Shown here: one piece after another, positions 1 through 64,000 of the stretch
Numbering within the stretch: the first letter of the stretch is position 1
How the letters are laid out: each line of letters opens with the position of its first letter
Assembly: GCA_951813555.1 (NCBI GenBank)
Contig: OX638344.1
Location: 3,411,076 to 3,475,075 of the forward strand
DNA length: 64,000 nt
Source: an uncultured Acidimicrobiales bacterium
Lineage (GTDB): Bacteria; Actinomycetota; Acidimicrobiia; Acidimicrobiales; Bin134
Direction of reading: 5' to 3'
Made by a program: the position numbers and the translations under genes
Notes under the pieces: generated by a model
Seen by the model: the letters and a program-made list of their open reading frames with translations, nothing else
Database searches by the model: none
Told to the model about the DNA's origin: nothing

Positions 1-983
1 ACGGCTGATCGTCCGCAGCCGACACAGTGTTCGTCGCGAATGATGAGGGCGGCCCGCTGGGCATCAGTGGCCAAACGGTGTTTGCTCCCCACCCACAGTT
101 CCTGGCCCTTGGAGTTGAACACGGCGGGCAAGACGTCGGCGTTGCAGGCCAGCCGCAGTGCCTCAGACACCGGCAGAGGCGTGCCGTCAAGCAGGCGGGC
201 GTCAGCCAGCTTGTTGTTCAGCGCGTCCCAGTCGGCAGTCAAAATCAAAGTGGTGCCCTGCGGTTTGCGGTCTTTGGTGTCAGCACAGACCAGGTTCTCC
301 AAGGCGTCGGCCATCCGCTGGTCGAACCCAGTTTGGTCGCCGGCTTTGCTGCTGTTGCGCAGGCGGCGCACCTCATCGGCCAGCGCAGCCTCCATACGGT
401 TCCCCGCGACCGGGTCGAACCGGCCGTTCAAGACGAACATGCCGTCGTCAGGGGACTTGAAAAAGCGAAACGAGCGCCGCTCCCGCTGCTTGGCCATCAA
501 CGAGGTACCGTCGTCGCCCGACTGCTCATGCTGATGGTCGCGAAGCGTCCGGGAGAACGTGCCGAAGTCTTCGCGTCGGGCCGCTTCCACCAGCACGCTT
601 TCGTCAACCGGCCCCTGCGAAGCGGCCTTGGCGATCTGCTTGGCATGGGCCTCAGGAATCTCGCCGGCGCCCAGAGCATCGAGAGTCTCAGGAACCTGCG
701 AAAGCTGAGAGGCCGTCTCCACTTCCCGGCGGGCCTGCTGCTTAGAAGCCTGCAACTCCTCCAACGCCACGCGCCGCGCCAAACCTTCGCCTCCCCGGCT
801 GGCATACGCAGCCAACGTCTCCGTCTTCATCGCGGCCAGCCGAGCCTCGGCTTTCTTGATCACACCAAGCCGCACACGCAGCTCCAACAGCGACAGGTCA
901 TCAACATCAACCGCCTCCGGCCAAACCGGCACCGAAGGCTCGAAACCAGCTCGTTTCCCCTGTTCAAGGGGCCTAAACTCCAT
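1..983 (-). CDS. DUF222 / 13E12-type HNH endonuclease family protein (3' end cut by window)
   Basis: Read on the minus strand from ATG at 983, about 327 codons remain open to the window edge. The first 40 or so residues contain the LSLLELRVRLGVIKKAEARLAA-type helix typical of DUF222 (13E12 repeat family), followed by a helical region (ALGAGEIPEAHAKQIAKAA) and a strand-rich part (FDPVAGNRMEAALADEVRRLR). The reading ends in AALIIRDEHCVGCGRSA, the usual entry to the C-terminal HNH nuclease domain, which lies outside the window. These proteins are common and multicopy in Actinobacteria; their role is not settled. No partner gene is adjacent. Confidence 0.85.
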   Translation of the reverse strand, partial: MEFRPLEQGKRAGFEPSVPVWPEAVDVDDLSLLELRVRLGVIKKAEARLAAMKTETLAAYASRGGEGLARRVALEELQASKQQARREVETASQLSQVPETLDALGAGEIPEAHAKQIAKAASQGPVDESVLVEAARREDFGTFSRTLRDHQHEQSGDDGTSLMAKQRERRSFRFFKSPDDGMFVLNGRFDPVAGNRMEAALADEVRRLRNSSKAGDQTGFDQRMADALENLVCADTKDRKPQGTTLILTADWDALNNKLADARLLDGTPLPVSEALRLACNADVLPAVFNSKGQELWVGSKHRLATDAQRAALIIRDEHCVGCGRSA

Positions 984-1298
984 ACATGCAAGTATACCGA
1001 CCCCAGTGACAACAACCCCCTGAAATAACGGGCATAAGCGAGAATATCTTGTCATTGATTGAATGTGATTTGCACATAAGCAACATCCCTCACATATTCC
1101 CGTTCTGTCGGTAAGTGAGGCCCTCCGTGGCCTGCCCACTGATCCATTTTCGCTGGTCGTCAAGGCAGTTCCTCGGGGCGTGGCCACCACTTTCGATCAC
1201 CTTTCGACGAGGGCCTCTACATCATAAGGCATGAGCAGGAGCAACTTGATCTCAAAATCATGAAGCCGCGATGACCACGGACGAATAGCTTCTCAAGG
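984..1298. other. intergenic region, no gene seen
   Basis: About 315 bases, clearly more AT-rich than the flanks, between the DUF222 gene (leftward) and the HEPN-like gene (rightward). It must hold the two divergent promoters. I found no convincing small gene, hairpin terminator or RNA gene in it. Confidence 0.5.
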
Positions 1299-1964
1299 AT
1301 GCCTGAAGATGTCTTCAGCGTGGACCGCTGCCTTGCCTTCATTTTCGAAACCGAAACAGCGGTGACCTTCGTGGGGGAAGGCGTCCAGTCCATCGCTGAA
1401 TGGGACGCCACAAAAGACCGAAGAATCGTCGGCTTGCACTTGTTGGCCCAGAGTTTTGAGCGTCTCCTCAAGGTGACGAAGGCTCTCATACAACTGGGCG
1501 AAGAAGGCACCCTCCAATCGTCGAGGGAATTGAGAAATTTGTACGGGCATGTCCTCTCAGGGCTGCTTGACGACGTCTTGGCAGCATGCCGCAGTGATGA
1601 GACTTTCACCGCTGGTCCCGCCATCAGATGCGACATCGAATTCCTCGCTTCCAATGAACTCTGGCGGGCCATGCTTGATGTATTAAGCGAGCTTGGGTCA
1701 GGCGGTCGGTACCACGACCTCGACACGATGCTCGACGGAAATGCCAGACCGGAGAGCCCGCTGGACCTTTGGGAGATCATTGAAATGGATATCTGCAAGA
1801 CCGACCCGAAGTGGCTCGCCCTAATGGAGGCCGACCCAGCGGCATTCAGCCGCCAGTGGTATCCCGTCCTGTCAGAAATTCAAGCTGAGACACTCCATAG
1901 AGCGGCCGAGCGATCACCAGAATGTGGACTCTGGGCCCTGCCCAACAGAATGGTCGCACGATGA
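1299..1964 (+). CDS. HEPN-like hypothetical protein
   Basis: 221 residues; ATG at 1299 is the first possible start after an in-frame stop at 1272. It is all-helical in appearance. Residues 46-67 (LHLLAQSFERLLKVTKALIQLG) followed by RELRNLYGH at 76-84 match the layout of HEPN-fold proteins: an ERLLK-type helix, then an R-N-x3-H motif (Arg79, Asn80, His84), the metal-independent RNase signature. HEPN proteins are typical effectors in toxin-antitoxin and abortive-infection systems. No nucleotidyltransferase (MNT) partner lies next to it. The HEPN reading is an inference from motif and helix pattern; otherwise hypothetical. Confidence 0.6.
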   Translation: MPEDVFSVDRCLAFIFETETAVTFVGEGVQSIAEWDATKDRRIVGLHLLAQSFERLLKVTKALIQLGEEGTLQSSRELRNLYGHVLSGLLDDVLAACRSDETFTAGPAIRCDIEFLASNELWRAMLDVLSELGSGGRYHDLDTMLDGNARPESPLDLWEIIEMDICKTDPKWLALMEADPAAFSRQWYPVLSEIQAETLHRAAERSPECGLWALPNRMVAR

Positions 1965-2081
1965 CAGGCACGATTAGCAGGTACTTGTACCTAGAGGACG
2001 ACAAGCTCAAGACGCCGTCGGCCTTGTGATCCTTGTCTTGCCCAATGATTGACAAACAAGGCTGAGCAAAGCAGCCGTTGG

Positions 2082-2873
2082 ATGACTTCGGGGATGGAGA
2101 TTGCCGCGGCGGTGGCAGTGAGGCATCGCGAACTCTCCAATGTTCTTGAGGCCACCGATTTAGAGACCCTATTGGGGGAGTCTGAACTTCCCGGTTGGAG
2201 CCGGCTGACTATCGTGTGCCATCTCCGGTACGGGGCTCAAGCTAGTGAACGGATGACAAGTGACGCACTGGCCGGATTGCCGACTGGCTTCTATCCGGGC
2301 GGCAGGTCGGCTCAAAGACCATCAACGCTTCGGCCCGGCCCAGATGAGAGCGCTGCAGACGTCATCCAATCGTCCAGCGAGAGCAGTGCCGTGCTAGACG
2401 AGACGTGGGCGCACATCCCTGCTGAGGCGTGGGACGAGACATCGATCCACGAACCGGTGGGCAACCCAGATCTTGGATCCTTCACTCTGAAAGAGCTCGC
2501 GATCTTGAGGTTGACCGAGGTCGAAGTGCATGGAACTGACCTCGACCTCGGCCTCTCAGATTGGAGCGATACCTTCATCAATGCGGCATGGCCCATGAGA
2601 GTCACTTGGCTCCCACGACGCCACTCCATCAGCAAATTCTCACCCATCTCTTGGAACCTCGCCCCCACCGACGGACCAGCGTTCAATGTGTCGGTCCGTC
2701 AGGCAGAGGTAACTGTTTCTGAGGGCACGTGCGACAACGCCGGGGTGGTCATCTCAGGGTCACAGGCCCAGTTGCTCGGCATGCTCTTGGGTCGAGTCGA
2801 CATCTCTAGACTCACTGTCAGCGGAAACGAGGTAACCGCGCTCCAATTCCCAAACGCCTTTCTTCCACCCTGA
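2082..2873 (+). CDS. maleylpyruvate isomerase family (DinB-like, mycothiol-dependent type) protein
   Basis: About 263 residues from ATG 2082; TTG 2049 or ATG 2094 are alternative starts. The N-terminal half has the DinB/MDMPI_N pattern: LPGWSRLTIVCHLRYGAQASERM with a metal-ligand-type His, then LRLTEVEVHGTDLDLGL carrying the second Glu/His cluster. A C-terminal beta-rich domain ends in LLGMLLGRVDISRLTVSGN, as in the TIGR03083 group. Such proteins use mycothiol or a related thiol for isomerisation or conjugation; the substrate here is unknown. Another family member is at 54089-54721. Confidence 0.75.
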   Translation: MTSGMEIAAAVAVRHRELSNVLEATDLETLLGESELPGWSRLTIVCHLRYGAQASERMTSDALAGLPTGFYPGGRSAQRPSTLRPGPDESAADVIQSSSESSAVLDETWAHIPAEAWDETSIHEPVGNPDLGSFTLKELAILRLTEVEVHGTDLDLGLSDWSDTFINAAWPMRVTWLPRRHSISKFSPISWNLAPTDGPAFNVSVRQAEVTVSEGTCDNAGVVISGSQAQLLGMLLGRVDISRLTVSGNEVTALQFPNAFLPP

Positions 2874-3040
2874 GGTGCCCACACCGCAGTGCCTGTGCAG
2901 CTGCCGTGGGCGTTGCCGATGGGTGGCAGGAAGTCTGTGCTGTTCCGTAAACCTCCAGCGTAGCGACCGAATCTGTCAGTGAGCAGTTGTAGGCTGCTGC
3001 CAGTTGATTTGGATCTTCTCCTGAATGATTGGGGAACGGA

Positions 3041-3973
3041 ATGCCGCAATTGACCTCTAGAAATGTCAAGAACGCATGTCCAAGAAAGTACCAGGACGGA
3101 CAGGGATCACTTCTCCGAGTGAGAAAACCCGGGTCGAGATATTGGGTCTTGCGCCTGGCTGTGGACAGGCACCGCCGCGAAATCGAGATAGACGGCCGGC
3201 TCAGGGCGAGCCCTGCCGATGCCCGCACTAAGGCGTTTGAGCACCGTGAGACGGTAGCGGGCGGGCCCGAACCATTTGCTGAGAAGCTTCGGTGCGATGA
3301 TGCGACGTTCCTGGAGGCGATGCGCTCTTTGAATCTTGCGCTGCCGCAATCGGCGTTGGATGAGGCCGTCGAGCAGTTGCTCCGGGATCGGTCGGCAATG
3401 GATCGAGTTCGGGCGAATCGGGAGGTTCATGGCCTCTTGCGGGATGGGGCGAGGGTCGAGATCACTGGCGGCGAAGGCGAGCGCCGGATGGTCGCTGTCC
3501 GGTTCGTGGATTGGAACCGCGCCGACGCCAATGACTGGCTTGCGGTGTCAGAGTTTTGGATTTTCGGTGAAATGTACAATCGGCGGGCCGATGTGGTGTT
3601 GTTCGTCAACGGCATCCCGCTGGTGCTGGTTGAGCTGAAGGTGTCGCACAAGAACGTCCGGGATGCCTTCGACGGCAATCTGCGCGATTACCGGGACACG
3701 GTTCCGCACTTGTTCTGGTTCAACGCGTTCGTGATGCTCTCAAACGGCGGGGACACTCTGGTCGGCTCAATGTTTGCTGATTGGGGATATTTCGCCGAGT
3801 GGAAGAAGATCAACTCAGAGGGCGAACAGAGCGTGGTTTCGCTGGAGACCGCCCTGCGGGGGACGTGCCAGCCGCAGCGTCTGTTGGATCTGGTGGAGAA
3901 CTTCGTGGCATTCATGGAGCGCCCGGGCGGGTTGGTGAAGGCGTTGGCCAAGAACGGGTCTGTGTACCGCTGA
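3041..3973 (+). pseudogene. integrase arm domain fused to truncated HsdR (type I restriction R subunit) N-terminus
   Basis: 310 residues from ATG 3041 (TTG 3029 possible). Residues 1 to about 80 read like the DUF4102/arm DNA-binding domain of a tyrosine integrase (MPQLTSRNVKNA, YQDGQGSLLRVRKPGSRYWV, SPADARTKA). From about residue 88 the protein switches to HsdR N-terminus: TFLEAMRSLN, a PD-(D/E)xK nuclease core with Asp184 and E198-x-K200 (RADVVLFVNGIPLVLVELK), and GLVKALAKN near the end. It stops just where HsdR proteins enter the helicase domain. No integrase catalytic domain, HsdM or HsdS is present. I read it as a deletion scar that left an open in-frame fusion; whether it is expressed is unknown. 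Confidence 0.7.
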
Positions 3974-3994
3974 CCGTCCCCGTAACATGGGCGG

Positions 3995-4282
3995 ATGGTC
4001 GATTCGGGATCTCCTGAAGAGCGCTCGGCACTACCCCCCAGGGGGGCTCGCTGGCTGGCCTTTGCGGCGATATTGCTCGGGGGACTGTGCGGTGGGCTGA
4101 TCGGGTTCGCCTATATCGACCTCCAGTGTGAGGGCAATTGCGGCCTGTGGACCGGGCTCGGCGCCTTGATCGGCGCGGTGGCCGGCGCGGTGGGATTGGC
4201 CGTGGTGGCTGTCTTGACCTTGCGGGCAATGGACGAGTGGCGCCGCTTCGGCGGCCGCCGCCAAGACCGCGACGGCTACTAG
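3995..4282 (+). CDS. small two-TM membrane protein
   Basis: 95 residues, ATG start. There are two hydrophobic helices (about 20-42, WLAFAAILLGGLCGGLIGFAY, and 52-75, GLGALIGAVAGAVGLAVVAVL) joined by a short loop with two cysteines (QCEGNCG), and a charged C-terminus. No family recognised. It converges with the threonine aldolase gene, 12 bases away. Confidence 0.55.
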   Translation: MVDSGSPEERSALPPRGARWLAFAAILLGGLCGGLIGFAYIDLQCEGNCGLWTGLGALIGAVAGAVGLAVVAVLTLRAMDEWRRFGGRRQDRDGY

Positions 4283-4294
4283 GCGCAATTTCAA

Positions 4295-5329
4295 TTAGCT
4301 GGAAGCAGAAGACAGCGCGGCGACAGCCCGGTCGATGTCGGCGTCGTCCACATCCAAGTGAGTGACGAAACGCACGATGCCAGGAGCCAGCAACCCGGCT
4401 CGTACTCCGGCCTGCCGCAAGTGGTCCAGCAACCCGAGGGCATCGGGATGCCGAAAGGCCACCACGTTGGTGAACGGGCGCCCGCAGGAAGCTACCGCTT
4501 CGCCCAACCGGGTGCCGGGCCACCGCTCGGCCACCGCCTGACCCAAGCGGTCGGCCCGGGCGTGGTCGTCGGCCAGCCGGTCGATGTGATGGTCCAGCGC
4601 ATACAGCCCGCCGGCGGCGATCACACCGGCCTGTCGCATGGCCCCGCCTAGCCGCCGCCGGTGCAGTCGGGCCTCGGCAACCAAATCGGCCGGCCCGGCC
4701 AACAGCGACCCCACCGGCGCCCCCAGCCCCTTGGACACGCAAGACATGACTGTGGCCGCCGTGTCAGCCAGTTCCGCCGCTGGAGTTCCCAACGCTATGG
4801 CGGCGTTGAACAGCCTGGCGCCGTCCAGATGCACCGGCGGTCCCAACCCAGCCGCCGCAAGGTCCTCAGCCCCGAGGGCCAGACCGCCCGAGGCCAAATG
4901 GGTGTTCTCCAGGCAGATCAGCGACACCGGAGGCCAAAAGCCGCCGCGGCCCGCGGCCACTGCCTCAGCGGTTGCCGCCGCGTCAATCACACCGCCGGTA
5001 TCGTCCACTGCGTAGATCTGGAAGACGTTGTTCCAGCCAGCAGCACCGCTCTCATAGGACATCAGATGCTGCCGCCTGCCCACCACCACGTTGCTGCCCG
5101 GCGCTCCGTGCAGCCGCAAAGCAATCTGATTGCCCATTGTGCCCGACGGCACGTACACCGAGGCCGGCTTGCCCACCAGCGCCGCGAACCGCTCCTCCAG
5201 GCGATTGACTGAGGGATCCTCCCCGTAGCGGTCGTCGCCCACCGGGGCAGCGGCCATGGCCGCTCGCATGGGCTCGGTCGGCTGGGTCAGCGTGTCTGAC
5301 CGAAGATCGACCACGCCGCGAGATGCCAC
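4295..5329 (-). CDS. ltaE: low-specificity L-threonine aldolase
   Basis: 344 residues, GTG start. A PLP-dependent fold type I enzyme cleaving L-threonine/allo-threonine to glycine and acetaldehyde in the cytoplasm. Family marks: [19 protein letters not shown] at the start, [28 protein letters not shown] (Asp169) and the Schiff-base lysine in [13 protein letters not shown] (Lys200). Full length. Its start is 21 bases from the divergent inositol phosphatase gene, so the two share a promoter region. Confidence 0.93.
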
Positions 5330-5350
5330 GGTGATCAGCGTAGAGTCTCC

Positions 5351-6178
5351 ATGGTGTCAGAACCCCAACCATCTCCAATGCCAGGCATTCCCGCATGGGA
5401 CTACCTGGAGAAGCTGGCCGCTGAGGCCGCCCAAGTGGCGGCATCGCTGCTGCGGGCCGAGACCGGTGCCAAGCGTCAGATCACGGCCAAATCATCGCGC
5501 ACCGACTTGGTAACCGACATGGACCTGGCCTGCGAAGCCGCCATCGTCGACTTCCTGACCGCTCATCGGCCCAATGACGGGATGATGGGCGAAGAGGGTT
5601 CGGGTCACGACGGCACCAGCGGCGTGCGCTGGATCATCGACCCCATCGACGGCACAGTCAACTTCGTCTATGGCCATGTCGGCTTCGGGGTGTCGGTGGC
5701 CGCCGAAGTCGACGGCCAAGTTGTGGCCGGCGCGGTGATCGACCCGGTACTCAACGAGACCTTCACCGCCCACCGAGGCGGCGGGGCCCGCCTCAACGGA
5801 GACCCCACCGCTGTCCGCCCCGACGGCGACCCCGCTCTGGCCCTGGTGGCCACCGGGTTCTCCTACGCCCACGAGCGGCGACCGCGCCAAGCCGAGGTAC
5901 TGGGGGAGCTGCTGCCCCTCATCGGCGACATCCGGCGAGTGGGCGGGGCGGCGGTCGACCTCTGCACAGTGGCCTGCGGCCGAGTGGACGCCTTTTTCGA
6001 GGTGGGGCTCAACTCGTGGGATTACGCCGCCGGAGCGCTCATAGCAGAAGAGGCCGGCGCGATTGTCCAAGACCTGAAAGGCGGCCCTCCTAGCAGCGAT
6101 TTCGTGTTCGCAGCTTCTCCGGGAGTGGCCGACACCCTGCTTAAACTGCTGCAAGACGCCGAGGCCGACCAACTATAA
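5351..6178 (+). CDS. suhB: inositol-1-monophosphatase family protein
   Basis: 275 residues from ATG 5351; ATG 5378 is an alternative giving 266. Li+-sensitive Mg2+-dependent phosphatase fold, with the metal-binding Glu in GEEGSG (about 81), [15 protein letters not shown] (Asp97, Asp100) and [17 protein letters not shown] near the C-terminus. In actinobacteria such enzymes supply myo-inositol for phosphatidylinositol and mycothiol, or dephosphorylate histidinol-P or fructose-1,6-bisP; which applies here cannot be told. Confidence 0.9.
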
Positions 6179-6224
6179 ATCCCCCTGCCACGCATTTGAC
6201 CGGAAAATCGGGCACCATTCAAGG

Positions 6225-6905
6225 GTGGAAACCCGCATCTTGGCTATTGAGGACGACGAGAGGATTCGTACCGCGGTGCGCTTAGCTCTTGAAGACGAGG
6301 GCTGGGACGTTCAGGAGGCAGCCAATGGACAGGAGGGGTGCAACGCGTTCTCCGAGACGCCCGCCGACGTGGTGCTCATCGACATCATGCTTCCCGACAT
6401 CGATGGGTTCGAGGTGTGCCGCACGTTGCGCCGGACCAGCGACGTGCCCATCATCATGGTCACCGCCCGAGCCGACACCCATGACGTGGTGGCCGGATTG
6501 GAGGCAGGGGCCGACGACTATCTGACCAAGCCCTTCGCTCCCAAAGAGCTCTCCGCCCGCATCCGCGCCCTGCTGCGCCGAGTGCGAATCACCGACACCG
6601 CCATGAGCGATCTCCGATTCGGCCAGCTGGAGATAATGCCCGAGCAGGGGATGGTGACCGTCAGCGGCCAAGAGGCCCACCTCACCAAGACTGAGTTCCG
6701 GCTTCTGGTGGAGCTGGCCACCAATTCCGGCAAGGTACTCAGCCGAGAAGTGCTCCTTGAGCGGGTGTGGGATCTCGGATACTTCGGCGATGGCCGTTTG
6801 GTGGACGTCCACATCCGGCGGCTGCGCACCAAGATCGAGACCGACCCGGCCAACCCGCGCTACGTGGTCACCGTCCGCGGCCTGGGGTACAAGCTCCAGG
6901 CATAG
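6225..6905 (+). CDS. OmpR/PhoB-family response regulator (MtrA-like)
   Basis: 226 residues, GTG start. Receiver domain 1-115 with acidic pocket IEDDE (residues 9-12), phospho-acceptor Asp53 (VVLIDIMLPD) and the conserved lysine in DYLTKPF. C-terminal winged helix 130-226 with KTEFRLLVELA, VLSREVLLERVWD and VDVHIRRLRTKIE. It lies just upstream of a sensor kinase and a GerMN lipoprotein, the same order as actinobacterial mtrA-mtrB-lpqB, which controls cell-wall and division genes. Orthology to MtrA is inferred from gene order. Confidence 0.93.
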   Translation: METRILAIEDDERIRTAVRLALEDEGWDVQEAANGQEGCNAFSETPADVVLIDIMLPDIDGFEVCRTLRRTSDVPIIMVTARADTHDVVAGLEAGADDYLTKPFAPKELSARIRALLRRVRITDTAMSDLRFGQLEIMPEQGMVTVSGQEAHLTKTEFRLLVELATNSGKVLSREVLLERVWDLGYFGDGRLVDVHIRRLRTKIETDPANPRYVVTVRGLGYKLQA

Positions 6906-6916
6906 GGACGATACTG

Positions 6917-8350
6917 ATGCCGACGCGGCCGGGACTCCGCTCCCGCATTTGGCACCGAGCGGGCTCCCGGGCCCGGCGACTAGGACTTCGCACCCGCATC
7001 ATCTTGGCCTTCGTGTTCACCACCCTTCTGCTGTCGGCACTGCTCAGCGTGACCGTGTTCGCGCTGACCCGACAAAATTTGCTCAACGGGCGGGAGAACG
7101 ATGCCCTGGCCACGGTGGGGTTCAATGCCTCCACGGTCAGCCGCCGCCTCAATCCCGACATCGAGTCGGAAGCCCTCCAGAACCTGATCAGCACCCTGGC
7201 CACACCGGAAGGCTCCCGCCCGGTTCTTCGGGTGGGTGGCGACTGGTTCCAACAGTCCTTCGAGTTCGAGTCGGGCGACATCGACGAGCGCCTGCGCCGC
7301 ACGGTGGAAGGCGGGAGGCCAGCCCAGATGCGCTACCGGGTCAGGGGCAAGCCCTTCCTGGTGGTGGGCATCCCCATCCCCGACCGCAACGCCTCTTACT
7401 ACGAGGCCACGCCTTTGGACGAGATTGAAGACACCCTGGGCTCACTGGGATTCATCCTGGCCAGCGCCGGCGGAGGGGTGACCCTGGCATCGGCCGGAGT
7501 GGGCTTCTGGGCCAGCCGCCGCCTGCTGCGCCCACTGGTGAGCATCGGCGAAGCCGCTCAGTCGATCGCCCAAGGCGATCTCAGCACTCGTCTGGAGGCC
7601 GGGGCCGCCCGAGAGCTGGTTGCGCTCACCGACTCGTTCAACGACATGGTGGGCGCCCTCCAAAACCGGATCGCCCAAGACGAGCGGTTCGCATCTGAAG
7701 TGAGCCATGAACTGCGGTCGCCCCTCATGACCCTTTCCGCTTCGGTTGAGGTCATGAATACCCGGCGGGCCGAACTGCCCGAACGGGCTCGAACCGCGCT
7801 AGACCTGTTGACCGAGGACGTCAACCGATTCGAGCACCTCGTAGAGGACCTGCTGGAGATCTCCCGATTCGATGTGGGCACCGCCGAATTGGATCTCGAC
7901 GTATTCAACCTGCTCGAGTTCGTTGAGAACGCAGTGTCGGCCACCAGCCCGGTCGTCATCCCCATCCGCTGCGATCCGGCCACCGCCCTAGTGCGGGTCC
8001 AAGCCGACAAGCGCCGGCTGATGCAGGTCATCGACAATCTTTTGACCAATGCTCAAAAGTACGCTCGGGGGGCCACCGGCATCGTCCTCAAGCATCGGGG
8101 CCAGAACATCGAGATCGTCGTGGAGGACGGCGGACCGGGTGTTGCCACCGACGAGCGGGAGCACATTTTCGACCGGTTCTCCCGAGGCCGGGAAGCGGGC
8201 GAGCGGGGAGCCAGCACTGGAGTGGGCTTGGGACTGGCGCTGGTAGCCGAGCATGTGCGCCTACACCAGGGTCGAGTTTGGTGTGAGGACCGGTTCGACG
8301 GCCTCTCTGGTGCCCGCTTCGTCGTCCACCTACCTATCGCAGTCGTATGA
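6917..8350 (+). CDS. sensor histidine kinase (MtrB-like)
   Basis: 477 residues from ATG 6917, 11 bases after the regulator; a longer in-frame reading from 6767 overlaps the regulator and is unlikely. TM1 about 25-48 (IILAFVFTTLLLSALLSV), an extracellular sensor of about 130 residues, TM2 around 175-195, then HAMP. HisKA has the phospho-His in SEVSHELRSP (His264). HATPase has the N box (NLLTNAQKYA), the G1 motif VEDGGPGV and the GVGLGLALV G2 box. The stop overlaps the next gene's start (ATGA), so the two are translationally coupled. Confidence 0.93.
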   Translation: MPTRPGLRSRIWHRAGSRARRLGLRTRIILAFVFTTLLLSALLSVTVFALTRQNLLNGRENDALATVGFNASTVSRRLNPDIESEALQNLISTLATPEGSRPVLRVGGDWFQQSFEFESGDIDERLRRTVEGGRPAQMRYRVRGKPFLVVGIPIPDRNASYYEATPLDEIEDTLGSLGFILASAGGGVTLASAGVGFWASRRLLRPLVSIGEAAQSIAQGDLSTRLEAGAARELVALTDSFNDMVGALQNRIAQDERFASEVSHELRSPLMTLSASVEVMNTRRAELPERARTALDLLTEDVNRFEHLVEDLLEISRFDVGTAELDLDVFNLLEFVENAVSATSPVVIPIRCDPATALVRVQADKRRLMQVIDNLLTNAQKYARGATGIVLKHRGQNIEIVVEDGGPGVATDEREHIFDRFSRGREAGERGASTGVGLGLALVAEHVRLHQGRVWCEDRFDGLSGARFVVHLPIAVV

Positions 8351-9132
8351 CCCGGCTAGCAGCACTCTGGCGCTTGTGGGCGGGACTTGCCGCAGCCGTG
8401 CTCTTGGCCGCAGCGTGCTCAGTGCCCGAGGACAATCGACCCCGAGCGCTGGACTACTCCCAACTCCCCGACGACCTGATGGCAGCCACCGAAACTCCAG
8501 AGCCGACTCCGCTGGTCACCCAGGAGGTCCTCATCTACCTGATCGACGAGAACAACCTGCTGGCTGCCGTAGCCCGCAACGTGGCCAGCCCGGCCCGTCC
8601 TATCACGGTGCTGGAAACTCTGTTCTCCGCGCCCAACGAAGCGGAGTCCGAACAGGCCTTGTCCACCGCTCTGCCGGCCGACGTCGAAGTGGTCTCCGTT
8701 GACATCGACCAAGCCAACGACCTCGTGACTGTGGCACTGGAATCAGAGGTCTTCGAGGAGCGCCTCGAAGGCGAGAACCGCCAGTTGGCTGTGGCGCAGT
8801 TGGTCTTCACAGCCACCGAGACCACCGGGACCGCCCGCTTCTCCTTGCTGCTGAACGGCAACCCCGTGCCGCTTCCCACCGACAACGGCGAGAGCGACGT
8901 TCCGGTGACACGCGGCGGCTTCCAGTCGGTCGACCCCGACTACCAGCCCGAACCAACGCCTGAGCCCACTCCGAGCCAGACCCCCATGCCGACCGAAGCC
9001 CCCACGCCGACCGCGCCGCCCGAGACGCCCACGCCCACAGCTACACCCACCGTCGTAGTGACTCCTACCCCCGAGCCCGGGCCCACCCTGCCGCCCGGGC
9101 TTCCTCCAGACTTCACCCTCGACTTCTCCTGA
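8347..9132 (+). CDS. GerMN-domain lipoprotein (LpqB-like)
   Basis: 261 residues. Lipoprotein signal with lipobox LAAAC (Cys24), followed by a GerMN-type domain (about 55-180: VLIYLIDENNLLAAVARNV, PITVLETLF, LPADVEVVSVDIDQANDLVTVAL). The last 60 residues are a Pro/Thr-rich tail (PTPEPTPSQTPMP) likely spanning the wall. It lacks the C-terminal beta-propeller of full-length LpqB, so it is a short version. Position after the kinase suggests it tunes the kinase from outside the membrane, by analogy with LpqB and MtrB. Confidence 0.85.
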   Translation: MTRLAALWRLWAGLAAAVLLAAACSVPEDNRPRALDYSQLPDDLMAATETPEPTPLVTQEVLIYLIDENNLLAAVARNVASPARPITVLETLFSAPNEAESEQALSTALPADVEVVSVDIDQANDLVTVALESEVFEERLEGENRQLAVAQLVFTATETTGTARFSLLLNGNPVPLPTDNGESDVPVTRGGFQSVDPDYQPEPTPEPTPSQTPMPTEAPTPTAPPETPTPTATPTVVVTPTPEPGPTLPPGLPPDFTLDFS

Positions 9133-9136
9133 GACC

Positions 9137-9159
9137 GCGACCTCGACCGCGAGTGTCGC
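9137..9159. terminator. hairpin between convergent genes
   Basis: GCGAC-CTCG, loop ACCG, CGAG-T-GTCGC: nine base pairs with one bulged T, sitting between the lipoprotein gene stop and the convergent pfk stop. No clear U tract, so function as a bidirectional terminator is inferred from position. Confidence 0.5.
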
Positions 9160-9173
9160 CTTACGACAGCCAG

Positions 9174-10205
9174 CTAGGGAAAGAAGGCCTTGGCCACGTC
9201 ATAAAGAGCCGGGCTGACCGGTTTCAGCTCGGCCACCGCATCGGCCAATCGCACCCGGGCCATTTCCCCGCCGCGGAAGGCCACCATCGACCCCCAGTCC
9301 CCGTCGTGGACGGCGTCGATGGCCGCGATGCCGTACCGCGAGCACAGAACCCGGTCCAGCGCGGAGGGGGTGCCGCCCCGCTGCACGTGGCCCAATACCG
9401 TCACCCTGGTGTCGAACCCGGTGCGGGCCTCGATCTCGGCGGCCACCATCTGGCCGATTCCCCCCAGCCGGGCATGGCCGTACTGGTCGATCTCAGGCTC
9501 GGGCATCTCCAGGGTCCCCTCTTTGGGCCGGGCGCCCTCGGCCACCACCACAATGGACGCCCACCGGCCCCGCCGATGGCGCCGGGTGATGGCCTCGGCC
9601 ACCGCATCGATGTCGAAGGGCTCCTCGGGAATCAGGGTGAGCGTGGCTCCTCCGGCGATGCCCGCCCAGGTGGCGATGTGCCCCACATAGCGGCCCATCA
9701 CCTCCACCACCATCACCCGATCGTGCGACTCGGCGGTGGTGTGCAGTCGGTCGATGGCCGCGGTGGCCACCCCCACCGCGGTGTCGAACCCGAAGGTGAG
9801 CTCGGTGAGTCCGATGTCGTTGTCGATGGTCTTGGGAACGCCCACCACGTTGGCTGCTCCCGCCTCGTTTACCCCGACACCCGCCGACAGGGTTCCTTCA
9901 CCCCCGATGACGATCAAGGCGTCGGTGCCCGTCGCCCCAATAGTCGACCGCACCCGCTCGATCCCGTCCCCGTACATCCGGGGCGACATCCGAGATGTGC
10001 CCAGAACGGTGCCGCCCCGGGGCAGGGTGCCCCGCATCCGCTCCACATCCAACTCAATGAAGTCGCCCTCTAGAACCCCTCGCCACCCGTCCACAAAGCC
10101 GAGCACGGTGTCGCCGTAGTGGCGCTCGGCCTTGCGCACGATGGCCCGTATCACCGCATTCAGCCCGGGGCAGTCACCGCCTCCGGTCAGCACGCCGATT
10201 CTCAT
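9174..10205 (-). CDS. pfkA: 6-phosphofructokinase, group III
   Basis: 343 residues, ATG start. Glycolytic phosphorylation of fructose-6-phosphate. TGGGDCPGLNAVIR at the nucleotide-binding start, GGEGTLSAG (Gly104) and PKTIDNDI (Lys125, catalytic Asp128). In this family Gly at 104 goes with ATP use and Asp with pyrophosphate use, so ATP is the expected donor, as in Streptomyces PfkA. MGRYVGHIA and PEEPFD are also present. Full length. Confidence 0.93.
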   Translation of the reverse strand: MRIGVLTGGGDCPGLNAVIRAIVRKAERHYGDTVLGFVDGWRGVLEGDFIELDVERMRGTLPRGGTVLGTSRMSPRMYGDGIERVRSTIGATGTDALIVIGGEGTLSAGVGVNEAGAANVVGVPKTIDNDIGLTELTFGFDTAVGVATAAIDRLHTTAESHDRVMVVEVMGRYVGHIATWAGIAGGATLTLIPEEPFDIDAVAEAITRRHRRGRWASIVVVAEGARPKEGTLEMPEPEIDQYGHARLGGIGQMVAAEIEARTGFDTRVTVLGHVQRGGTPSALDRVLCSRYGIAAIDAVHDGDWGSMVAFRGGEMARVRLADAVAELKPVSPALYDVAKAFFP

Positions 10206-10219
10206 AGGGGGCTAGCCCA

Positions 10220-11395
10220 CTAACCCAGTTTGGTCAGTGATTGGCGGAGCTGGCGGACGGCCTGCGCGGTTCGCTGCTCATTCTCGATGAGGGCGAACCG
10301 CACATGGCCCTCACCACCAGGGCCGAAGCCAACGCCGGGAGACACCGCCACCCGGGCATCCTGAACCAACCAGGAGGCGAATTCCACCGACCCCATCTCC
10401 CGATAGAGCTCGGGGATCTTGGCCCACACGAACATTGTCCCCTTGGGAGGCTCCACCTCCCAACCCATGCGGCTCAGCCCCGAGCAAAGGGCGTCTCGGC
10501 GGCTCTGGTAGATGTCGCACACCTCTTTGGGAAAGCCTGGAGCCTCATTCAAGGTCACCGTGGCCGCTATTTGAATCGGCTGGAAGGTCCCGTAGTCCAG
10601 ATACGACTTGAGCTTGGCCAACGCCGCTACCACTTTGGGATTTCCCACCATGAACGCCACCCGCCAGCCGGCCATGGAGAAAGACTTGGTCATGGAGTAG
10701 AGCTCCACCGCCACATCCTTGGCCCCCTCAACCTGCATGATCGAAGGCGGCAGGTAGCCGTCGTACCCCAGGTCGGCATAGGCAAAATCGTGGACCAACA
10801 GCACATCGTGCTCTTTGGCAAAGGCCACGACGCCGGCCATGAATTCCAAGTCCACGCATGTGGTGGTGGGATTGTGGGGGAACGACAGCACAATGATGCG
10901 GGGCTTGGGCCAGGAGTACTGCCAGCGCTCCTGCATGGTGCTGAAAAAATCGGTCCCGGTGCTCAGCGGGATCTCACGTACCTCGGCGCCAGTGAACAGC
11001 GGGGCATACAGATGTATCGGATAAGAGGGCGACGGGACCAGGGCAGCATCTCCGGGTTGGAGCAGGGTCCACATGAGGTGGGAGAACCCCTCTTTGGCCC
11101 CGATTGTGTTGATCACCTCGGTATCGGGATCGAGATACACCCCGAACCGCCGGGCGTAGTACCCGGCAACGGCCTCTCGCAGCTTGGGGATGCCCCGGCT
11201 GGCCGAATAGCGGTGATTGCGGGGGTTGTGGGCGGCCTCCGCCAGCTTTTCCACCGCTATTTCGGGCGATGGAAGGTCGGGGTTGCCAAACCCCAGGTCG
11301 ATGATGTCGTGGCCGGCTCGGCGACCCTCCACCTTCAGGTCGTTGATGATGGTGAAGACATACGGAGGCAGGTTGTTAATGCGGCGAAACTCCAC
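10220..11395 (-). CDS. class I/II aminotransferase, AlaC-like
   Basis: 391 residues, GTG start. Fold type I PLP enzyme: [34 protein letters not shown], and Schiff-base Lys237 in [13 protein letters not shown]. The N-terminal [17 protein letters not shown] is the hallmark of the AlaC/YfdZ glutamate-pyruvate aminotransferase group, so alanine synthesis is the likely role. It lies 14 bases upstream of pfkA and is likely co-transcribed with it. Confidence 0.88.
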
Positions 11396-11424
11396 AGAGT
11401 CAATCTACTTTCCGGCGAGCGGAT

Positions 11425-11886
11425 TTAACGTGGTTTCCCGGCACCGGATTCGGCACGGCGGCGAAGGTCCTCCAGCGCGGTTCGCATGACTCGTGCCTCA
11501 GCCCGGCGCTTCACGAACCCGGGCAGGGGCATCACCATCTGGACGGCGAGGTGGTAGGTGACCTCGGTGCGATCCGGCTCGCCGGAAACCGGGTTGAAGC
11601 AGTACTCCCCGTCGAGGCGCCGGGTCAGATCGCCTTGCACCAAACGCCAGGACACCCGCAGCGGGTTGGACCCGTAGTAGTACTCCAGCAGGTAGTTGGT
11701 GCTGCGGCCCATGGCCGCGGCCCGAAACGACACCAAACCGCCCCGGCCATCGTCGTCCCGTCGGATCACCTCGACCTGCTTCACCTCGGTGGCCCATTCG
11801 GGGTAGGACTCGAAGTCGCACACGACCTCAAAGCAGCGCTCCGGCGATGCCTCAATCGAAATGCTCTTGGTGGCCTGGTCAAACAT
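11425..11886 (-). CDS. SRPBCC-family (polyketide cyclase/dehydrase-like) protein
   Basis: 153 residues from ATG 11886. MFDQATKSISIEASPERCFEVVCDFESYPEWATEVKQVEV is the classic start of the START/Bet v1-like lipid-binding fold, and a long C-terminal helix follows. The substrate is unknown. A TTG at 11925 would add 13 residues encoded by duplicated DNA and is less likely. The first 12 codons lie inside a perfect 43-bp tandem duplication (11851-11936) that also contains the end of the upstream membrane-protein gene. Confidence 0.82.
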   Translation of the reverse strand: MFDQATKSISIEASPERCFEVVCDFESYPEWATEVKQVEVIRRDDDGRGGLVSFRAAAMGRSTNYLLEYYYGSNPLRVSWRLVQGDLTRRLDGEYCFNPVSGEPDRTEVTYHLAVQMVMPLPGFVKRRAEARVMRTALEDLRRRAESGAGKPR

Positions 11887-11936
11887 CGTCACCCTCAATC
11901 GAAATGCTCTTGGTGGCCTGGTCAAACATCGTCACC
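11851..11936. repeat. perfect 43-bp tandem duplication
   Basis: Bases 11851-11893 are repeated exactly at 11894-11936. Each copy carries an ATG (minus strand) beginning MFDQATKSISIE. The first-read copy now ends the upstream gene (NGDDV-stop) and also begins a 16-codon dead-end reading frame; the second begins the SRPBCC gene. 43 is not a multiple of three. Confidence 0.95.
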
Positions 11937-12419
11937 GTTCCTGCTGGGATCGCCGCGTTCTGGAGTTGTGCTGTCGGAGCGCCGGGGCGGGAAGGTCCCG
12001 TGCCTGGCTCCCCATGCGCCAGACAAGCCCAGCGCATAGACAGGTACCAGGATACCGAACGCGGAGGCGGTGAAGGGACGCACCGAGGCGGCGGCCAGCG
12101 CCACGACCACTTCGACAGCCAGCGCGGCCATCATCGAGAACCGCACCGAACGGGGAGCGCAACCGGCCAGAAAATACAGGCCGCCCACGCCGATCAGCTC
12201 ATAGCGGCTGCGCCGCAATCCCCGTTGGAAGGCCCACAGCATGGCCGCGCACCCAACGGCCAGCAGTCCAAGCGACACCACGGCAATGGGAACAGCCATC
12301 GGGTCGGGAAATGCCGTGGTAAGGATGGCGATCGCGGTGAAGACACCGGTCCCTGCCCAGCAGGCCTGAAGGAATTCCCGACCCTCGACACCCGGAGGCA
12401 CCAAGTAGTCGCTCCACAC
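11922..12419 (-). CDS. integral membrane protein, four TM helices
   Basis: 165 residues, GTG start, two bases after the mannosyltransferase stop. Four hydrophobic segments (about 25-42, 44-66, 74-90 and 95-130) and a polar C-terminal tail. No recognised family. The last codons and the stop fall inside the 43-bp tandem duplication; before duplication its TGA would have overlapped the next gene's ATG by 8 bases. Confidence 0.7.
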   Translation of the reverse strand: MWSDYLVPPGVEGREFLQACWAGTGVFTAIAILTTAFPDPMAVPIAVVSLGLLAVGCAAMLWAFQRGLRRSRYELIGVGGLYFLAGCAPRSVRFSMMAALAVEVVVALAAASVRPFTASAFGILVPVYALGLSGAWGARHGTFPPRRSDSTTPERGDPSRNGDDV

Positions 12420-12421
12420 GT

Positions 12422-13564
12422 TCAGCGGCTCTTTCCGCGGGCGATGACCTCGGCGATCACCGTTCGAAGTCGCTCGGCCATGTGGTCGTAGGAGAATTCG
12501 GCCACCGCCCTCAGCCGGCTGTCCAACCCCATCTGCCGAAGGCGAACCCGATCCGACAGCAGGGCGTCCAAGGAGGCGATCACCGCATCACGATGGCTGG
12601 GCCTGTCCACCACCAGGCCGGTCCTTCCGTGCTCCACCGCCTCGGCCGCTCCCCCGCTGTCTCCGGCCAACTGCGGCACTCCCGCCGCGGCTGCCTCCAA
12701 GAACACGATGCCGAAGCCTTCCTGCTCCAAACCTCCCCAGCGCTGGCGGCACATCATGGCAAACACGTCGGCGCAGCCGTACAGGTCGGGCAAATCCGAG
12801 TCGGCCACCCGGTCGAGAAGACGGGCGGGTGCGCCAGTGCGCCCGATGAGGCGATCCAGCCGGGCCCGGTCGCGCCCCGCCCCGGCCACGGCCAACGTGA
12901 GCCCCGGATGCCGGTCGGCCAGGCGGGCCGTCGCCGAGATCAGCACATCCATGCCCTTGCGAGGCACCAACCGGCTGATCGACGCCACCACCGGGGCGTC
13001 GACGGGTAGACCGAACCGAAGGCGGGCTTGTCGCCGCTGGGCCGCATTCAGGGGCTTGAAGCGCTCGATATCCACCCCCGGGGGCACGATGACTGCGGGC
13101 AGCGGTCCCCCCGCGGCCCTTTCGGCCTCAGCCACCGAATACCGGCCGGCGGTGACAACCACCATCGCGCCGCGCAGCACTTGGGCTAGGACCTGCTTGG
13201 TTCCCGGCAGACGTCCCGGAACGGTCACCTCAGCACCGTGGAGAATCACGCCATAGGGATGGGGCAAGCGCGGGGCCAGCGCTCCCAAGGGAACGGCGGG
13301 GTCATAGAGGACCAGTTCGGCGCCGATCTCGTCGGCCAACTCGGTGATCTCTTCGCCCATATCAGGGGTGGGAAGAAGGAACTGGCGGGGAGAGCGGATC
13401 ACCTGGTGATTTTGCCGGGCATCCCATTCCGCATCTCCGGGATGGGAGCGGGTCAGAACACAGACATCGTCAGGAGGCAGCCGGCGCCACAGCTCCCACA
13501 GGTAGTTCTGAATGCCCCCGAGCTTGGGGGGATAGTCGTTGGTAACCAGCAGGTGCCGGGCCAT
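12422..13564 (-). CDS. pimB: GT4 glycosyltransferase, phosphatidylinositol mannoside mannosyltransferase-like
   Basis: 380 residues, ATG start. GT-B fold: N-terminal LLVTNDYPPKLGGIQNYLWEL, then the donor-site SRLVPRKGMDVLI and the EX7E motif in EGFGIVFLEAAA. Closest by eye to PimB, which adds the second mannose (GDP-Man) to phosphatidylinositol monomannoside on the inner membrane face. Donor and acceptor are inferred from family resemblance. Three bases after queG. Confidence 0.82.
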   Translation of the reverse strand: MARHLLVTNDYPPKLGGIQNYLWELWRRLPPDDVCVLTRSHPGDAEWDARQNHQVIRSPRQFLLPTPDMGEEITELADEIGAELVLYDPAVPLGALAPRLPHPYGVILHGAEVTVPGRLPGTKQVLAQVLRGAMVVVTAGRYSVAEAERAAGGPLPAVIVPPGVDIERFKPLNAAQRRQARLRFGLPVDAPVVASISRLVPRKGMDVLISATARLADRHPGLTLAVAGAGRDRARLDRLIGRTGAPARLLDRVADSDLPDLYGCADVFAMMCRQRWGGLEQEGFGIVFLEAAAAGVPQLAGDSGGAAEAVEHGRTGLVVDRPSHRDAVIASLDALLSDRVRLRQMGLDSRLRAVAEFSYDHMAERLRTVIAEVIARGKSR

Positions 13565-13567
13565 TGT

Positions 13568-14614
13568 TCAAACCGTCGCCACTGAGCCCACACCGAGGCG
13601 ACGGGCGGCCCAGTCTGCGTGGTGGACCAGCATGGGATCGGGATCCGACAGATAGCGGTGCACGATTTCAATCACTTCAGGATCGGCCCCCCGCCCTGAG
13701 TTCCCCAGTGCGATCAGCGCGTTGCGCCGCACATAGCGAGGCTCCCGCCGAGGGATGTACCAGCGGCCGTAGCGGGCCATCAGCTCGTCGTCGTCCGATT
13801 CCAGCAGGTCCACAAGGTCTACCCAGGCAATGCCATCATCGAGCCCTTTCCCCGCACTGCTGCCGTTCGACTCGGCCTGTCGGTTGGGCGGGCACACCTC
13901 CTGGCAGTCGTCGCAGCCGTAGATCCGATCGCCCAGCGCCTCGCGGAACTCGAGGGGGAATTCTCCGTCGGCCTGCACCAGCCAGGCCAAGCACCGCCGG
14001 GCGTCGACCACGCCAGGGGCCACAATGGCGCCGGTCGGGCAGCCTTCCAAGCAGCGGCGACACGGCCCGCACTGATCGGGAACCGGGGTCGAGGGTTCGA
14101 GCGCGGCGGTGGTGATCACCGAACCCAGCACGAACCAGCTCCCCTGACCGGGCAGCAGGATATTGCTGTTCTTGCCGTACCATCCCAGCCCGGCCCGCCG
14201 AGCCGCCTCCCGATCCACCAGCGCGTTGTCGTCGGCCACCACCGCGGCCTTGTGCCCAACGCTCCTCAGGATCTCGGCTATGTGGCCCAGGGAACCTCGC
14301 AGCTTGGCGTAGTGGTCGCTTCGGGCGTAGGCAGCCACCCGCCCCGCGGCCCGGTCCGGAGCGGCCGGAGCGGATTTGCGATAGCCGAGCGCGCCGACCA
14401 CCAGGGACTGGGCGCCAGGAACGGCTCTTGCGGGGTCGGTGGAACGGTCGGGGTTGCAGTAGGTGAAGGCCATCCCCCCGTGCAGCCCTCGTTCTCGCCG
14501 CTCCATAAGCGTGACCCGGGTGGACTCGAACGGCTCGGCCGAAGCCACCCCGACGGAGTCGAGTCCCGCAGCCAATCCGGCGGCGATCACGTCATCGGCG
14601 CTGACAGTGCTCAC
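13568..14614 (-). CDS. queG: epoxyqueuosine reductase
   Basis: 348 residues, GTG start overlapping the upstream stop (GTGA). It reduces epoxyqueuosine to queuosine at tRNA position 34. Cobalamin-binding N-terminal part (DNALVDREAARRAGLGWYGKNSNIL), then two 4Fe-4S cysteine sets: CGPCRRCLEGCP and CLAW...CDDCQEVCP. Ends with HEAT-like residues (YVRRNALIALGNSGRG). Full length. Confidence 0.93.
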   Translation of the reverse strand: MSTVSADDVIAAGLAAGLDSVGVASAEPFESTRVTLMERRERGLHGGMAFTYCNPDRSTDPARAVPGAQSLVVGALGYRKSAPAAPDRAAGRVAAYARSDHYAKLRGSLGHIAEILRSVGHKAAVVADDNALVDREAARRAGLGWYGKNSNILLPGQGSWFVLGSVITTAALEPSTPVPDQCGPCRRCLEGCPTGAIVAPGVVDARRCLAWLVQADGEFPLEFREALGDRIYGCDDCQEVCPPNRQAESNGSSAGKGLDDGIAWVDLVDLLESDDDELMARYGRWYIPRREPRYVRRNALIALGNSGRGADPEVIEIVHRYLSDPDPMLVHHADWAARRLGVGSVATV

Positions 14615-15903
14615 CGTACCGCGAACCCCACAAAGTCGTCTCCATCGTCCATCTCAACGCCCATCAGCGCGAGGAGCTTGCTGGGCTGAACAAGATTGGC
14701 CCCCAGCTTCCGCGCGCTCTCCCGGACCCGGCTGTCGTGGGAAACCACCACCAACGGCTGCCACAGCGGATAATCGCGGCATCGCTCGATGATCACATCG
14801 TCGGCCTCGACACCCGCCGAGGAGAAGCGAACGGTCACCCCGAGCGAACGAGCCGTGGTGGAGATGTAGTCGTAGTCGGTCGCCGTGCCATCAAAGACCA
14901 CCACAACCTCGGCCTCTGGGTACCGGGCGCTCATTTCCTCCAGTTTTTGTAACAGACGCATCCGCTGCTCCCGTACCGGCAACTCTTGCCAGCTCTTAAA
15001 GGTCACGTTGTAGCCGTCCACCAGCATCACCACCTTGGGTGTCCGCAGAAGGTGCTCTGTGGCATCCACGGTGTCCTTGAGCAAGCCGGGAGGCAAGGTA
15101 ACCGGTGTCCGACGAGTAGGCGGAGGCGGAGACTCGGGCTCGGGTTCCTTAGGAGGCTCGAACCCTGCTTCCCGCGCCGCGGCCACCTCCTCCTCAGCCG
15201 CCGACAATCGCTCCTTGAGTTTTCCGACTTCTTCCTCGTGCTGTTGGCGAGAATCTCTTAGCTGCTTGTTGAGCCGCTCGATCTCCTTTTGGGCTTTCTT
15301 GAGCCTGTCGTCCGTTCGAGACTCCTTCCGCTGGATGCGCTCCAGGTTCTTTTGGATGGCGTCCCGATCTCCACGAGTCTGGGCCAACTCGCCAGCCAGC
15401 CCGCGGGACTCCTCTTGGGATTGACGGGCCTCGGCGCGGGCTTGCGAGGCCTCCAATCGGGCCTCATCGCGGTCGCGCCAGGCCTTCTCCCGCTGACGCT
15501 CGGCCTTCTCCAACGCTGCCTCGGCCTTTCGCAACCTCTGCTCCAGCACTTGGTGGCTCTGAGCGTCGGCTGCCATTTCCGACTCCTGCTCGGCCACCGC
15601 GGACAGTTTTGCGCACTCCAGCTCCCAGCCGTCCGGGCGGGCCAGCCACAGCCACCCGACCCGGCTCATCTTCTCCTCGCTGATGGCCTCCACCACTCGT
15701 TCTCGGAACTCTTCGTCGTCTTCCACCACCTGGCGCACTCGGTCCAAGGCCCGTTCCGAGAACTTCTTGAATGTCAGGAACTGCTTCAACCGCGTCGGCG
15801 GGTCCACCGGAGGCTTCTCCTTCAGCCCCTTCCGAGCCACCTCCACTACGGCCATCAACGCTTCTCTCAGAACTTCATTGGTAGGACTATCTCCCGTTCT
15901 CAT
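14611..15903 (-). CDS. NYN-domain (YacP-like) protein with long coiled coil
   Basis: 430 residues, ATG overlapping the trpD stop (ATGA). Residues 1-90 are helical, about 95-250 are a highly charged coiled coil rich in E/K/R/Q, and a proline-rich linker follows. The C-terminal NYN/PIN-like domain has VVMLVDGYNV, VVVVFDGTATDYDY, EADDVIIERC and VVVSHDSRVRESARKLGA, with the acidic residues expected for a metal-dependent RNase. RNA processing or ribosome-linked decay is the family-level guess. Start and stop overlaps couple it to trpD and queG. Confidence 0.85.
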   Translation of the reverse strand: MRTGDSPTNEVLREALMAVVEVARKGLKEKPPVDPPTRLKQFLTFKKFSERALDRVRQVVEDDEEFRERVVEAISEEKMSRVGWLWLARPDGWELECAKLSAVAEQESEMAADAQSHQVLEQRLRKAEAALEKAERQREKAWRDRDEARLEASQARAEARQSQEESRGLAGELAQTRGDRDAIQKNLERIQRKESRTDDRLKKAQKEIERLNKQLRDSRQQHEEEVGKLKERLSAAEEEVAAAREAGFEPPKEPEPESPPPPTRRTPVTLPPGLLKDTVDATEHLLRTPKVVMLVDGYNVTFKSWQELPVREQRMRLLQKLEEMSARYPEAEVVVVFDGTATDYDYISTTARSLGVTVRFSSAGVEADDVIIERCRDYPLWQPLVVVSHDSRVRESARKLGANLVQPSKLLALMGVEMDDGDDFVGFAVR

Positions 15904-16976
15904 CCTTGTTCCTCCTCGGCGCGAGCTCTATTGGAGACTGAGACGAAATTCTCAAGAACCTGCCCAGCCAGGCCCTCGTCTATCGACGCCGCGGCAGCCT
16001 CCAGCCCTTCTGCCCATGTGTCGGTAACCTCGGCTACCACCAGGGCGGCAGCCGCGTTGAGCGTCACGATATCCCGGTGCGCTCCCCCCTGGCCTTCGAA
16101 TACCCGGCGCAGGCAGTCGGCATTGACCGATGCATCCCCTCCCCTCAGGTCATCTAGGGTTGCCGGTGCCAAACCGAACTCTGCTGGGTCCACTGTGTAG
16201 CGGAGCGTATCACCGCCCCGCAGCTCCCAGACGTCGGTCGGGCTGGTGGTCGACAGCTCGTCCAAACCGTCGTGGCTGTGCACGATCATGGCCCGCTCCG
16301 AGCCGGTGGCGGACAACACCTCCAGCATGATCTCGGCCATCGCCCGGTCGCTGGTTCCCACCAGCTGGCGCCTGACACCGGCCGGATTGGCCAGCGGCCC
16401 CAGGAAATTGAACACCGTGCCCACCCCCAACTCCCGGCGGGGCGGACCGGCATGGCGCATGGCCGGGTGGAATCGAGGAGCCAAACAGAAGCCAAAGCCG
16501 GTTTCAGTCACACACCGGGCCACCCCGACCGGGCCGAGGTCGATGACCGCACCCAGCTCTTCCAGCACATCGGCTGAGCCGCAAAGCGACGAGGCCGACC
16601 GATTGCCGTGCTTGCACACTCTGGCCCCCGCCCCCACGGCTACCAGCGCCGCGGCGGTGGACACGTTGATGCTCCCGCTGTGATCGCCGCCGGTGCCACA
16701 CGTGTCGATGAGGCCGGCGGCGTCCAATGGGACTGTTTCCGAAGCGGCGCGCATCGCTGACAGCAGGCCGACCAGCTCCTCGGCGGTCTCCCCCTTGGTG
16801 CGCAGGGCCATCACGAATCCACCGATCTGCGCCGGTGTCGCCTCTCCGTTCAGTATTTCGGTCATAGCCGCATTGGCCGCATCGGTGGTGAGGTGGCCGC
16901 CTTCCGTCAGCCGCCGGAACAACCCGGCCCACCCTCCGTGTTCGTCCAGGTTCACCGTCTTAGTGTGGACCATCAT
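15900..16976 (-). CDS. trpD: anthranilate phosphoribosyltransferase
   Basis: About 358 residues from the ATG-ATG at 16976/16973; a longer in-frame reading covers the divergent kinase and is discarded. It transfers the phosphoribosyl group from PRPP to anthranilate in tryptophan synthesis. Motifs: GFVMALRTKGET, DTCGTGGDHSGSINVSTAAAL, KHGNRSASS, SADVLEELG and FNFLGPLANP. No other trp gene is nearby; its operon mates are NYN, queG and pimB. Confidence 0.93.
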   Translation of the reverse strand: MMVHTKTVNLDEHGGWAGLFRRLTEGGHLTTDAANAAMTEILNGEATPAQIGGFVMALRTKGETAEELVGLLSAMRAASETVPLDAAGLIDTCGTGGDHSGSINVSTAAALVAVGAGARVCKHGNRSASSLCGSADVLEELGAVIDLGPVGVARCVTETGFGFCLAPRFHPAMRHAGPPRRELGVGTVFNFLGPLANPAGVRRQLVGTSDRAMAEIMLEVLSATGSERAMIVHSHDGLDELSTTSPTDVWELRGGDTLRYTVDPAEFGLAPATLDDLRGGDASVNADCLRRVFEGQGGAHRDIVTLNAAAALVVAEVTDTWAEGLEAAAASIDEGLAGQVLENFVSVSNRARAEEEQG

Positions 16977-17000
16977 CCCCGCCCTGCCACAATCTCTTTC

Positions 17001-18440
17001 ATGAACATTTGCGTCATAGACGTGGGCACCAGCAGCATCCGCTCGGCGGTGACCGACGGGCACCGGGTGATCTGCTTTCGCCAGCAGCGCACGCCGCCCG
17101 ACATGCCCGAGCCGGGACTGGTGGAGTTCGACGCCGACGAGATGGCCGGAGTCATCCTTCAGACTGCCACGGAGGTGATCAAAGAGGTTGGCGGCGTCGA
17201 CGCGGTGGCCGTAACCAACCAGCGGGGTTCGGCGGTGGTGTGGGACCGGCAGACCGGCGAGCCGGTGGGTCCGGCCTTGGGTTGGCAGGATCTCCGCACA
17301 GTGGGCGAATGCCTGGTGTGGCAGGCCGAGGGACTTCGGCTGGTGCCCAACGAGTCGGCCACCAAGCTGGTCTGGCTGCTCGACCAGCACGACCCCGACC
17401 GCACCCGTGACCTCTGCTTCGGAACTGTGGACACATGGGCGGTGTGGTGCTTGTCGCAGGGCGCCAGTCACGTGGTGGATCCCTCCAATGCCGCTATGAG
17501 CGGGATGCTCAGCGACGACGGAACCCGCTGGTCGAACGAGATCACCGACAGGATCGGGGTGCCATCTAGCTGCCTGCCCGAAATCGTGGACTCCACCGGC
17601 GTGGTGGGCGCGGCCACCGCCCTTCCAGGTGCCCCTCCCATCGCAGGGATCATCGGCGACCAGCAGTCGTCGCTGATCGGACAGCGCTGCGTGCTCGAGG
17701 GCTTGGCCAAGCTCACATTCGGCACCGGCGCCTTCCTGGACGTGTGCACCGGCCCCGACCGGCCGATTGCCGACAAGCGCAGCGACCGGGGCACGTTTCC
17801 CATCGTGGCCTGGCAGGAAGACGGGGCCATCGTGTGGGGCGTGGAGGCGATGATGATCGCCGCAGGGTCAAACATGAGCTGGCTGATCGACGATGTGGGC
17901 CTGCTGGCCGACCCAGCCGAGTCGACCGAGTTGGCCGGAAGCGTGGCCGACACCGGCGGGGTGGTGTACGTGCCGGCCCTCTACGGCCTGGGCACACCGT
18001 ACTGGGACTTCGGGGCCCGGGGGGCGCTATTTGGCCTCACCGGGGGAACCACCGCGGCCCATATCGTGCGGGCGGTGTTCGAGGGGGTGGCCCAGCGAGC
18101 CGCCGACTTGGTGGAAGCCGCCGAGGCCGACAGCGGCCACCGCTTGGAGCGGCTCAGAGTGGACGGCGGGATGTCGCAGAATCCGGTGTTCATCCAGATC
18201 CTGGCCGACACCCTGGGCCGGACGGTGGAGCTGTGCCCGGTTCCGGAGGGAACTGCGCTGGGCGCGGCGGTGCTGGCCGGCCGGGCGCTGGGCCAGTGGT
18301 CGAGCTGGCAGGAGGTGGCCGACTCGTGGTCGCCCCGAGCGGTGATTGAGCCCCAGGCCTCCGTGGAGCGCGATCGCTGGCACGATGCCGTGCAGCGGGC
18401 CTCCCGCTGGTACCCCGAGCTCTCTGATATCGGCCTGTAA
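17001..18440 (+). CDS. FGGY-family carbohydrate kinase, glycerol-kinase-like but altered substrate site
   Basis: 479 residues from ATG 17001. Two actin-like ATPase domains: MNICVIDVGTSSIRSAV, FGTVDTWAVW, GDQQSSLIGQ, LTFGTGAFL, RVDGGMSQNPVFIQILAD. Overall closest to GlpK by eye, but the glycerol-binding NQRE motif is VTNQRGSAVVWD, Gly76 replacing the Glu that holds a glycerol hydroxyl, and the usual DYTNAS region reads DPSNAAMS. The substrate is therefore uncertain. Divergent from trpD. Confidence 0.85.
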   Translation: MNICVIDVGTSSIRSAVTDGHRVICFRQQRTPPDMPEPGLVEFDADEMAGVILQTATEVIKEVGGVDAVAVTNQRGSAVVWDRQTGEPVGPALGWQDLRTVGECLVWQAEGLRLVPNESATKLVWLLDQHDPDRTRDLCFGTVDTWAVWCLSQGASHVVDPSNAAMSGMLSDDGTRWSNEITDRIGVPSSCLPEIVDSTGVVGAATALPGAPPIAGIIGDQQSSLIGQRCVLEGLAKLTFGTGAFLDVCTGPDRPIADKRSDRGTFPIVAWQEDGAIVWGVEAMMIAAGSNMSWLIDDVGLLADPAESTELAGSVADTGGVVYVPALYGLGTPYWDFGARGALFGLTGGTTAAHIVRAVFEGVAQRAADLVEAAEADSGHRLERLRVDGGMSQNPVFIQILADTLGRTVELCPVPEGTALGAAVLAGRALGQWSSWQEVADSWSPRAVIEPQASVERDRWHDAVQRASRWYPELSDIGL

Positions 18441-18445
18441 AACCC

Positions 18446-18466
18446 CCTCGCCTCACGATGGCGAGG
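18446..18466 (+). terminator. hairpin after the FGGY kinase
   Basis: CCTCGCC, loop TCACGAT, GGCGAGG: seven perfect pairs five bases after the kinase stop and just ahead of the RNase P RNA. No U run follows, so a terminator role is inferred. Confidence 0.5.
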
Positions 18467-18482
18467 CTGGCAGACTGGATGC

Positions 18483-18854
<372 letters not shown>

Positions 18855-18886
18855 CAATCCCTTCGGAGCCCCCAGAGATGGGCGTA

Positions 18887-19390
18887 TCAGCGCTGCCGCG
18901 GCCGGGCACCTCCCATCTGAACCCGATCCAGCTGGCCCTGGGTGCAGAACAGGCGTAGCCGCTCCCGGTCGGTTAGGCCGTAGCGGCGAACCGCCCAGGC
19001 CCCCACGGCCACTCCGATCAACTCCATCGCGATCAGCAGCGCCGCGGGCTTAAAGTCGGGCAGGTCGCCGCTGTCCACCCGCACCCCCAGAACCGGCCAC
19101 CAGAACAACTCGGTTCGCAACCAGGCCCCATCCAGCACCAAGTACAGGAACAGCCCGATGGGCAGGCCCAGCCACCGGCGGCGGGCCAGGCGGCGTCCCG
19201 CGGTAACCAGCATCACCATCACCAGTACCACCAATGGGGCCAGCAGGGTGTGCAGCGCCCACGGACCCCCGGCCAGCAGCTCGATCACCGGCAGCACTGA
19301 GCCGAGCATCACCATCCGGTAGTCCAGCGCCGGAGAGTCGAATACCAGCGCCACCAGCACAAAGCTGAGGGCCAAGAACCAGAAGAACAC
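18887..19390 (-). CDS. integral membrane protein
   Basis: 167 residues, GTG start. Hydrophobic segments at about 2-16, 26-40, 45-65, 73-92 and 115-135; basic C-terminus. No family recognised. It follows the zinc-ribbon gene by 13 bases and is probably co-transcribed. Confidence 0.6.
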   Translation of the reverse strand: MFFWFLALSFVLVALVFDSPALDYRMVMLGSVLPVIELLAGGPWALHTLLAPLVVLVMVMLVTAGRRLARRRWLGLPIGLFLYLVLDGAWLRTELFWWPVLGVRVDSGDLPDFKPAALLIAMELIGVAVGAWAVRRYGLTDRERLRLFCTQGQLDRVQMGGARPRQR

Positions 19391-19403
19391 CGGGCCTTAC
19401 CGG

Positions 19404-20126
19404 TCAGGTCCGCACCAAGATGCGGCCGCATTCCTCGCAATGGCACACCTCGTCGGCCGGTGCGTGGCGGATGCGGTCCAACTCCATGGCCGACAGCCCG
19501 AGGTGGCAGCCCTCGCAGGTGCCATTGCGGAGCCGGGCCACAGCTACCCCGCCCATTCTGGTTCTCAGGTCTTCATAGCTGGCCAGAGCCGCTTCACCGA
19601 TGTCGGCGGCCTCGGTTGAGCGTGCGGCGCTCTCTTGGTCGATCTCGGCTCGGACAACCGCTTTAGCCTCAGCCAGCTCTTTCTGAGCGGCGGCCACAGC
19701 GGTTTCAGCGGACTCGAGCCCGGTGGCCAGCGCTTCAACCTCCGTTTCGATCTCGTCGATCGCCTCCATCAGCTCCAAGGCATCGCTTTCCATATCGGAG
19801 CAGCGGGACCGCAGTCCGTCCACCTCCTCTTGGAGGGTCAGCAGCTCCCGGGTGCCGGAGATCTCTCCGGAGTAGAGCCGGTCTTTCTCCCGCTTGGCTC
19901 GGTCTTCCAGGGCGGCCAGCTCGTCCTCATTGCGCTTGAGCGTCCGCTGGAGCTCCAAGCGCTTGACCTGCTTCGTTTCCCGCTGATTGTCGACCTGCTG
20001 ACGAGCCTGTTGGCTGGCGGCCAGGGCGGCCTGCTCGGGCAGAGTGTCCAAGCGATGGCGAAGCTGGTCGATCCGGGTGTCGTGGTCTTGCACCGACAGC
20101 AGACGCTGGAATTGATCATCGCTCAC
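19404..20126 (-). CDS. C4-type zinc-ribbon coiled-coil protein (DUF164/CT398-like)
   Basis: 240 residues, GTG start. Residues 1-180 form a long coiled coil of heptads; the C-terminus is a zinc ribbon, CEGCHLGLSAMELDRIRHA then CHCEECGRILV. This is the architecture of the near-universal actinobacterial CT398-like family of unknown exact function, suggested to act in nucleic-acid handling or secretion assembly. Confidence 0.88.
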   Translation of the reverse strand: MSDDQFQRLLSVQDHDTRIDQLRHRLDTLPEQAALAASQQARQQVDNQRETKQVKRLELQRTLKRNEDELAALEDRAKREKDRLYSGEISGTRELLTLQEEVDGLRSRCSDMESDALELMEAIDEIETEVEALATGLESAETAVAAAQKELAEAKAVVRAEIDQESAARSTEAADIGEAALASYEDLRTRMGGVAVARLRNGTCEGCHLGLSAMELDRIRHAPADEVCHCEECGRILVRT

Positions 20127-20142
20127 GATGCGATCCTAGTGA

Positions 20143-22494
20143 TCAGGGTTCGGGATCAGACACCGCGCCCGGATCAGGGCCGTCAACGGGTTCTGGCCCG
20201 ACATCGGAGTCGGGGTCGTCCGGGGAGCCCCTACCGGATCCGGGGCCCACACAGGTATCGGCGACGCCGTCATCGTTTGAGTCCAGGGGGAACTGCCCGT
20301 CGAGGCATTCCACCTCGATGGGCGAGGGGGTCCCGCAGTAAAGAGGAATGGGCTCTCCGCCTTCCACCGCGAACTCGCTGAACCCGCAGGGCTCGACTCC
20401 TTCGGTGATCAACAGGTCCACGCAGGCGTCGTGAGTGCCATCGTCGTCGGTGTCCACCGGCACGATGATCGGCACGATCACCTCCGGGTCTTCGGGCTCG
20501 AGCGGCGTCGCGCAGGGAACACCCACGGTAAACACGTCCTCCAGCTCTATCAGCTCGCTGATCCGGAGCTCGCTGGAACAATTCGGAAAGTCCACCACCT
20601 CAAGGCCCTCATGGTAGCTGGTCATGAACCGGCCCCACGCCGCCGCCGGATAGGAGCTGCCAGTCACCTTGCGCATGGGGATGCGCTCGTTGGGGTTGCC
20701 CAGCCACACCGCGGTGGCCAGATGGGGGGTGAATCCCACGAACCAGGCATCAGCCGACTCCTCGGTGGTGCCGGTCTTGCCGGCGGCGGTCTGAAGCGGA
20801 AGCTGGGCCCGTCGCCCGGTGCCGTTGACCATGTTGTTCTCGAGCACGTCGGTGGCCCAGCAGCTCGAGCGCTCTGATACCACCCGCTGGCCCGACAGCT
20901 CGTGGTCGTAGAGCACGTTGCCCTGGCGGTCGACGATCCGCTCGATGAAATACGGCTCGTAGCGGATCCCGCCGGTGGCCATCACTCCGTAGCCCGACGC
21001 CATGTCGATGGGGTGGACTTCCTCAGACCCCAGCGGGAGCGATGCGACCGGCTCCAGCTCGGTGGTGATGCCCATCTTTGATGCGGTGTCGATGACCGGT
21101 TCAATTCCCGCCACCCGGCCCAGCCGCAAGAACGCACAGTTGGAGGAAACCCTGATCTGATTCGTGATGGAGTCCACCTGTCCCGGCGAGCTGGCGAAGT
21201 TGTTGGCCACATATGGGTCTGGGACGCCGCCGGGATTGGGAATCTGGCAAGGCCCCCGCCCGCTGATCCGGTCACTGGGCTGGTATCCCTGTTCGAACAG
21301 GGTCATCATCACAAACGTCTTGAACGCCGACCCCGGCTGGCGGGAGCCCTGGGTGGCCAGGTTGAACTCCTCTTGATCCTGGGCAAATCCCGGTCCCCCC
21401 ACCACCGCTCGCACCGCCCCGGTATCGGGCTCGAGGGCGGCCAGGGCCATGGTGGCCTCCACGCCGCCGTGTTCTCCCTCGTTGTACTCAACCAGGGTGG
21501 CGGCTACCGCGTCCTCGGCCTGTCGCTGGGCGACGGGGTCGAAGGTGGTGTAGATGCTGAGGCCGCCGTTGAACACCAGGTTGAAGCGATCATCGGGACT
21601 CCCGCCCAGAAACCGGGGGTCGTCGAGCAGCTGCAGTTTCACCTCCTCCACGAAGTAGCTCCTAGGGGGCAGCTCGATCTCGTCAATCTCGGTGGGCAGC
21701 GGCTGGAGGTGGAACAGGTCGGCCTGCTCCTGCGTGATGTAGCCCAGCTCAGCCAGCCGGTTCAGCACGATGCGCCGCTGGCGCAGGGCCCCCAATGGGT
21801 TGTAGATGGGGTCGTAGCCACTGGGGTTGCTAATGAGAGCGGCCAGCAGCGCGGCCTCCCCCCAACCCAGATCGGCGGCGTCCAGCCCCCAGTACACCTC
21901 GGCGGCAGCCTGCACGCCGTAGGCCCCCTGACCGAAGTACACCGTGTTGAGATAGAGGTGGAGGATCTCGTCTTTGCCCATCTCCCGCTCCAGGCGCTTG
22001 GCCATGGCCATCTCCTGGAGCTTGCGCTCGGCCTCGACCTTGTTGCCCACCACCAGGTTCTTGATGAGCTGCTGGGTGATGGTGGACCCGCCCTGGGTGA
22101 TGCCCCCGGCCCCGACGTTCTCGAGACCCGCCCGGAATACCGCACTGAGGTCGATGCCGGTGTGCAGGTAGAAGTTCTCGTCCTCGATGGCGATCACTGC
22201 GTTTTTCACCTGCTCGGATATGTCGTCGAGATCCACCAGACCCCGGTTCTCGACGTAGCTGAACACATCGATGATCCGGCGATCCGCGTCGTACACGTAG
22301 GACCGGATTGACAGCTCATTCAGGCTTACGTTCTCGGTGAGATTCACCTCCACCGCGGTGGACTCCCACGACTTCAGCACATCGGCCGTTGGAGGCCATG
22401 CCACGAACAGGGTGGCGGCCAAGGCCAGCGCCAGCATGGGCATGAGCACAGCGAGCCGGAGCAGGTGGGACAGCCACCTCAACAGGTCCTTCAC
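20143..22494 (-). CDS. class A penicillin-binding protein with C-terminal calcium-loop-like tail
   Basis: 783 residues, GTG start. Bifunctional peptidoglycan synthase anchored by one TM helix (about 12-33). GT51 glycosyltransferase domain: AIEDENFYLHTG (catalytic Glu), GGSTITQQLIKNL, LERE. Transpeptidase: SxxK in QPGSAFKTFV, SSN, and KTGTTEES. After the transpeptidase, about 110 residues hold two Asp-rich loops, DTDDDGTHD and DSNDDGVAD, each followed by Cys, resembling thrombospondin type 3 or dockerin calcium loops, then a Pro/Asp tail. This tail is unusual for PBP1A. Confidence 0.93.
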   Translation of the reverse strand: MKDLLRWLSHLLRLAVLMPMLALALAATLFVAWPPTADVLKSWESTAVEVNLTENVSLNELSIRSYVYDADRRIIDVFSYVENRGLVDLDDISEQVKNAVIAIEDENFYLHTGIDLSAVFRAGLENVGAGGITQGGSTITQQLIKNLVVGNKVEAERKLQEMAMAKRLEREMGKDEILHLYLNTVYFGQGAYGVQAAAEVYWGLDAADLGWGEAALLAALISNPSGYDPIYNPLGALRQRRIVLNRLAELGYITQEQADLFHLQPLPTEIDEIELPPRSYFVEEVKLQLLDDPRFLGGSPDDRFNLVFNGGLSIYTTFDPVAQRQAEDAVAATLVEYNEGEHGGVEATMALAALEPDTGAVRAVVGGPGFAQDQEEFNLATQGSRQPGSAFKTFVMMTLFEQGYQPSDRISGRGPCQIPNPGGVPDPYVANNFASSPGQVDSITNQIRVSSNCAFLRLGRVAGIEPVIDTASKMGITTELEPVASLPLGSEEVHPIDMASGYGVMATGGIRYEPYFIERIVDRQGNVLYDHELSGQRVVSERSSCWATDVLENNMVNGTGRRAQLPLQTAAGKTGTTEESADAWFVGFTPHLATAVWLGNPNERIPMRKVTGSSYPAAAWGRFMTSYHEGLEVVDFPNCSSELRISELIELEDVFTVGVPCATPLEPEDPEVIVPIIVPVDTDDDGTHDACVDLLITEGVEPCGFSEFAVEGGEPIPLYCGTPSPIEVECLDGQFPLDSNDDGVADTCVGPGSGRGSPDDPDSDVGPEPVDGPDPGAVSDPEP

Positions 22495-22572
22495 CAGACC
22501 CCCAACGCTACCGGCCGGTCAGTCGACACCGGGCGCGGACTGGGGGCCGCGATGCTGAGGGCACAAGCGGTT

Positions 22573-23037
22573 TCAGTAGGTGCCACTCAGCTTGGTGTGG
22601 TCCCAGCTGATGACCTTCTCGGCCTTGACCACCACCGCCGTGCGCTTCAGGGCCATGCTCTCGGCCGCTTTTGACAGCATATCCCGATCGACATCGGGGT
22701 TGTTGCGATCCATCACCTCCAGGGCGTAGCGGTGGACCACGGAAGGGTCGGTGTGGAGCTCGGCATGCCCATTGATCGCTACGCCCCTGAGCTTGTCGTA
22801 CTCAAGACCGTCCTCCAGCAGCAGCGCGATGCGGGTGTCCCGCTCCAGGTTCTTGATTTTCTGCGACTTGGTGTAGGTCTCGAACACGATGTCGCCATCC
22901 ACCACTGCGAACCACAGAGTGCTCAAATGGGGGGTGCCGTCTCGGTTGATGGTAGCCACCTGGAGGCTCTTCTGCTCTTCGATGAATACCTCGAGCTCCT
23001 CGGGAGAAAGGCGGATTTTGTCACGACGCTTTGCCAT
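22573..23037 (-). CDS. PPOX-class flavin/F420-type split-barrel oxidoreductase
   Basis: 154 residues. Split beta-barrel: ELEVFIEEQKSLQVATINRDGTPHLSTLWFAVVDGDIVFETYTKSQKIKNLERDTRIALLLEDG, the usual pattern of actinobacterial PPOX-class F420-dependent proteins. The end (KVISWDHTKLSGTY) also fits the family. The substrate is unknown; cofactor FMN or F420 cannot be told by eye. Confidence 0.85.
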   Translation of the reverse strand: MAKRRDKIRLSPEELEVFIEEQKSLQVATINRDGTPHLSTLWFAVVDGDIVFETYTKSQKIKNLERDTRIALLLEDGLEYDKLRGVAINGHAELHTDPSVVHRYALEVMDRNNPDVDRDMLSKAAESMALKRTAVVVKAEKVISWDHTKLSGTY

Positions 23038-23070
23038 GCGCTTAGCCTCCCATACCGGTATTGGCGGCAG

Positions 23071-23937
23071 TCATTCGTCCAGCAGCGCTCGGGCGCGACG
23101 CGCCAACGGCTCGTCGATCATTTGGCCCTCATAGGCCACCGACGCTTCGCCTCGGGCCTGGGCTTCGTCCCATACGGCCAGCAGCGCCCGGGCCCGCTCC
23201 CGCTCCTCGGGCGACGGGGAGAAGCACCGGTTGGCCAGCGGCACCTGGGCGGGGTGGATGCAGAGCTTGCCGCTGTAGCCGATAGACCGCCCCACGGCGG
23301 CGTCGGCCAAGAAGCGCTCTTCGTCACCGAACGCGGTCACCACCTGGTCGAGAACCGGCACCCCGGCCAGGCGGGCGGCCAGCGCCACCTGGGAGCGGGC
23401 GTACAGCACCTCCAGACCGTCGTCAGTGCGGACGCCGCTCATGTCGGTGATGAAGTCCTCGGCACCGAAATAAGCCAAATCGACCCTGGGGTGCTCGAGC
23501 ACTTCGGCGGCTCTGGCCACACCGGTAGCGGTCTCGATGCCCGCCAGGAGCCGGAGATGGCCGCGATCTGCCTCCGACAGCGCCTCGTGGACCCGGTCAA
23601 CCTGGGTGCGGCCTTCCAGCTTGGGCACAACCACGCCGATCAGCTCAGCAGCCAGACTCTGGGCGATGTCGGCGGCGAACCACTCGGTGCCCGGCGGATT
23701 CACCCGCACGAACACGGCCAGATCAGCGTGCTGGCGACGCAGTTCGGCAGCCGTGGAGGCTGCTTGCCGGCGAGCTTCGGCTTTGGCCGCGGGAGCCACC
23801 GCGTCCTCCAAGTCGAGCACCACGCCATCGGGACCGCTGCGGGGCAGCTTGGCGCACATGTCGGGTCGGCTGGCCGGGGCGAACAACAGGCTCCGCAGCC
23901 GGGGCAGCGTGTTCTTGATGGTGAGATTTGTGGTCAT
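23071..23937 (-). CDS. HpcH/HpaI aldolase / CitE-like acyl-CoA lyase
   Basis: 288 residues, ATG overlapping the upstream ligase stop (ATGA). TIM-barrel lyase: LRSLLFAPASRPDMCAKLPRSGPDGVVLDLEDAV (metal-binding Glu/Asp), VFVRVNPPGTEWF, LLAGIETATGVARA, YFGAEDFITDM, GYSGKLCIHPAQV. CitE-like enzymes cleave or make short hydroxyacyl-CoA or malyl-CoA-type thioesters. Coupling to a CoA ligase supports a CoA-ester route. Confidence 0.88.
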   Translation of the reverse strand: MTTNLTIKNTLPRLRSLLFAPASRPDMCAKLPRSGPDGVVLDLEDAVAPAAKAEARRQAASTAAELRRQHADLAVFVRVNPPGTEWFAADIAQSLAAELIGVVVPKLEGRTQVDRVHEALSEADRGHLRLLAGIETATGVARAAEVLEHPRVDLAYFGAEDFITDMSGVRTDDGLEVLYARSQVALAARLAGVPVLDQVVTAFGDEERFLADAAVGRSIGYSGKLCIHPAQVPLANRCFSPSPEERERARALLAVWDEAQARGEASVAYEGQMIDEPLARRARALLDE

Positions 23938-25610
23938 ACCAGCTCCGGTCGGTTGCGGGAATAGTCCAACGCCTCCGGATTGTCCAGCGCCTCGATGTTG
24001 GCGATCGGCCGCCCGCTCACGGCGTCGCGGACCGCCAACTCCACTGTCTTGCCGCTACGAGTGCGGGGGATGTCGCTCACCGCGCAGATCACCGCGGGCA
24101 CGTGCCTGGGGGAAGCTCCGGACCGGATGACGGCCCGAATGCCGGCCTCCAAATCGTGGTCGAGGACAACGCCGGCGGCCAGCTTCACGAACAGCACCAC
24201 CCGGGTGTCGCTGCCGACGGGAGTTTCGCCTTCCTCGCTTGCCACCGGAGTGTCTCCATCGACTGGCTGGCCCACCACAACGCTCTCGACAACCTCGTCC
24301 ATGCCATCAACCAGGCGATACATCTCCGCCGTGCCGATGCGGACCCCGCCGGGGTTCAAGGTGGCGTCGGACCGGCCCGAAATCACATAGCCTCCGTGCT
24401 CGGTGGCGCAGATGTATTCGAATCCGTCGGGCGACAACGGCGACCCGTTGGAGCAGATCGTCCGCAGCGTGCCCAGGCTGTCGGTGTGGCGCGGCGAGAT
24501 ACCGGCCTTGCGCAACGAGTCGATGTAGCGGGCCGATGTTCCAAACAATGTGACTCCGGCCCGGTCGACCACGTCGAACAGGGCTTCGAGGCTCGGATGG
24601 GCGGGGTTGCCGTCCCACACCACCGCGGCGGCCCCAGACGCCATCGCCGAGGCCAGCCAGTTCCACATCATCCATCCGGTGGTGGTGAAATACAGAATCC
24701 GGTCGCCGGAGCGCACATCACAGTGGAGCTGGTGCTCGCACAGATGCTTGAGCAGGATGCCGCCAGCCCGGTGGACGATGCATTTGGGCTGACCGGTGGT
24801 GCCCGAAGAGTACAGCACGTACAGCGGATGGTCCAAGGCAAGCTGCTCGAACTGGATCGGCCCGGCGGGATGCGGCTCGATCCAGGCATCGAAGTCCTCG
24901 ATGCCGTCGGGCGGGTCGCCAGGACCTGTGCGGTTCAGCATCACAGTGGCAGCAAGGGTGGGCAAGCAAGCTCGAACCTCAGCCAGACGCGCCCGACAGT
25001 CGAACTGGTTGCCTCCATAGACATATCCGTCAACCGCGAACAGAATCACGGGTTCGATCTGACCGAAGCGGTCGAGCACTCCGGCGGTGTCGAAGTCGGG
25101 AGACGTGGACGAGAACACCGCCCCCACCGAGGCCGCGGCCAGCATCACGGCATAGGCCTCGGGAATGTTGGGCATCCAGCACGCCACCCGATCGCCGGGA
25201 CTCACACCCTGGGCCCGCATAGCCGACGCCAGCCGGGATACCAACGCACGGAGATGTCCTCGGGTTGTCTCCATGTGGGCACCGGACTCATCGGCGAACA
25301 CCATGGCTATATCGTCGTCGCCGCCGTCCATCAGGTTCTCGGCGAAGTTGAGGCAAGCGTCGGGAAAGAACCTCACGTCGGCATTGTGATCGGCCCTGAC
25401 TAGCGCTGCACTTCCCCGATCCGAGGCCACTACACCGCAGAAGTCCCATACCGCCGACCAGAAGCCGCCCAGGTCTTCTACCGACCACCGGTGCAGACTC
25501 TCGTACCCTCCGTCGGCTCCTATGTTGATTCCCACGCCGGCGGCGAAGCGGGCCAGATTGGTTTGGGAGGCCTGATCCCGGTCAGGCACCCAAAGTGGCC
25601 GGCTGGTCAT
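23934..25610 (-). CDS. acetoacetyl-CoA synthetase with internal deletion
   Basis: 558 residues, ATG start. ANL superfamily: YSSGTTGQPKCIVH (268-280), TTTGWMMWNW, ATLNPGGVRIGTAEMYR, and a C-terminal catalytic-lysine region (RTRSGKTVE). Acetoacetyl-CoA synthetases are usually near 650 residues. Here the sequence goes from NGSPLSPDGFEYI (to residue 400) straight to TEHGGYVISGRSD, skipping the stretch that normally holds the GGTD (A5) and WRHGD (A7) motifs, about 90 residues. The frame stays open. Activity is doubtful unless the gap is an assembly artefact. Confidence 0.85.
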   Translation of the reverse strand: MTSRPLWVPDRDQASQTNLARFAAGVGINIGADGGYESLHRWSVEDLGGFWSAVWDFCGVVASDRGSAALVRADHNADVRFFPDACLNFAENLMDGGDDDIAMVFADESGAHMETTRGHLRALVSRLASAMRAQGVSPGDRVACWMPNIPEAYAVMLAAASVGAVFSSTSPDFDTAGVLDRFGQIEPVILFAVDGYVYGGNQFDCRARLAEVRACLPTLAATVMLNRTGPGDPPDGIEDFDAWIEPHPAGPIQFEQLALDHPLYVLYSSGTTGQPKCIVHRAGGILLKHLCEHQLHCDVRSGDRILYFTTTGWMMWNWLASAMASGAAAVVWDGNPAHPSLEALFDVVDRAGVTLFGTSARYIDSLRKAGISPRHTDSLGTLRTICSNGSPLSPDGFEYICATEHGGYVISGRSDATLNPGGVRIGTAEMYRLVDGMDEVVESVVVGQPVDGDTPVASEEGETPVGSDTRVVLFVKLAAGVVLDHDLEAGIRAVIRSGASPRHVPAVICAVSDIPRTRSGKTVELAVRDAVSGRPIANIEALDNPEALDYSRNRPELV

Positions 25611-25619
25611 GGTGGCACG

Positions 25620-25949
25620 TTATTGGGCGCCGGCCAGCCACCACCACCAGGCCGCTCCCGCCACCGAACCGAAGATCAGGGCGACGATGAAGGCCCTTTT
25701 CATCAGCTTGTACAAGAACACCAGTGACGCCACTACCGCAATGAGCACTGCCGCCAGCGCCAATTCGGGGTTGTTGGTGGCGAACTCGATCAGCTCGTCA
25801 GGGATCTGATCCCGCACTTCGGCGGGCAGGCAGTCGAGGGCGCGCTCGGGGAGCCTCTCAATCACTCCATTACGCAGCTTTTGCAACACATCGGGATCGA
25901 CGCAGTCAAGCCCGTCGGGCAGCTCGGGCGTTTGGCCCTGCAATTGCAT
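25620..25949 (-). CDS. small single-pass membrane protein
   Basis: 109 residues from ATG 25949; a longer reading to 26051 would run into the divergent amidohydrolase gene. Polar N-terminal half with two Cys (LDCVDPDVLQKL, LDCLPAEV), then hydrophobic stretches 68-86 (LALAAVLIAVVASLVFLYKL) and 88-107 ending WWWWLAGAQ. No known family. Nine bases ahead of the CoA-ligase gene. Confidence 0.6.
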   Translation of the reverse strand: MQLQGQTPELPDGLDCVDPDVLQKLRNGVIERLPERALDCLPAEVRDQIPDELIEFATNNPELALAAVLIAVVASLVFLYKLMKRAFIVALIFGSVAGAAWWWWLAGAQ

Positions 25950-26015
25950 CCCGACATTCTCCCCGACCGGCGGCCTGATTCCGCGCACCCCATTGTCGGC
26001 GGTCACAATTGAGCC

Positions 26016-27173
26016 ATGGAAGGCCTGTTGATGATCTCCGCCGACTGCCACGCCAGTGCGCTGCCCGACACCTACCGGCAGTACTTGGACCCCGGACTAG
26101 AAGACGCCTACGACCAGTGGCTAGGCGACACCGCGAGCAAGAAAAGGAGAAAGGCCGAACACACCGGCGCGGCCATCTACAGCGAACAGGCCCTAGAAGA
26201 GTTCGGCACGATCGAGGAGGTGGCCGCCGGTGGCGTTGGCGGGGGCTGGGACTCGGCCCGGCGGCTTCGAGAGCTCGAGGCCGACGGGACCGTCGCCGAG
26301 GTGCTGTATCCCGGAGCGGGCGACCCGTCGGTGACCCCCTTCGACGTGGGACTGATGACCTACCAATACGAGCAGGACCCGGCCCTCTGGCTGGCCGGTT
26401 GCCGGGCATACAACCGCTGGCTGGGCGACTTCTGCAATGACGCTCCTGGCCGAAGGGCCGGTGTGGGCCTGATAACCGTTGACGACATTGGCACCACGGT
26501 GGCCGAGATCCGACAGATGCGCGATCTGGGGCTATTCGGTGGCGTGTTGCTGTGCAGCGGGACCGGCGATAACCCGCTGTACAACCATCCCCGCTATGAG
26601 CCGGTGTGGGCGGCCTGCGCCGATGAGGGGCTGGCGGTTCACACCCACTCCGGCTGGACCCCCAACTACGGGGACTTCACCGGCTCACTGGGCATCTTCC
26701 TCACCGAGATCAGCTGGTACGCCCACCGCCCGTTCTGGCTGCTCATGTGGTCGGGTGCCTTCGAGCGTCACCCGGGCCTGCGCATGGTGATGAACGAGCA
26801 GGGAGCTTCGTGGGCCCCGGCAACGCTGGACGAGTTGGACCACTTCTACGAGCTGAGGATGTTCGACCAGCTCCGTCGAGACCTGCCGCTCAAGCCCAGT
26901 GAGTACTTCCGCCGCCAGGTGTATCTCGGGGCGGGCTTCACCGATCCCGAGGAAGTGGAGGTGGTGAATCTGCTTGGTGCCGGACATCTGATGTGGGGCT
27001 CCGACTACCCCCATATCGAGGGCACATGGCCCCGCTCCCAGGAAATGCTGGTCGAGCAGTTCGCCGGACGGCCTGATGACGAGGTAGCCCAGTTGGTGGG
27101 GGGCAACGCCGCCGACCTCTACGGGTTCGACGTCGATGCTTTGAGCGCTCTCAGCGCAGATCTGACAGCTTGA
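26016..27173 (+). CDS. amidohydrolase family 2 (TIM-barrel metal hydrolase/decarboxylase)
   Basis: 385 residues, ATG start. Amidohydrolase-2 pattern: ISADCHAS near the N-terminus (metal ligands in DCH), GLAVHTHSGWTP mid-protein (His ligand), and WGSDYPHIEGTWP near the end (catalytic Asp). Relatives include ACMSD-like decarboxylases and resorcylate-type enzymes; the substrate is unknown. Its last 23 bases overlap the convergent DUF1214 gene. Confidence 0.85.
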   Translation: MEGLLMISADCHASALPDTYRQYLDPGLEDAYDQWLGDTASKKRRKAEHTGAAIYSEQALEEFGTIEEVAAGGVGGGWDSARRLRELEADGTVAEVLYPGAGDPSVTPFDVGLMTYQYEQDPALWLAGCRAYNRWLGDFCNDAPGRRAGVGLITVDDIGTTVAEIRQMRDLGLFGGVLLCSGTGDNPLYNHPRYEPVWAACADEGLAVHTHSGWTPNYGDFTGSLGIFLTEISWYAHRPFWLLMWSGAFERHPGLRMVMNEQGASWAPATLDELDHFYELRMFDQLRRDLPLKPSEYFRRQVYLGAGFTDPEEVEVVNLLGAGHLMWGSDYPHIEGTWPRSQEMLVEQFAGRPDDEVAQLVGGNAADLYGFDVDALSALSADLTA

Positions 27174-28263
27174 CCAACTCCGGCTCGATACGTTCCACGC
27201 CTCTGGTCGGCAGGAAGAACCGCCAGAAAATACTGCCGGAGGGGCGGCCTTCTGTGTCCAGCCAGTTGTACACACCGGGGTCTTCGTGGGCGATGACCAT
27301 CTTGAACGAGCCGTCGGCCTCCAAGGTGGTGTTGGCCCGGTTGCGGCTGGTGACGCGGTTGGCGTAGTCGTAGGTCTGGCCAGCCGCGTTCCACAGGCAC
27401 ACGTTGCCGAACTTGCACTCCGGCCACCGCCCGGTCATCACCAGGGCCTCGTCGGGGCCGAGCACATAGCGGCCCAGGGTGTAGTAGGCGTCGAAGGCTG
27501 CGAAACCCATGGTGCCGGGGGGCTGGGGGTCGGGAAGCACGTTGGGCTCGCGGCTGACCCACGACGGCATGGGGTAGGTGCCGGGGATGGGCTGCTGGAG
27601 GGTTTTGCCCAGCACGTGGTTGTTGACCCGGTTGATGGCTGCGGCCACCGTCTCGTCGGTCCACAGCGTGGCCGGGCCCACCGGCGACAGGCACTCGATG
27701 GTGAGGGGAATGTGGAGCGACTCGTCAGCCGCGGCCGGCTTGGGCACCTCGAAGTAGTGGCGGGTGGTGATCCGGCCCGCGTCGGCGGGCAGGTCCAGCC
27801 AGTTGCGGTCCCGGGGTTCACCGCCCAAGAACACCTCGTAGTTGCCCTCGGCGTCCACGTCGATGTCGTCATCGTTGAGCACGCCGCCGGTGCCGGTGGC
27901 GTACTTGCCGTCGGCAGAACCCAGCTCCACGGTGAACGACGTGTAGACCGCTCCGGCCAGATTTCCGGTGACCCGGTAGGCCAGGTCGCCGCTCACCGGA
28001 GCCTCGAAGTACACCGCATCGGCGTTGTCGCCGGTGAACTTGCGGGTGGGCGACACGATTCGGCGCCACACCGGGCGCTCGGGGTCGAACTCGGCGTGGG
28101 AGAAAAGCGCCGACTGGAGGATGTGCAGCACCAGGCGGTGACTGTCGGCGATGTCCTGGTCGCCGGACACCCCCCACTCCTCGCCACAGAAGCGGTCGCT
28201 CACCTCCGAAAGGGCGTCAACCATCTCGGCCCACGCGGCCTGGGTCTTGGTCTGATCAGCCAT
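27151..28263 (-). CDS. DUF1214-domain protein
   Basis: 370 residues, ATG start. The C-terminal region (YYTLGRYVLGPDEALVMTGRWPECKFGNVCLWNAAGQTYDYANR then EDPGVYNWLDTEGRPSGSIFWRFF) is the DUF1214 signature common in marine and soil actinobacteria and often duplicated in catabolic regions. Function unknown. Convergent, overlapping the amidohydrolase 3' end by 23 bases. Confidence 0.8.
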   Translation of the reverse strand: MADQTKTQAAWAEMVDALSEVSDRFCGEEWGVSGDQDIADSHRLVLHILQSALFSHAEFDPERPVWRRIVSPTRKFTGDNADAVYFEAPVSGDLAYRVTGNLAGAVYTSFTVELGSADGKYATGTGGVLNDDDIDVDAEGNYEVFLGGEPRDRNWLDLPADAGRITTRHYFEVPKPAAADESLHIPLTIECLSPVGPATLWTDETVAAAINRVNNHVLGKTLQQPIPGTYPMPSWVSREPNVLPDPQPPGTMGFAAFDAYYTLGRYVLGPDEALVMTGRWPECKFGNVCLWNAAGQTYDYANRVTSRNRANTTLEADGSFKMVIAHEDPGVYNWLDTEGRPSGSIFWRFFLPTRGVERIEPELVKLSDLR

Positions 28264-28359
28264 TTCAATCTCCCCCTTGGTTTTGGTCGGACGTTACCGC
28301 AGTCGCTTGGCTGCGCCAGTATCCACCAAACCGTCATCCCCCGTCGGTATGGTCGCACT

Positions 28360-28935
28360 GTGAATTCGACCCTCGTAAACACGGCATCAGGGGCCGATTT
28401 GGACGTGGCCGTTGATGCAGCCCCGGAGGCGCCGCCGCGGCTTCCGATCCGCGTCATCCGCAGCCCGAAGCGCCGCAAGACGGCCGCAGCCAAGATCCTG
28501 CCCGACTGCATCGAGGTACGGGTTCCCGCCGGGATGACCCCCGACGCCGAGGCCGAGATGGTGGCGAGTCTGGTGGTACGCCTCGAGCGCAAGCGGGCTG
28601 CTGAAGCCGGAGGTGTGAACCTGGCCGAGCGAGCCGCAAAACTGGCCTACCGCTACGGCCTGCAACCGCCGGAGTCGGTCACCTGGGCCGAGCAAAACGA
28701 CCGTTGGGCCTCGTGCACCTCGGTTCGGGGCACCATCCGCATCTCTACCCGTCTCGCCCGAGTGCCCGCCTGGGTTCTCGACGCCGTCATAGTCCACGAA
28801 CTGGCCCACCTAAGCGAGCCCAACCACAGTCCCGCCTTCTGGAAACTGGCCAACCGCTACCCCCGCCAAGAACGCGCCTCCGGCTTCCTCGAAGCCATGT
28901 CCGCCGGCCACTCCGACCCCTGCCACACTGTCTGA
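28360..28935 (+). CDS. YgjP/DUF45-type zinc metallopeptidase
   Basis: 191 residues from GTG 28360, preceded by TATGGT eight bases upstream (leaderless pattern). Zinc site HELAH in VIVHELAHLSEPNHSPAFWKLANRYPR, with the third His in NHSPAF, and the family's WASCTSVRGTIRISTRL strand. Upstream in-frame codons to 27286 are antisense to the DUF1214 gene and were excluded. Cellular target unknown. Confidence 0.88.
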   Translation: MNSTLVNTASGADLDVAVDAAPEAPPRLPIRVIRSPKRRKTAAAKILPDCIEVRVPAGMTPDAEAEMVASLVVRLERKRAAEAGGVNLAERAAKLAYRYGLQPPESVTWAEQNDRWASCTSVRGTIRISTRLARVPAWVLDAVIVHELAHLSEPNHSPAFWKLANRYPRQERASGFLEAMSAGHSDPCHTV

Positions 28936-29021
28936 AGCCAACAAACTGAACTGTTCGGCGCAGGCTTGGACTGCTGCTTTGATCACGGCTTCCCGGAGCA
29001 GGTGGGGCAGACTGAAAGCGA

Positions 29022-30227
29022 ATGGGCGAGCGGATTTTCTATGCGGCCAGCGTGCATGATGAGGCCGAGATCGATGCGGTGGTGGAGGTGCTACGGAGCG
29101 GGGCCGCCGCGCTGTGGCCAGGGCGAAATGTAAACGCCTTTGAACGGGCGGTGGCCGAGCGGTTTGGCAAGCAGCGGGGGCTCATGTGCAACTCAGGCTC
29201 CTCGGCGCTGTATTTGGCGGTCGAGTTGGCCGATCTGCCTCCGGGCAGCGAGGTCATCACCGCGGCAGTGACCTTCTCCACCGATGTGGCGCCGCTGGTG
29301 CGAGCAGGATTGGTGCCCGTGTTCGCCGACGTGGATCCCGATACCTTCCAGATCGACGTAGGCGCCATCGAAACCCTGGTCGGCCCAGAGACCAGGGCAA
29401 TCTTGGCCCCCAACCTCATCGGCAATGCCCCCGACTGGGATGCCATTCGGGAAATTGCCGACCGCCACGGGCTGTTCGTCATCGAGGACAGCTGCGATGC
29501 CCTGGGGCCCACGCTGCGAGGCACCCCCACCGGCACCCGAAGCGACCTGACGGTCACCAGTTTCGCGTCGTCGCACATCATCACCTGCGCCGGAGGCGGC
29601 GGCATGGTGCTACTCGACGACGAGGGCTTGCGGGACCGGGGCCTTTTGCTGCGGCGCTGGGGGCGGCGCTCCGAGCTGCACTTCTACGGGTCGAAACGCC
29701 GGAACCGGGACTTCTGGGAGGACTTGGACGGCATCCACTACGACAACCAGTTCATCTTCGACGAGCTGGCCTGGAACTTCGAGCCCTCCGAGATCGGCGC
29801 CGCCTTCGGGCTGAAACAGCTCGACAAGGTGCCCCAGAACTTCACCCGGCGCACCCGCAGCTTCGCCCAATACACCGACTTCTTCTCCAACCGCACCGAC
29901 CGGTTCCGCCTCCCCTACCAGACCGAAGGGCTGGACACCGCCTGGCTGTGCTACCCGCTCACCATCGCCCCCGACGCCGGCTTCGTGCGGGCCGACCTCC
30001 AAGCCCACCTCGACGGCAACGGAGTGGATACCCGCACGGTGTGGACCGGCAACGCCACCCGACAGCCGTTCATGGCCGGAGTGGACTTCCGCCAGCCCGA
30101 CGGCGGACTGCCCCACGCCGATGCCATCATGGAGCGGGGGGTCGTGCTCCCCATGAACCACTCACTGGACGACGACGACATCGGCTACGTCATCAGCTTG
30201 GTAGAAGATTTCTTGGCCACTACCTAG
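29022..30227 (+). CDS. DegT/RfbH-like PLP enzyme with His in place of the Schiff-base Lys
   Basis: 401 residues, ATG start. DegT/DnrJ/EryC1 fold: CNSGSSALYLAV, EDSCDALGPTLRGTPTGTRSDLTVTS, WNFEPSEIGAAFGLKQLDK. At the position of the PLP lysine the sequence is SFASSHIITCAGGGG, so His185 replaces Lys. That is the mark of the CDP-4-keto-6-deoxyglucose 3-dehydrase (E1/RfbH) and ColD dehydratases rather than aminotransferases. No E3 reductase or sugar-nucleotide cluster is next to it. Confidence 0.87.
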   Translation: MGERIFYAASVHDEAEIDAVVEVLRSGAAALWPGRNVNAFERAVAERFGKQRGLMCNSGSSALYLAVELADLPPGSEVITAAVTFSTDVAPLVRAGLVPVFADVDPDTFQIDVGAIETLVGPETRAILAPNLIGNAPDWDAIREIADRHGLFVIEDSCDALGPTLRGTPTGTRSDLTVTSFASSHIITCAGGGGMVLLDDEGLRDRGLLLRRWGRRSELHFYGSKRRNRDFWEDLDGIHYDNQFIFDELAWNFEPSEIGAAFGLKQLDKVPQNFTRRTRSFAQYTDFFSNRTDRFRLPYQTEGLDTAWLCYPLTIAPDAGFVRADLQAHLDGNGVDTRTVWTGNATRQPFMAGVDFRQPDGGLPHADAIMERGVVLPMNHSLDDDDIGYVISLVEDFLATT

Positions 30228-30283
30228 CACAAGCAAGCGCATGAGGAAGTTGCGCGAGGGCGGGGGGTGGCGCCGGAGGTGGA

Positions 30284-30305
30284 CCTGGCCGCTCCGACGG
30301 CCAGG
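30284..30305 (+). terminator. hairpin downstream of the DegT/RfbH-like gene
   Basis: CCTGGCCG, loop CTCCGA, CGGCCAGG: eight perfect pairs in the 173-base gap before the alcohol dehydrogenase. No U run. Likely a terminator from position and strength. The rest of the gap holds nothing else I could name. Confidence 0.5.
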
Positions 30306-30400
30306 CCGCCATAGAGCGACAAGACCCGCCGCCCGGACACTGCCTAATCAGCTAGAGGCGTTTACTCTTTTCCCAAGACACAGCAACCGAGGAGAACCCC

Positions 30401-31486
30401 ATGCGCGGCGCCGTCCTTCACACCAGCCCAGGCGAGCTGGTTGTCGAGAATCTCACCGTCGACAAGCCGAATCCCAACGAGGTGCTCATAAGCACCACCC
30501 ACGCTGGGCTGTGCCATTCCGACTTGCACTTCATGGACGGGCACTGGCCGGTGGCGGAGTCGATGGTGATGGGCCACGAATCGGCCGGCGTTGTGGCCGC
30601 TGTGGGCGAAGACGTGACCTACGTGAAGCCCGGCGACCACGTGATCACCTGCGTGTCAATGTGGTGCGGGGTGTGCCGCACCTGCCTCCAGGGCAAGCCC
30701 TACCTGTGCCTCGACGCCGACACCATGCGCTCGGGCCGCCCCACCCCATCGCTGAGATTCGAAGACGGCCGAGGCTGTATTGCCTTCGCCGGGCTGGGAT
30801 CGTTCGCCGAGGAACTGCTGGTGCACGAGCGTGCGGTGGTCAAGATCCGCGACGACATGCCGCTCGACCGGGCCGCCCTCATCGGCTGCGGGGTCACCAC
30901 CGGGCTGGGCGCGGTCATGCGCACCGCGGCGGTTCCGGCCGGGTCGAGCGTGGTGGTGGTCGGCTGCGGCGGCATCGGGCTGTCGGCCGTCCAGGGAGCC
31001 CGCATCGTAGGAGCCACGCCCATAGTCGCCGTGGACCTAGTGGCCTCCAAGCTGGAAATGGCCCGTACCCTGGGCGCCACCCACACGGTGAACGCTTCGG
31101 AGACCGACCCGGTGGTCGCGGTCCACGAGATCACCGAGGGCGGGGCCGACTACTCGTTCGAGGCCATCGGCCTTTCGGCCACCGCCGAGCAGGCTTGGGC
31201 CATGATCGGCGTCGGCGGCACAGCCACGGTGATCGGGATGCTGCCCATGACCAGCCAGGTGACCATCCCCGGCGGGGAGATCATCTTGAGCGAGAAGAAG
31301 CTTCAGGGATCTCTCATGGGCGGCAACCGCTTCCGCCTGGACATGCCCAAGTTCATCGACCTGTACCTCGACGGGCGGCTCAAGCTCGACGAGATGGTGT
31401 CGGCCACAATCGGTATCAACGAGGTGAACGACGGATACTCGGCCATGAAAGCGGGCGAGACCCTGCGCTCGGTGATCGCCTTCTGA
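30401..31486 (+). CDS. zinc-dependent alcohol dehydrogenase (class III/NDMA type)
   Basis: 361 residues, ATG behind GAGGAGAAC. MDR fold: catalytic-zinc Cys in GLCHSDLHFMDG and His in GHESAG; structural zinc cysteines in CVSMWCGVCRTCLQGKPYLC; VVVVGCGGIGLSAVQGARIVGA for NAD(P). Similar to actinobacterial NDMA-dependent or long-chain alcohol dehydrogenases. First of a three-gene plus-strand dehydrogenase run with the two SDRs. Confidence 0.9.
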   Translation: MRGAVLHTSPGELVVENLTVDKPNPNEVLISTTHAGLCHSDLHFMDGHWPVAESMVMGHESAGVVAAVGEDVTYVKPGDHVITCVSMWCGVCRTCLQGKPYLCLDADTMRSGRPTPSLRFEDGRGCIAFAGLGSFAEELLVHERAVVKIRDDMPLDRAALIGCGVTTGLGAVMRTAAVPAGSSVVVVGCGGIGLSAVQGARIVGATPIVAVDLVASKLEMARTLGATHTVNASETDPVVAVHEITEGGADYSFEAIGLSATAEQAWAMIGVGGTATVIGMLPMTSQVTIPGGEIILSEKKLQGSLMGGNRFRLDMPKFIDLYLDGRLKLDEMVSATIGINEVNDGYSAMKAGETLRSVIAF

Positions 31487-31525
31487 ACCCTCTCCCACTC
31501 AAGCAAGTTCTGAAAGGAGCATGAT

Positions 31526-32323
31526 ATGGGACAACTGGACGACCGGGTGGCGGTGGTCACCGGCGGCGGCGACGGCATCGGCCACGGCATCTGCCGTCGG
31601 TTTGCCGCAGAGGGAGCCACGCTGCTGGTCACCGACATCGACAATGCGGCCGCCGAGCGGGTGGCCGGCGAGCTGCGTGACGAGTTCGGCGCCGATGCCC
31701 GGCCAATGCGAGTAGACGTGGCCGACAAGGGCGAGGTGCTGGCCATGGTTGATGCCGCCGTCGACCACTGGGGGCGCCTCGACGTGCTCATCAACAACGC
31801 CTGGGGCGGCGGCGAGCTGTGCCGGGTGGAGGTCAAGACCGACCAGTTGATGAACGACGCCATGCACGTGGGCCTCTACGGGCCGCTGTGGGCCATGCAG
31901 GCCGCCTTCCGGGTCATGCGCGATCAGCAGTACGGCCGAATCGTGAACTTGTGCTCGCTCAACGGGGTGAACGCCCACATGGGCACGCTGGAGTACAACT
32001 GCGCCAAGGAGGCGCTGCGCACCCTTAGCCGCACCGCGGCCCGGGAGTGGGCCCCCTACGGAATCGTGGTAAACGTGATCTGCCCGGGGGCGAAGACTGC
32101 GTCGGCCCGCCGGGTGGAGCAGATGATGCCCGATCTCATCCGCAACGCCGAGGCGGCCAACCCCATGGGCCGGATGGGCGACCCCGAGGGCGACATCGCC
32201 CCAGTGGCGTTGTTCTTGTCATCGGAGGACGCCCAGTACCTCACCGGCAACACGCTGTACGTGGACGGCGGCAGCCACATCAACGGCGCCAACTGGGCCC
32301 CCGACATGCCGGAAACTGATTAG
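31526..32323 (+). CDS. short-chain dehydrogenase/reductase
   Basis: 265 residues, ATG behind AAAGGAGC. Rossmann TGGGDGIGHGICRRFA, NNAWGG, and catalytic Ser-Tyr-Lys region: LCSLNGVN, then YNCAKEAL (Tyr, Lys). Ends in a proper FabG-like C-terminus (YLTGNTLYVDGGSHI). Substrate unknown; sits behind the alcohol dehydrogenase. Confidence 0.9.
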   Translation: MGQLDDRVAVVTGGGDGIGHGICRRFAAEGATLLVTDIDNAAAERVAGELRDEFGADARPMRVDVADKGEVLAMVDAAVDHWGRLDVLINNAWGGGELCRVEVKTDQLMNDAMHVGLYGPLWAMQAAFRVMRDQQYGRIVNLCSLNGVNAHMGTLEYNCAKEALRTLSRTAAREWAPYGIVVNVICPGAKTASARRVEQMMPDLIRNAEAANPMGRMGDPEGDIAPVALFLSSEDAQYLTGNTLYVDGGSHINGANWAPDMPETD

Positions 32324-32331
32324 CGCCGATG

Positions 32332-32408
32332 CCGCCGGCGTCGGACCGAGAAACCGTGAACAGCAATCCAAACCGCCGGCATGGGACCGAGGAACCACGA
32401 TGAGCAAT
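32332..32408. repeat. imperfect 36-bp direct repeat spanning the start of the second SDR
   Basis: Bases 32332-32367 and 32373-32408 align without gaps with 7 mismatches. Copy two contains the ATGAGCAAT start of the following SDR; copy one has GTGAACAGCAAT at the equivalent place. Looks like a duplicated translation-initiation region. Confidence 0.75.
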
Positions 32409-33194
32409 AGTCGCTCCATGGCTGGCAAGGTGGCCATCATCACAGGGACGGGGCCGGGGTTGGGTCGGTCGTGTGCGCTGGCTATGGCCGCGGATGGCGC
32501 TGACCTGGCCCTGGCGGCCCGCCGGGCCGAGCCGCTTGAGGCGCTGGCCGCCGAGGTGGCCGCGGCTACGGGACGACGGGTGCTGGCCATTCCCACCGAC
32601 ATAGCCCACCACGATTCGGCCGCGGCCCTGGCCGACACCGCGGCCGCCGAGTTGGGCCGGGTGGACGCGGTGGTGAACGTGGCCACCGCCGGAGGCGCCC
32701 GCGCCACAGTGGCCGACATCGACTGGGGCGACTACCGCTATTCCTTCGAGTTGAACGTGGTTGGCACCCTAGAGGTGAGCCGTCGCGCCGCCGAGCACAT
32801 GAAGGGCGTCGGCGGCGGCTCCATCGTGCAGATCAGCACCCTCAGCACTCATTCAGTGCCCGAGAAGATGGCCATTTACAGCTCCACCAAGTCGGCCATG
32901 CACACCGCTTCGATGGTTATGGCCCGAGAGCTCGGCCCCCACAACATCAGGGTGAACATCGTCACCCCCGGCTACATTACCGGCGCCAACCTGGATCGTC
33001 TGTGGCAGGGCATCGCCGATCAGACCGGCAAGACCGCCCAGCAGGTGTCCGATCGGGCCGCACGGGCCGCAGCCTTAAACCGGCACGTCGACCCCGAGGA
33101 CATCGCCGAGGCCGTGCTGTTTCTGGCGTCGGAACGGAGTCGGGGCGTTACCGGCCTGGAGATCCGAGTCGACGCCGGCCAGATGATCGGCTGA
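32400..33194 (+). CDS. short-chain dehydrogenase/reductase
   Basis: 264 residues from ATG 32400; ATG 32418 (MAGKVAIIT) is an alternative. TGTGPGLGRSCALAMA for NAD(P), NVATAGG, catalytic Ser in ISTLSTHSV, and YSSTKSAM (Tyr, Lys). Ends in the FabG-like LASERSRGVTGLEIRVDAGQ. Follows the first SDR with a 76-base gap that is partly duplicated sequence. Confidence 0.9.
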   Translation: MSNSRSMAGKVAIITGTGPGLGRSCALAMAADGADLALAARRAEPLEALAAEVAAATGRRVLAIPTDIAHHDSAAALADTAAAELGRVDAVVNVATAGGARATVADIDWGDYRYSFELNVVGTLEVSRRAAEHMKGVGGGSIVQISTLSTHSVPEKMAIYSSTKSAMHTASMVMARELGPHNIRVNIVTPGYITGANLDRLWQGIADQTGKTAQQVSDRAARAAALNRHVDPEDIAEAVLFLASERSRGVTGLEIRVDAGQMIG

Positions 33195-33199
33195 GTGGG

Positions 33200-34417
33200 C
33201 TATCCCTGGTCGGGCCCCTGGCCCAAGACGTCGGCCATGGTGTCGAACAGCACGCCGATCTCGTGGTCGGTGATCACCAGAGGAGGGCATATGGCCAAGG
33301 CCGTTCCAACGGGCCGCAGCACCACGCCGGCCTCCAGCAAGCGCATCCGAGTAGCGGCGGCGTCGTAGCCCAGCTCAGCGGCATACACCGCGCCGGTGCC
33401 CCGGTAGCTCTGGATGAGACCGTCGGCTTGGAGTGCGGCCAGCCCCTCGGTGAGCTTTTGGGCCAAATGCGGCACTCGCTGCACCAGCTGCTCTTTTTCC
33501 ATGAGGGCCAGATTGGCCACCCCGGCAGCCATGCACGTGGGGTGCCCGGCGTAGGTGTAGCCGGTGCGCAGCACCAAGCCGGGCTGCTCCAGCACGTCGC
33601 ACACCCCTCTGCTGCAAATCACCCCACCCACCGGCTGGTAGCCCGAGGTGACCCCCTTGGCGAACGTCATCAGATCAGGGGTGACGCCGTAGTGCTGGGA
33701 CCCAAACCAGGAGCCGGTGCGGCCGAATCCGCAAATCACCTCGTCCATGATGAGCAAGGCCCCGTGCTGGTCGCACAGGCGCCGCAGCCCCTGCAAATAG
33801 CCGTCTTGGGGCGGGAACACGCCCCCGGCTCCCTGCATGGGCTCGGTGATGACCGCGGCCACCCGCCCCTCGTTGGCGGCCATGGTAGTGCTCACTGCTT
33901 CGATGTCGTCGCGAGGCACCTCCACGAAGTGAGGCACCAGGTCGCCCCAGCCCTCCCGGTTGCCGGCAATGCCCTGGGCTGAGGTGCCCCCGAAGTTGGT
34001 GCCGTGGTAACCGTAGGTGCGCCGGATAACCACCTGGCGGTCGGGCTCGCCCCTAAGCTGGTGTATTGCCCGGGCGATCTTGAGGGCGGAATCCACTGCC
34101 TCGGAGCCCGAGCCGCAGAAGAACACCCGGCCATCGGGCAGCGGCGACCGCTCGGCCACCATCGAGGCCAGCTCCTCGGCCGGCTGGTTCGTGAACGGGG
34201 CGAAGGTTTGATAGGCGTCCAACAACCGCATCTGGCCGGCAACCGCGTCGATGATCTCGGCCCGGCCGTGGCCCACCTGGCAGTACCACAGACTGGCCAG
34301 GGCATCGAGATAGCGGTTGCCCTGGTCGTCCCACAGCGTGCAGCCCTCGGCCCGCACGATAGTGATGAAGTCGTCGGCCGCGGCTGGAGCGAAGGGATGC
34401 AAGAACTTTGTAGGCAC
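33200..34417 (-). CDS. class III (omega) aminotransferase
   Basis: 405 residues, GTG start. PLP fold type I subgroup II: FFCGSGSEAVDSALKIAR, YGYHGTNFGG, LLIMDEVICGFGRTG, and Schiff-base Lys in LMTFAKGVTSGYQPVGG; GYTYAGHPTCMAAG near the substrate pocket. Substrates of the group include beta-alanine, taurine and diamines. Convergent with the second SDR, five bases apart. Confidence 0.88.
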   Translation of the reverse strand: MPTKFLHPFAPAAADDFITIVRAEGCTLWDDQGNRYLDALASLWYCQVGHGRAEIIDAVAGQMRLLDAYQTFAPFTNQPAEELASMVAERSPLPDGRVFFCGSGSEAVDSALKIARAIHQLRGEPDRQVVIRRTYGYHGTNFGGTSAQGIAGNREGWGDLVPHFVEVPRDDIEAVSTTMAANEGRVAAVITEPMQGAGGVFPPQDGYLQGLRRLCDQHGALLIMDEVICGFGRTGSWFGSQHYGVTPDLMTFAKGVTSGYQPVGGVICSRGVCDVLEQPGLVLRTGYTYAGHPTCMAAGVANLALMEKEQLVQRVPHLAQKLTEGLAALQADGLIQSYRGTGAVYAAELGYDAAATRMRLLEAGVVLRPVGTALAICPPLVITDHEIGVLFDTMADVLGQGPDQG

Positions 34418-34479
34418 CGCCGAATTCTACCCACCGCCAATTCACTTGCCGACCGACGGGAGTGGGATAGTCAGAGAAT

Positions 34480-35541
34480 ATGAAGCTGGGTATCGGGGTA
34501 GATCTTTGGAACCAGGCCAAGCTGGATATTCCGCTGGCCAAAGAGCAGTTGGCCAGGGTGCAACTAGCCGAGCGGTTGGGGTACGACTCGGTGTGGTCGG
34601 CGGAGATATACGGGATTGATGCCATTACCCCGCTGGCTTGGATTGCGGCCCATACCCGTCACATCCGCCTGGGCACTGCGGTGTGCCAGGTGGCCGCCCG
34701 GCCGGCGGTGACCGCTGCCATGCAGTTCGGCACCTTGGAGGCGCTGGCCGGTCCGGGCCGGGCCATCTGCGGATTGGGACTGTCGGGTCCGCAGATTGTG
34801 GAGGGGTGGTACGGCCAGCCCTGGGGCAAGCCCAACGCCCTGCTTCGCGACTACGTGTCCATCATCAAGAAGGTGTTCGCCCGAGAGGGCCCGGTTAGCC
34901 ACCACGGATCGCAGATCAGCCTGCCCTATGACGGCGATGGTGCGCTGGGCATCGGCAAGCCGCTCAAGTCGATCCTGCACATGAACCCTGACATCCCCGT
35001 GTTCTTGGCCACCGGCGGGCCGGCCAACACTGCGTTGATGGCCGAGCTGGCCGACGGGTGGCTGCCGCTGGGCTACACCCCGGGCAGCGCCCACCTCTAC
35101 ACCGAGGCCATCCAGAAAGGGCTCGACCGGGCGGGACGCACCTGGAACGACATCGAGATCCAGGCGGGGGCCCGGGCGTCGATCACCGACGACGTGCAGG
35201 GGGCCATCGACTCGGCCAAACCGCAGTTCGCCTTTCTGGTGGGGGGCTACGGGACCCGGGAGCACAACTTCCACCGCGACGCAATGGTGCGGAGGGGCTT
35301 CGGCGAGGCGGCCGAACGCATTCAGGAGCTGTTCATGGCCGGGCGCCGGGATGAGGCGGTGGCCGCGGTGCCCGACGAGTACATCGACGACGGGGCGTTG
35401 ATCGGTTCCCGCCAGCGAATCAAGGAGCGCTTCGCCCGCTGGTTGGACACCAAGGCCACCGGCCTCACCATCCGAGCCGACACCGACGAGGAGCTGGCCT
35501 ATATCGCCGAGCTCGCTGAGGCGAAGCCGAGGACTACTTAG
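34480..35541 (+). CDS. LLM-class F420-dependent oxidoreductase
   Basis: 353 residues, ATG with TAGTCA/GAATAT close upstream (leaderless pattern). Luciferase-like TIM barrel: MKLGIGVDLWNQAKLDIPLAKEQLARVQLAERLGYDSVWSAEIYG, HIRLGTAV, RAICGLGLSGPQIVEGWYG, PVFLATGGPANTALMAELADGWLPLGY. The family reduces or oxidises diverse small molecules with F420. The last 8 bases overlap the convergent P450. Confidence 0.88.
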   Translation: MKLGIGVDLWNQAKLDIPLAKEQLARVQLAERLGYDSVWSAEIYGIDAITPLAWIAAHTRHIRLGTAVCQVAARPAVTAAMQFGTLEALAGPGRAICGLGLSGPQIVEGWYGQPWGKPNALLRDYVSIIKKVFAREGPVSHHGSQISLPYDGDGALGIGKPLKSILHMNPDIPVFLATGGPANTALMAELADGWLPLGYTPGSAHLYTEAIQKGLDRAGRTWNDIEIQAGARASITDDVQGAIDSAKPQFAFLVGGYGTREHNFHRDAMVRRGFGEAAERIQELFMAGRRDEAVAAVPDEYIDDGALIGSRQRIKERFARWLDTKATGLTIRADTDEELAYIAELAEAKPRTT

Positions 35542-36724
35542 CCATCAGCCGAGCCGGAATGGGCAGATGCGACATGCCGCCGGGCATCGGTGGGTAGGTC
35601 GCCCCATCCACCACCGACATCTCCGCCACCCGGTCGCACAGCACATTGACCGCGCAGGTGGCCTCGATACGGGCCAGAGTGGCGCCGGGGCAGATGTGGG
35701 GGCCGCCACCAAACCCCAAGTGGTCGCGGGGGTCTTCACGGTCCAAGCGGAACGCATCGGGATCGTCGTACACGGTCTCGTCCCGGTTGGCCGAGCCGAT
35801 GCCCACCTCCACCCATTCGCCGGCCTGCATCTCCACCCCGTCGAGCTCGACACCACGGGTGCAGCGGCGGGTGGTGGCCTGCACCGGGGCATCGTGGCGC
35901 AGCGATTCCTCTACCAGCGGAGCTACCAGCTCGCGCTCCGCGGTCACCCGCTCGAACAGCTCCCGGTCCCGCAGCAGCCGGTGGGCCAGGTGTACCAGCA
36001 GCGCCCGGGTGGTGTGGACCCCGGCCATGACCATGAACTGGAGCTGGGTGACGATCTCGGCGTCGCTCAGCGCCACCCCATCGATCTCGGCGTCCACTAG
36101 CCCGATGATCACGTCGTGGGGCCGTTCCTGACCGGCAGCCGCCGATGCCCGGCGTTCGGCCAGCGCTTCTCGGAAATAGTCCAAAATAGGCGGCCCCGAT
36201 GGCTTGATCCCCGGCGTTCCCGGACGCTGCATGAGCGTGCCGTCGAATGACCAGCCCATGAACTTCTCCCCTGCCTCAGCGGGCAGGCCCATTAGGTCGG
36301 CCAGCGTGGCACTGGGGATCGGCATGGCGTAGCCCGCGTGCAGATCTCCCTCACCTGCCGCCAGCATCGGATCGAGCAGCCGGTGACAGGTGCGGGTGAC
36401 GAACTCCTCAGTGTTGCGCAATCGGTGGGGGGCAAAATTGGAGTTGTACAACCGCCGGATGCGGCCGTGGCGGGGCTCGGGAATCTCGCTCAGGAACAGC
36501 TCTTCGGGCGGAACCACCTCGGTACCGGGCAGTCCGGCCATCGGGGCCAGATCGGCCACAAAGATCTCCACCTCTTTGAGGGCGGTGTCGATGTGGCGGC
36601 GAGTCGAAAGGTACCAGCCTCCTTTCGGCGAGGGGCAGATGGGCTGTTCGGAGCGGATACGGGCCAGCGTGTGAAACGGAACTCCTTCGATTTCATGGGC
36701 CGGGTCGCGGGCGTCGAACTCCAT
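35534..36724 (-). CDS. cytochrome P450
   Basis: 396 residues from ATG 36724; in-frame codons further upstream look non-coding. Oxygen-binding I-helix in MVMAGVHTTRALLVHLA, ExxR in ESLRHDAP-type region, and heme-thiolate loop GFGGGPHICPGATLAR with the Cys ligand. A bacterial soluble class I P450; redox partners are not in the window. Divergent, 41 bases apart, from the isomerase-like gene. Confidence 0.9.
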   Translation of the reverse strand: MEFDARDPAHEIEGVPFHTLARIRSEQPICPSPKGGWYLSTRRHIDTALKEVEIFVADLAPMAGLPGTEVVPPEELFLSEIPEPRHGRIRRLYNSNFAPHRLRNTEEFVTRTCHRLLDPMLAAGEGDLHAGYAMPIPSATLADLMGLPAEAGEKFMGWSFDGTLMQRPGTPGIKPSGPPILDYFREALAERRASAAAGQERPHDVIIGLVDAEIDGVALSDAEIVTQLQFMVMAGVHTTRALLVHLAHRLLRDRELFERVTAERELVAPLVEESLRHDAPVQATTRRCTRGVELDGVEMQAGEWVEVGIGSANRDETVYDDPDAFRLDREDPRDHLGFGGGPHICPGATLARIEATCAVNVLCDRVAEMSVVDGATYPPMPGGMSHLPIPARLMAK

Positions 36725-36765
36725 GGCCGCACGGTAGTGCGGGGACACACCACTAGTCTCGGCCC

Positions 36766-37575
36766 GTGAGCCATCCGCCCTATCTGTGCACGGGGACACT
36801 CGGCCGGGTCCCATGGGATGACAAGGCCCGGGCCGCATCGGCCGCCGGGTTCGCCCGGCTGTCGATCTATGGGTGGGAGCACCGCAAGCTGCATGAGCGG
36901 GGATGGGACGATGCCGCCGTCGTGAATCTGTTGAAAGAGCTGAGCCTTCGGGTCGCCGAGTACGACGGAGTGGTCATGACGATGCGGTCGCCAGAGGGCG
37001 CCGAGGATGCGGTGGCCTCGGCCGCGGCCTTGGGCGCCCGGTCAATCACGGTATTGGAGCATTCCGACTGGCAGCCGGGCGAGCACCGGGAACAAGCCGC
37101 AGCGACTTTGGCCGAAATCGCCGATGAAGCTGCTGACCACGGCATTCTGGCCTTGATCGAGCCCTTTTCCTGGTCGCCGTTGGACGATCACCGGGTGGCG
37201 GCTGAGATTGTCGAGCGGGCTGGTCGTCCCAACGCGGGACTGCTGCTCGACACCTGGCACCTGTGGCGGGGACCGGAGCGGGGCCAGGTGGACCCGGCCA
37301 TTGACCCAGCCATGATCAAAGCCATCCAGATCGGAGACACTGGCGCTGACCCCGTGGGCCAGCCGACCCCCGATGAGATCGCCCACGAGTGCATTCACCA
37401 TCGCCTGATGCCCGGCGAGGGCCACGGCAACATCGCCGGTCTGTTGGCTGATCTGTTCGACCGCGGTGTCGACGCCCCTGTCGCAGTCGAGGTGTTCTCG
37501 GATGACCTCAATGCCCTGGAAACCCATGTGGCGGCCCGCCAATCAATGGAGTGCTTCGCTAAATTGGCCTTGTGA
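36766..37575 (+). CDS. sugar phosphate isomerase/epimerase-like TIM-barrel protein
   Basis: 269 residues, GTG start. AP-endonuclease-2/xylose-isomerase-like barrel: GFARLSIYGWEH, ILALIEPFSWSPLDDHRVAAEIVERAGRPNAGLLLDTWHLWRG (metal-ligand Glu, Asp, His), MIKAIQIGDTG and MPGEGHGNIAGLLADL. Substrate unknown. GTGA overlap with the next gene means coupled translation with an acyl-CoA dehydrogenase. Confidence 0.8.
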   Translation: MSHPPYLCTGTLGRVPWDDKARAASAAGFARLSIYGWEHRKLHERGWDDAAVVNLLKELSLRVAEYDGVVMTMRSPEGAEDAVASAAALGARSITVLEHSDWQPGEHREQAAATLAEIADEAADHGILALIEPFSWSPLDDHRVAAEIVERAGRPNAGLLLDTWHLWRGPERGQVDPAIDPAMIKAIQIGDTGADPVGQPTPDEIAHECIHHRLMPGEGHGNIAGLLADLFDRGVDAPVAVEVFSDDLNALETHVAARQSMECFAKLAL

Positions 37576-38771
37576 GCACTGACGGCATCCCCCAAGAAGT
37601 TGACGACGCCATCCACTCCCTCTTGGCTGACCACGATCCCACCACCATGTCGGTGGAGGAGTTCCGCGGCTTCCAGTACGACTACGGGCTGGCCTGGGTG
37701 CATTTTCCCGTGGGCTTCGGCGGTCTCGGCCTGGCTCCTCGCTACCAACGCCATATCGAGGGGCGGCTGAGAGACGCCGGAGCGGGACCAGCCGACCCCG
37801 GTGCATTCTTTTTCACGCTGGCCGGGCCCACTGTCGTGACCCACGGCACCGACGAGCAAAAGCGCCGGTTCCTGCGACCCATGTTCACCGGCGAGGAGCG
37901 CTGGTGCCAGCTGTTCTCCGAACCGGGCGCGGGCAGCGACTTCGCAGGATTGGCCACTCGGGCAATACGTGACGGCGAGGTGTGGACCATTGACGGCCAA
38001 AAGGTGTGGAACACTCTCGCTCACCTGGCCGACCGGGGCATGTTGGTGGCCCGCAGCAATCCCGATGCCCACAAGCACAAGGGCATGACCTATTTCGCTC
38101 TGGACATGCACGCCGAGGGGGTGGAGGTGCGCCCGCTGCGCCAGATCACCGGTGAGGCCGAGTTCAACGAGGTGTATATGACCGGCGTGCGGGTACCCGA
38201 CGCCGACCGCATCGGCGATGAGGGTGAGGGTTGGCGGGTGGCTCTCACCACGCTGATGAACGAGCGCACGGTGATCGGGGGCGGCGGCTCGCCCAAGCGA
38301 GGCTCGGGCAGCATCGCCGAGTTGGTACGGGTGTGGGCCGAGCTGCCTGCTGAGCAGCGAACCTCGACCCGCCAAGACCGGTTGATGCAGCTGTGGAGCC
38401 AGGCCGAGACGCTGCGGCTCACCAACATGCGGGCGTCGCAGAACCGCCGGGCCGGCAATCCCGGCCCCGAGGGCTCGGTGGCCAAGGCCATCCATGCCGA
38501 GCTGAACAAGGACATTTTCGAAGAGTGCGTAAACCTTCAGGGCCTAGCCGGCTCAGTGGAATTCGACTACACCTTTCGCCGGCCCGACATGGTGTCGGAA
38601 ACCGGAGTCGAGAACGGGATCGGCCACGCATTCTTGCGGTCTCGGGCCAACTCCATCGAAGGCGGCACCACCGAGATCATGCGCAACATCTTGGGTGAGC
38701 AAATCCTCGGCCTCCCCGGCGAACCCCGAGTAGACAAGGGAATCCCCTGGAACGAGGTGCCCCGAAATTAG
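37572..38771 (+). CDS. acyl-CoA dehydrogenase
   Basis: 399 residues, GTG start. FAD flavoenzyme that introduces an alpha-beta double bond in acyl-CoA. LFSEPGAGSDFAGLATRA, WTIDGQKVWNTLAHLADRGMLVARSNPD, FNEVYMTGVRVPDADRIGDEGEGW and the C-terminal SRANSIEGGTTEIMRNILGEQILGLPGEP are the family landmarks. The catalytic Glu is expected in or near IEGGTTE. Coupled to the TIM-barrel gene. Confidence 0.92.
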   Translation: MSTDGIPQEVDDAIHSLLADHDPTTMSVEEFRGFQYDYGLAWVHFPVGFGGLGLAPRYQRHIEGRLRDAGAGPADPGAFFFTLAGPTVVTHGTDEQKRRFLRPMFTGEERWCQLFSEPGAGSDFAGLATRAIRDGEVWTIDGQKVWNTLAHLADRGMLVARSNPDAHKHKGMTYFALDMHAEGVEVRPLRQITGEAEFNEVYMTGVRVPDADRIGDEGEGWRVALTTLMNERTVIGGGGSPKRGSGSIAELVRVWAELPAEQRTSTRQDRLMQLWSQAETLRLTNMRASQNRRAGNPGPEGSVAKAIHAELNKDIFEECVNLQGLAGSVEFDYTFRRPDMVSETGVENGIGHAFLRSRANSIEGGTTEIMRNILGEQILGLPGEPRVDKGIPWNEVPRN

Positions 38772-38784
38772 TGCCGAAACGCCG

Positions 38785-39588
38785 TCAAACGCTCGCTTCA
38801 GCCCGGCGCCGATTGAGCCAGCCGATCACCGTTTCGGCCACCGCTTCGGGCTGCTCGGGCAATAGGGCGTGGCCGGCGTTGGGGATGACCATCACCTCCA
38901 CGCGGTCGCCTACCGCTTCGACCAGGGCATCGGCGTTGGCCGGCACGGCCAGCTGGTCGTCGGCCGGCTGCACCGCCAGCATGGGGGCGGTGCCTCCGGC
39001 CCACCATTCGCTAACTGGGGTGTTCACGGTGGCCTGTTCTTGATGGCGGGCCAGCGACCCGTACCAGCCGTCGGCCCACACGCTGGGGTCGTTCCCCGGT
39101 GCGAAAAACGCCCGAGCCACCGCGTCTAGGCGGGCTTCGGGCGGGTTGCGGGGGTCGAAAATGGTCCCCATCGCCGCGCCCATCTCCCCGGTGACCGGAA
39201 TGAATCCGCCGCAGGCCAACAGCACCAGGCTCTCCACCAGCTCGGGATGGTTGGTGGCGGTCATGCGGGCGATGCGGTTGCCGTAGGCGTGCCCGACCAC
39301 CACCGCGGGGCCGCCGCCAATTTCGGAGATCACCGCGGCCACATCAGCGGCCAGCGTCACCAGGGTCTCCTCCCGGTTGGGCACCGCGCTGGCCCCCAGG
39401 CCCCGGGGCTCGGGACAGGCCACCCGGTATCCTGCCGCCGCCACGTCGTCGGCCAACTGGTCGAAGTCACCCGCCGCTCGGCCCATCGACGGCAGCATGA
39501 CCACCAGCGGCCCCTCGCCGCAAAGGTGTACCTCGATCGGTCCGTCGTCAGTGGGAACCATCGTGACCTGACGCCAATCCTGGGGCAT
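38785..39588 (-). CDS. alpha/beta hydrolase-fold protein lacking the nucleophile Ser
   Basis: 267 residues from ATG 38785-39588 (TTG 39594 possible). Fold landmarks: VVMLPSMGRAAGDFDQLADDVAAAGYRVACPEPRGLGAS, PEL-ESLVLLACGG, and a terminal NAGHALLPEQPEAVAE with the usual His. At the nucleophile elbow the sequence is VVGHAYGNRIAR, so Ala101 stands where Gly-x-Ser-x-Gly needs Ser. It may be a non-hydrolytic member or a lyase-type enzyme. Confidence 0.82.
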   Translation of the reverse strand: MPQDWRQVTMVPTDDGPIEVHLCGEGPLVVMLPSMGRAAGDFDQLADDVAAAGYRVACPEPRGLGASAVPNREETLVTLAADVAAVISEIGGGPAVVVGHAYGNRIARMTATNHPELVESLVLLACGGFIPVTGEMGAAMGTIFDPRNPPEARLDAVARAFFAPGNDPSVWADGWYGSLARHQEQATVNTPVSEWWAGGTAPMLAVQPADDQLAVPANADALVEAVGDRVEVMVIPNAGHALLPEQPEAVAETVIGWLNRRRAEASV

Positions 39589-39624
39589 GGCCAAGCACTG
39601 TAGTTCTGCGTCAGATCATCTCAA

Positions 39625-39639
39625 TAAAGCTAGCCTTAC
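39625..39639 (+). promoter_or_regulatory. iron-regulator-like operator over the promoter of the ABC ATPase gene
   Basis: TAAAGCTAGCCTTAC, a near-palindrome matching 11 of 15 core bases of the DtxR/IdeR box (AGGTTAGCCTAACCT) by eye. It contains TAGCCT (39631-39636), a good -10 hexamer 9 bases before ATG 39646, so a bound repressor would block a leaderless promoter. A sister site is at 40750. Confidence 0.6.
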
Positions 39640-39645
39640 ATTTTC

Positions 39646-40698
39646 ATGGCCCTTGTCCCCCCGGTTTCGCTGCTGTCGGTGCAGAACGTCTCCAAGTCCT
39701 TTGAGGGGACCACGGTGATCGAGGATTGCAGTCTCGACGTCGGATGGGGCGAAATGGTGTCCTTGCTCGGGCCAAGCGGATGTGGAAAGACCACGCTGCT
39801 TCGAATCATCGCCGGCTTGGAGCGAGCTGACCGGGGAACGATCCACATCTCGGGTACCCAGGTGGCTGGCAACGGAACCTGGGTCCGGCCTGAGGACCGA
39901 CATGTCGGCATGGTGTTCCAGGACTGGGCGCTGTTTCCCCATCTGGATGTGTCCAGAAACGTCGGCTACGGAGTCCCCCGCGGCAAGCGGGCAGAGGAAG
40001 TGGCCAAGACGCTGGAGTTGGTGAACCTTCCAGGAATGCAGAACCGGATGCCCGAAACCCTCTCTGGTGGACAACAGCAGCGGGTGGCGTTGGCCCGAGC
40101 TCTAGCCCCCCGGCCCACCGCCTTGCTCTTGGACGAGCCATTTTCCAACTTGGACTCCGCGCTGCGCCGTGACGTCCGCACCGAGGTGCGCCAACTTCTT
40201 CGGACCACGGGCATGACCGCGGTGTTCGTGACCCATGATCGAGAGGAAGCGCTGGTGCTGGGCGACCGAGTGGCGGTCATGGATGCGGGGCGCATCGTGC
40301 AGATCGGATCGCCAGCGGAGATCTACCAAAAGCCGGCCAACCCATGGGTGGCCGCTTTCATCGGCGCGGTGTCGATGTACCCCGCCGACGCCAACGGCCA
40401 TACCGCCCATTCCGACTTCGGATCCATCCCCCTGCTCGACTCCCACCAAGGCCCAGTCGAGGTGGCAGTCAGACCCGAGGACGTGGAATTGCGCCCTGAT
40501 ACAGGCGGCAACCCAACCCACACCGTGGAGGATTTCGAATTTCAAGGGGCGGACTCCATGGTCACCGTGGCCAGCCCCGCGGGCATTCGTCTCCTGGCCC
40601 GAGTCAGCGGGACGCAGAGCTTCACGCCCGGTGACCGGGTGTCGCCGGTCTACTCAGGGTCGCCGGCGGCGGCCTTTGCCCGGCCTGTAGCCAACTGA
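39646..40698 (+). CDS. ABC importer ATPase, iron(III)-type (FbpC-like)
   Basis: 350 residues. Walker A GPSGCGKTT, Q-loop FQDWALFPH, signature LSGGQQQR, Walker B ALLLDEPFSNLD, and H-loop VTHDR, followed by a TOBE-like C-terminal domain (VEVAVRPEDVELRP). Of the CysA/FbpC/PotA subfamily. It starts 7 bases behind an iron-box-like operator and is followed by a fused permease, which supports ferric-ion import. No binding-protein gene is adjacent. Confidence 0.9.
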   Translation: MALVPPVSLLSVQNVSKSFEGTTVIEDCSLDVGWGEMVSLLGPSGCGKTTLLRIIAGLERADRGTIHISGTQVAGNGTWVRPEDRHVGMVFQDWALFPHLDVSRNVGYGVPRGKRAEEVAKTLELVNLPGMQNRMPETLSGGQQQRVALARALAPRPTALLLDEPFSNLDSALRRDVRTEVRQLLRTTGMTAVFVTHDREEALVLGDRVAVMDAGRIVQIGSPAEIYQKPANPWVAAFIGAVSMYPADANGHTAHSDFGSIPLLDSHQGPVEVAVRPEDVELRPDTGGNPTHTVEDFEFQGADSMVTVASPAGIRLLARVSGTQSFTPGDRVSPVYSGSPAAAFARPVAN

Positions 40699-40749
40699 CT
40701 GCCAGCCAGAACCAACTGTCCGATCATTCGGCGCCCGTCTCGTCTCTTG

Positions 40750-40764
40750 TAAAGCAAGCTTTAC
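40750..40764 (+). promoter_or_regulatory. second iron-regulator-like operator, before the permease gene
   Basis: TAAAGCAAGCTTTAC, matching the 39625 site at 13 of 15 positions, within the perfect inverted repeat GTAAAGC-AA-GCTTTAC. It lies about 20 bases before a -10-like TAGAGT (40784-40789), that is over the -35 zone of a leaderless promoter for GTG 40798. Confidence 0.55.
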
Positions 40765-40797
40765 TATTAGGGCGACCTGTGGATAGAGTCGCACTTC

Positions 40798-42396
40798 GTG
40801 CGCTCGACGGCATTCCGGTCTCCGGTTCTGTTGAAGGTCGTAGCCATCGTGGTGACCGCTGCCTTCGCCTTTCCGGCGGGCTATCTGGTGTGGCGCAACT
40901 TCACATTCCACAGCGACCCTCTGGGCGTGCTCTTTTCCCAGCGCACGCAAGGACCGCTGCTGCGTACCCTGTGGCTGGCCGTGCTGGTGTCGACTTCCAC
41001 CGCGGTGTTCGGCACTGCTCTGGCCTGGCTGACTACCCGTTGCGACGTTCCCCTCAAACGCATGTGGCAGGCGCTCTTGCCCCTACCACTGGTGTTCCCC
41101 ACCTTCATCGGCGCCGCAGCGTTGATACGCACGCTCAATCCCGGAGGTCTGCTGTCCGACTGGCTGGACAACCTGGGGCTGGTATGGGACGTGGAGGTAC
41201 GAGGTCTGTTCGGCGCGTGGCTGGCACTCACCCTGTTCACTTACCCGTACGTGTATCTGCCGGTCGCCGCCCGGCTGCGGCGCCTGCCCGGATCGGCGGA
41301 GGAGACCGCCCGGCTGCTGGGCGACAGCCCGCTGAACATCATCCGGCGAGTCGTGCTGCCTCAGACGGCAACCGCCATCAGCGCCGGCACCCTGCTGGTG
41401 TTTCTGTACGCCATAAGCGACTTCGGCGCGGTACAGCTCATGCGCTACGACACGCTCAGCCGGGCCATCTACACCACCCGGCTCAACAACCAAACGGTCT
41501 CGATGGCCCTCAGCGTGATCCTGCTGGTGCTGGCCGCTGCTGTGGTGCTGGTCGAGCGAGGCGTCACCCGGCGCTTTGAGCACGCGGCACCGGTGCGATC
41601 GCGAAGGCCCGTGATCTATCGGCTGGGCCGCGCCAAACCGATTGCGGTGGCGTTTTTGGTCGGTGCGGTGGCGCTCGCCCTGTTGGGTCCGATGGCCTCC
41701 CTGGCCGACTGGACCATCGACGGGATCAGGCTGGAAGCCTCCGGTGGGCGGGATCTCCTCGTGGGGTGGGACGACGTATGGTCGCCGACCTGGCACACCG
41801 CCTACGGCAGCGTTCTGGCTGCTGTCGTGTCAGTGGCCGTCGTGCTGCCGGCTGCCTATCTGGTGGTGCGCTACCGGTCCCGCATCGGCACGGTGGCCAA
41901 TGCGGTAATCGTGTCCGCCTTTGCCCTGCCCGGAATCCTCATTGGGCTGGCACTGCTGTTCTGGACGCTAAAAACCGACATCGGCAGCCACCTGCGCAAC
42001 ACCCTGGTATTGCTGGTGTTCGCGTACATAGTGCGTTTCGGAGGCCAGACCATGCGCACCTCCCAAGTTGCGGTGGCCGCAGTGTCGTCCCGGCTGACCG
42101 ACGCGGCCCGCACCATGGGGGCCAGCTGGTTACGCCGTTTCCGATCTCTGGAGCTGCCGCTCATGGCTCCGGGGCTGCTGGCCGGAGGCGGCTTGGTAAT
42201 GCTGTCGGTGATGAAGGAACTGCCCATCACCCTGCTCATCGCCCCATTCGACTTCCCCACCCTTACCACCAAGGCGTTCAACAGCATCGAAGAGGCTTTC
42301 GTGGCCGAGGCCGGGATCTGGTCGGGATTGCTGGTACTGCTCTCTGGGGTAATGACCTGGTTTTTCATCGTTCGGCGCGCCGAGCATTTCGACTAG
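40798..42396 (+). CDS. ABC importer permease, fused two-module FbpB/ThiP type
   Basis: 532 residues, GTG start. Twelve or so TM segments in two repeats, each with an EAA-loop (RLRRLPGSAEETARLLGDSP about 160-180 and SSRLTDAARTMGASWLRRFRSLELPLMAPG about 428-457) that docks on the ATPase. Two fused permease modules are typical of ferric-iron (FbpB) and thiamine (ThiP) importers. The operator site before it and the preceding ATPase point to iron. Confidence 0.88.
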   Translation: MRSTAFRSPVLLKVVAIVVTAAFAFPAGYLVWRNFTFHSDPLGVLFSQRTQGPLLRTLWLAVLVSTSTAVFGTALAWLTTRCDVPLKRMWQALLPLPLVFPTFIGAAALIRTLNPGGLLSDWLDNLGLVWDVEVRGLFGAWLALTLFTYPYVYLPVAARLRRLPGSAEETARLLGDSPLNIIRRVVLPQTATAISAGTLLVFLYAISDFGAVQLMRYDTLSRAIYTTRLNNQTVSMALSVILLVLAAAVVLVERGVTRRFEHAAPVRSRRPVIYRLGRAKPIAVAFLVGAVALALLGPMASLADWTIDGIRLEASGGRDLLVGWDDVWSPTWHTAYGSVLAAVVSVAVVLPAAYLVVRYRSRIGTVANAVIVSAFALPGILIGLALLFWTLKTDIGSHLRNTLVLLVFAYIVRFGGQTMRTSQVAVAAVSSRLTDAARTMGASWLRRFRSLELPLMAPGLLAGGGLVMLSVMKELPITLLIAPFDFPTLTTKAFNSIEEAFVAEAGIWSGLLVLLSGVMTWFFIVRRAEHFD

Positions 42397-42451
42397 GCCT
42401 TTTCGATTCGGCCATTTCGATTCAGCCACCCCGGCGTGACACGCTGCGGGC

Positions 42452-43621
42452 ATGAGCATCGAGCCGTTTGCGATTGACATTCCCCAAGCCGACCTGGACG
42501 ACCTGCGCCGACGCCTGGCCATGACCCGGTGGCCCGACACCGTGCGACCGGGTTGGGAGGACGGGGCTTCGGTGGCCTACATGCAGGAACTGTGCCAGTA
42601 CTGGGCCGATGGTTATGACTGGCGGGCCCGGGAGGCGTACCTCAACGCCTTTCCCCAGTTCACCGTCACCGCGGCTGGCGAGCAGGTCCACTTCTACCAC
42701 GTGCGCTCGCTGGAGCCCGATGCCATACCAATGGTGCTGATCCACGGCTACATGGGCTCGGTGGTGGAGTTCCGGGAGATGATGGGGCCGCTGTCAGATC
42801 CGGCGGCCCACGGCGGCGACCCGGCCGACGCCTTCCACATTGTGGTCCCTTCGCTGCCCGGTTACGGCTTCTCCGGTCCCACCGCCAACCCGGGCGTGGA
42901 TATGCACCGCTGCGCCGACGCCATCGCCGGGGTAATGGAGCAACTGGGCTATGACCGCTACATAGTCCAGGGGGGCGACTGGGGGGCGCTGGTCACCCGG
43001 CGTATGGCCGAGGCGTACGCCGACCGGCTCATCGCCGCCCACTTCAACATGCTCTTCGCCCAGCCCACCGCTGAGGAGTCAGCCGACCCGGCCAAGATGA
43101 TGGAGGGCGTGTCTGAGGCCGAGCAGGAGGCCATAGGCCGCTCGCTGGAGGTGATCACCGGGGGCACCGGCTACATGGCCATGCTGAGCACCAGGCCCCA
43201 GACCCTGGCCGTGGCCCACAACGACTCCCCCGCCGGTCTGGCCGCTTGGTTCATTGAGAAGTATCAGCACTGGTGCGACTTGGACGACGGCGAACTGGAG
43301 AACGTGTTCACCAAAGACCAGCTGCTCGACAACGTGATGCTGTATTGGATAACCGGCACCGCGGCGTCATCCGGGCGGCTGTATCTGGAGTCGGCCCGCA
43401 CAGGCACCTCGGCGCTGGACTCCTGGGCCGGCCAGATAACCGTTCCCACCGGCCATGCGACCTATCCCCGGGAGTTGCTGCAAACCCCCCGCGTGTGGGC
43501 CGAGCGCCGCTACAACATCGTCCACTGGTCGGTGCAGCCCAAAGGCGGCCACTTCGCCCCCTTCGAGCAGCCCGAGCTGTTCACCGACGACCTGCGGGTC
43601 TTCGGCCGCCTGTTCCGCTGA
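42452..43621 (+). CDS. epoxide hydrolase (EHN-domain alpha/beta hydrolase)
   Basis: 389 residues, ATG. N-terminal EHN domain (PQADLDDLRRRLAMTRWPD, YMQELCQYWADGYDWRAREAYLNAFPQF) and hydrolase core with HGYMGSVVEF (the usual HGWPGS oxyanion motif, altered), nucleophile Asp in VQGGDWGALVTRR, and catalytic His in KGGHFAPFEQP. It opens epoxides to diols. 55 bases after the ABC permease; unlikely to be functionally tied. Confidence 0.9.
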   Translation: MSIEPFAIDIPQADLDDLRRRLAMTRWPDTVRPGWEDGASVAYMQELCQYWADGYDWRAREAYLNAFPQFTVTAAGEQVHFYHVRSLEPDAIPMVLIHGYMGSVVEFREMMGPLSDPAAHGGDPADAFHIVVPSLPGYGFSGPTANPGVDMHRCADAIAGVMEQLGYDRYIVQGGDWGALVTRRMAEAYADRLIAAHFNMLFAQPTAEESADPAKMMEGVSEAEQEAIGRSLEVITGGTGYMAMLSTRPQTLAVAHNDSPAGLAAWFIEKYQHWCDLDDGELENVFTKDQLLDNVMLYWITGTAASSGRLYLESARTGTSALDSWAGQITVPTGHATYPRELLQTPRVWAERRYNIVHWSVQPKGGHFAPFEQPELFTDDLRVFGRLFR

Positions 43622-43624
43622 GGT

Positions 43625-44185
43625 TTAGGCGAATCGGGCGGAGCGCATGGCCAGGAGGTCGCCGTCGGCAGCCTCTTGCACCTCGCGAGCCTCGTCGGGG
43701 CCCTTCATCCGCAGCGGGCAGGACACCACCACGTCCATCACCTGGTTTAGGCGCCCGAAGGCGATCCAGCAGCCGATGGCAAGGGTCATCTCCACCACCA
43801 ACTCGTCGCCGAAATGGCCGACCATGCGATCCATGAATTCCTGGTCGATGGACAGGTGGTCGGCGGCGAACTTCTCCGCGTACTCCAGGGCATCGCGTTC
43901 GGCCTCGCTGAAGCCGTCGTAGTCGTCCCGACTACCCACGTTGAGGTAGTCGTCCTCGCTCAGTTCATATTGCGCCAACGACGCAATGCGAGTGTCCAGT
44001 CAAACCACACACTGGTTGATCTGGGCGATCCTCATTCGAAGCAGCTCCCGCAACCGCACGGGAAGCTTGCTCTCGTTGTACACCGCGCCGCTGAACGCCG
44101 ATGCCGGGCCGGACAGCTCCGGGGTCATCATCCACAACCGATGCAGCTCCTCCTCGGGGCCGTCGGGGATCTTGATTCGTGCCAT
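43625..44185 (-). CDS. AhpD/carboxymuconolactone-decarboxylase family protein, candidate selenoprotein with in-frame TGA
   Basis: Read from ATG 44185 (behind AAGGAGGAGG), codons 1-61 give MARIKIPDG...LPVRLRELLRMRIAQINQCVV; codon 62 is TGA (44002-44000). The same frame then runs open for 124 more codons (LDTRIASLAQYELSEDDYLNV...FGRLNQVMDVVV) to TAG-type termination after RSARFA. AhpD/CMD proteins carry a redox CxxC here, so the TGA sits exactly at the second Cys (C59-V-V-U62), the arrangement of known CxxU redox selenoproteins. A hairpin follows at 43987-43969. The alternative is a single-base nonsense mutation from TGC or TGT. Selenocysteine machinery is not in the window. Confidence 0.75.
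43969..43987 (-). promoter_or_regulatory. candidate bacterial SECIS hairpin
   Basis: Minus-strand RNA 12 nt after the UGA: stem AUUGCGU / GCGCAAU (six Watson-Crick pairs and a closing U-G) with loop CGUUG. Loop size, a G among the first two loop bases, and 19 nt from UGA to the loop fit the general bacterial SECIS pattern as I know it. A lower CUC/GAG helix could extend it. Confidence 0.55.
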
Positions 44186-44252
44186 GCCTCCTCCTTGGGT
44201 GGGGTGCCAACACAGTAATTGCTCGCAGCCGATGAGCACTTACAGTCGGGGC

Positions 44253-45944
44253 ATGGGCAGCAGGTTTGATGCCGCTCGGCTGATGGCCGTCTTCGCGATC
44301 GCGGCCATATTGGTCCTGGTCGCCTGCGCATCGTCAGAGGATGCAGCAGATCCGACCACTCCGACGCCAATGCCACCAGAATCTGCTGAGGCGACGCCCG
44401 CTGAGGCGACGCCCTCGGCGTCTCCCGAGACGATTTCTGAGCCCGAGCCCACGGCCGAGACCCCGCTATTGGGCAGCCCGCCCGAGGTGGTCGCGCACGC
44501 CAACGACTGGCCGCTGCCCAACCGCGACCTCGCCGCCACCCGGGCCACGTTCGACAGCCCGATCGACTCCACCACCGTCGATCGCCTAGAGGTAGCCTGG
44601 AAAGCCGATGTCCCCGGCGGGAGCACGTGGGGCAACCTGGCCACCTCGCCGTTGATTTTGGGCGACCGGGTGTATGTGGCCGGTCTCGACGGCGGGGTCC
44701 AGGCCATCAACGCTGACACCGGGGAGATCTTGTGGACCGCAGGACGCCGGGGCGGGATGTACGGTCCGTCAGGAGTCGCTGTGGGTTGGGGCAAGGTCTT
44801 TGCCACCAAGATCGGCTGGCGCCAGCGGGGCCAGCTCATCGCGGCCTACGACGTAGAGACCGGCGAGGAGATCTGGGCCACCGACATCACCGGTGGAGAC
44901 CTCAGCGAGATCAATGTGCAGCCACTCGCCTACGACGGGTTGGTGTACGCGGCCACCAGCGGGTTCCCTGCCGGGGCACGGGGCACCATCTACGCCTTGG
45001 ACCAGGCCACCGGCGAGATCGTGTGGTCGTTCGCCACCGTGGAAGACGAAGAACTGTGGGGCAATCCCAGCATCAACAGCGGAGGCGGGGCGTGGTACCC
45101 GCCGGCGCTCGACGCTGCCACCGGCACTCTGTATTTCGGGGTGGGCAACCCCTACCCCTTCCCTGGTGCCCCCGATTGGCCGGCGGGATCGAGCCGTCCG
45201 GGCAATAACCGCTGGACAAGCGGCACGGTAGCGCTCGACGCCGCCACCGGCGAGCTGCAATGGGGCTTCCAAGCCTTCCCCCACGACATCTTCGATCGCG
45301 ACCATGTGCTGGTGGCCCTGGCCAAAGCCGAAGACCACGGCCTCGACCACGACATGCTGGTGACCGCCGGCAAGGGCGGGGTGGCGTTCGGCCACGACCC
45401 AGCCACCGGCGAGGTGCTGTGGCAAACCTCGGTGGGCCAGCACCAAAACGACCACCTGGAGAGCTTCAACGCGCCGGTTGAGGTGATGCCCGGTGCCCAG
45501 GGCGGCATAGTCACCCCCGTGGCCATCGCCGACGGAGTGCTCTACGCCGTGATGGTCAACGCCCCCAGCTACTACGAATCCGACCAGGTGAGCAGCGGCG
45601 GCGAGGGCACCCAGTTGTTCACCCGCCCCAGCAACGTGGTGGCCATCGACATCGCCACCGGCGACATAATCTGGGACGTGGAGATCATCTCCCAAATTCC
45701 CGAAGTTCCCGCCGCAGATGTGTTCGGCGGCATGACGGTGGTGAACGACCTGGTGTTCACCTCCACCTTTTTCGGCGAGCTGTTGGCCCTCGACCGGGCC
45801 ACTGGCGAGATCGTGTGGCACCACCAGGCCAAAGGCGCCACCAACGGCTGGCCCTCGGTGGCCGGTGACATGATCATCTACCCCATCGGCCTGGTCGAGG
45901 AGCCCCAAGTCCCCCACCTGCTGGCCCTTCGGCTGGGCCAGTAG
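44253..45944 (+). CDS. PQQ-type beta-propeller lipoprotein
   Basis: 563 residues from ATG 44253. Lipobox LVLVAC (Cys25), a Pro/Thr/Glu-rich linker to about residue 80, then repeated propeller blades (LDGGVQAINADTGEILW, IAAYDVETGEEIWATDI, IYALDQATGEIVWSF, VAIDIATGDIIWDVEI, LLALDRATGEIVWHH). This is the BamB/PQQ-dehydrogenase-like fold; it may be a quinoprotein dehydrogenase or a scaffold. The PQQ-binding disulfide pair is not evident. Confidence 0.85.
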   Translation: MGSRFDAARLMAVFAIAAILVLVACASSEDAADPTTPTPMPPESAEATPAEATPSASPETISEPEPTAETPLLGSPPEVVAHANDWPLPNRDLAATRATFDSPIDSTTVDRLEVAWKADVPGGSTWGNLATSPLILGDRVYVAGLDGGVQAINADTGEILWTAGRRGGMYGPSGVAVGWGKVFATKIGWRQRGQLIAAYDVETGEEIWATDITGGDLSEINVQPLAYDGLVYAATSGFPAGARGTIYALDQATGEIVWSFATVEDEELWGNPSINSGGGAWYPPALDAATGTLYFGVGNPYPFPGAPDWPAGSSRPGNNRWTSGTVALDAATGELQWGFQAFPHDIFDRDHVLVALAKAEDHGLDHDMLVTAGKGGVAFGHDPATGEVLWQTSVGQHQNDHLESFNAPVEVMPGAQGGIVTPVAIADGVLYAVMVNAPSYYESDQVSSGGEGTQLFTRPSNVVAIDIATGDIIWDVEIISQIPEVPAADVFGGMTVVNDLVFTSTFFGELLALDRATGEIVWHHQAKGATNGWPSVAGDMIIYPIGLVEEPQVPHLLALRLGQ

Positions 45945-45962
45945 CGGGCAAGAACCGACAGG

Positions 45963-47480
45963 CTACTCCAGCTCGGGAAAACGGCTGCGGGTACCGGCCT
46001 CGGCCCAGTCCATGTGATCGCGCACATACTGGTTGGCGGCGTCTTGGGCCGGTGAGTAGTCCCACGAGACGCGGCCGCCACTGCCCATGGCGGCATGGAG
46101 CAACCGTCGGGTCCGCTGGGAGGCCAGCACCTGGTCCCGGATGGCGGCGCTGTCCCAGCGCCGACCTACCTCGGCGGCGAAACCAGCGGCCAAGTCGGCA
46201 TGGGCCGTATCGTCGGCCAGGTTGGTGCGCTCTTGTGGATCGGCCACCACGTCGTAGAGCAGGGAGGGGTCGGTGTCGCAAGCGATGTACTTGTAGCGGC
46301 CCTGGCGGATCATGAACATCGGGTGGGAGGTCATCTCCGCGGTGTACTCGGCGATGGCCTCGTCCACCGGGTCGCGCCCCCCAGTGGCGGCACCCCACAG
46401 GCTGCGCCCGGCCAGTGGTCCAACCGGCTCTATTGGAGTACCGCCGTCGGCGGCGATGTCCAGCAGGGTCGGGAACAGGTCGAGCAACGAGCAGGCGTTG
46501 GCCACCGTGGTGTTGGCCACGCCGGGGCCGGCCATGATGAACGGCACCCGAAGCGACCGCTCGAAGAAGCTCATCTTGAACCACAGCCCCCTCTCGCCGA
46601 GCATGTCTCCGTGGTCGCTGGTGGCGATCACCACGGTGTTGTCGAACTCGCCGGTTTCCTCCAGGGCTTGGACCATCCTGCCCAGCCACCCGTCGATGTA
46701 GCTGGTGTTGGCGTAGTAGCCGTGGCGGGCATTGCGGCACTGGTCCTCGGTGTAGCCAATAGTGTCGGCCTCGATCCCTCGGCGGACCCGCTGGCTGTGA
46801 GGGTCTAGCGACTCCAGCGACACCTCATCGGGCAGGTCGATGGCGTCGTGGTCGTAGAGATCCCACCACTCGGGTCGGGCAACGTAGGGATCGTGGGGGT
46901 GGATGAACGCCGCCGTCAGAAAGAAAGGCCGGTCGTCGGTTTCGCGGGCGAAGTCGTAGAGCTTGCGAATGGCGGCAAAACCCACCTCCTCGTCGTAGTC
47001 GAGCTGGTATGTCGCCAACGCTTGACCAGCCTCCGACAAGCTGTCCATGTTGTGGTACCACTTGTCGATCCGCTCACCGGCGTTGTCCCAATCAGGGGTC
47101 CAGGCGAAGTCGGAGGGGTAGATCTCGGTATTGAGCCGCTCGGCGAACCCGTGGTGCTGGTCGGGCCCGATGAAGTGCATCTTGCCGGCCAATACAGTTC
47201 GATAGCCGGCCAGGTTGAGATAGTGGGCCAGCGTGGGGATCGACGCTGGGAACTCAGCCGCGTTATCCCACGCCCCGATGTCCGACGCCAACCGACCCGA
47301 CAGCATCGAGAACCGAGACGGAGCGCACAGCGGAAAGTTGCAGTACGCCGCATCGAACCGTGCCCCCCGCTCCGCCAGGGAGTCCATCGCCGGCGTTCGC
47401 ACTAACCGATGCCCATACGCACCCGTAAAGTGCGGCGCCAACTGATCCGCCATCACCAGTAGAATGTTGGGTCCTGCCAT
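45963..47480 (-). CDS. betC: choline-sulfatase
   Basis: 505 residues from ATG 47480. Sulfatase with formylglycine site LCAPSRFSMLSGR (Cys52) and start PNILLVMADQLAPHF; GKMHFIGPDQHHGFAERL, FIHPHDPYV and DHGDMLGERGLWFKMSF complete the metal/sulfate site. The C-terminal WDYSPAQDAANQYVRDHM...RFPELE block is specific to choline-sulfatases. It releases choline from choline-O-sulfate, for osmoprotection or as a C/S/N source. No betA/B/I neighbours. Needs a formylglycine-generating or anaerobic maturase, not seen here. Confidence 0.9.
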   Translation of the reverse strand: MAGPNILLVMADQLAPHFTGAYGHRLVRTPAMDSLAERGARFDAAYCNFPLCAPSRFSMLSGRLASDIGAWDNAAEFPASIPTLAHYLNLAGYRTVLAGKMHFIGPDQHHGFAERLNTEIYPSDFAWTPDWDNAGERIDKWYHNMDSLSEAGQALATYQLDYDEEVGFAAIRKLYDFARETDDRPFFLTAAFIHPHDPYVARPEWWDLYDHDAIDLPDEVSLESLDPHSQRVRRGIEADTIGYTEDQCRNARHGYYANTSYIDGWLGRMVQALEETGEFDNTVVIATSDHGDMLGERGLWFKMSFFERSLRVPFIMAGPGVANTTVANACSLLDLFPTLLDIAADGGTPIEPVGPLAGRSLWGAATGGRDPVDEAIAEYTAEMTSHPMFMIRQGRYKYIACDTDPSLLYDVVADPQERTNLADDTAHADLAAGFAAEVGRRWDSAAIRDQVLASQRTRRLLHAAMGSGGRVSWDYSPAQDAANQYVRDHMDWAEAGTRSRFPELE

Positions 47481-47537
47481 AGACTGCGACAGTATCGCCG
47501 ATGCCAGCGTCCCGCTTCGGGATGGCGCCATCTGCAT

Positions 47538-49406
47538 GTGAGGCTCACAATGGCTCAACATCCCTGTCTTGCGGCGCGCTCAGACCTGCGCAATGTGGCG
47601 ATCATCGCTCACGTCGACCACGGCAAGACCACTCTCGTCGATGCGATGCTCTGGCAATCGGGAGCCTTTCGGTCCAACGAGACAGTGGCCGAGCGCGTTA
47701 TGGACTCGATGGACCTTGAGCGGGAGAAGGGCATCACGATCCTGGCCAAGAACACCGCAGTCCGCTACACCCGCGACAGTGGCGAGGAGATCAAGATCAA
47801 TATTGTCGACACGCCGGGCCACGCCGACTTCGGCGGCGAGGTGGAGCGGGCCCTGACCATGGTCGACGGTGTCCTCCTCTTGGTTGACTCTAGCGAGGGC
47901 CCGCTGCCCCAGACGCGCTTCGTACTTCGCAAGGCATTAGGGCTCAAGCTGCCCGTCGTACTGGTGGTCAACAAGATCGACCGGCTCGATGCCCGCATTT
48001 CCGAGGTGGTCGACGAGGTGTACGAGCTATTCCTAGATCTCGACGCATCCGCAGATCAGATCGACTTCCCGATCGTGTACTGCAACGCCCGCCGAGGTAC
48101 CGCGACTCTCGACCCACATCAACAGGGCACTGATCTGCGCCCCATGTTCGAGACACTGCTCAACGCTGTCCCCGCACCCCGACACGATCCTGAGCACCCG
48201 CTCCAAGCCTGGGTCACCAACCTTGATGCCAGCCCTTATGTGGGGCGCATCGCGCTGTGCCGGGTCATGCACGGGACCATCAAGAGGGGCCAGGATGTGG
48301 CGTGGTGCCGCGCTGACGGAACGATCACCACCGCCAAGGTCACCGATCTCTACGTGACTGAGGACCTCAACCGGGTTGACGCCGAGGTGGCCAGTGCCAG
48401 CGAGATCATCGCCATCTCGGGCATCCCCGAAATCACCATCGGCGAAACACTGGCCGATCTCGCCAACCCCGCCCCGCTTCCCGGCATTACGGTGGACGAG
48501 CCCAGCCTCTCCATAACGATCGGAACCAACACCTCTCCCATGGCGGGGCTCGACGGCGACATACTCACCGCTCGTCTCATCAAGAACCGCCTCCAGACCG
48601 AGTTGATCGGCAACGTGTCGATCCGAGTGCTGGACACCGACCGCCCCGACACCTGGCAAGTCCAGGGACGAGGCGAGCTTCAGCTCGCGGTGCTGGTGGA
48701 GATCATGCGCCGTGAGGGTTTCGAGATGACCGTCGGAAAACCCGAAGTGGTCACTCGCACCATGGACGGAAAACTCCATGAGCCCACCGAGCGGGTCACC
48801 ATAGACATCCCCGAAGACTTCGTCGGCGCGGTGACCCAGCTTCTGGGAGAACGCAAGGCAACCATGGTGAACATGTCGAACCACGGCACCGGCTGGATTC
48901 GGCTCGACTACATAGTGCCGGCCCGCGGCCTCATCGGCTTGCGCACCGACTTCCTCACCGAGACCCAAGGCACCGGCCTGATCGCCAACGTGTTCGAGGG
49001 CTACACCCCCTGGATGGGCGAGCTTCGCACCCGTCGCTCTGGCTCGATCGTCGCCGACCGAAAAGGCCCGGTCACCGGATACGCCGTGGCCGCCATCCAA
49101 GAACGGGCTTCGCTGTTCGTCGCTCCCGGCGATGAGGTGTACGAGGGCATGGTGATCGGCGAGAACCCCCGCCCCGAGGATATGGACGTCAACATCTGCC
49201 GGGAGAAGAAACAGACCAACGTCCGCGCCGCCGCTTCCGACGACACCGTCCGGCTGACCCCGCCTCGCATCTTGTCGCTCGAGCAGTCCCTTGAGTTCAT
49301 CGCCGACGACGAGTGCATCGAAGTCACCCCCCACTCCCTCCGCCTCCGCAAGACAACCCTCGACGCTGGCACCCGCGCCCGCAACAAGAAACGCCTCCAG
49401 CGCTAG
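47538..49406 (+). CDS. typA: ribosome-associated GTPase TypA/BipA
   Basis: 622 residues from GTG 47538; ATG 47550 is the alternative and may be the true start. Translational GTPase: G1 [10 protein letters not shown]2 region EREKGITI, G3 DTPGHADF, G4 NKID. C-terminal [16 protein letters not shown] and [14 protein letters not shown] are diagnostic of TypA. It acts on the ribosome in stress and cold adaptation. Full length. Confidence 0.95.
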
Positions 49407-49434
49407 CCTGACAAAAGCGCGCCTGCTCTTCCGC

Positions 49435-50322
49435 TTACCCAGCAGCCGCCGAGGCCTGAGCCCGGGTGGTGGCGACGGTGCCGTAGAACACGCCGACCAG
49501 GACGATGGCAGCGCCAACGGCGGCGACAGGCCGGGGCAGCTCATTGAAGAACGCGGCAGCCCAAATTGTGCCAGCCACCGTCTCAATGGGTGAGAACAGG
49601 GCCACGTCGGCCACCGGAGCGAAGCGGGGTGCGTTGGACAGGGCCAGCCGGCCGAAGGGGTTGAACACCAGGCCCATGGCGGCGATGGACAGGTAGGCCC
49701 GGACGTCTAGTGAGAGCGGCGATGCCGAGTACACCAGGGCCACCACGGTCATCACCCCGCCGATGGACAGTCCCACCAAGCGGCTCATGTCGGGATAGCG
49801 GCGCCACATGGTCAAGCTCACCGAGAAACCCATAATGGCCAAGACCCCCAGCAGGTCGCCGGTGAGGGTGGGCTCGCCCACCGAACTCGACACAATTGCC
49901 CCTATTCCCGCCATGGTGATGGCGATGGCGATGGCCATCTTCCGGCTGATGCGCTCCCTCAGCCATATCCAGGCGCTCACCGCCGCCAGCAGCGGCACCG
50001 CGGCCACGATGGCCACCACGTTGGCCACCCGAGTCTGGGTGATGGCGATGACGAAGCAGAGCTGGCTGCCCCCGGTCAAGAACCCAATAACCAGCTGCTG
50101 CCAGGGATGGCGGCGGAATGCCTCCATTGGCCAGCAGCCGTCCACCCGTAGGCTCAACGCGGTGTAGAGGGGCACAGAGCAGCACGCCACCCAGAAGGAG
50201 ACATCGATGGCGTCAGCCTCCGAGAGCCGGATCCACAGCGAATCGGTGGACACCGACAGCATGCCCACTCCGGCGAGCAACCAGCCCAGCCGCCGACGAT
50301 CACTGGACTGGGCGACATCCAT
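49435..50322 (-). CDS. DMT-family (EamA) transporter
   Basis: 295 residues, ATG. Ten hydrophobic helices in two EamA repeats (GVGMLSVSTDSLWIRLSEA ... NVVAIVAAVPLLAAVSAWIWLRERIS, and LLGVLAIMGFSVSLTMW ... ETVAGTIWAAAFFNELPRPVAAVGAAIVLVGV). Drug/metabolite exporter type; substrate unknown. Sits 5 bases beyond a tRNA gene. Confidence 0.85.
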   Translation of the reverse strand: MDVAQSSDRRRLGWLLAGVGMLSVSTDSLWIRLSEADAIDVSFWVACCSVPLYTALSLRVDGCWPMEAFRRHPWQQLVIGFLTGGSQLCFVIAITQTRVANVVAIVAAVPLLAAVSAWIWLRERISRKMAIAIAITMAGIGAIVSSSVGEPTLTGDLLGVLAIMGFSVSLTMWRRYPDMSRLVGLSIGGVMTVVALVYSASPLSLDVRAYLSIAAMGLVFNPFGRLALSNAPRFAPVADVALFSPIETVAGTIWAAAFFNELPRPVAAVGAAIVLVGVFYGTVATTRAQASAAAG

Positions 50323-50326
50323 TCGG

Positions 50327-50400
50327 TGGGCCGTAAGGGACTCGAACCCCTGACCCCCTGCGCGTCATGCAGGTGCTCTAGCCAACTGAGCTAACGGCCC
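50327..50400 (-). tRNA. tRNA-Val (GAC)
   Basis: Minus strand, 74 nt. Acceptor GGGCCGT pairs with ACGGCCC; D arm TAGCTCAGTTGGCTAGAGC; anticodon arm CCTGC-ATGACGC-GCAGG with anticodon GAC; T arm GGGGTTCGAGTCCC. No CCA is encoded. Confidence 0.93.
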
Positions 50401-50500
50401 GGAAAGGGTCAGGCTAGCAGGATCACCGCCGTGTACGCCGATGCATATGTGATAGAACCGAGTGCCACACCAGCAGTCGAATCACTCTTGAGGAGGGAAG

Positions 50501-50812
50501 ATGTCAGGCGATACCACGATGGAGAAGTGCACGGTTGGCTTTGTCGCTCTCAATCGCTTCAATGCGATCGGGCTTGCTGCCATGGCCGGCATCAACGCCC
50601 TTGGCATCGCGGCACTGGGCCTGTTGAACGCGATGGGCCTGGTGACGTTTGGCGCAGTCAACTCAATGGGCATCGTGACGGTGGGCGGCGTAAACGCAAT
50701 CGGCCTGGTCACGCTGGGCGGGGTCAACTCAATCGGCATCGTGGCCATCGGCGGACTAAACGCCACCGGAATTGTCGCCATCGGCGGAGGCAACGTCACC
50801 AGCATGGTGTAG
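50501..50812 (+). CDS. ten-residue-repeat protein of unknown function
   Basis: 103 residues, ATG behind GGAGGGAAG, a strong Shine-Dalgarno. After MSGDTTMEKCTVGFVALNRF the protein is about eight tandem copies of a ten-residue unit, consensus G(V/I)NxxG(I/L)V(T/A)(V/I)G: for example VNSMGIVTVGG, VNAIGLVTLGG, VNSIGIVAIGG. Alternating small, polar Asn and aliphatic residues suggest a beta-solenoid or a membrane/aggregate-forming beta structure. I know no named family. No neighbour suggests a role. Confidence 0.75.
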   Translation: MSGDTTMEKCTVGFVALNRFNAIGLAAMAGINALGIAALGLLNAMGLVTFGAVNSMGIVTVGGVNAIGLVTLGGVNSIGIVAIGGLNATGIVAIGGGNVTSMV

Positions 50813-50842
50813 CCGCCACCACTCCTGTGTTGTTCTGGGTGG

Positions 50843-52072
50843 CTAGCGCGTCAATGACCAGCGGCGCTTGCTTTGCCCTTTTGCTAGGCGAGATGTCCCC
50901 TGCCACCGGCGGCGGTCGACTCCTCTTGGAGCGCGGAGGGTTATCGAGTCGGAGTATTGATAGAGCACAGCTCCAGCAAGGGTGAGGATGATGACGTAGG
51001 CGGCGGCGAGCGCACCGAGGTCGCTCTCGCGGGTGATGCCGAGCTCGGCGATGACAATCGAGAACTCCCCATGGGCGATGAGGGCGGCTCCGGCACGGGC
51101 CCGGCCGGGTTTGCCGATGGCGGCTCGTCGGGCCCCGATCCAGCCGGTGGCGAACTTGGTGGCGATGGTGACCACGGCGATGACGACGGCGGCGACGGCG
51201 ACATCGGGGAGGAGGCCAATGTCGACTTGCAGGCCGAAGAACACGAAGAAGACCGCGGCGAAGAGATTCCGCAGCGGCAACAGCAGCCCGCGGGCATGGG
51301 AGACGATGTCGCCTGACAGCGCGACGCCCACGACGAAGGCCCCCACCGCGGTTGACAGGTTGAGGCGTCCGGCAATGCCGGCGAACAGAAGTGTGCCGCC
51401 GAGCAGGGTCAACAACAACGCTTCGCTGGATTGGCTCAAAGCAATGGCGCTTAGCCGGTCGCCGAACAGGTAGGCGGCGCCGAGCACGGCAATCACGACT
51501 ATCAATGAGACAGTGACGGTCACGGTGGTGCTCAGCAGCGACCCGCCGAAGAGCACCCCCGACACGATGGGCAAATAGAGCACCATGGCAAGGTCTTCGA
51601 TGACCAGCACGCTGAGGATCACCGGTGTCTCGTGGTTGCCGATGCGGTCGAGGTCGGCCACGAGTTTGGCCACGATGCCCGACGACGAGATGTAGGTCAC
51701 GCCGCCGAGCAGGACGGCAACGATCGGGTCGAACCCCAGCAGCAGGCCGGCTACAAAACCGGGAGGGAAGTTGAGGGCCAGGTCGACGACCCCGGCCAGC
51801 GTTGACCGTCGCACGTTGTCGATCAGCTCGTGGGCCGAGAACTCGAGTCCCAGCATCAGCAGCATCAAGATGACGCCGATCTCGGCGCCCACCTCGATGA
51901 ACTCCGTGGACGCCGGCAACTCGACGAGGCCGCCGTCGCCGAGGGCCAGTCCCACCAGCAGGTACAACGGAAGCGCAGGCAGGCCGATCCGTCGGGCCAG
52001 GCGGGCGACGATGGCCAAAACCAGCACCACCGCCCCGAGCTCGATCACAAACAGATCGCTGGCCGTGTGCAT
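50843..52072 (-). CDS. CPA2-family cation:proton antiporter (KhtU/KefB-like)
   Basis: 409 residues, ATG. About twelve TM helices; LLLMLGLEFSAHEL, FVVGVALSGD and FFVFFGLQVDIGLL are characteristic of the Na+/H+ exchanger (CPA2) pore domain. No C-terminal KTN/RCK domain; instead a separate regulator with an RCK_C domain precedes it by three bases, as in KhtT-KhtU K+/H+ antiporters. Confidence 0.88.
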   Translation of the reverse strand: MHTASDLFVIELGAVVLVLAIVARLARRIGLPALPLYLLVGLALGDGGLVELPASTEFIEVGAEIGVILMLLMLGLEFSAHELIDNVRRSTLAGVVDLALNFPPGFVAGLLLGFDPIVAVLLGGVTYISSSGIVAKLVADLDRIGNHETPVILSVLVIEDLAMVLYLPIVSGVLFGGSLLSTTVTVTVSLIVVIAVLGAAYLFGDRLSAIALSQSSEALLLTLLGGTLLFAGIAGRLNLSTAVGAFVVGVALSGDIVSHARGLLLPLRNLFAAVFFVFFGLQVDIGLLPDVAVAAVVIAVVTIATKFATGWIGARRAAIGKPGRARAGAALIAHGEFSIVIAELGITRESDLGALAAAYVIILTLAGAVLYQYSDSITLRAPRGVDRRRWQGTSRLAKGQSKRRWSLTR

Positions 52073-52075
52073 GGG

Positions 52076-52564
52076 CTAGCCCGATTGGGTCAGCAGCTTG
52101 GTGGCCGCTTTCACCGCGACCGGGACGCCGACAACCACGGCCGTAGCGCCGGCTTCGAGGCGGTCAGCTCCGCCTGGAATGGGAATGGAACCCGAGTCGG
52201 TAACGAGCGCCATGACGCCCGCGCCGGTTTGTGCCCTCAGCCCGGCCTCGGCCAGGGTGAGCCCGGCCAGAGACGATTTCGAGTCGATCTTTACCCACGA
52301 GATCACTAGATCCTCGAGCCGGTGCACGACGTCGTCCAGATGCTCCAGCACCGGGTTGCCGCCCAACAGCTCACCGAGGGTGTGCCCCTCGTCCTCAGTC
52401 AACTCCACGCTCTCGCAGGCGCGATCGACGTCTCGTTCGTCATAGATCACCAGATCGCGCCGACCGGTCTGATGAACGACCACGCCGACGGCGCGGCCAG
52501 CGTTCGTCTCCAGGTCGAAGCGAACCCCCACACCGGGCAAATCAGTCTCGGTTGCCTTTCCCAC
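52076..52564 (-). CDS. KhtT-like antiporter regulatory subunit (RCK_C)
   Basis: 162 residues from GTG 52564 behind GGAGGAGA; earlier in-frame codons lack a ribosome site. N-terminal LPGVGVRFDLETNAGRAVGVVVHQTGRRDLVIYD is the KhtT-type domain. C-terminal TrkA_C/RCK_C includes KIDSKSSLAGLTLAEAGLRAQTGAGVMALV and a ligand-binding pocket LEAGATAVVVG. It likely gates the antiporter encoded next to it. Confidence 0.88.
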   Translation of the reverse strand: MGKATETDLPGVGVRFDLETNAGRAVGVVVHQTGRRDLVIYDERDVDRACESVELTEDEGHTLGELLGGNPVLEHLDDVVHRLEDLVISWVKIDSKSSLAGLTLAEAGLRAQTGAGVMALVTDSGSIPIPGGADRLEAGATAVVVGVPVAVKAATKLLTQSG

Positions 52565-52724
52565 TGGTCTCTCCTCCCAGTCGTCGTCGAGGCGACAACA
52601 GCCATATTGGCAGAACAGCGCCACCAGGGGTGCCTGGAGTTCGCAGTACAGTACGCATCGGTCCACCCGGAGCTGGGGTCTCAGCGCCTGCGCAATGGAT
52701 GGTGGCGAGAAGGGAGCCGTTCAC

Positions 52725-54092
52725 ATGAGCACCAAGCGGGTCGTCATCGTCGGTGGGGGCTTCGCCGGGCTCAGCGCCGCCTACGAGCTGAAGAAGCGGG
52801 GCATCACCCCCATTTTGCTCGAGGCCAAGGACCGTGCGGGCGGACGCGGCATCGGCGAGAGGGTGGACGGGTTCTCCGTGGACAACGGCGCATTCGTCTT
52901 CACCACCACCTACGACACCGCATTCCGCATCTGCGAGGAGCTCGGACTGCCGCTGGTGGAGTCGACAATGATCTTCGGCCACTTCCGCAACGGGCGGTGG
53001 GTCACCACTACCCCAGATCAGTCGTTCAGGAATTTCATACGGCAGCTGCCCGCGGCCCTGGCCATGGGGTTCCTCTCGCCTTCGGGTATGCGGGCCGGTT
53101 CCAAGGTCATGCGGCAGATGTACCGCCAAGAGGAATACCTGAGCTTCGCCAGCGACAGCCGCCTCTCCGAGATCGACGACGACGAGACCTACGGCGACTA
53201 CCTCGATCGGCACAAAGTGCCCGACAAGCTGCGGGTAACGCTCAGCGGCCCCCTGAAAATGATCTTGGGCGATGCCGCGCCCGCCGGCCAGGCGCTGATG
53301 CGGGCCTACATCGGAGAAACGATGCTGAGCGGCGGCAAGGTGTACATGCCCGAACGGGGCATCGGCTCATTGAGCGAAGCGCTGGGCGCTGCCTGCTCCG
53401 ATGCGATTCGCCCGTCGGCCCCCGCCAGGAGAATCGTTGTGGAAGACGGGGCTGCGACCAGCGTCGTACTCGACGGCGAGGCCATAGAGGCCGACGCCGT
53501 CATCTGCGCTGTGCCCGGCACGAAGGTCTCAGATCTCGTCCCAGACCTGCCGGAAGCGACTCACGCCGCGCTCGGCACCGTCAGCTACTCCACCGGCTGC
53601 CGGGTGGTGATCGGCCTCGACCAGCCGCCGCTCCCTCCCGGATGGCATGGCGCTCTCTACCCCGAGGACGACGACACCCCGCTCTTGATGGACCGGACCA
53701 CATTCCTGCCGGCCTGCGCGCCTGCGGGCAAGAGCATCCTCGACATGCTCATCGGACTCGACCGGGCCAAAGAGCTCATCGGTCTCGACGACGATGAGGT
53801 GAAGCGCCAGATGCTGGGCGCCGCTCGCCGCAATGCCCCTCCCGGCTCCGCCCTTCCCGGCGACGATGAGGGCCTGTTCTACCGCGTATACCGCTGGGAA
53901 GAGGCCCTGTGCATGGGCAAGCCCGGGATGCTCGCCGAGATGGCAAAGATCCCCGGCCAGCTTGCCGGTCGCATCGACAACCTGTTCTTGGCCGGCGACT
54001 ACATGGGCATCCCGTCAGTAAACGGCGCCCTCTCCAGCGGCCACAGTGCCGCAACCCAGATCGCTGACCTGCTCGCGTCTAGCACCACCTAG
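52725..54092 (+). CDS. FAD-dependent amine-oxidase/phytoene-desaturase-like oxidoreductase
   Basis: 455 residues from ATG 52725 behind GAAGGGA. Dinucleotide fold VVIVGGGFAGLSAAYELKKRGI, then LEAKDRAGGRG, VDNGAFVF; C-terminal FAD contact LFLAGDYMGIPSVNGALSSGHSAA. It belongs to the protoporphyrinogen-oxidase/phytoene-desaturase superfamily. Substrate unknown. Its stop overlaps the convergent DinB-like gene by four bases. Confidence 0.88.
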   Translation: MSTKRVVIVGGGFAGLSAAYELKKRGITPILLEAKDRAGGRGIGERVDGFSVDNGAFVFTTTYDTAFRICEELGLPLVESTMIFGHFRNGRWVTTTPDQSFRNFIRQLPAALAMGFLSPSGMRAGSKVMRQMYRQEEYLSFASDSRLSEIDDDETYGDYLDRHKVPDKLRVTLSGPLKMILGDAAPAGQALMRAYIGETMLSGGKVYMPERGIGSLSEALGAACSDAIRPSAPARRIVVEDGAATSVVLDGEAIEADAVICAVPGTKVSDLVPDLPEATHAALGTVSYSTGCRVVIGLDQPPLPPGWHGALYPEDDDTPLLMDRTTFLPACAPAGKSILDMLIGLDRAKELIGLDDDEVKRQMLGAARRNAPPGSALPGDDEGLFYRVYRWEEALCMGKPGMLAEMAKIPGQLAGRIDNLFLAGDYMGIPSVNGALSSGHSAATQIADLLASSTT

Positions 54093-54721
54093 GCAAGCCG
54101 ACTGCCCAACTTCTCGACACCATCTCCACTCAAGTCGCGGAGTGCGATAGGCCGGTTGGAGACTGTCAATAAGATCGCCTCTGCTGGTCCTGACACCAAC
54201 GCTCCCTCACCGGCCGACCAATCCACATCAGTTGCCTCGAATCGAAGGCCCTCGGTGCGCTTCCTAGGCACAAAGCCGTAGGCTCGCCCACCGCAGCAGT
54301 AGTCAAGTGCCGCACGCAGGCCCTCAGGGAGGAGAGTTGCCGAAAGGCCCAGCGGCCGCTCGATGTCTCGAGTGTGGACCAGCACATCGGTCAACGGCGC
54401 GATGGGACCGACGATGGGCGGAGCGAACTGTCTGTTGGCTAGCTGGCGGTACTTTGCCACAAGCTGGGCGGGTTCTTGTAAGCCGTAGTCTGTGGCCACA
54501 ACTGCGGCGTAATCGTCGAAGCTCCTGTCCCGAAGCGACCCCCACAAGACGCGGCGAGTTGGGATTTCCAAAATGCTGACCAGGTGGCCCACCACATCGC
54601 GTACCCGCCACTTCTCGCACAACGACTGCGCGTTCCACTGCTCGTGGCTCAGGCCGTCAAGAACACCGATCAAACGGTGCCGCTGCGACGCAACAGCATC
54701 GAACAAAGCCGCTTTCTCCAT
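54089..54721 (-). CDS. DinB/maleylpyruvate-isomerase-like (TIGR03083) protein
   Basis: 210 residues, ATG. LIGVLDGLSHEQWNAQSLCEKWRVRDVVGHLVSI is the standard TIGR03083 start with the metal-ligand His; LTDVLVHTRDIERPLGL carries the second site; C-terminal ALVSGPAEAILLTVSNRPIAL. Mycothiol-dependent or related thiol chemistry is assumed for the family. Distinct from the member at 2082. Confidence 0.83.
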   Translation of the reverse strand: MEKAALFDAVASQRHRLIGVLDGLSHEQWNAQSLCEKWRVRDVVGHLVSILEIPTRRVLWGSLRDRSFDDYAAVVATDYGLQEPAQLVAKYRQLANRQFAPPIVGPIAPLTDVLVHTRDIERPLGLSATLLPEGLRAALDYCCGGRAYGFVPRKRTEGLRFEATDVDWSAGEGALVSGPAEAILLTVSNRPIALRDLSGDGVEKLGSRLA

Positions 54722-54842
54722 TATCGAACAATACAGATGGTCTGGTATGTACCGGGTTTCGCACGGTCGGGTTGTTTGACTGTTGGGTAGACTGCCGGAT
54801 TCCCTTAGGCCAGCCCTGCCATGGCGGAGGATCGACGAGGCA

Positions 54843-55226
54843 ATGACGGAACAGGACGTTCAGAATTGGCTAGATGAGTACGGCCGTGCCTGGATCTATG
54901 GCAACCCGGACCATGTGGTGTCGCTGTTTTCCGACACCGCCACTTATCGAGAGACGCCCTTCGATGAGCCGATGAGAGGACGACACGAAATACGAGAATA
55001 TTGGCAAGATGGCGCTGCAGAGGCACAGGAAGACGTTGAGTTTGCCTCGCAAGTTTGGGCGGTCAGGAACGACACCGCGATTGCCGGCTGGCAGGCTCGT
55101 TTTGCTCGAAAGGCCTCCGGGGCACGGGTCGAGCTGGAGGGTGTATTTCGACTTGTGTTTTCAAAAGAACAGGGCACTCTTGAGTGCACAACCCTCGAAG
55201 AGTGGTGGCATAGCAAAGAATCCTGA
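54843..55226 (+). CDS. NTF2-like/SnoaL-type protein
   Basis: 127 residues from ATG 54843. Cone-shaped alpha+beta fold: WLDEYGRAWIYGNPDHVVSLFSDTATYRETPFDEPMRGRHEIREYWQDG, then the strand-rich half with GVFRLVFSKEQGTL. Enzyme or binding role unknown. Divergent from the DinB-like gene. Confidence 0.8.
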   Translation: MTEQDVQNWLDEYGRAWIYGNPDHVVSLFSDTATYRETPFDEPMRGRHEIREYWQDGAAEAQEDVEFASQVWAVRNDTAIAGWQARFARKASGARVELEGVFRLVFSKEQGTLECTTLEEWWHSKES

Positions 55227-55294
55227 GGCGGCCCGCTCTGCCAAGCTCCAAGCCGACGAGGTGGCGTCGGGGTGCCGGGCGGTAACGTCGAGGC

Positions 55295-55522
55295 GTGGTA
55301 GGCACCCCTGCTGTCGAGATCCGTCAGGCAGCAGGAGTTGATGAGCCCGGTGTGCGCGCCTGCGTCGACGCGGCCTATGCACCGTATGTCGAGCGCATGG
55401 GCAAACCGCCGGCACCCATGACCGGACCCCGTTTCTTGGTCCACAGTCGGCAGTGGTCGCTGCTCCCCCACCCCTCGGGAGAGTTCATAGCTCTAACTGT
55501 GATCTCTTCGTGGAAGCCGTGA
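55295..55522 (+). pseudogene. truncated GNAT acetyltransferase
   Basis: Starts at GTG 55295: VEIRQAAGVDEPGVRACVDAAYAPYVERMGKPPAPM is the N-terminus of a common GNAT family, then homology ends exactly at 55419 where a 25-bp sequence found again at 60105 begins. The acetyl-CoA-binding part is missing and nothing like it follows. The next 135 bases (55523-55657) carry no gene I can see. Insertion-mediated truncation is the likely cause. Confidence 0.7.
55419..55443 (+). repeat. IS-end-like 25-bp repeat, copy 1
   Basis: Starts TGACCGGACCCCGTTTCT and ends GGTCCA; 24 of 25 bases identical to 60105-60129, same orientation. Contains GGACC...GGTCC. The form resembles IS3-family termini. It marks the break point in the GNAT gene. 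No transposase remains. Confidence 0.55.
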
Positions 55523-55657
55523 GAGGTGAACCTTTCCGTGTAGTGCGCAGGCCCTGGTCTGCCATAGGTTTGGCGTAGGTCTTATGTGGGAATTGATCTG
55601 TAAGCGGCTGGTGGTTTTCGACTTCGAGCGACTGGACGCAACCTGACCCTTCGGGAA

Positions 55658-56482
55658 TCAAGGCTCGACGATCTGGGTGACTTCGTGGAGTGTAGAGATG
55701 ACACCGAAGCGGGAATGCGGGTCGGCTTGCTGTTCCTTTCTTGTTGATTCTCGGATCAGGAGCAGCGCAGCAAGGCCGAGTTCGAGTGCTGGCTCAACGT
55801 CCCGGCTGTGACTGTCGCCGACGGCGACCGCCTGTGCCGGGGACACTCCGAGCATCCGCAGCGCACGCTCGAATGGTTCGGGGTCGGGTTTGCCAACGCC
55901 GATGTCGCCTGAGATCACTGTCGGAAGCCCGAATCGGTCGAGACCACTGTGGCGTACCTTTGCTCGCTGTGTGTCAGGAGCGCCATTGGTCACAACAACC
56001 ATTGGCACCCTCTGGCAGAGATGGTCGATGGTCGATCGGGCGTCGTCGAACATTCTTATTCGCGCCCTTCGCTCGACAATGAAGCGGTCGGCAAGCTCGG
56101 AAATGGCCTTGGCGCTCGGATGCAACTGGCGCTCGACCGCGGCTCGCCAGACCGACTGCCGGTACGACGGCGCCCTCGAACGCAATTCAGCCAACTCCGG
56201 TCCGGGCCCGTCGAATGTCGCCCACAGACCTTCCCAGCTGCTGATCCCGACATCCCGCGCGTAGCGAATTGTTGGGAGGGCTCGCCAGTGGGATTTCGCC
56301 AATCCGAATACATCGTCGCAAAGCTGAACCGGGTTGACGCTGAGCGTCATCGCTGCCCATTCGCAAGTAGCCAACATGGCTGCTTCGGCGGCTGCCCGCT
56401 CGACCACGAGGGTGTCGTCTAGGTCCCAGATTACCGCGCCCACAGGGCCAAGGGATGGCGCTCCGGTAGGTTGAGTCGTCAC
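55658..56482 (-). CDS. HAD-superfamily hydrolase
   Basis: 274 residues, GTG behind GGAGCGA. Motif I VIWDLDDTLV (nucleophile and acid Asp), motif II VVTNGAPD, motif III Lys in GKPDPEPFE, motif IV AVGDSHSRDVEPALELGL. Haloacid-dehalogenase-like phosphatase with a helical cap; substrate unknown. Confidence 0.88.
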   Translation of the reverse strand: MTTQPTGAPSLGPVGAVIWDLDDTLVVERAAAEAAMLATCEWAAMTLSVNPVQLCDDVFGLAKSHWRALPTIRYARDVGISSWEGLWATFDGPGPELAELRSRAPSYRQSVWRAAVERQLHPSAKAISELADRFIVERRARIRMFDDARSTIDHLCQRVPMVVVTNGAPDTQRAKVRHSGLDRFGLPTVISGDIGVGKPDPEPFERALRMLGVSPAQAVAVGDSHSRDVEPALELGLAALLLIRESTRKEQQADPHSRFGVISTLHEVTQIVEP

Positions 56483-56618
56483 AAATCGTCGCTCCGTTCG
56501 TTAGCTGAACCGCCCATAGAGGTTGATGGCTCCGCTAGGGCTTGACCTCCTCAATATTGCAATTCGGCAGTAATGAAATCGCTGTGGCCGATGATACGGG
56601 TGGGGTCATGATGGTGCG

Positions 56619-57521
56619 GTGGGTTCTGTCGATGAGCTAGTGGCCGCGGTGGATGCTGCGTTCGTCGAGACGGGACGCGGGCTGTCCGGGTGGCGGGACC
56701 CTCACCCCGATCGCAGGCCCTTGAAAGAGGAGTACTCCCGGGTTACGAATCCGCAAAGGTGGAAGATCTTGGCCGCTCGGGCCGAGGCCTGGTTCGAAGC
56801 GCTGGCCGCCGCGGGCCTAGCCGAGATAGAGGCAGAAGCGGAAGTTGCCTGGCGGGAGCCGACGAGATTCCCCGCGGCCCGCACTATTAGGGCTGTGCCG
56901 CTGGCTCCGGGCGCAATCCCCCTAGTTGTGGCAATGACCGGCTTCGAAGGAGTTGAATGGCCTGGGGTCGCAATAGGCGCTGGCGACCCTGCCGACGTTT
57001 TGGAAGTGGTTCCCGACTGCGCATGCGATGCATGCAACTATGGATCCCAAGACGCCCTCGACGTACTTGACGAACGCGTGATCTGCGTGGTGACTGGCAC
57101 CTACCGCAAACTCTGGCGAGGCAGACGGGAGATCACCGTCTACTCGAAGGACCGAATGAGCTGGTCGGGTTTCGATAAGCGACGGGTGAGACTTGGGAGA
57201 TTCGCCAGGGGGCGGCTTATGACCAGCCAGGGCATCCCAGATGGCCGTCCCGGGCGTCTCCGCCTCCGGAGATTCGTCGGTGGCCGGTTCTCGGCCAGCC
57301 CGACAGCGATCCCAGACGACTACTACACCACCACCAACGACATCACCCACCAACTCAAGCTCAGAAGGCTCGACACCCTTCACAGAGCCATCACCAACAA
57401 GTTGCGCCGCGGCGGCAACCGCCGCAACAAGCGCAAGAAGACAGAGAAGATCCTGGCGCGCCCCAAGAGATGGAACCAGATCCACGGATCACCCTGGCTC
57501 GAATGCAACGACCAGCAATGA
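56619..57521 (+). CDS. DUF6226-like protein with basic C-terminal extension
   Basis: 300 residues, GTG start. Residues 1-185 resemble the DUF6226 family of actinobacteria: LVAAVDAAFVETGRGLSGWRDPHPD, PQRWKILAARAEAWF, VVPDCACDACNYGSQDALDVLDERVICVVTGTYRKL. From about 190 on it becomes strongly basic (KRRVRLGRFARGRL, KLRRGGNRRNKRKKTEKIL), which I do not associate with that family. The extension may come from rearranged DNA. Function unknown. Confidence 0.6.
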   Translation: MGSVDELVAAVDAAFVETGRGLSGWRDPHPDRRPLKEEYSRVTNPQRWKILAARAEAWFEALAAAGLAEIEAEAEVAWREPTRFPAARTIRAVPLAPGAIPLVVAMTGFEGVEWPGVAIGAGDPADVLEVVPDCACDACNYGSQDALDVLDERVICVVTGTYRKLWRGRREITVYSKDRMSWSGFDKRRVRLGRFARGRLMTSQGIPDGRPGRLRLRRFVGGRFSASPTAIPDDYYTTTNDITHQLKLRRLDTLHRAITNKLRRGGNRRNKRKKTEKILARPKRWNQIHGSPWLECNDQQ

Positions 57522-57620
57522 CCCCCCTCGAAGTGGTCCCAGACTTCACCGGGTATCGCGCGGACTACCCAAAGCCCAGGGAGATTAAGTCCTCCGCATG
57601 CCGCGTCGGAGTGGCAGATC

Positions 57621-58019
57621 TCAGTCATCGCCTGAAGAGTCCGACGCGAGGAGTGCGTCGACCATGTCGAGGTCGCTCACCGCGAGCACGGCCCTCTTGA
57701 ACTGATGGTCAATCAGGTCTAGCACCAGCAGGGGCAGTTCCGGCCCACTGGCAGCCGTGACCCAGAACTGCTGGCCGACCACATCGCGGCCGAGATGGAT
57801 ACCGACTCGACGCCCGCCCGGACGGCGCTCGCCGGCGTGAGTTCCGACTCCCCATTGGCGGTGGTCGATGCGGGACTCAAGCTCATGCCGCGGGATGACA
57901 GCCGCTCGGGCGATGTTGGCCCGGTCGATCTCGACGATGCGGCGGAACGTGGCAAAGCGGTCCCACCCATAAAGCACAACCCGAAGAGTGCAACCGGTCC
58001 ACTCAAACTGGAAGGCCAT
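57621..58019 (-). CDS. hypothetical protein, PH-like fold possible
   Basis: 132 residues, ATG. Strand-rich: FEWTGCTLRVVLYGWDRFATFRRIVEIDRANIARAAVIPRHEL, GRRVGIHLGRDVVGQQFWVTAASGPELPLLVLDLIDHQFKRAVLAVSDLD. The order (strand pair, an RxxxxP region, PGxxxGxH loop, FW strand, terminal helix) resembles bacterial PH-like domains. Function unknown. Confidence 0.6.
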   Translation of the reverse strand: MAFQFEWTGCTLRVVLYGWDRFATFRRIVEIDRANIARAAVIPRHELESRIDHRQWGVGTHAGERRPGGRRVGIHLGRDVVGQQFWVTAASGPELPLLVLDLIDHQFKRAVLAVSDLDMVDALLASDSSGDD

Positions 58020-58197
58020 TGCCGCTACGGTAATAAACCTCCTGCGTGAAGCACGGGGAGGCTAACCAGGCCCGTATTCTGAGAGGCGGAAGAGTCTAGA
58101 TAGCTCTCTTTCCCCTAGGGTTTTGCAGCGGAAAGCGGATCGACTGACTCCCGACGTTTTGAACGATAATTCCCCATGCTTCTGGTAGAATTGGGGC

Positions 58198-59184
58198 ATG
58201 GATACCGCTTGCGCCCCCTCCACCCAGCGGGCTCGCTCCGAGGGATCCGCTTGGGATCGCCTCGTTGAGGTCAGGTGGCCGGGTGGCGTGGAGTGCCCGA
58301 GGTGCGAAGCCGGCGAGCCGGTGTTTCGGCCTGGGCGCTCGACGTGGAGGTGTCGTTCATGCCGGTACGACTTCACGGTCACAACTAGAACGGCCATGCA
58401 CAGATCGAGAGTCGGTGTCTCCAAGTGGGTGAAAGCGGCCTGCCTCTCTGATATCCGCCCTGCGGTTCTGGCACGCGAACTCGATGTGTCCGCTCCTGCC
58501 GCCCAGCGCATGGCCGCTGCATTGGAGATGACAGGGCAGCCGCCCGGAGAGGGCCGCTTGAAGGCACTGGTGCATCAGCCCAGCGATCCCGAAGCGGCGC
58601 TTCGGAGCCGCCTGCCCTGCACGTTCGATCCAGATGCCAGCCCTGTCGCTGGCCTGAGCAGAGGCCAGCGGGCCGTAATGGGAGTCCTGAGGGGCAGGAT
58701 CAGGGGCACAGCGCTCAGCCAGGTGGCCACCGAAGCCAGACTGTCCGAAGACCATGCGCGGCGATGTCTGAACGCCCTTGCCGAAAAGGGCTTTGCGCGG
58801 CGAGAAGACGCCAGCGTGCCTTGGGGCTATGGATCGCTGAAGACCGTCCTGTGGTCGCTCGACCTCACCGAAGAGTGCGTGACAGCGTTGGCGTACCTGC
58901 CACCGCGGCCCCGACGGGACGACGACACCTGCCCTGAGCGGGTGCCGCCCGAGTTCTGGAGCCTGTTTTGGAACGGGGCGAGCGCCAAGGTCCTGAGGCT
59001 CCCCGACGACGCCTTCTTCGTGGCAACTTCCCTGCTGGACGGCCCCGACCCAGTGGCGCGCACTTGGGCGCTGAGATGCCTCCCCATCGACGACCTGCGT
59101 AGATGCCGGGACATGCGCGGCTACGACACGGGCGAGATCGCGGCCAGAATCGACAAGGCCATCGCCCAGCGCGCCGATGGCTGA
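58198..59184 (+). CDS. AbiEi-position antitoxin-like protein with transposase zinc ribbon
   Basis: 328 residues, ATG; a -10-like TAGAAT six bases upstream suggests a leaderless transcript. Residues 20-80 match the IS1595-type transposase zinc-ribbon: RLVEVRWPGGVECPRC, then RSTWRCRSCRYDFTVTTRTAMH, with Cys33, Cys36, Cys52 and Cys55 as zinc ligands. An HTH-like segment follows (PAVLARELDVSAPAAQRMAAAL, 88-109), then a winged-helix-like part (about 152-205, GTALSQVATEARLSEDHARRCLNALAEKGFARREDA). No DDE/DXDXE catalytic domain. It overlaps the AbiEii toxin gene by 8 bases, the place of an AbiEi antitoxin, so autoregulation and antitoxin function are inferred. Confidence 0.75.
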   Translation: MDTACAPSTQRARSEGSAWDRLVEVRWPGGVECPRCEAGEPVFRPGRSTWRCRSCRYDFTVTTRTAMHRSRVGVSKWVKAACLSDIRPAVLARELDVSAPAAQRMAAALEMTGQPPGEGRLKALVHQPSDPEAALRSRLPCTFDPDASPVAGLSRGQRAVMGVLRGRIRGTALSQVATEARLSEDHARRCLNALAEKGFARREDASVPWGYGSLKTVLWSLDLTEECVTALAYLPPRPRRDDDTCPERVPPEFWSLFWNGASAKVLRLPDDAFFVATSLLDGPDPVARTWALRCLPIDDLRRCRDMRGYDTGEIAARIDKAIAQRADG

Positions 59185-59962
59185 GATCGACGCATGGAAG
59201 GACGTGCTCCCAGACCAAATGCGGGCGGTGTGGCCCATCCTGCAAAAGGCCACGCACCCGCTCGAAGGCTGTTTGACGGGCGGCACCGCCCTGACCATCC
59301 ATCTGCGCCACCGCGTGTCCTTCGACCTCGACTATATGACCGCCGATGGCTTCTCCGGCGACCACCTTGCCAGGGAGTTCGAGAAGGCCGCGGACAGCAT
59401 CGATATCTACACCAGCGGCCCCGACCAGATGCACGCCAGAGTCGACGGCGTGCAAGTGCAGGTGTTTAAGACACCGTACCGGGGGGCCAACCCCGGCTAC
59501 GTCAAAACCCTCAAACAGCCCGTTGAGTTAGACGGACTGCCCGTCGCCTCCCTGCCAGACCTGCTCGCCTCGAAACTCGACGTGATCATGTACCGGCCGA
59601 AACTGCGCGACTACGTCGACCTGGTGGCCATAGACACAGCAGGCCCCTACACACTCGAAGACGGGCTGCGATTCCACATGCACCGCTACGGCATCACCCC
59701 CGCATCCACCTACGCCGCCCGCATCATCAGCCTTCTCGAAAGCCCCGGAGACCTCGACCACGATCCCCATTTCGGAGATCGCAAAGTCGAGGTTCTCCAG
59801 TACCTCGCAGATCGCGCACCCGACCTGGAACAGCTCCTACACCAAATGCGAATAGAACACAGCGGCCCGACCACCCAAGACCCTCCCGACAGGATCAGCG
59901 CCGCCGGCCTCACCCCAGACTTCGACGAGTCCCTCGGAACCCTCTCGGATAAGAACCGTTAG
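59177..59962 (+). CDS. AbiEii-type nucleotidyltransferase toxin
   Basis: 261 residues, ATG in an ATGGCTGA overlap with the upstream gene. Nucleotidyltransferase core: GGTALTIHLRHRVSFDLDYMT (Gly35-Gly36 and Asp50, Asp52), Lys133 in LLASKLDVIMYRPK, and RDYVDLVAI (Arg144, Asp145, Asp148), all typical of AbiEii/AbiGii toxins that block growth by nucleotide transfer. Codon use and GC match the neighbours, so the pair is not clearly recent. Confidence 0.85.
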   Translation: MAEIDAWKDVLPDQMRAVWPILQKATHPLEGCLTGGTALTIHLRHRVSFDLDYMTADGFSGDHLAREFEKAADSIDIYTSGPDQMHARVDGVQVQVFKTPYRGANPGYVKTLKQPVELDGLPVASLPDLLASKLDVIMYRPKLRDYVDLVAIDTAGPYTLEDGLRFHMHRYGITPASTYAARIISLLESPGDLDHDPHFGDRKVEVLQYLADRAPDLEQLLHQMRIEHSGPTTQDPPDRISAAGLTPDFDESLGTLSDKNR

Positions 59963-60104
59963 AAGGTTATTCGCCAGAGGAAACTACATACCTAGCTAGC
60001 CACGAGTTGATCGCAGTGGCGTTAGGACCCTCTGATGACAACACCGGAAATGGCTGTGCCCGGCTGGGGTCCAGACGCATGGCAAGAAGACAGGTCAGCT
60101 ACCG

Positions 60105-60129
60105 TGACCGGACCCCGTTTTTTGGTCCA
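60105..60129 (+). repeat. IS-end-like 25-bp repeat, copy 2
   Basis: Nearly identical (24/25) to 55419-55443, direct orientation, 4.7 kb apart. It lies in decayed sequence after the AbiE pair. No matching inverted copy was noticed. Confidence 0.5.
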
Positions 60130-60373
60130 TCTGTTATGAGAGTTTGTTCGGGTTGTTTTTCGCCCATTGGTCTGCGGTAACTTGCCACCTGCGCAATACC
60201 CGGTGAGGTTCATAGCTGAAATGTCCACACTGGTTACGTGCCTGTGAGGTGACCGCGCTAAACCCTTCGTGGTTTCACAAAGGCTGGTTCGTTGGGGCGG
60301 TGATCTCAGGGTCATGACCCTGGCATCCTTGTAACCAGGTGTGTAACAAGAGTCGGCTGAGGCCACAAATAGT

Positions 60374-60606
60374 TCAGCAGGCGACGTTGAGGTCTCGGAG
60401 ATTGATGAGGGCGTCGTCGTCGGAGATGTCAACAGGCCAGCCATACGCCTCCGCAACGGCAGCATCTAGGGTCGCATGTGCGTTGTCGAGCCACTGAGGG
60501 CGCTTGTTTTAGAGATTGGTCAGGGTTCGCTTCTTGAGCTCCTTCGCAGCGCTCTCATCGCGTGGTCGCGGCTGTTTCGGGTAGCCAAGCACCGGTACGT
60601 CCACCT
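60374..60606 (-). pseudogene. DNA methyltransferase C-terminal remnant
   Basis: Minus-strand reading gives VDVPVLGYPKQPRPRDESAAKELKKRTLTNL, a TAA at 60511-60509, then NKRPQWLDNAHATLDAAVAEAYGWPVDISDDDALINL and a stop at 60376. ELKKRTLTNLYNxRPxWL...LDAAVxAAYGW is the conserved tail of class I SAM-dependent DNA methyltransferases of restriction or BREX-like systems. The TAA replaces the Tyr codon and no catalytic part remains upstream, so this is a relic. Confidence 0.7.
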
Positions 60607-61610
60607 GGATCTCTTGCGTGGAACAATGCGAGACGTTCCTGCAAAGAAGTACTCGTTTGCGAATTTGTCAAAGAAAGCATCATCTCGATAGATGGTCACC
60701 TCTTTTTTCAATTCCTCCCCTGGAACCACGTAGTTCGCTCTCTGGCGATACATCTCTCGTCTTTGAACCAGTGCCTCTCGTCTCACGGCCCTGAGCTTCA
60801 TTGGCAACTCGACATACCGCATCGTTGATTCTCGTGCGGCACGAATCTGCTCGGCTGCGGAGGGCCATTGAGGCGATGGGCTTGGGGGTTCACCGGATGG
60901 TCACGGGCCGCTTGCAGCATCATCGCCTGCGGTAGCGTCGAAGGGATCGTCATTCTGCTCTGTCACTTGACCAGAATAGGTTTCCGTAGGAGATCAGCCA
61001 TGCGCACGAAGCCGACCTATCCTGGCGGGAGTGGCCCACGTCAACCAGGGCAATCACGAGGAATTGGATGCCGACGTAGGCACCGAGCTGCTCGGGCTTC
61101 GCAAGCCCGCCCAAGGTGGGACAAATAGTGGGACACGCCAATTGACAAGCCTTCAAATGTAGGCTGACCTGGGCAAGCAATGCGCCTTCGAATCCTGCCG
61201 GGCTGGTCGAATGGCTCGAAGTGACCGGCCCCCGGGTGTGCGAGACCACCTCGCCTCGGTCGGCGACGCGCTGATAAATCAATGCGGCTGAGACCTCCCC
61301 ACAACCCCGGGCTCCGCGGAACTGGGACGCGTCCCCGCGCCGATCGATGACGGCGTGCGGCGTAGTCTCCGGGGATCGGCAGTCACCCGGCGGTCGGGGA
61401 TTGTTGCGGCCCGCTGTTGCGCGCGTGTTTGGGGATACGGGTTTGCCAGTACCCGAGATCAGGCCGCGCTACACCGATGCCTGCCCGCCAGGTCGAACGA
61501 ACGCCTGTTCATGTCGGCGGGGCGAGCGCAACCCTTAACCCACGGCATCGAAGCAATTGGATCAGGCTCGACCGGGCACGTCCCGCTCCGAGCCAGCGCT
61601 TCGTCGGGGC
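60607..61610. other. non-coding or decayed region
   Basis: About 1 kb with lower coding signal. A minus-strand frame (60822-60520: REMYRQRANYVVPGEELKKEVTIYRDDAFFDKFANEYFF) could be a genuine hypothetical fragment but runs out of frame into the methyltransferase relic. A tRNA-3'-end-like TTCGAATCCTGCCGGG sits near 61185, a possible old attachment site. No intact gene found. The 59963-60373 stretch before the relic also holds no gene I trust. Confidence 0.4.
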
Positions 61611-62789
61611 TCACCCCGCGGCGTGACCCTCCGGGAAGACGCCTACGTGGAGGTGATCGTGGTGAACCTCGTCGGTGAAGTTGTGCGCGACCGCGTCGTC
61701 GAACAGCCACGGGCTTCCGAACTCCCTGATGTCGTGCCGCGACACCAACCACTCGGATAGCGCATAGATCGATGACGTCGCGTCGTGCGAGTCGATTACC
61801 AGCTCCGAGTCCACTTCGTGGATGTCGACCGCCCGGCCCACCGTGTGATTGCTTACCCTGTCCGTTCCGAACACGTTGTGCGGGTGTCCCGTTTTCACCA
61901 CGATGACGGAGTAGGGGGTTCGCTCGGCGATGTCGAGCATCGCCTCGAGCAGCGCATTGTCGGTGTACCCGGAGTAGATGTCCCAGATCGCCGAATCGGG
62001 GAGATCGATTCGGGGATCGTCGACCACCGAGGCGGCAAGGGGCGAGAGGTCCGCAGGCCGAGCGACCGGCTGGCCTCCGGCCGAAGCGAGCTCCTCGAAC
62101 TCCCATGAGCCCGAAGCGCCCCTCACAAGGCGCACGTCCATCGTCCGGGTCTCGGCTCGCTCGGCATCCGCTGTGCCCTCCCCACCCAGCTCCTGGTGGA
62201 CAACGACCATTATCGAGATCCGGTCGTCACGGTGACCGCCGAGTTGGGCGTACTCGATCGTGCCGCGTGACCACATCCCGGGGTGATGCACGGTCGCCGC
62301 CTCACTCGCGAGCGCTTCGGCGCGGGCAGGATCGGCTGTCACTCCCGCCGCCAATTCAATCTCCGACGAGTCCGGGCCGTAGTTCGTGATCTGGTAGGCC
62401 ACCACGGCACCGAGCCGCTTGGCGTCGGCCTGCACCTCATTGGGCGAAGGCTCGAACTGGTCCGGGAATGGAGGAGGTGCAACTGGCGCCGCGGACACGT
62501 CCTCTACTGGTTCGGTCGTCGTTGTGACCCCGTCGGCGGAAGGAACCCCGCCTTCCGCGACCTCGACGTCCGCGCCGATGTCAGCGCCGTCCGTCTCGTT
62601 CGGAGCCGGCACGTCGACCGCCCCGTCACCTTCGACGGGAATGGCAGGAACATCACTATCGACGGGAATGGCAGGAGCGTCAGCGTCTGCCGTGATCACC
62701 CTTTCGTACACCAACAGGACGGAGCTCGCGAAGAACAACGCAGCACCGGCCAGAGCGAGCAACTGCCGGAAGACGGAGGATCTCTTCAT
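61611..62789 (-). CDS. membrane-anchored M15/DD-peptidase-fold protein
   Basis: 392 residues, ATG. One N-terminal TM (about 9-28, LLALAGAALFFASSVLLVY), a low-complexity Pro/Asp/Val linker to about 115 with a doubled PAIPVDSD/PAIPVEGD unit, then a globular domain. The zinc site is the Hedgehog/M15-type: SNHTVGRAVDIHEVD and HHDHLHVGV. That fold usually cleaves D-Ala bonds in peptidoglycan. 11 bases downstream of the acyltransferase, same operon. Confidence 0.8.
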   Translation of the reverse strand: MKRSSVFRQLLALAGAALFFASSVLLVYERVITADADAPAIPVDSDVPAIPVEGDGAVDVPAPNETDGADIGADVEVAEGGVPSADGVTTTTEPVEDVSAAPVAPPPFPDQFEPSPNEVQADAKRLGAVVAYQITNYGPDSSEIELAAGVTADPARAEALASEAATVHHPGMWSRGTIEYAQLGGHRDDRISIMVVVHQELGGEGTADAERAETRTMDVRLVRGASGSWEFEELASAGGQPVARPADLSPLAASVVDDPRIDLPDSAIWDIYSGYTDNALLEAMLDIAERTPYSVIVVKTGHPHNVFGTDRVSNHTVGRAVDIHEVDSELVIDSHDATSSIYALSEWLVSRHDIREFGSPWLFDDAVAHNFTDEVHHDHLHVGVFPEGHAAG

Positions 62790-62800
62790 GGCGCCGGCCG

Positions 62801-63751
62801 CTACGCCGATAGCGCTGGAATTGTCCGGGCCTGACCCTTCCGCCTTGCCGCCCAGCGCAGGACCGGCTGTTCAAGGAGATACCACGAGGCGGCGGTCGCC
62901 GCGACGGTGAGGACGAGGGCCAGCCAGAGGGCGATGTCAGAGCGGATGAACACGTAATGCCAGAGGTAGAGCCCGAAGGACAATTCGGCGACCCGCAACA
63001 GGACTCGGTTCGCCAACCATACGGGGCCAGTCAGCGCGTACTGGACCGTGAGCGAACTGAGCGCCAGGGCCACGAAACCGCCCCAGAGAACGGTTGTGCC
63101 CGTGTTGCCGAATGCGGGCACCAGCATTAGCGCCAGCAGCGCCGGAACCGACCAACTCGCGAACCGCCACGTGTTGGGCCGAGCGACGGCCAGATAGCAC
63201 CCCACCAGAAGTGCCGCGGCGTTGGTGTCGGTCGCGTTGTACACCCAGCCCGGCGACATGACTTCGATGGCAATTGCTCTCCAGGCGATGGCAGCCAGCG
63301 CCAGGCCTCCGACGATGCGGGTCCGATGCTTGGTTCGTAGTGCAGCGATGGCGAGCGGCCACAGCACGTAAAAGTGGGCGATCACCGCGACGAACCAGGT
63401 GTGCGTCAGCTGCTCCAGGTCGAGACCTTCGATTCGCGCATAGTTGGCGTAGAAGCCGAGCACCGCAATCAAGCGGGACCAGTCGGTCCCCACTGCGAAC
63501 ATTACGAGACAGACAGCCAGAAGGGCAGGAAGCAGCCGGAGCACTCGATTTCGATAGAACGAGCCGAGGTCGACCCGACCGGTCCGGTCCATCTCGGCAC
63601 ACAGCGAGCCGGTGACCACGTAGCCCGACAAGACGAAGAACAGGCAGACGCCGTAGTGCCCTGCAGGCACGACGGCACTGTCGATGTGGTAGCCGACCAC
63701 TACCGCAATTGCTACGGCGCGCAATCCATCGAGCGCGGGGATCCGTCGCAT
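62801..63751 (-). CDS. acyltransferase 3 family membrane protein
   Basis: 316 residues from ATG 63751 behind a perfect AGGAGG. Ten or so TM helices; RRIPALDGLRAVAIAVVVGYHIDS holds the catalytic-type His, and GHYGVCLFFVLSGYVVTGSL plus YRNRVLRLLPALLAVC are the family signatures. O-acetyl/acyl transfer to extracytoplasmic sugars or peptidoglycan. Together with the M15-like gene, it suggests cell-wall modification. Confidence 0.88.
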   Translation of the reverse strand: MRRIPALDGLRAVAIAVVVGYHIDSAVVPAGHYGVCLFFVLSGYVVTGSLCAEMDRTGRVDLGSFYRNRVLRLLPALLAVCLVMFAVGTDWSRLIAVLGFYANYARIEGLDLEQLTHTWFVAVIAHFYVLWPLAIAALRTKHRTRIVGGLALAAIAWRAIAIEVMSPGWVYNATDTNAAALLVGCYLAVARPNTWRFASWSVPALLALMLVPAFGNTGTTVLWGGFVALALSSLTVQYALTGPVWLANRVLLRVAELSFGLYLWHYVFIRSDIALWLALVLTVAATAASWYLLEQPVLRWAARRKGQARTIPALSA

Positions 63752-63812
63752 CGCACCTCCTAGTGCTACTTTCGCAGCGCAGATCAGCTGACGATAACGC
63801 ATCGCCAGCCGG

Positions 63813-63854
63813 AGCGCAGAGCCTGCGCTGAAAGGACGGAGGGAGATACCTCCG
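63813..63854 (+). other. two strong hairpins in a possible leader
   Basis: AGCGCAG-AGC-CTGCGCT (63813-63829) and CGGAGG-GAGATA-CCTCCG (63837-63854), in tandem before ATG 63867. The second hides a GGAGG. It could be a structured 5' leader of the last gene; it fits no riboswitch class I could name. Confidence 0.35.
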
Positions 63855-63866
63855 ACACCCAACAGC

Positions 63867-64000
63867 ATGGAAACAACCCGACGCATAGGAGTCACAATTG
63901 CGGTCTTCCTGCTGCTGATCCTGCTGTCCGCCAGCGGCCGTGATGCCGTCGAGTCCGCCACTGCCGCCGGAGTCGCGCGCCAAGTTGGGGAGACCACGGC
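63867..64000 (+). CDS. secreted protein N-terminus (cut by window end)
   Basis: 44 complete codons to the window edge: METTRRIGVTIAVFLLLILL followed by SASGRDAVESATAAG. A short basic N-region, a hydrophobic core of about 14 residues, and a plausible cleavage after SAS make a signal peptide. What is exported is unknown. Divergent from the acyltransferase, 115 bases apart. Confidence 0.6.
   Translation, partial: METTRRIGVTIAVFLLLILLSASGRDAVESATAAGVARQVGETT

Follow-up and report, generated by a model that had tools for sequence, protein, structure and literature searches.

An in-frame UGA at the second position of a CxxC motif

The locus raises the question of whether a TGA codon inside a conserved reading frame is translated as selenocysteine (Sec) or terminates the protein. 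The window, by which we mean the whole stretch of 64,000 nucleotides analyzed (G000:C1:3411076-3475075), comes from a genome of one contig (3.81 Mb), the nearest records to which are Acidimicrobiia MAGs, including those of the marine group Sva0996 and Candidatus Poriferisocius. The 186-codon frame reads MARIKIPDGPEEEL...AQINQCVV-TGA-LDTRIASL...MRSARFA-TAA (Table 1). An earlier note on this DNA had placed the TGA exactly at the second Cys of a CxxC motif (CVV-TGA-LDTR), with 124 further codons beyond it and a strong Shine-Dalgarno at the start. Its description proved accurate in each detail checked: we counted 124 sense codons between the TGA and the TAA, and the Shine-Dalgarno was retained in same-genus relatives. 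From the gene structure, machinery, conservation and SECIS covariation we infer that the UGA of this small AhpD-like redox protein is almost certainly read as Sec. The explanation that best joins these observations, which we hold to be highly probable, is a 186-residue carboxymuconolactone decarboxylase (CMD)/AhpD-like selenoprotein with a SECIS/SelB-inserted Sec62 in its redox center.

Genes for ABC transporters and a PQQ-propeller protein neighbor the gene within the genus, as do one epoxide-hydrolase-like and one sulfatase-like gene. The 652-aa PQQ-propeller ORF (window 43986-45944, plus strand) probably begins at the ATG at 44253 (lipoprotein-like MGSRFD...) and not at 43986; the longer version, from 43986, lies antisense to the first part of the selenoprotein gene, UGA included. 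Six further places in the window came up in a crude scan for TGA readthrough frames.

Table 1. Positions of the predicted selenoprotein gene, its landmarks and the Sec-related genes of the source genome (plain numbers, window positions; C1, contig positions).
Feature	Position	Strand	Details and evidence
Selenoprotein gene (predicted), CMD/AhpD-like superfamily	43625..44185	minus	186 codons + TAA; TGA=U translation, PF02627, model fold
ATG start	44183-44185	minus	
TAA stop	43625-43627	minus	
UGA codon 62, predicted Sec, second position of CxxU	44000..44002	minus	TGA/Cys pattern in homologs
Cys59 codon, CxxU partner residue	44009..44011	minus	Invariant, 24-sequence alignment A2
Shine-Dalgarno AAGGAGG, 4 nt 5' of ATG	44190..44196	minus	Sequence; same-genus conservation
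Bacterial SECIS hairpin AUUGCGUC-GUU-GGCGCAAU (predicted), within coding sequence	43969..43987	minus	Published-model fit, covariation, absence in Cys homologs
tRNA-Sec	C1:1098531-1098622		67.5 bits (gathering score 47); ARAGORN anticodon tca (UCA)
selA	near C1:1116-1120 kb		404.7 bits (cut-off 267.9); directly followed by selB
selB	near C1:1116-1120 kb		290.2 bits (cut-off 242.25); adjoins selA
selD (loci L017, L021)	C1:1434738-1435679	minus	352.5 bits; one in-frame TGA
Second CMD-family gene, CNIU (locus L113)	C1:1191442-1191906	+	In-frame TGA in CxxU, hairpin

Family membership and active site

The assignment to the AhpD/CMD family made in the earlier note held at the level of the superfamily, but not for canonical AhpD. 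When residue 62 was set to Cys, the protein scored 39.8 bits against PF02627 (cut-off 23), and its AlphaFold model (pLDDT 78.7, low only in the C-terminal tail) had its best fold matches among AhpD-like proteins of P. aeruginosa and A. tumefaciens (7xw1, 2ijc, 2gmy and 2o4d; E about 1e-4). Scores for the AhpD core domain (TIGR00778, 21.9 versus a cut-off of 27.8) and peroxid_rel (TIGR01926, 21.2 versus 81.8) were below threshold. The closest curated (seleno)protein model, NF053654 (GroundWater_YciW, 'YciW-related (seleno)protein'), matched 23 of 24 homologs weakly, and at 45.3 bits against a curated cut-off of 310 the window protein is not a member. No NCBIfam model covers the Acidimicrobiia clade at its own cut-off, so that automatic annotation likely cuts these genes at the UGA or starts them late.

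Across the 24 homologs of alignment A2, E47, C59, residue 62 and R66 were invariant. The relay of AhpD and PA0269 consists of Glu, Cys, His/Tyr, Cys and His, of which the final His, four residues beyond the second Cys, is invariant in the AhpD-like family (PMC3141380). Like M. tuberculosis AhpD, PA0269 (2o4d, 2ijc) and Atu0492 (2gmy), the window protein has an all-helical AhpD-like fold in its model, a Glu (E47) that precedes the first Cys by 12 residues, and the CxxC spacing; unlike them, it has a predicted Sec in the second position, Arg for His at +4 (Arg66, in 24/24 sequences) and Val at the position of His132/Tyr50. We rejected canonical AhpD on two grounds: an Arg stands in for the catalytic His at +4, and the AhpD-core score lies below cut-off. 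On the first of these grounds, AhpD-type peroxidase activity cannot be assumed. With the Glu and the Cys/Sec pair kept in register and the last His changed to Arg, the protein is likely a CMD-fold thiol/selenol oxidoreductase, for which the name AhpD would exceed the evidence. As its fold and motif suggest, the Cys/Sec pair would most likely form a thiol/selenol redox center, alternating between a reduced and a selenenylsulfide state; its substrates would probably be peroxides or some other electrophile.

A selenoprotein with chemistry other than that of AhpD peroxidases, for example that of a disulfide reductase or a reductive dehalogenase-like enzyme, is possible but on balance somewhat unlikely. 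The Arg at +4 and the Val at the His132 position would suit it, as would the debrominase Bmp8 among the fold matches (6ohj, E 6.7e-4) and the naming of some relatives as Candidatus Poriferisocius, which suggests sponge symbionts; however, AhpD-like antioxidant proteins were the best fold matches, and no dehalogenation genes were seen among the neighbors. More doubtful is the broader proposal of a distinct Sec-using CMD clade with the signature Glu-(x11)-Cys-x-x-Sec/Cys-x3-Arg, common in the order and missing from curated models, that would carry out a selenium-dependent reaction other than that of the AhpD peroxidase, for example the reduction of halogenated or other electrophilic metabolites.

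Conservation of the UGA and selection on both sides

Reading codon 62 as Sec in a CMD/AhpD-like redox protein found broad backing in the homologs, which were present in 86 of the 298 genomes searched across the order. Each of the eight further genomes of the genus that carry the gene had TGA at codon 62, down to ~77% protein identity, as did all related contig loci spanning the codon. Once identical downstream sequences had been removed, 67 non-redundant order homologs remained, 44 with TGA and 23 with Cys (TGC or TGT) aligned at the exact position of the predicted Sec. In the genus itself every homolog recovered carried TGA, and Cys was confined to more distant ones. The TGA recurred across independent assemblies and species, including divergent genera.

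Coding sequence was conserved on both sides of the in-frame UGA. Compared with L026 (80% identity), dN/dS was 0.088/0.468 upstream and 0.125/0.442 downstream of the TGA, and in the other same-genus pairs dN was likewise well below dS before and after it. These data bear on the reading in which the TGA truly terminates translation and a shorter product is initiated beyond it, for instance from the TTG of a 117-aa ORF that is mechanically present at 43625-43978. We rejected such a restart as very improbable because every active-site residue would go, the product being left without the invariant E47, C59 and residue 62; in addition, the conserved Shine-Dalgarno precedes the long frame, and the codons upstream of the TGA were as constrained in same-genus pairs as those downstream.

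In a 396-genome sample of the phylum, close homologs outside the order were without an internal stop, and some distant matches had one TGA, counted at any position of the match. A plasmid search returned only homologs of <60% identity. Two same-genus genomes (G035 and G085; 1.8 and 2.2 Mb) had kept selB and were without a homolog of the gene, so that Sec presumably serves other proteins there.

The tree built from 69 homologs requires six or more Sec/Cys changes, from which it follows that Sec and Cys have been repeatedly exchanged in the family; at least three of the changes were forced by well-supported branches. About six Sec/Cys switches are hereby documented within one family tree. Several f27 genomes had two CxxU copies of the family each.

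The SECIS hairpin

The hairpin AUUGCGU-CGUUG-GCGCAAU lies where it had been reported, beginning 12 nt past the UGA with its loop 19 nt away; counted with the inner C-G pair, it has 8 bp and a GUU loop. Published rules for bacterial SECIS elements specify a loop of 3-9 nt, a stem of 4-16 bp, a G in loop positions 1-2, a distance of 16-37 nt from the UGA and an energy of at most -7.5 kcal/mol (PMC13188914). The hairpin agrees with all of these (GUU or CGUUG loop, 7-8 bp, 19-20 nt, -9.1 kcal/mol), and its stem covaries.

RNAalifold, run on the SECIS alignment, predicted only the inner three pairs because the outer pairs break in some subclades, and we therefore used a fixed-structure count and a synonymous-recoding test in its place. 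Pairs were counted for an 8-bp stem at fixed offset in 67 sequences, and each count was set against 2000 synonymous recodings of that sequence's peptide. For the window gene alone, 8/8 pairs arose in 0.45% of recodings, so that the hairpin exceeds what chance would give. The 44 TGA homologs had a mean of 7.2/8 pairs versus 4.3 expected from recoding (median p 0.0035; mean folding z -2.0), whereas the 23 Cys homologs had 3.35/8 versus 3.33 expected (z 0.0). A natural control was provided by two homologs with near-identical peptides in this stretch, of which the Cys version (L044, TRAASAMAQ) formed 3/8 pairs and the TGA version (L045, TRAASAMQQ) 8/8. Among 43 aligned TGA sequences, 90.1% of cells were paired and 43 cells were altered on both sides; 0/500 shuffles, which ignore relatedness, were as high, and slid controls were 21-54% paired. 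The recoding test and the Cys control are independent of these alignment shuffles.

The hairpin was weak in a few TGA homologs (L094-L096 and L031). In the subclade of the first three (VINQCPIU) it was poorer at the usual place, with 5/8 pairs, and their SECIS may be shifted or different. The Rfam SECIS_1 model had no matches in the source genome, and likewise none in any of the 14 control genomes.

The weakest alternative is that an otherwise CxxC gene has recently acquired a nonsense mutation, the TGC/TGT-to-TGA point mutation entertained in the earlier note, or contains a sequencing error. It requires only a single base change, and Cys homologs do exist, but it is excluded by the conservation of TGA across the genus and deserves practically no credence given its recurrence in independent assemblies, species and divergent genera, the purifying selection beyond it and the covarying hairpin present only in TGA versions.

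Selenocysteine machinery and its co-occurrence with the UGA

The source genome carries tRNA-Sec, SelA, SelB and SelD, the set that a selenoprotein gene calls for. Absence of the sel genes had been named in advance as grounds for abandoning the Sec reading, and because all of them are present, the reading stands; translation of the TGA as Sec is supported by this machinery together with the genus-wide TGA and the covarying hairpin. The active site of selD reads GAG-TGA-AGK (GAG-U-AGK), and selD is likely itself a selenoprotein. In the mechanism that we propose, SelB with Sec-tRNA(UCA) would bind the hairpin, which begins 12 nt past the UGA of codon 62, and insert Sec at this codon to yield the active site C59-V-V-U62 with the invariant E47 and R66.

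For genomes whose homolog was checked (38 with TGA, 22 with Cys only), tRNA-Sec was found in 35/38 TGA genomes versus 10/22 Cys-only genomes (Fisher p=1.1e-4) and selB in 33/38 versus 9/22 (p=3.3e-4), p-values that are optimistic because the genomes are related, from counts tallied by hand. At the thresholds applied, one TGA genome, an 83% complete draft (G170), gave no hit to either selB or tRNA-Sec, the sole such case of the 38.

Known CxxU selenoproteins and a second CMD gene

Knowledge of CxxU AhpD/CMD selenoproteins goes back to 2005, and, as the earlier note stated, they occur in marine bacteria: CxxU AhpD-like and CMD-domain selenoproteins were described in the Sargasso Sea survey (PMC1088965), 'AhpD-like 2' (PF02627, 70 sequences) in GOS (PMC2398784), and CxxU CMD-like selenoproteins are included in a 2026 catalogue (PMC13188914). 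The protein type is therefore already known, and the window gene is a well-supported new example of it. It shares with the Sargasso/GOS CMD-like proteins PF02627, the CxxU motif, a bacterial SECIS past the UGA and Cys homologs, a comparison made by description and not by sequence with proteins that derive from metagenome reads. Unlike those cases, it comes with a host genus, the full sel machinery, SECIS covariation and a Sec/Cys history. What is new is the Acidimicrobiia CxxU clade with an invariant Arg for the AhpD catalytic His. Selenocysteine is hardly present in the searchable literature in connection with Acidimicrobiia, Acidimicrobiales or Microtrichales, with at most a single mention; a protein type that first came to light in ocean metagenome reads, the CxxU CMD selenoproteins, is now placed in Acidimicrobiia with a whole Sec system.

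The source genome likely contains a second CMD selenoprotein, as judged from the sequence of the CNIU gene (CNI-TGA-KNLRF), in which a 7-bp hairpin starts 10 nt after the TGA. This paralog resembles the window protein in its CMD domain, CxxU motif, hairpin past the UGA and the same Glu and Arg positions, but is only 22% identical to it.
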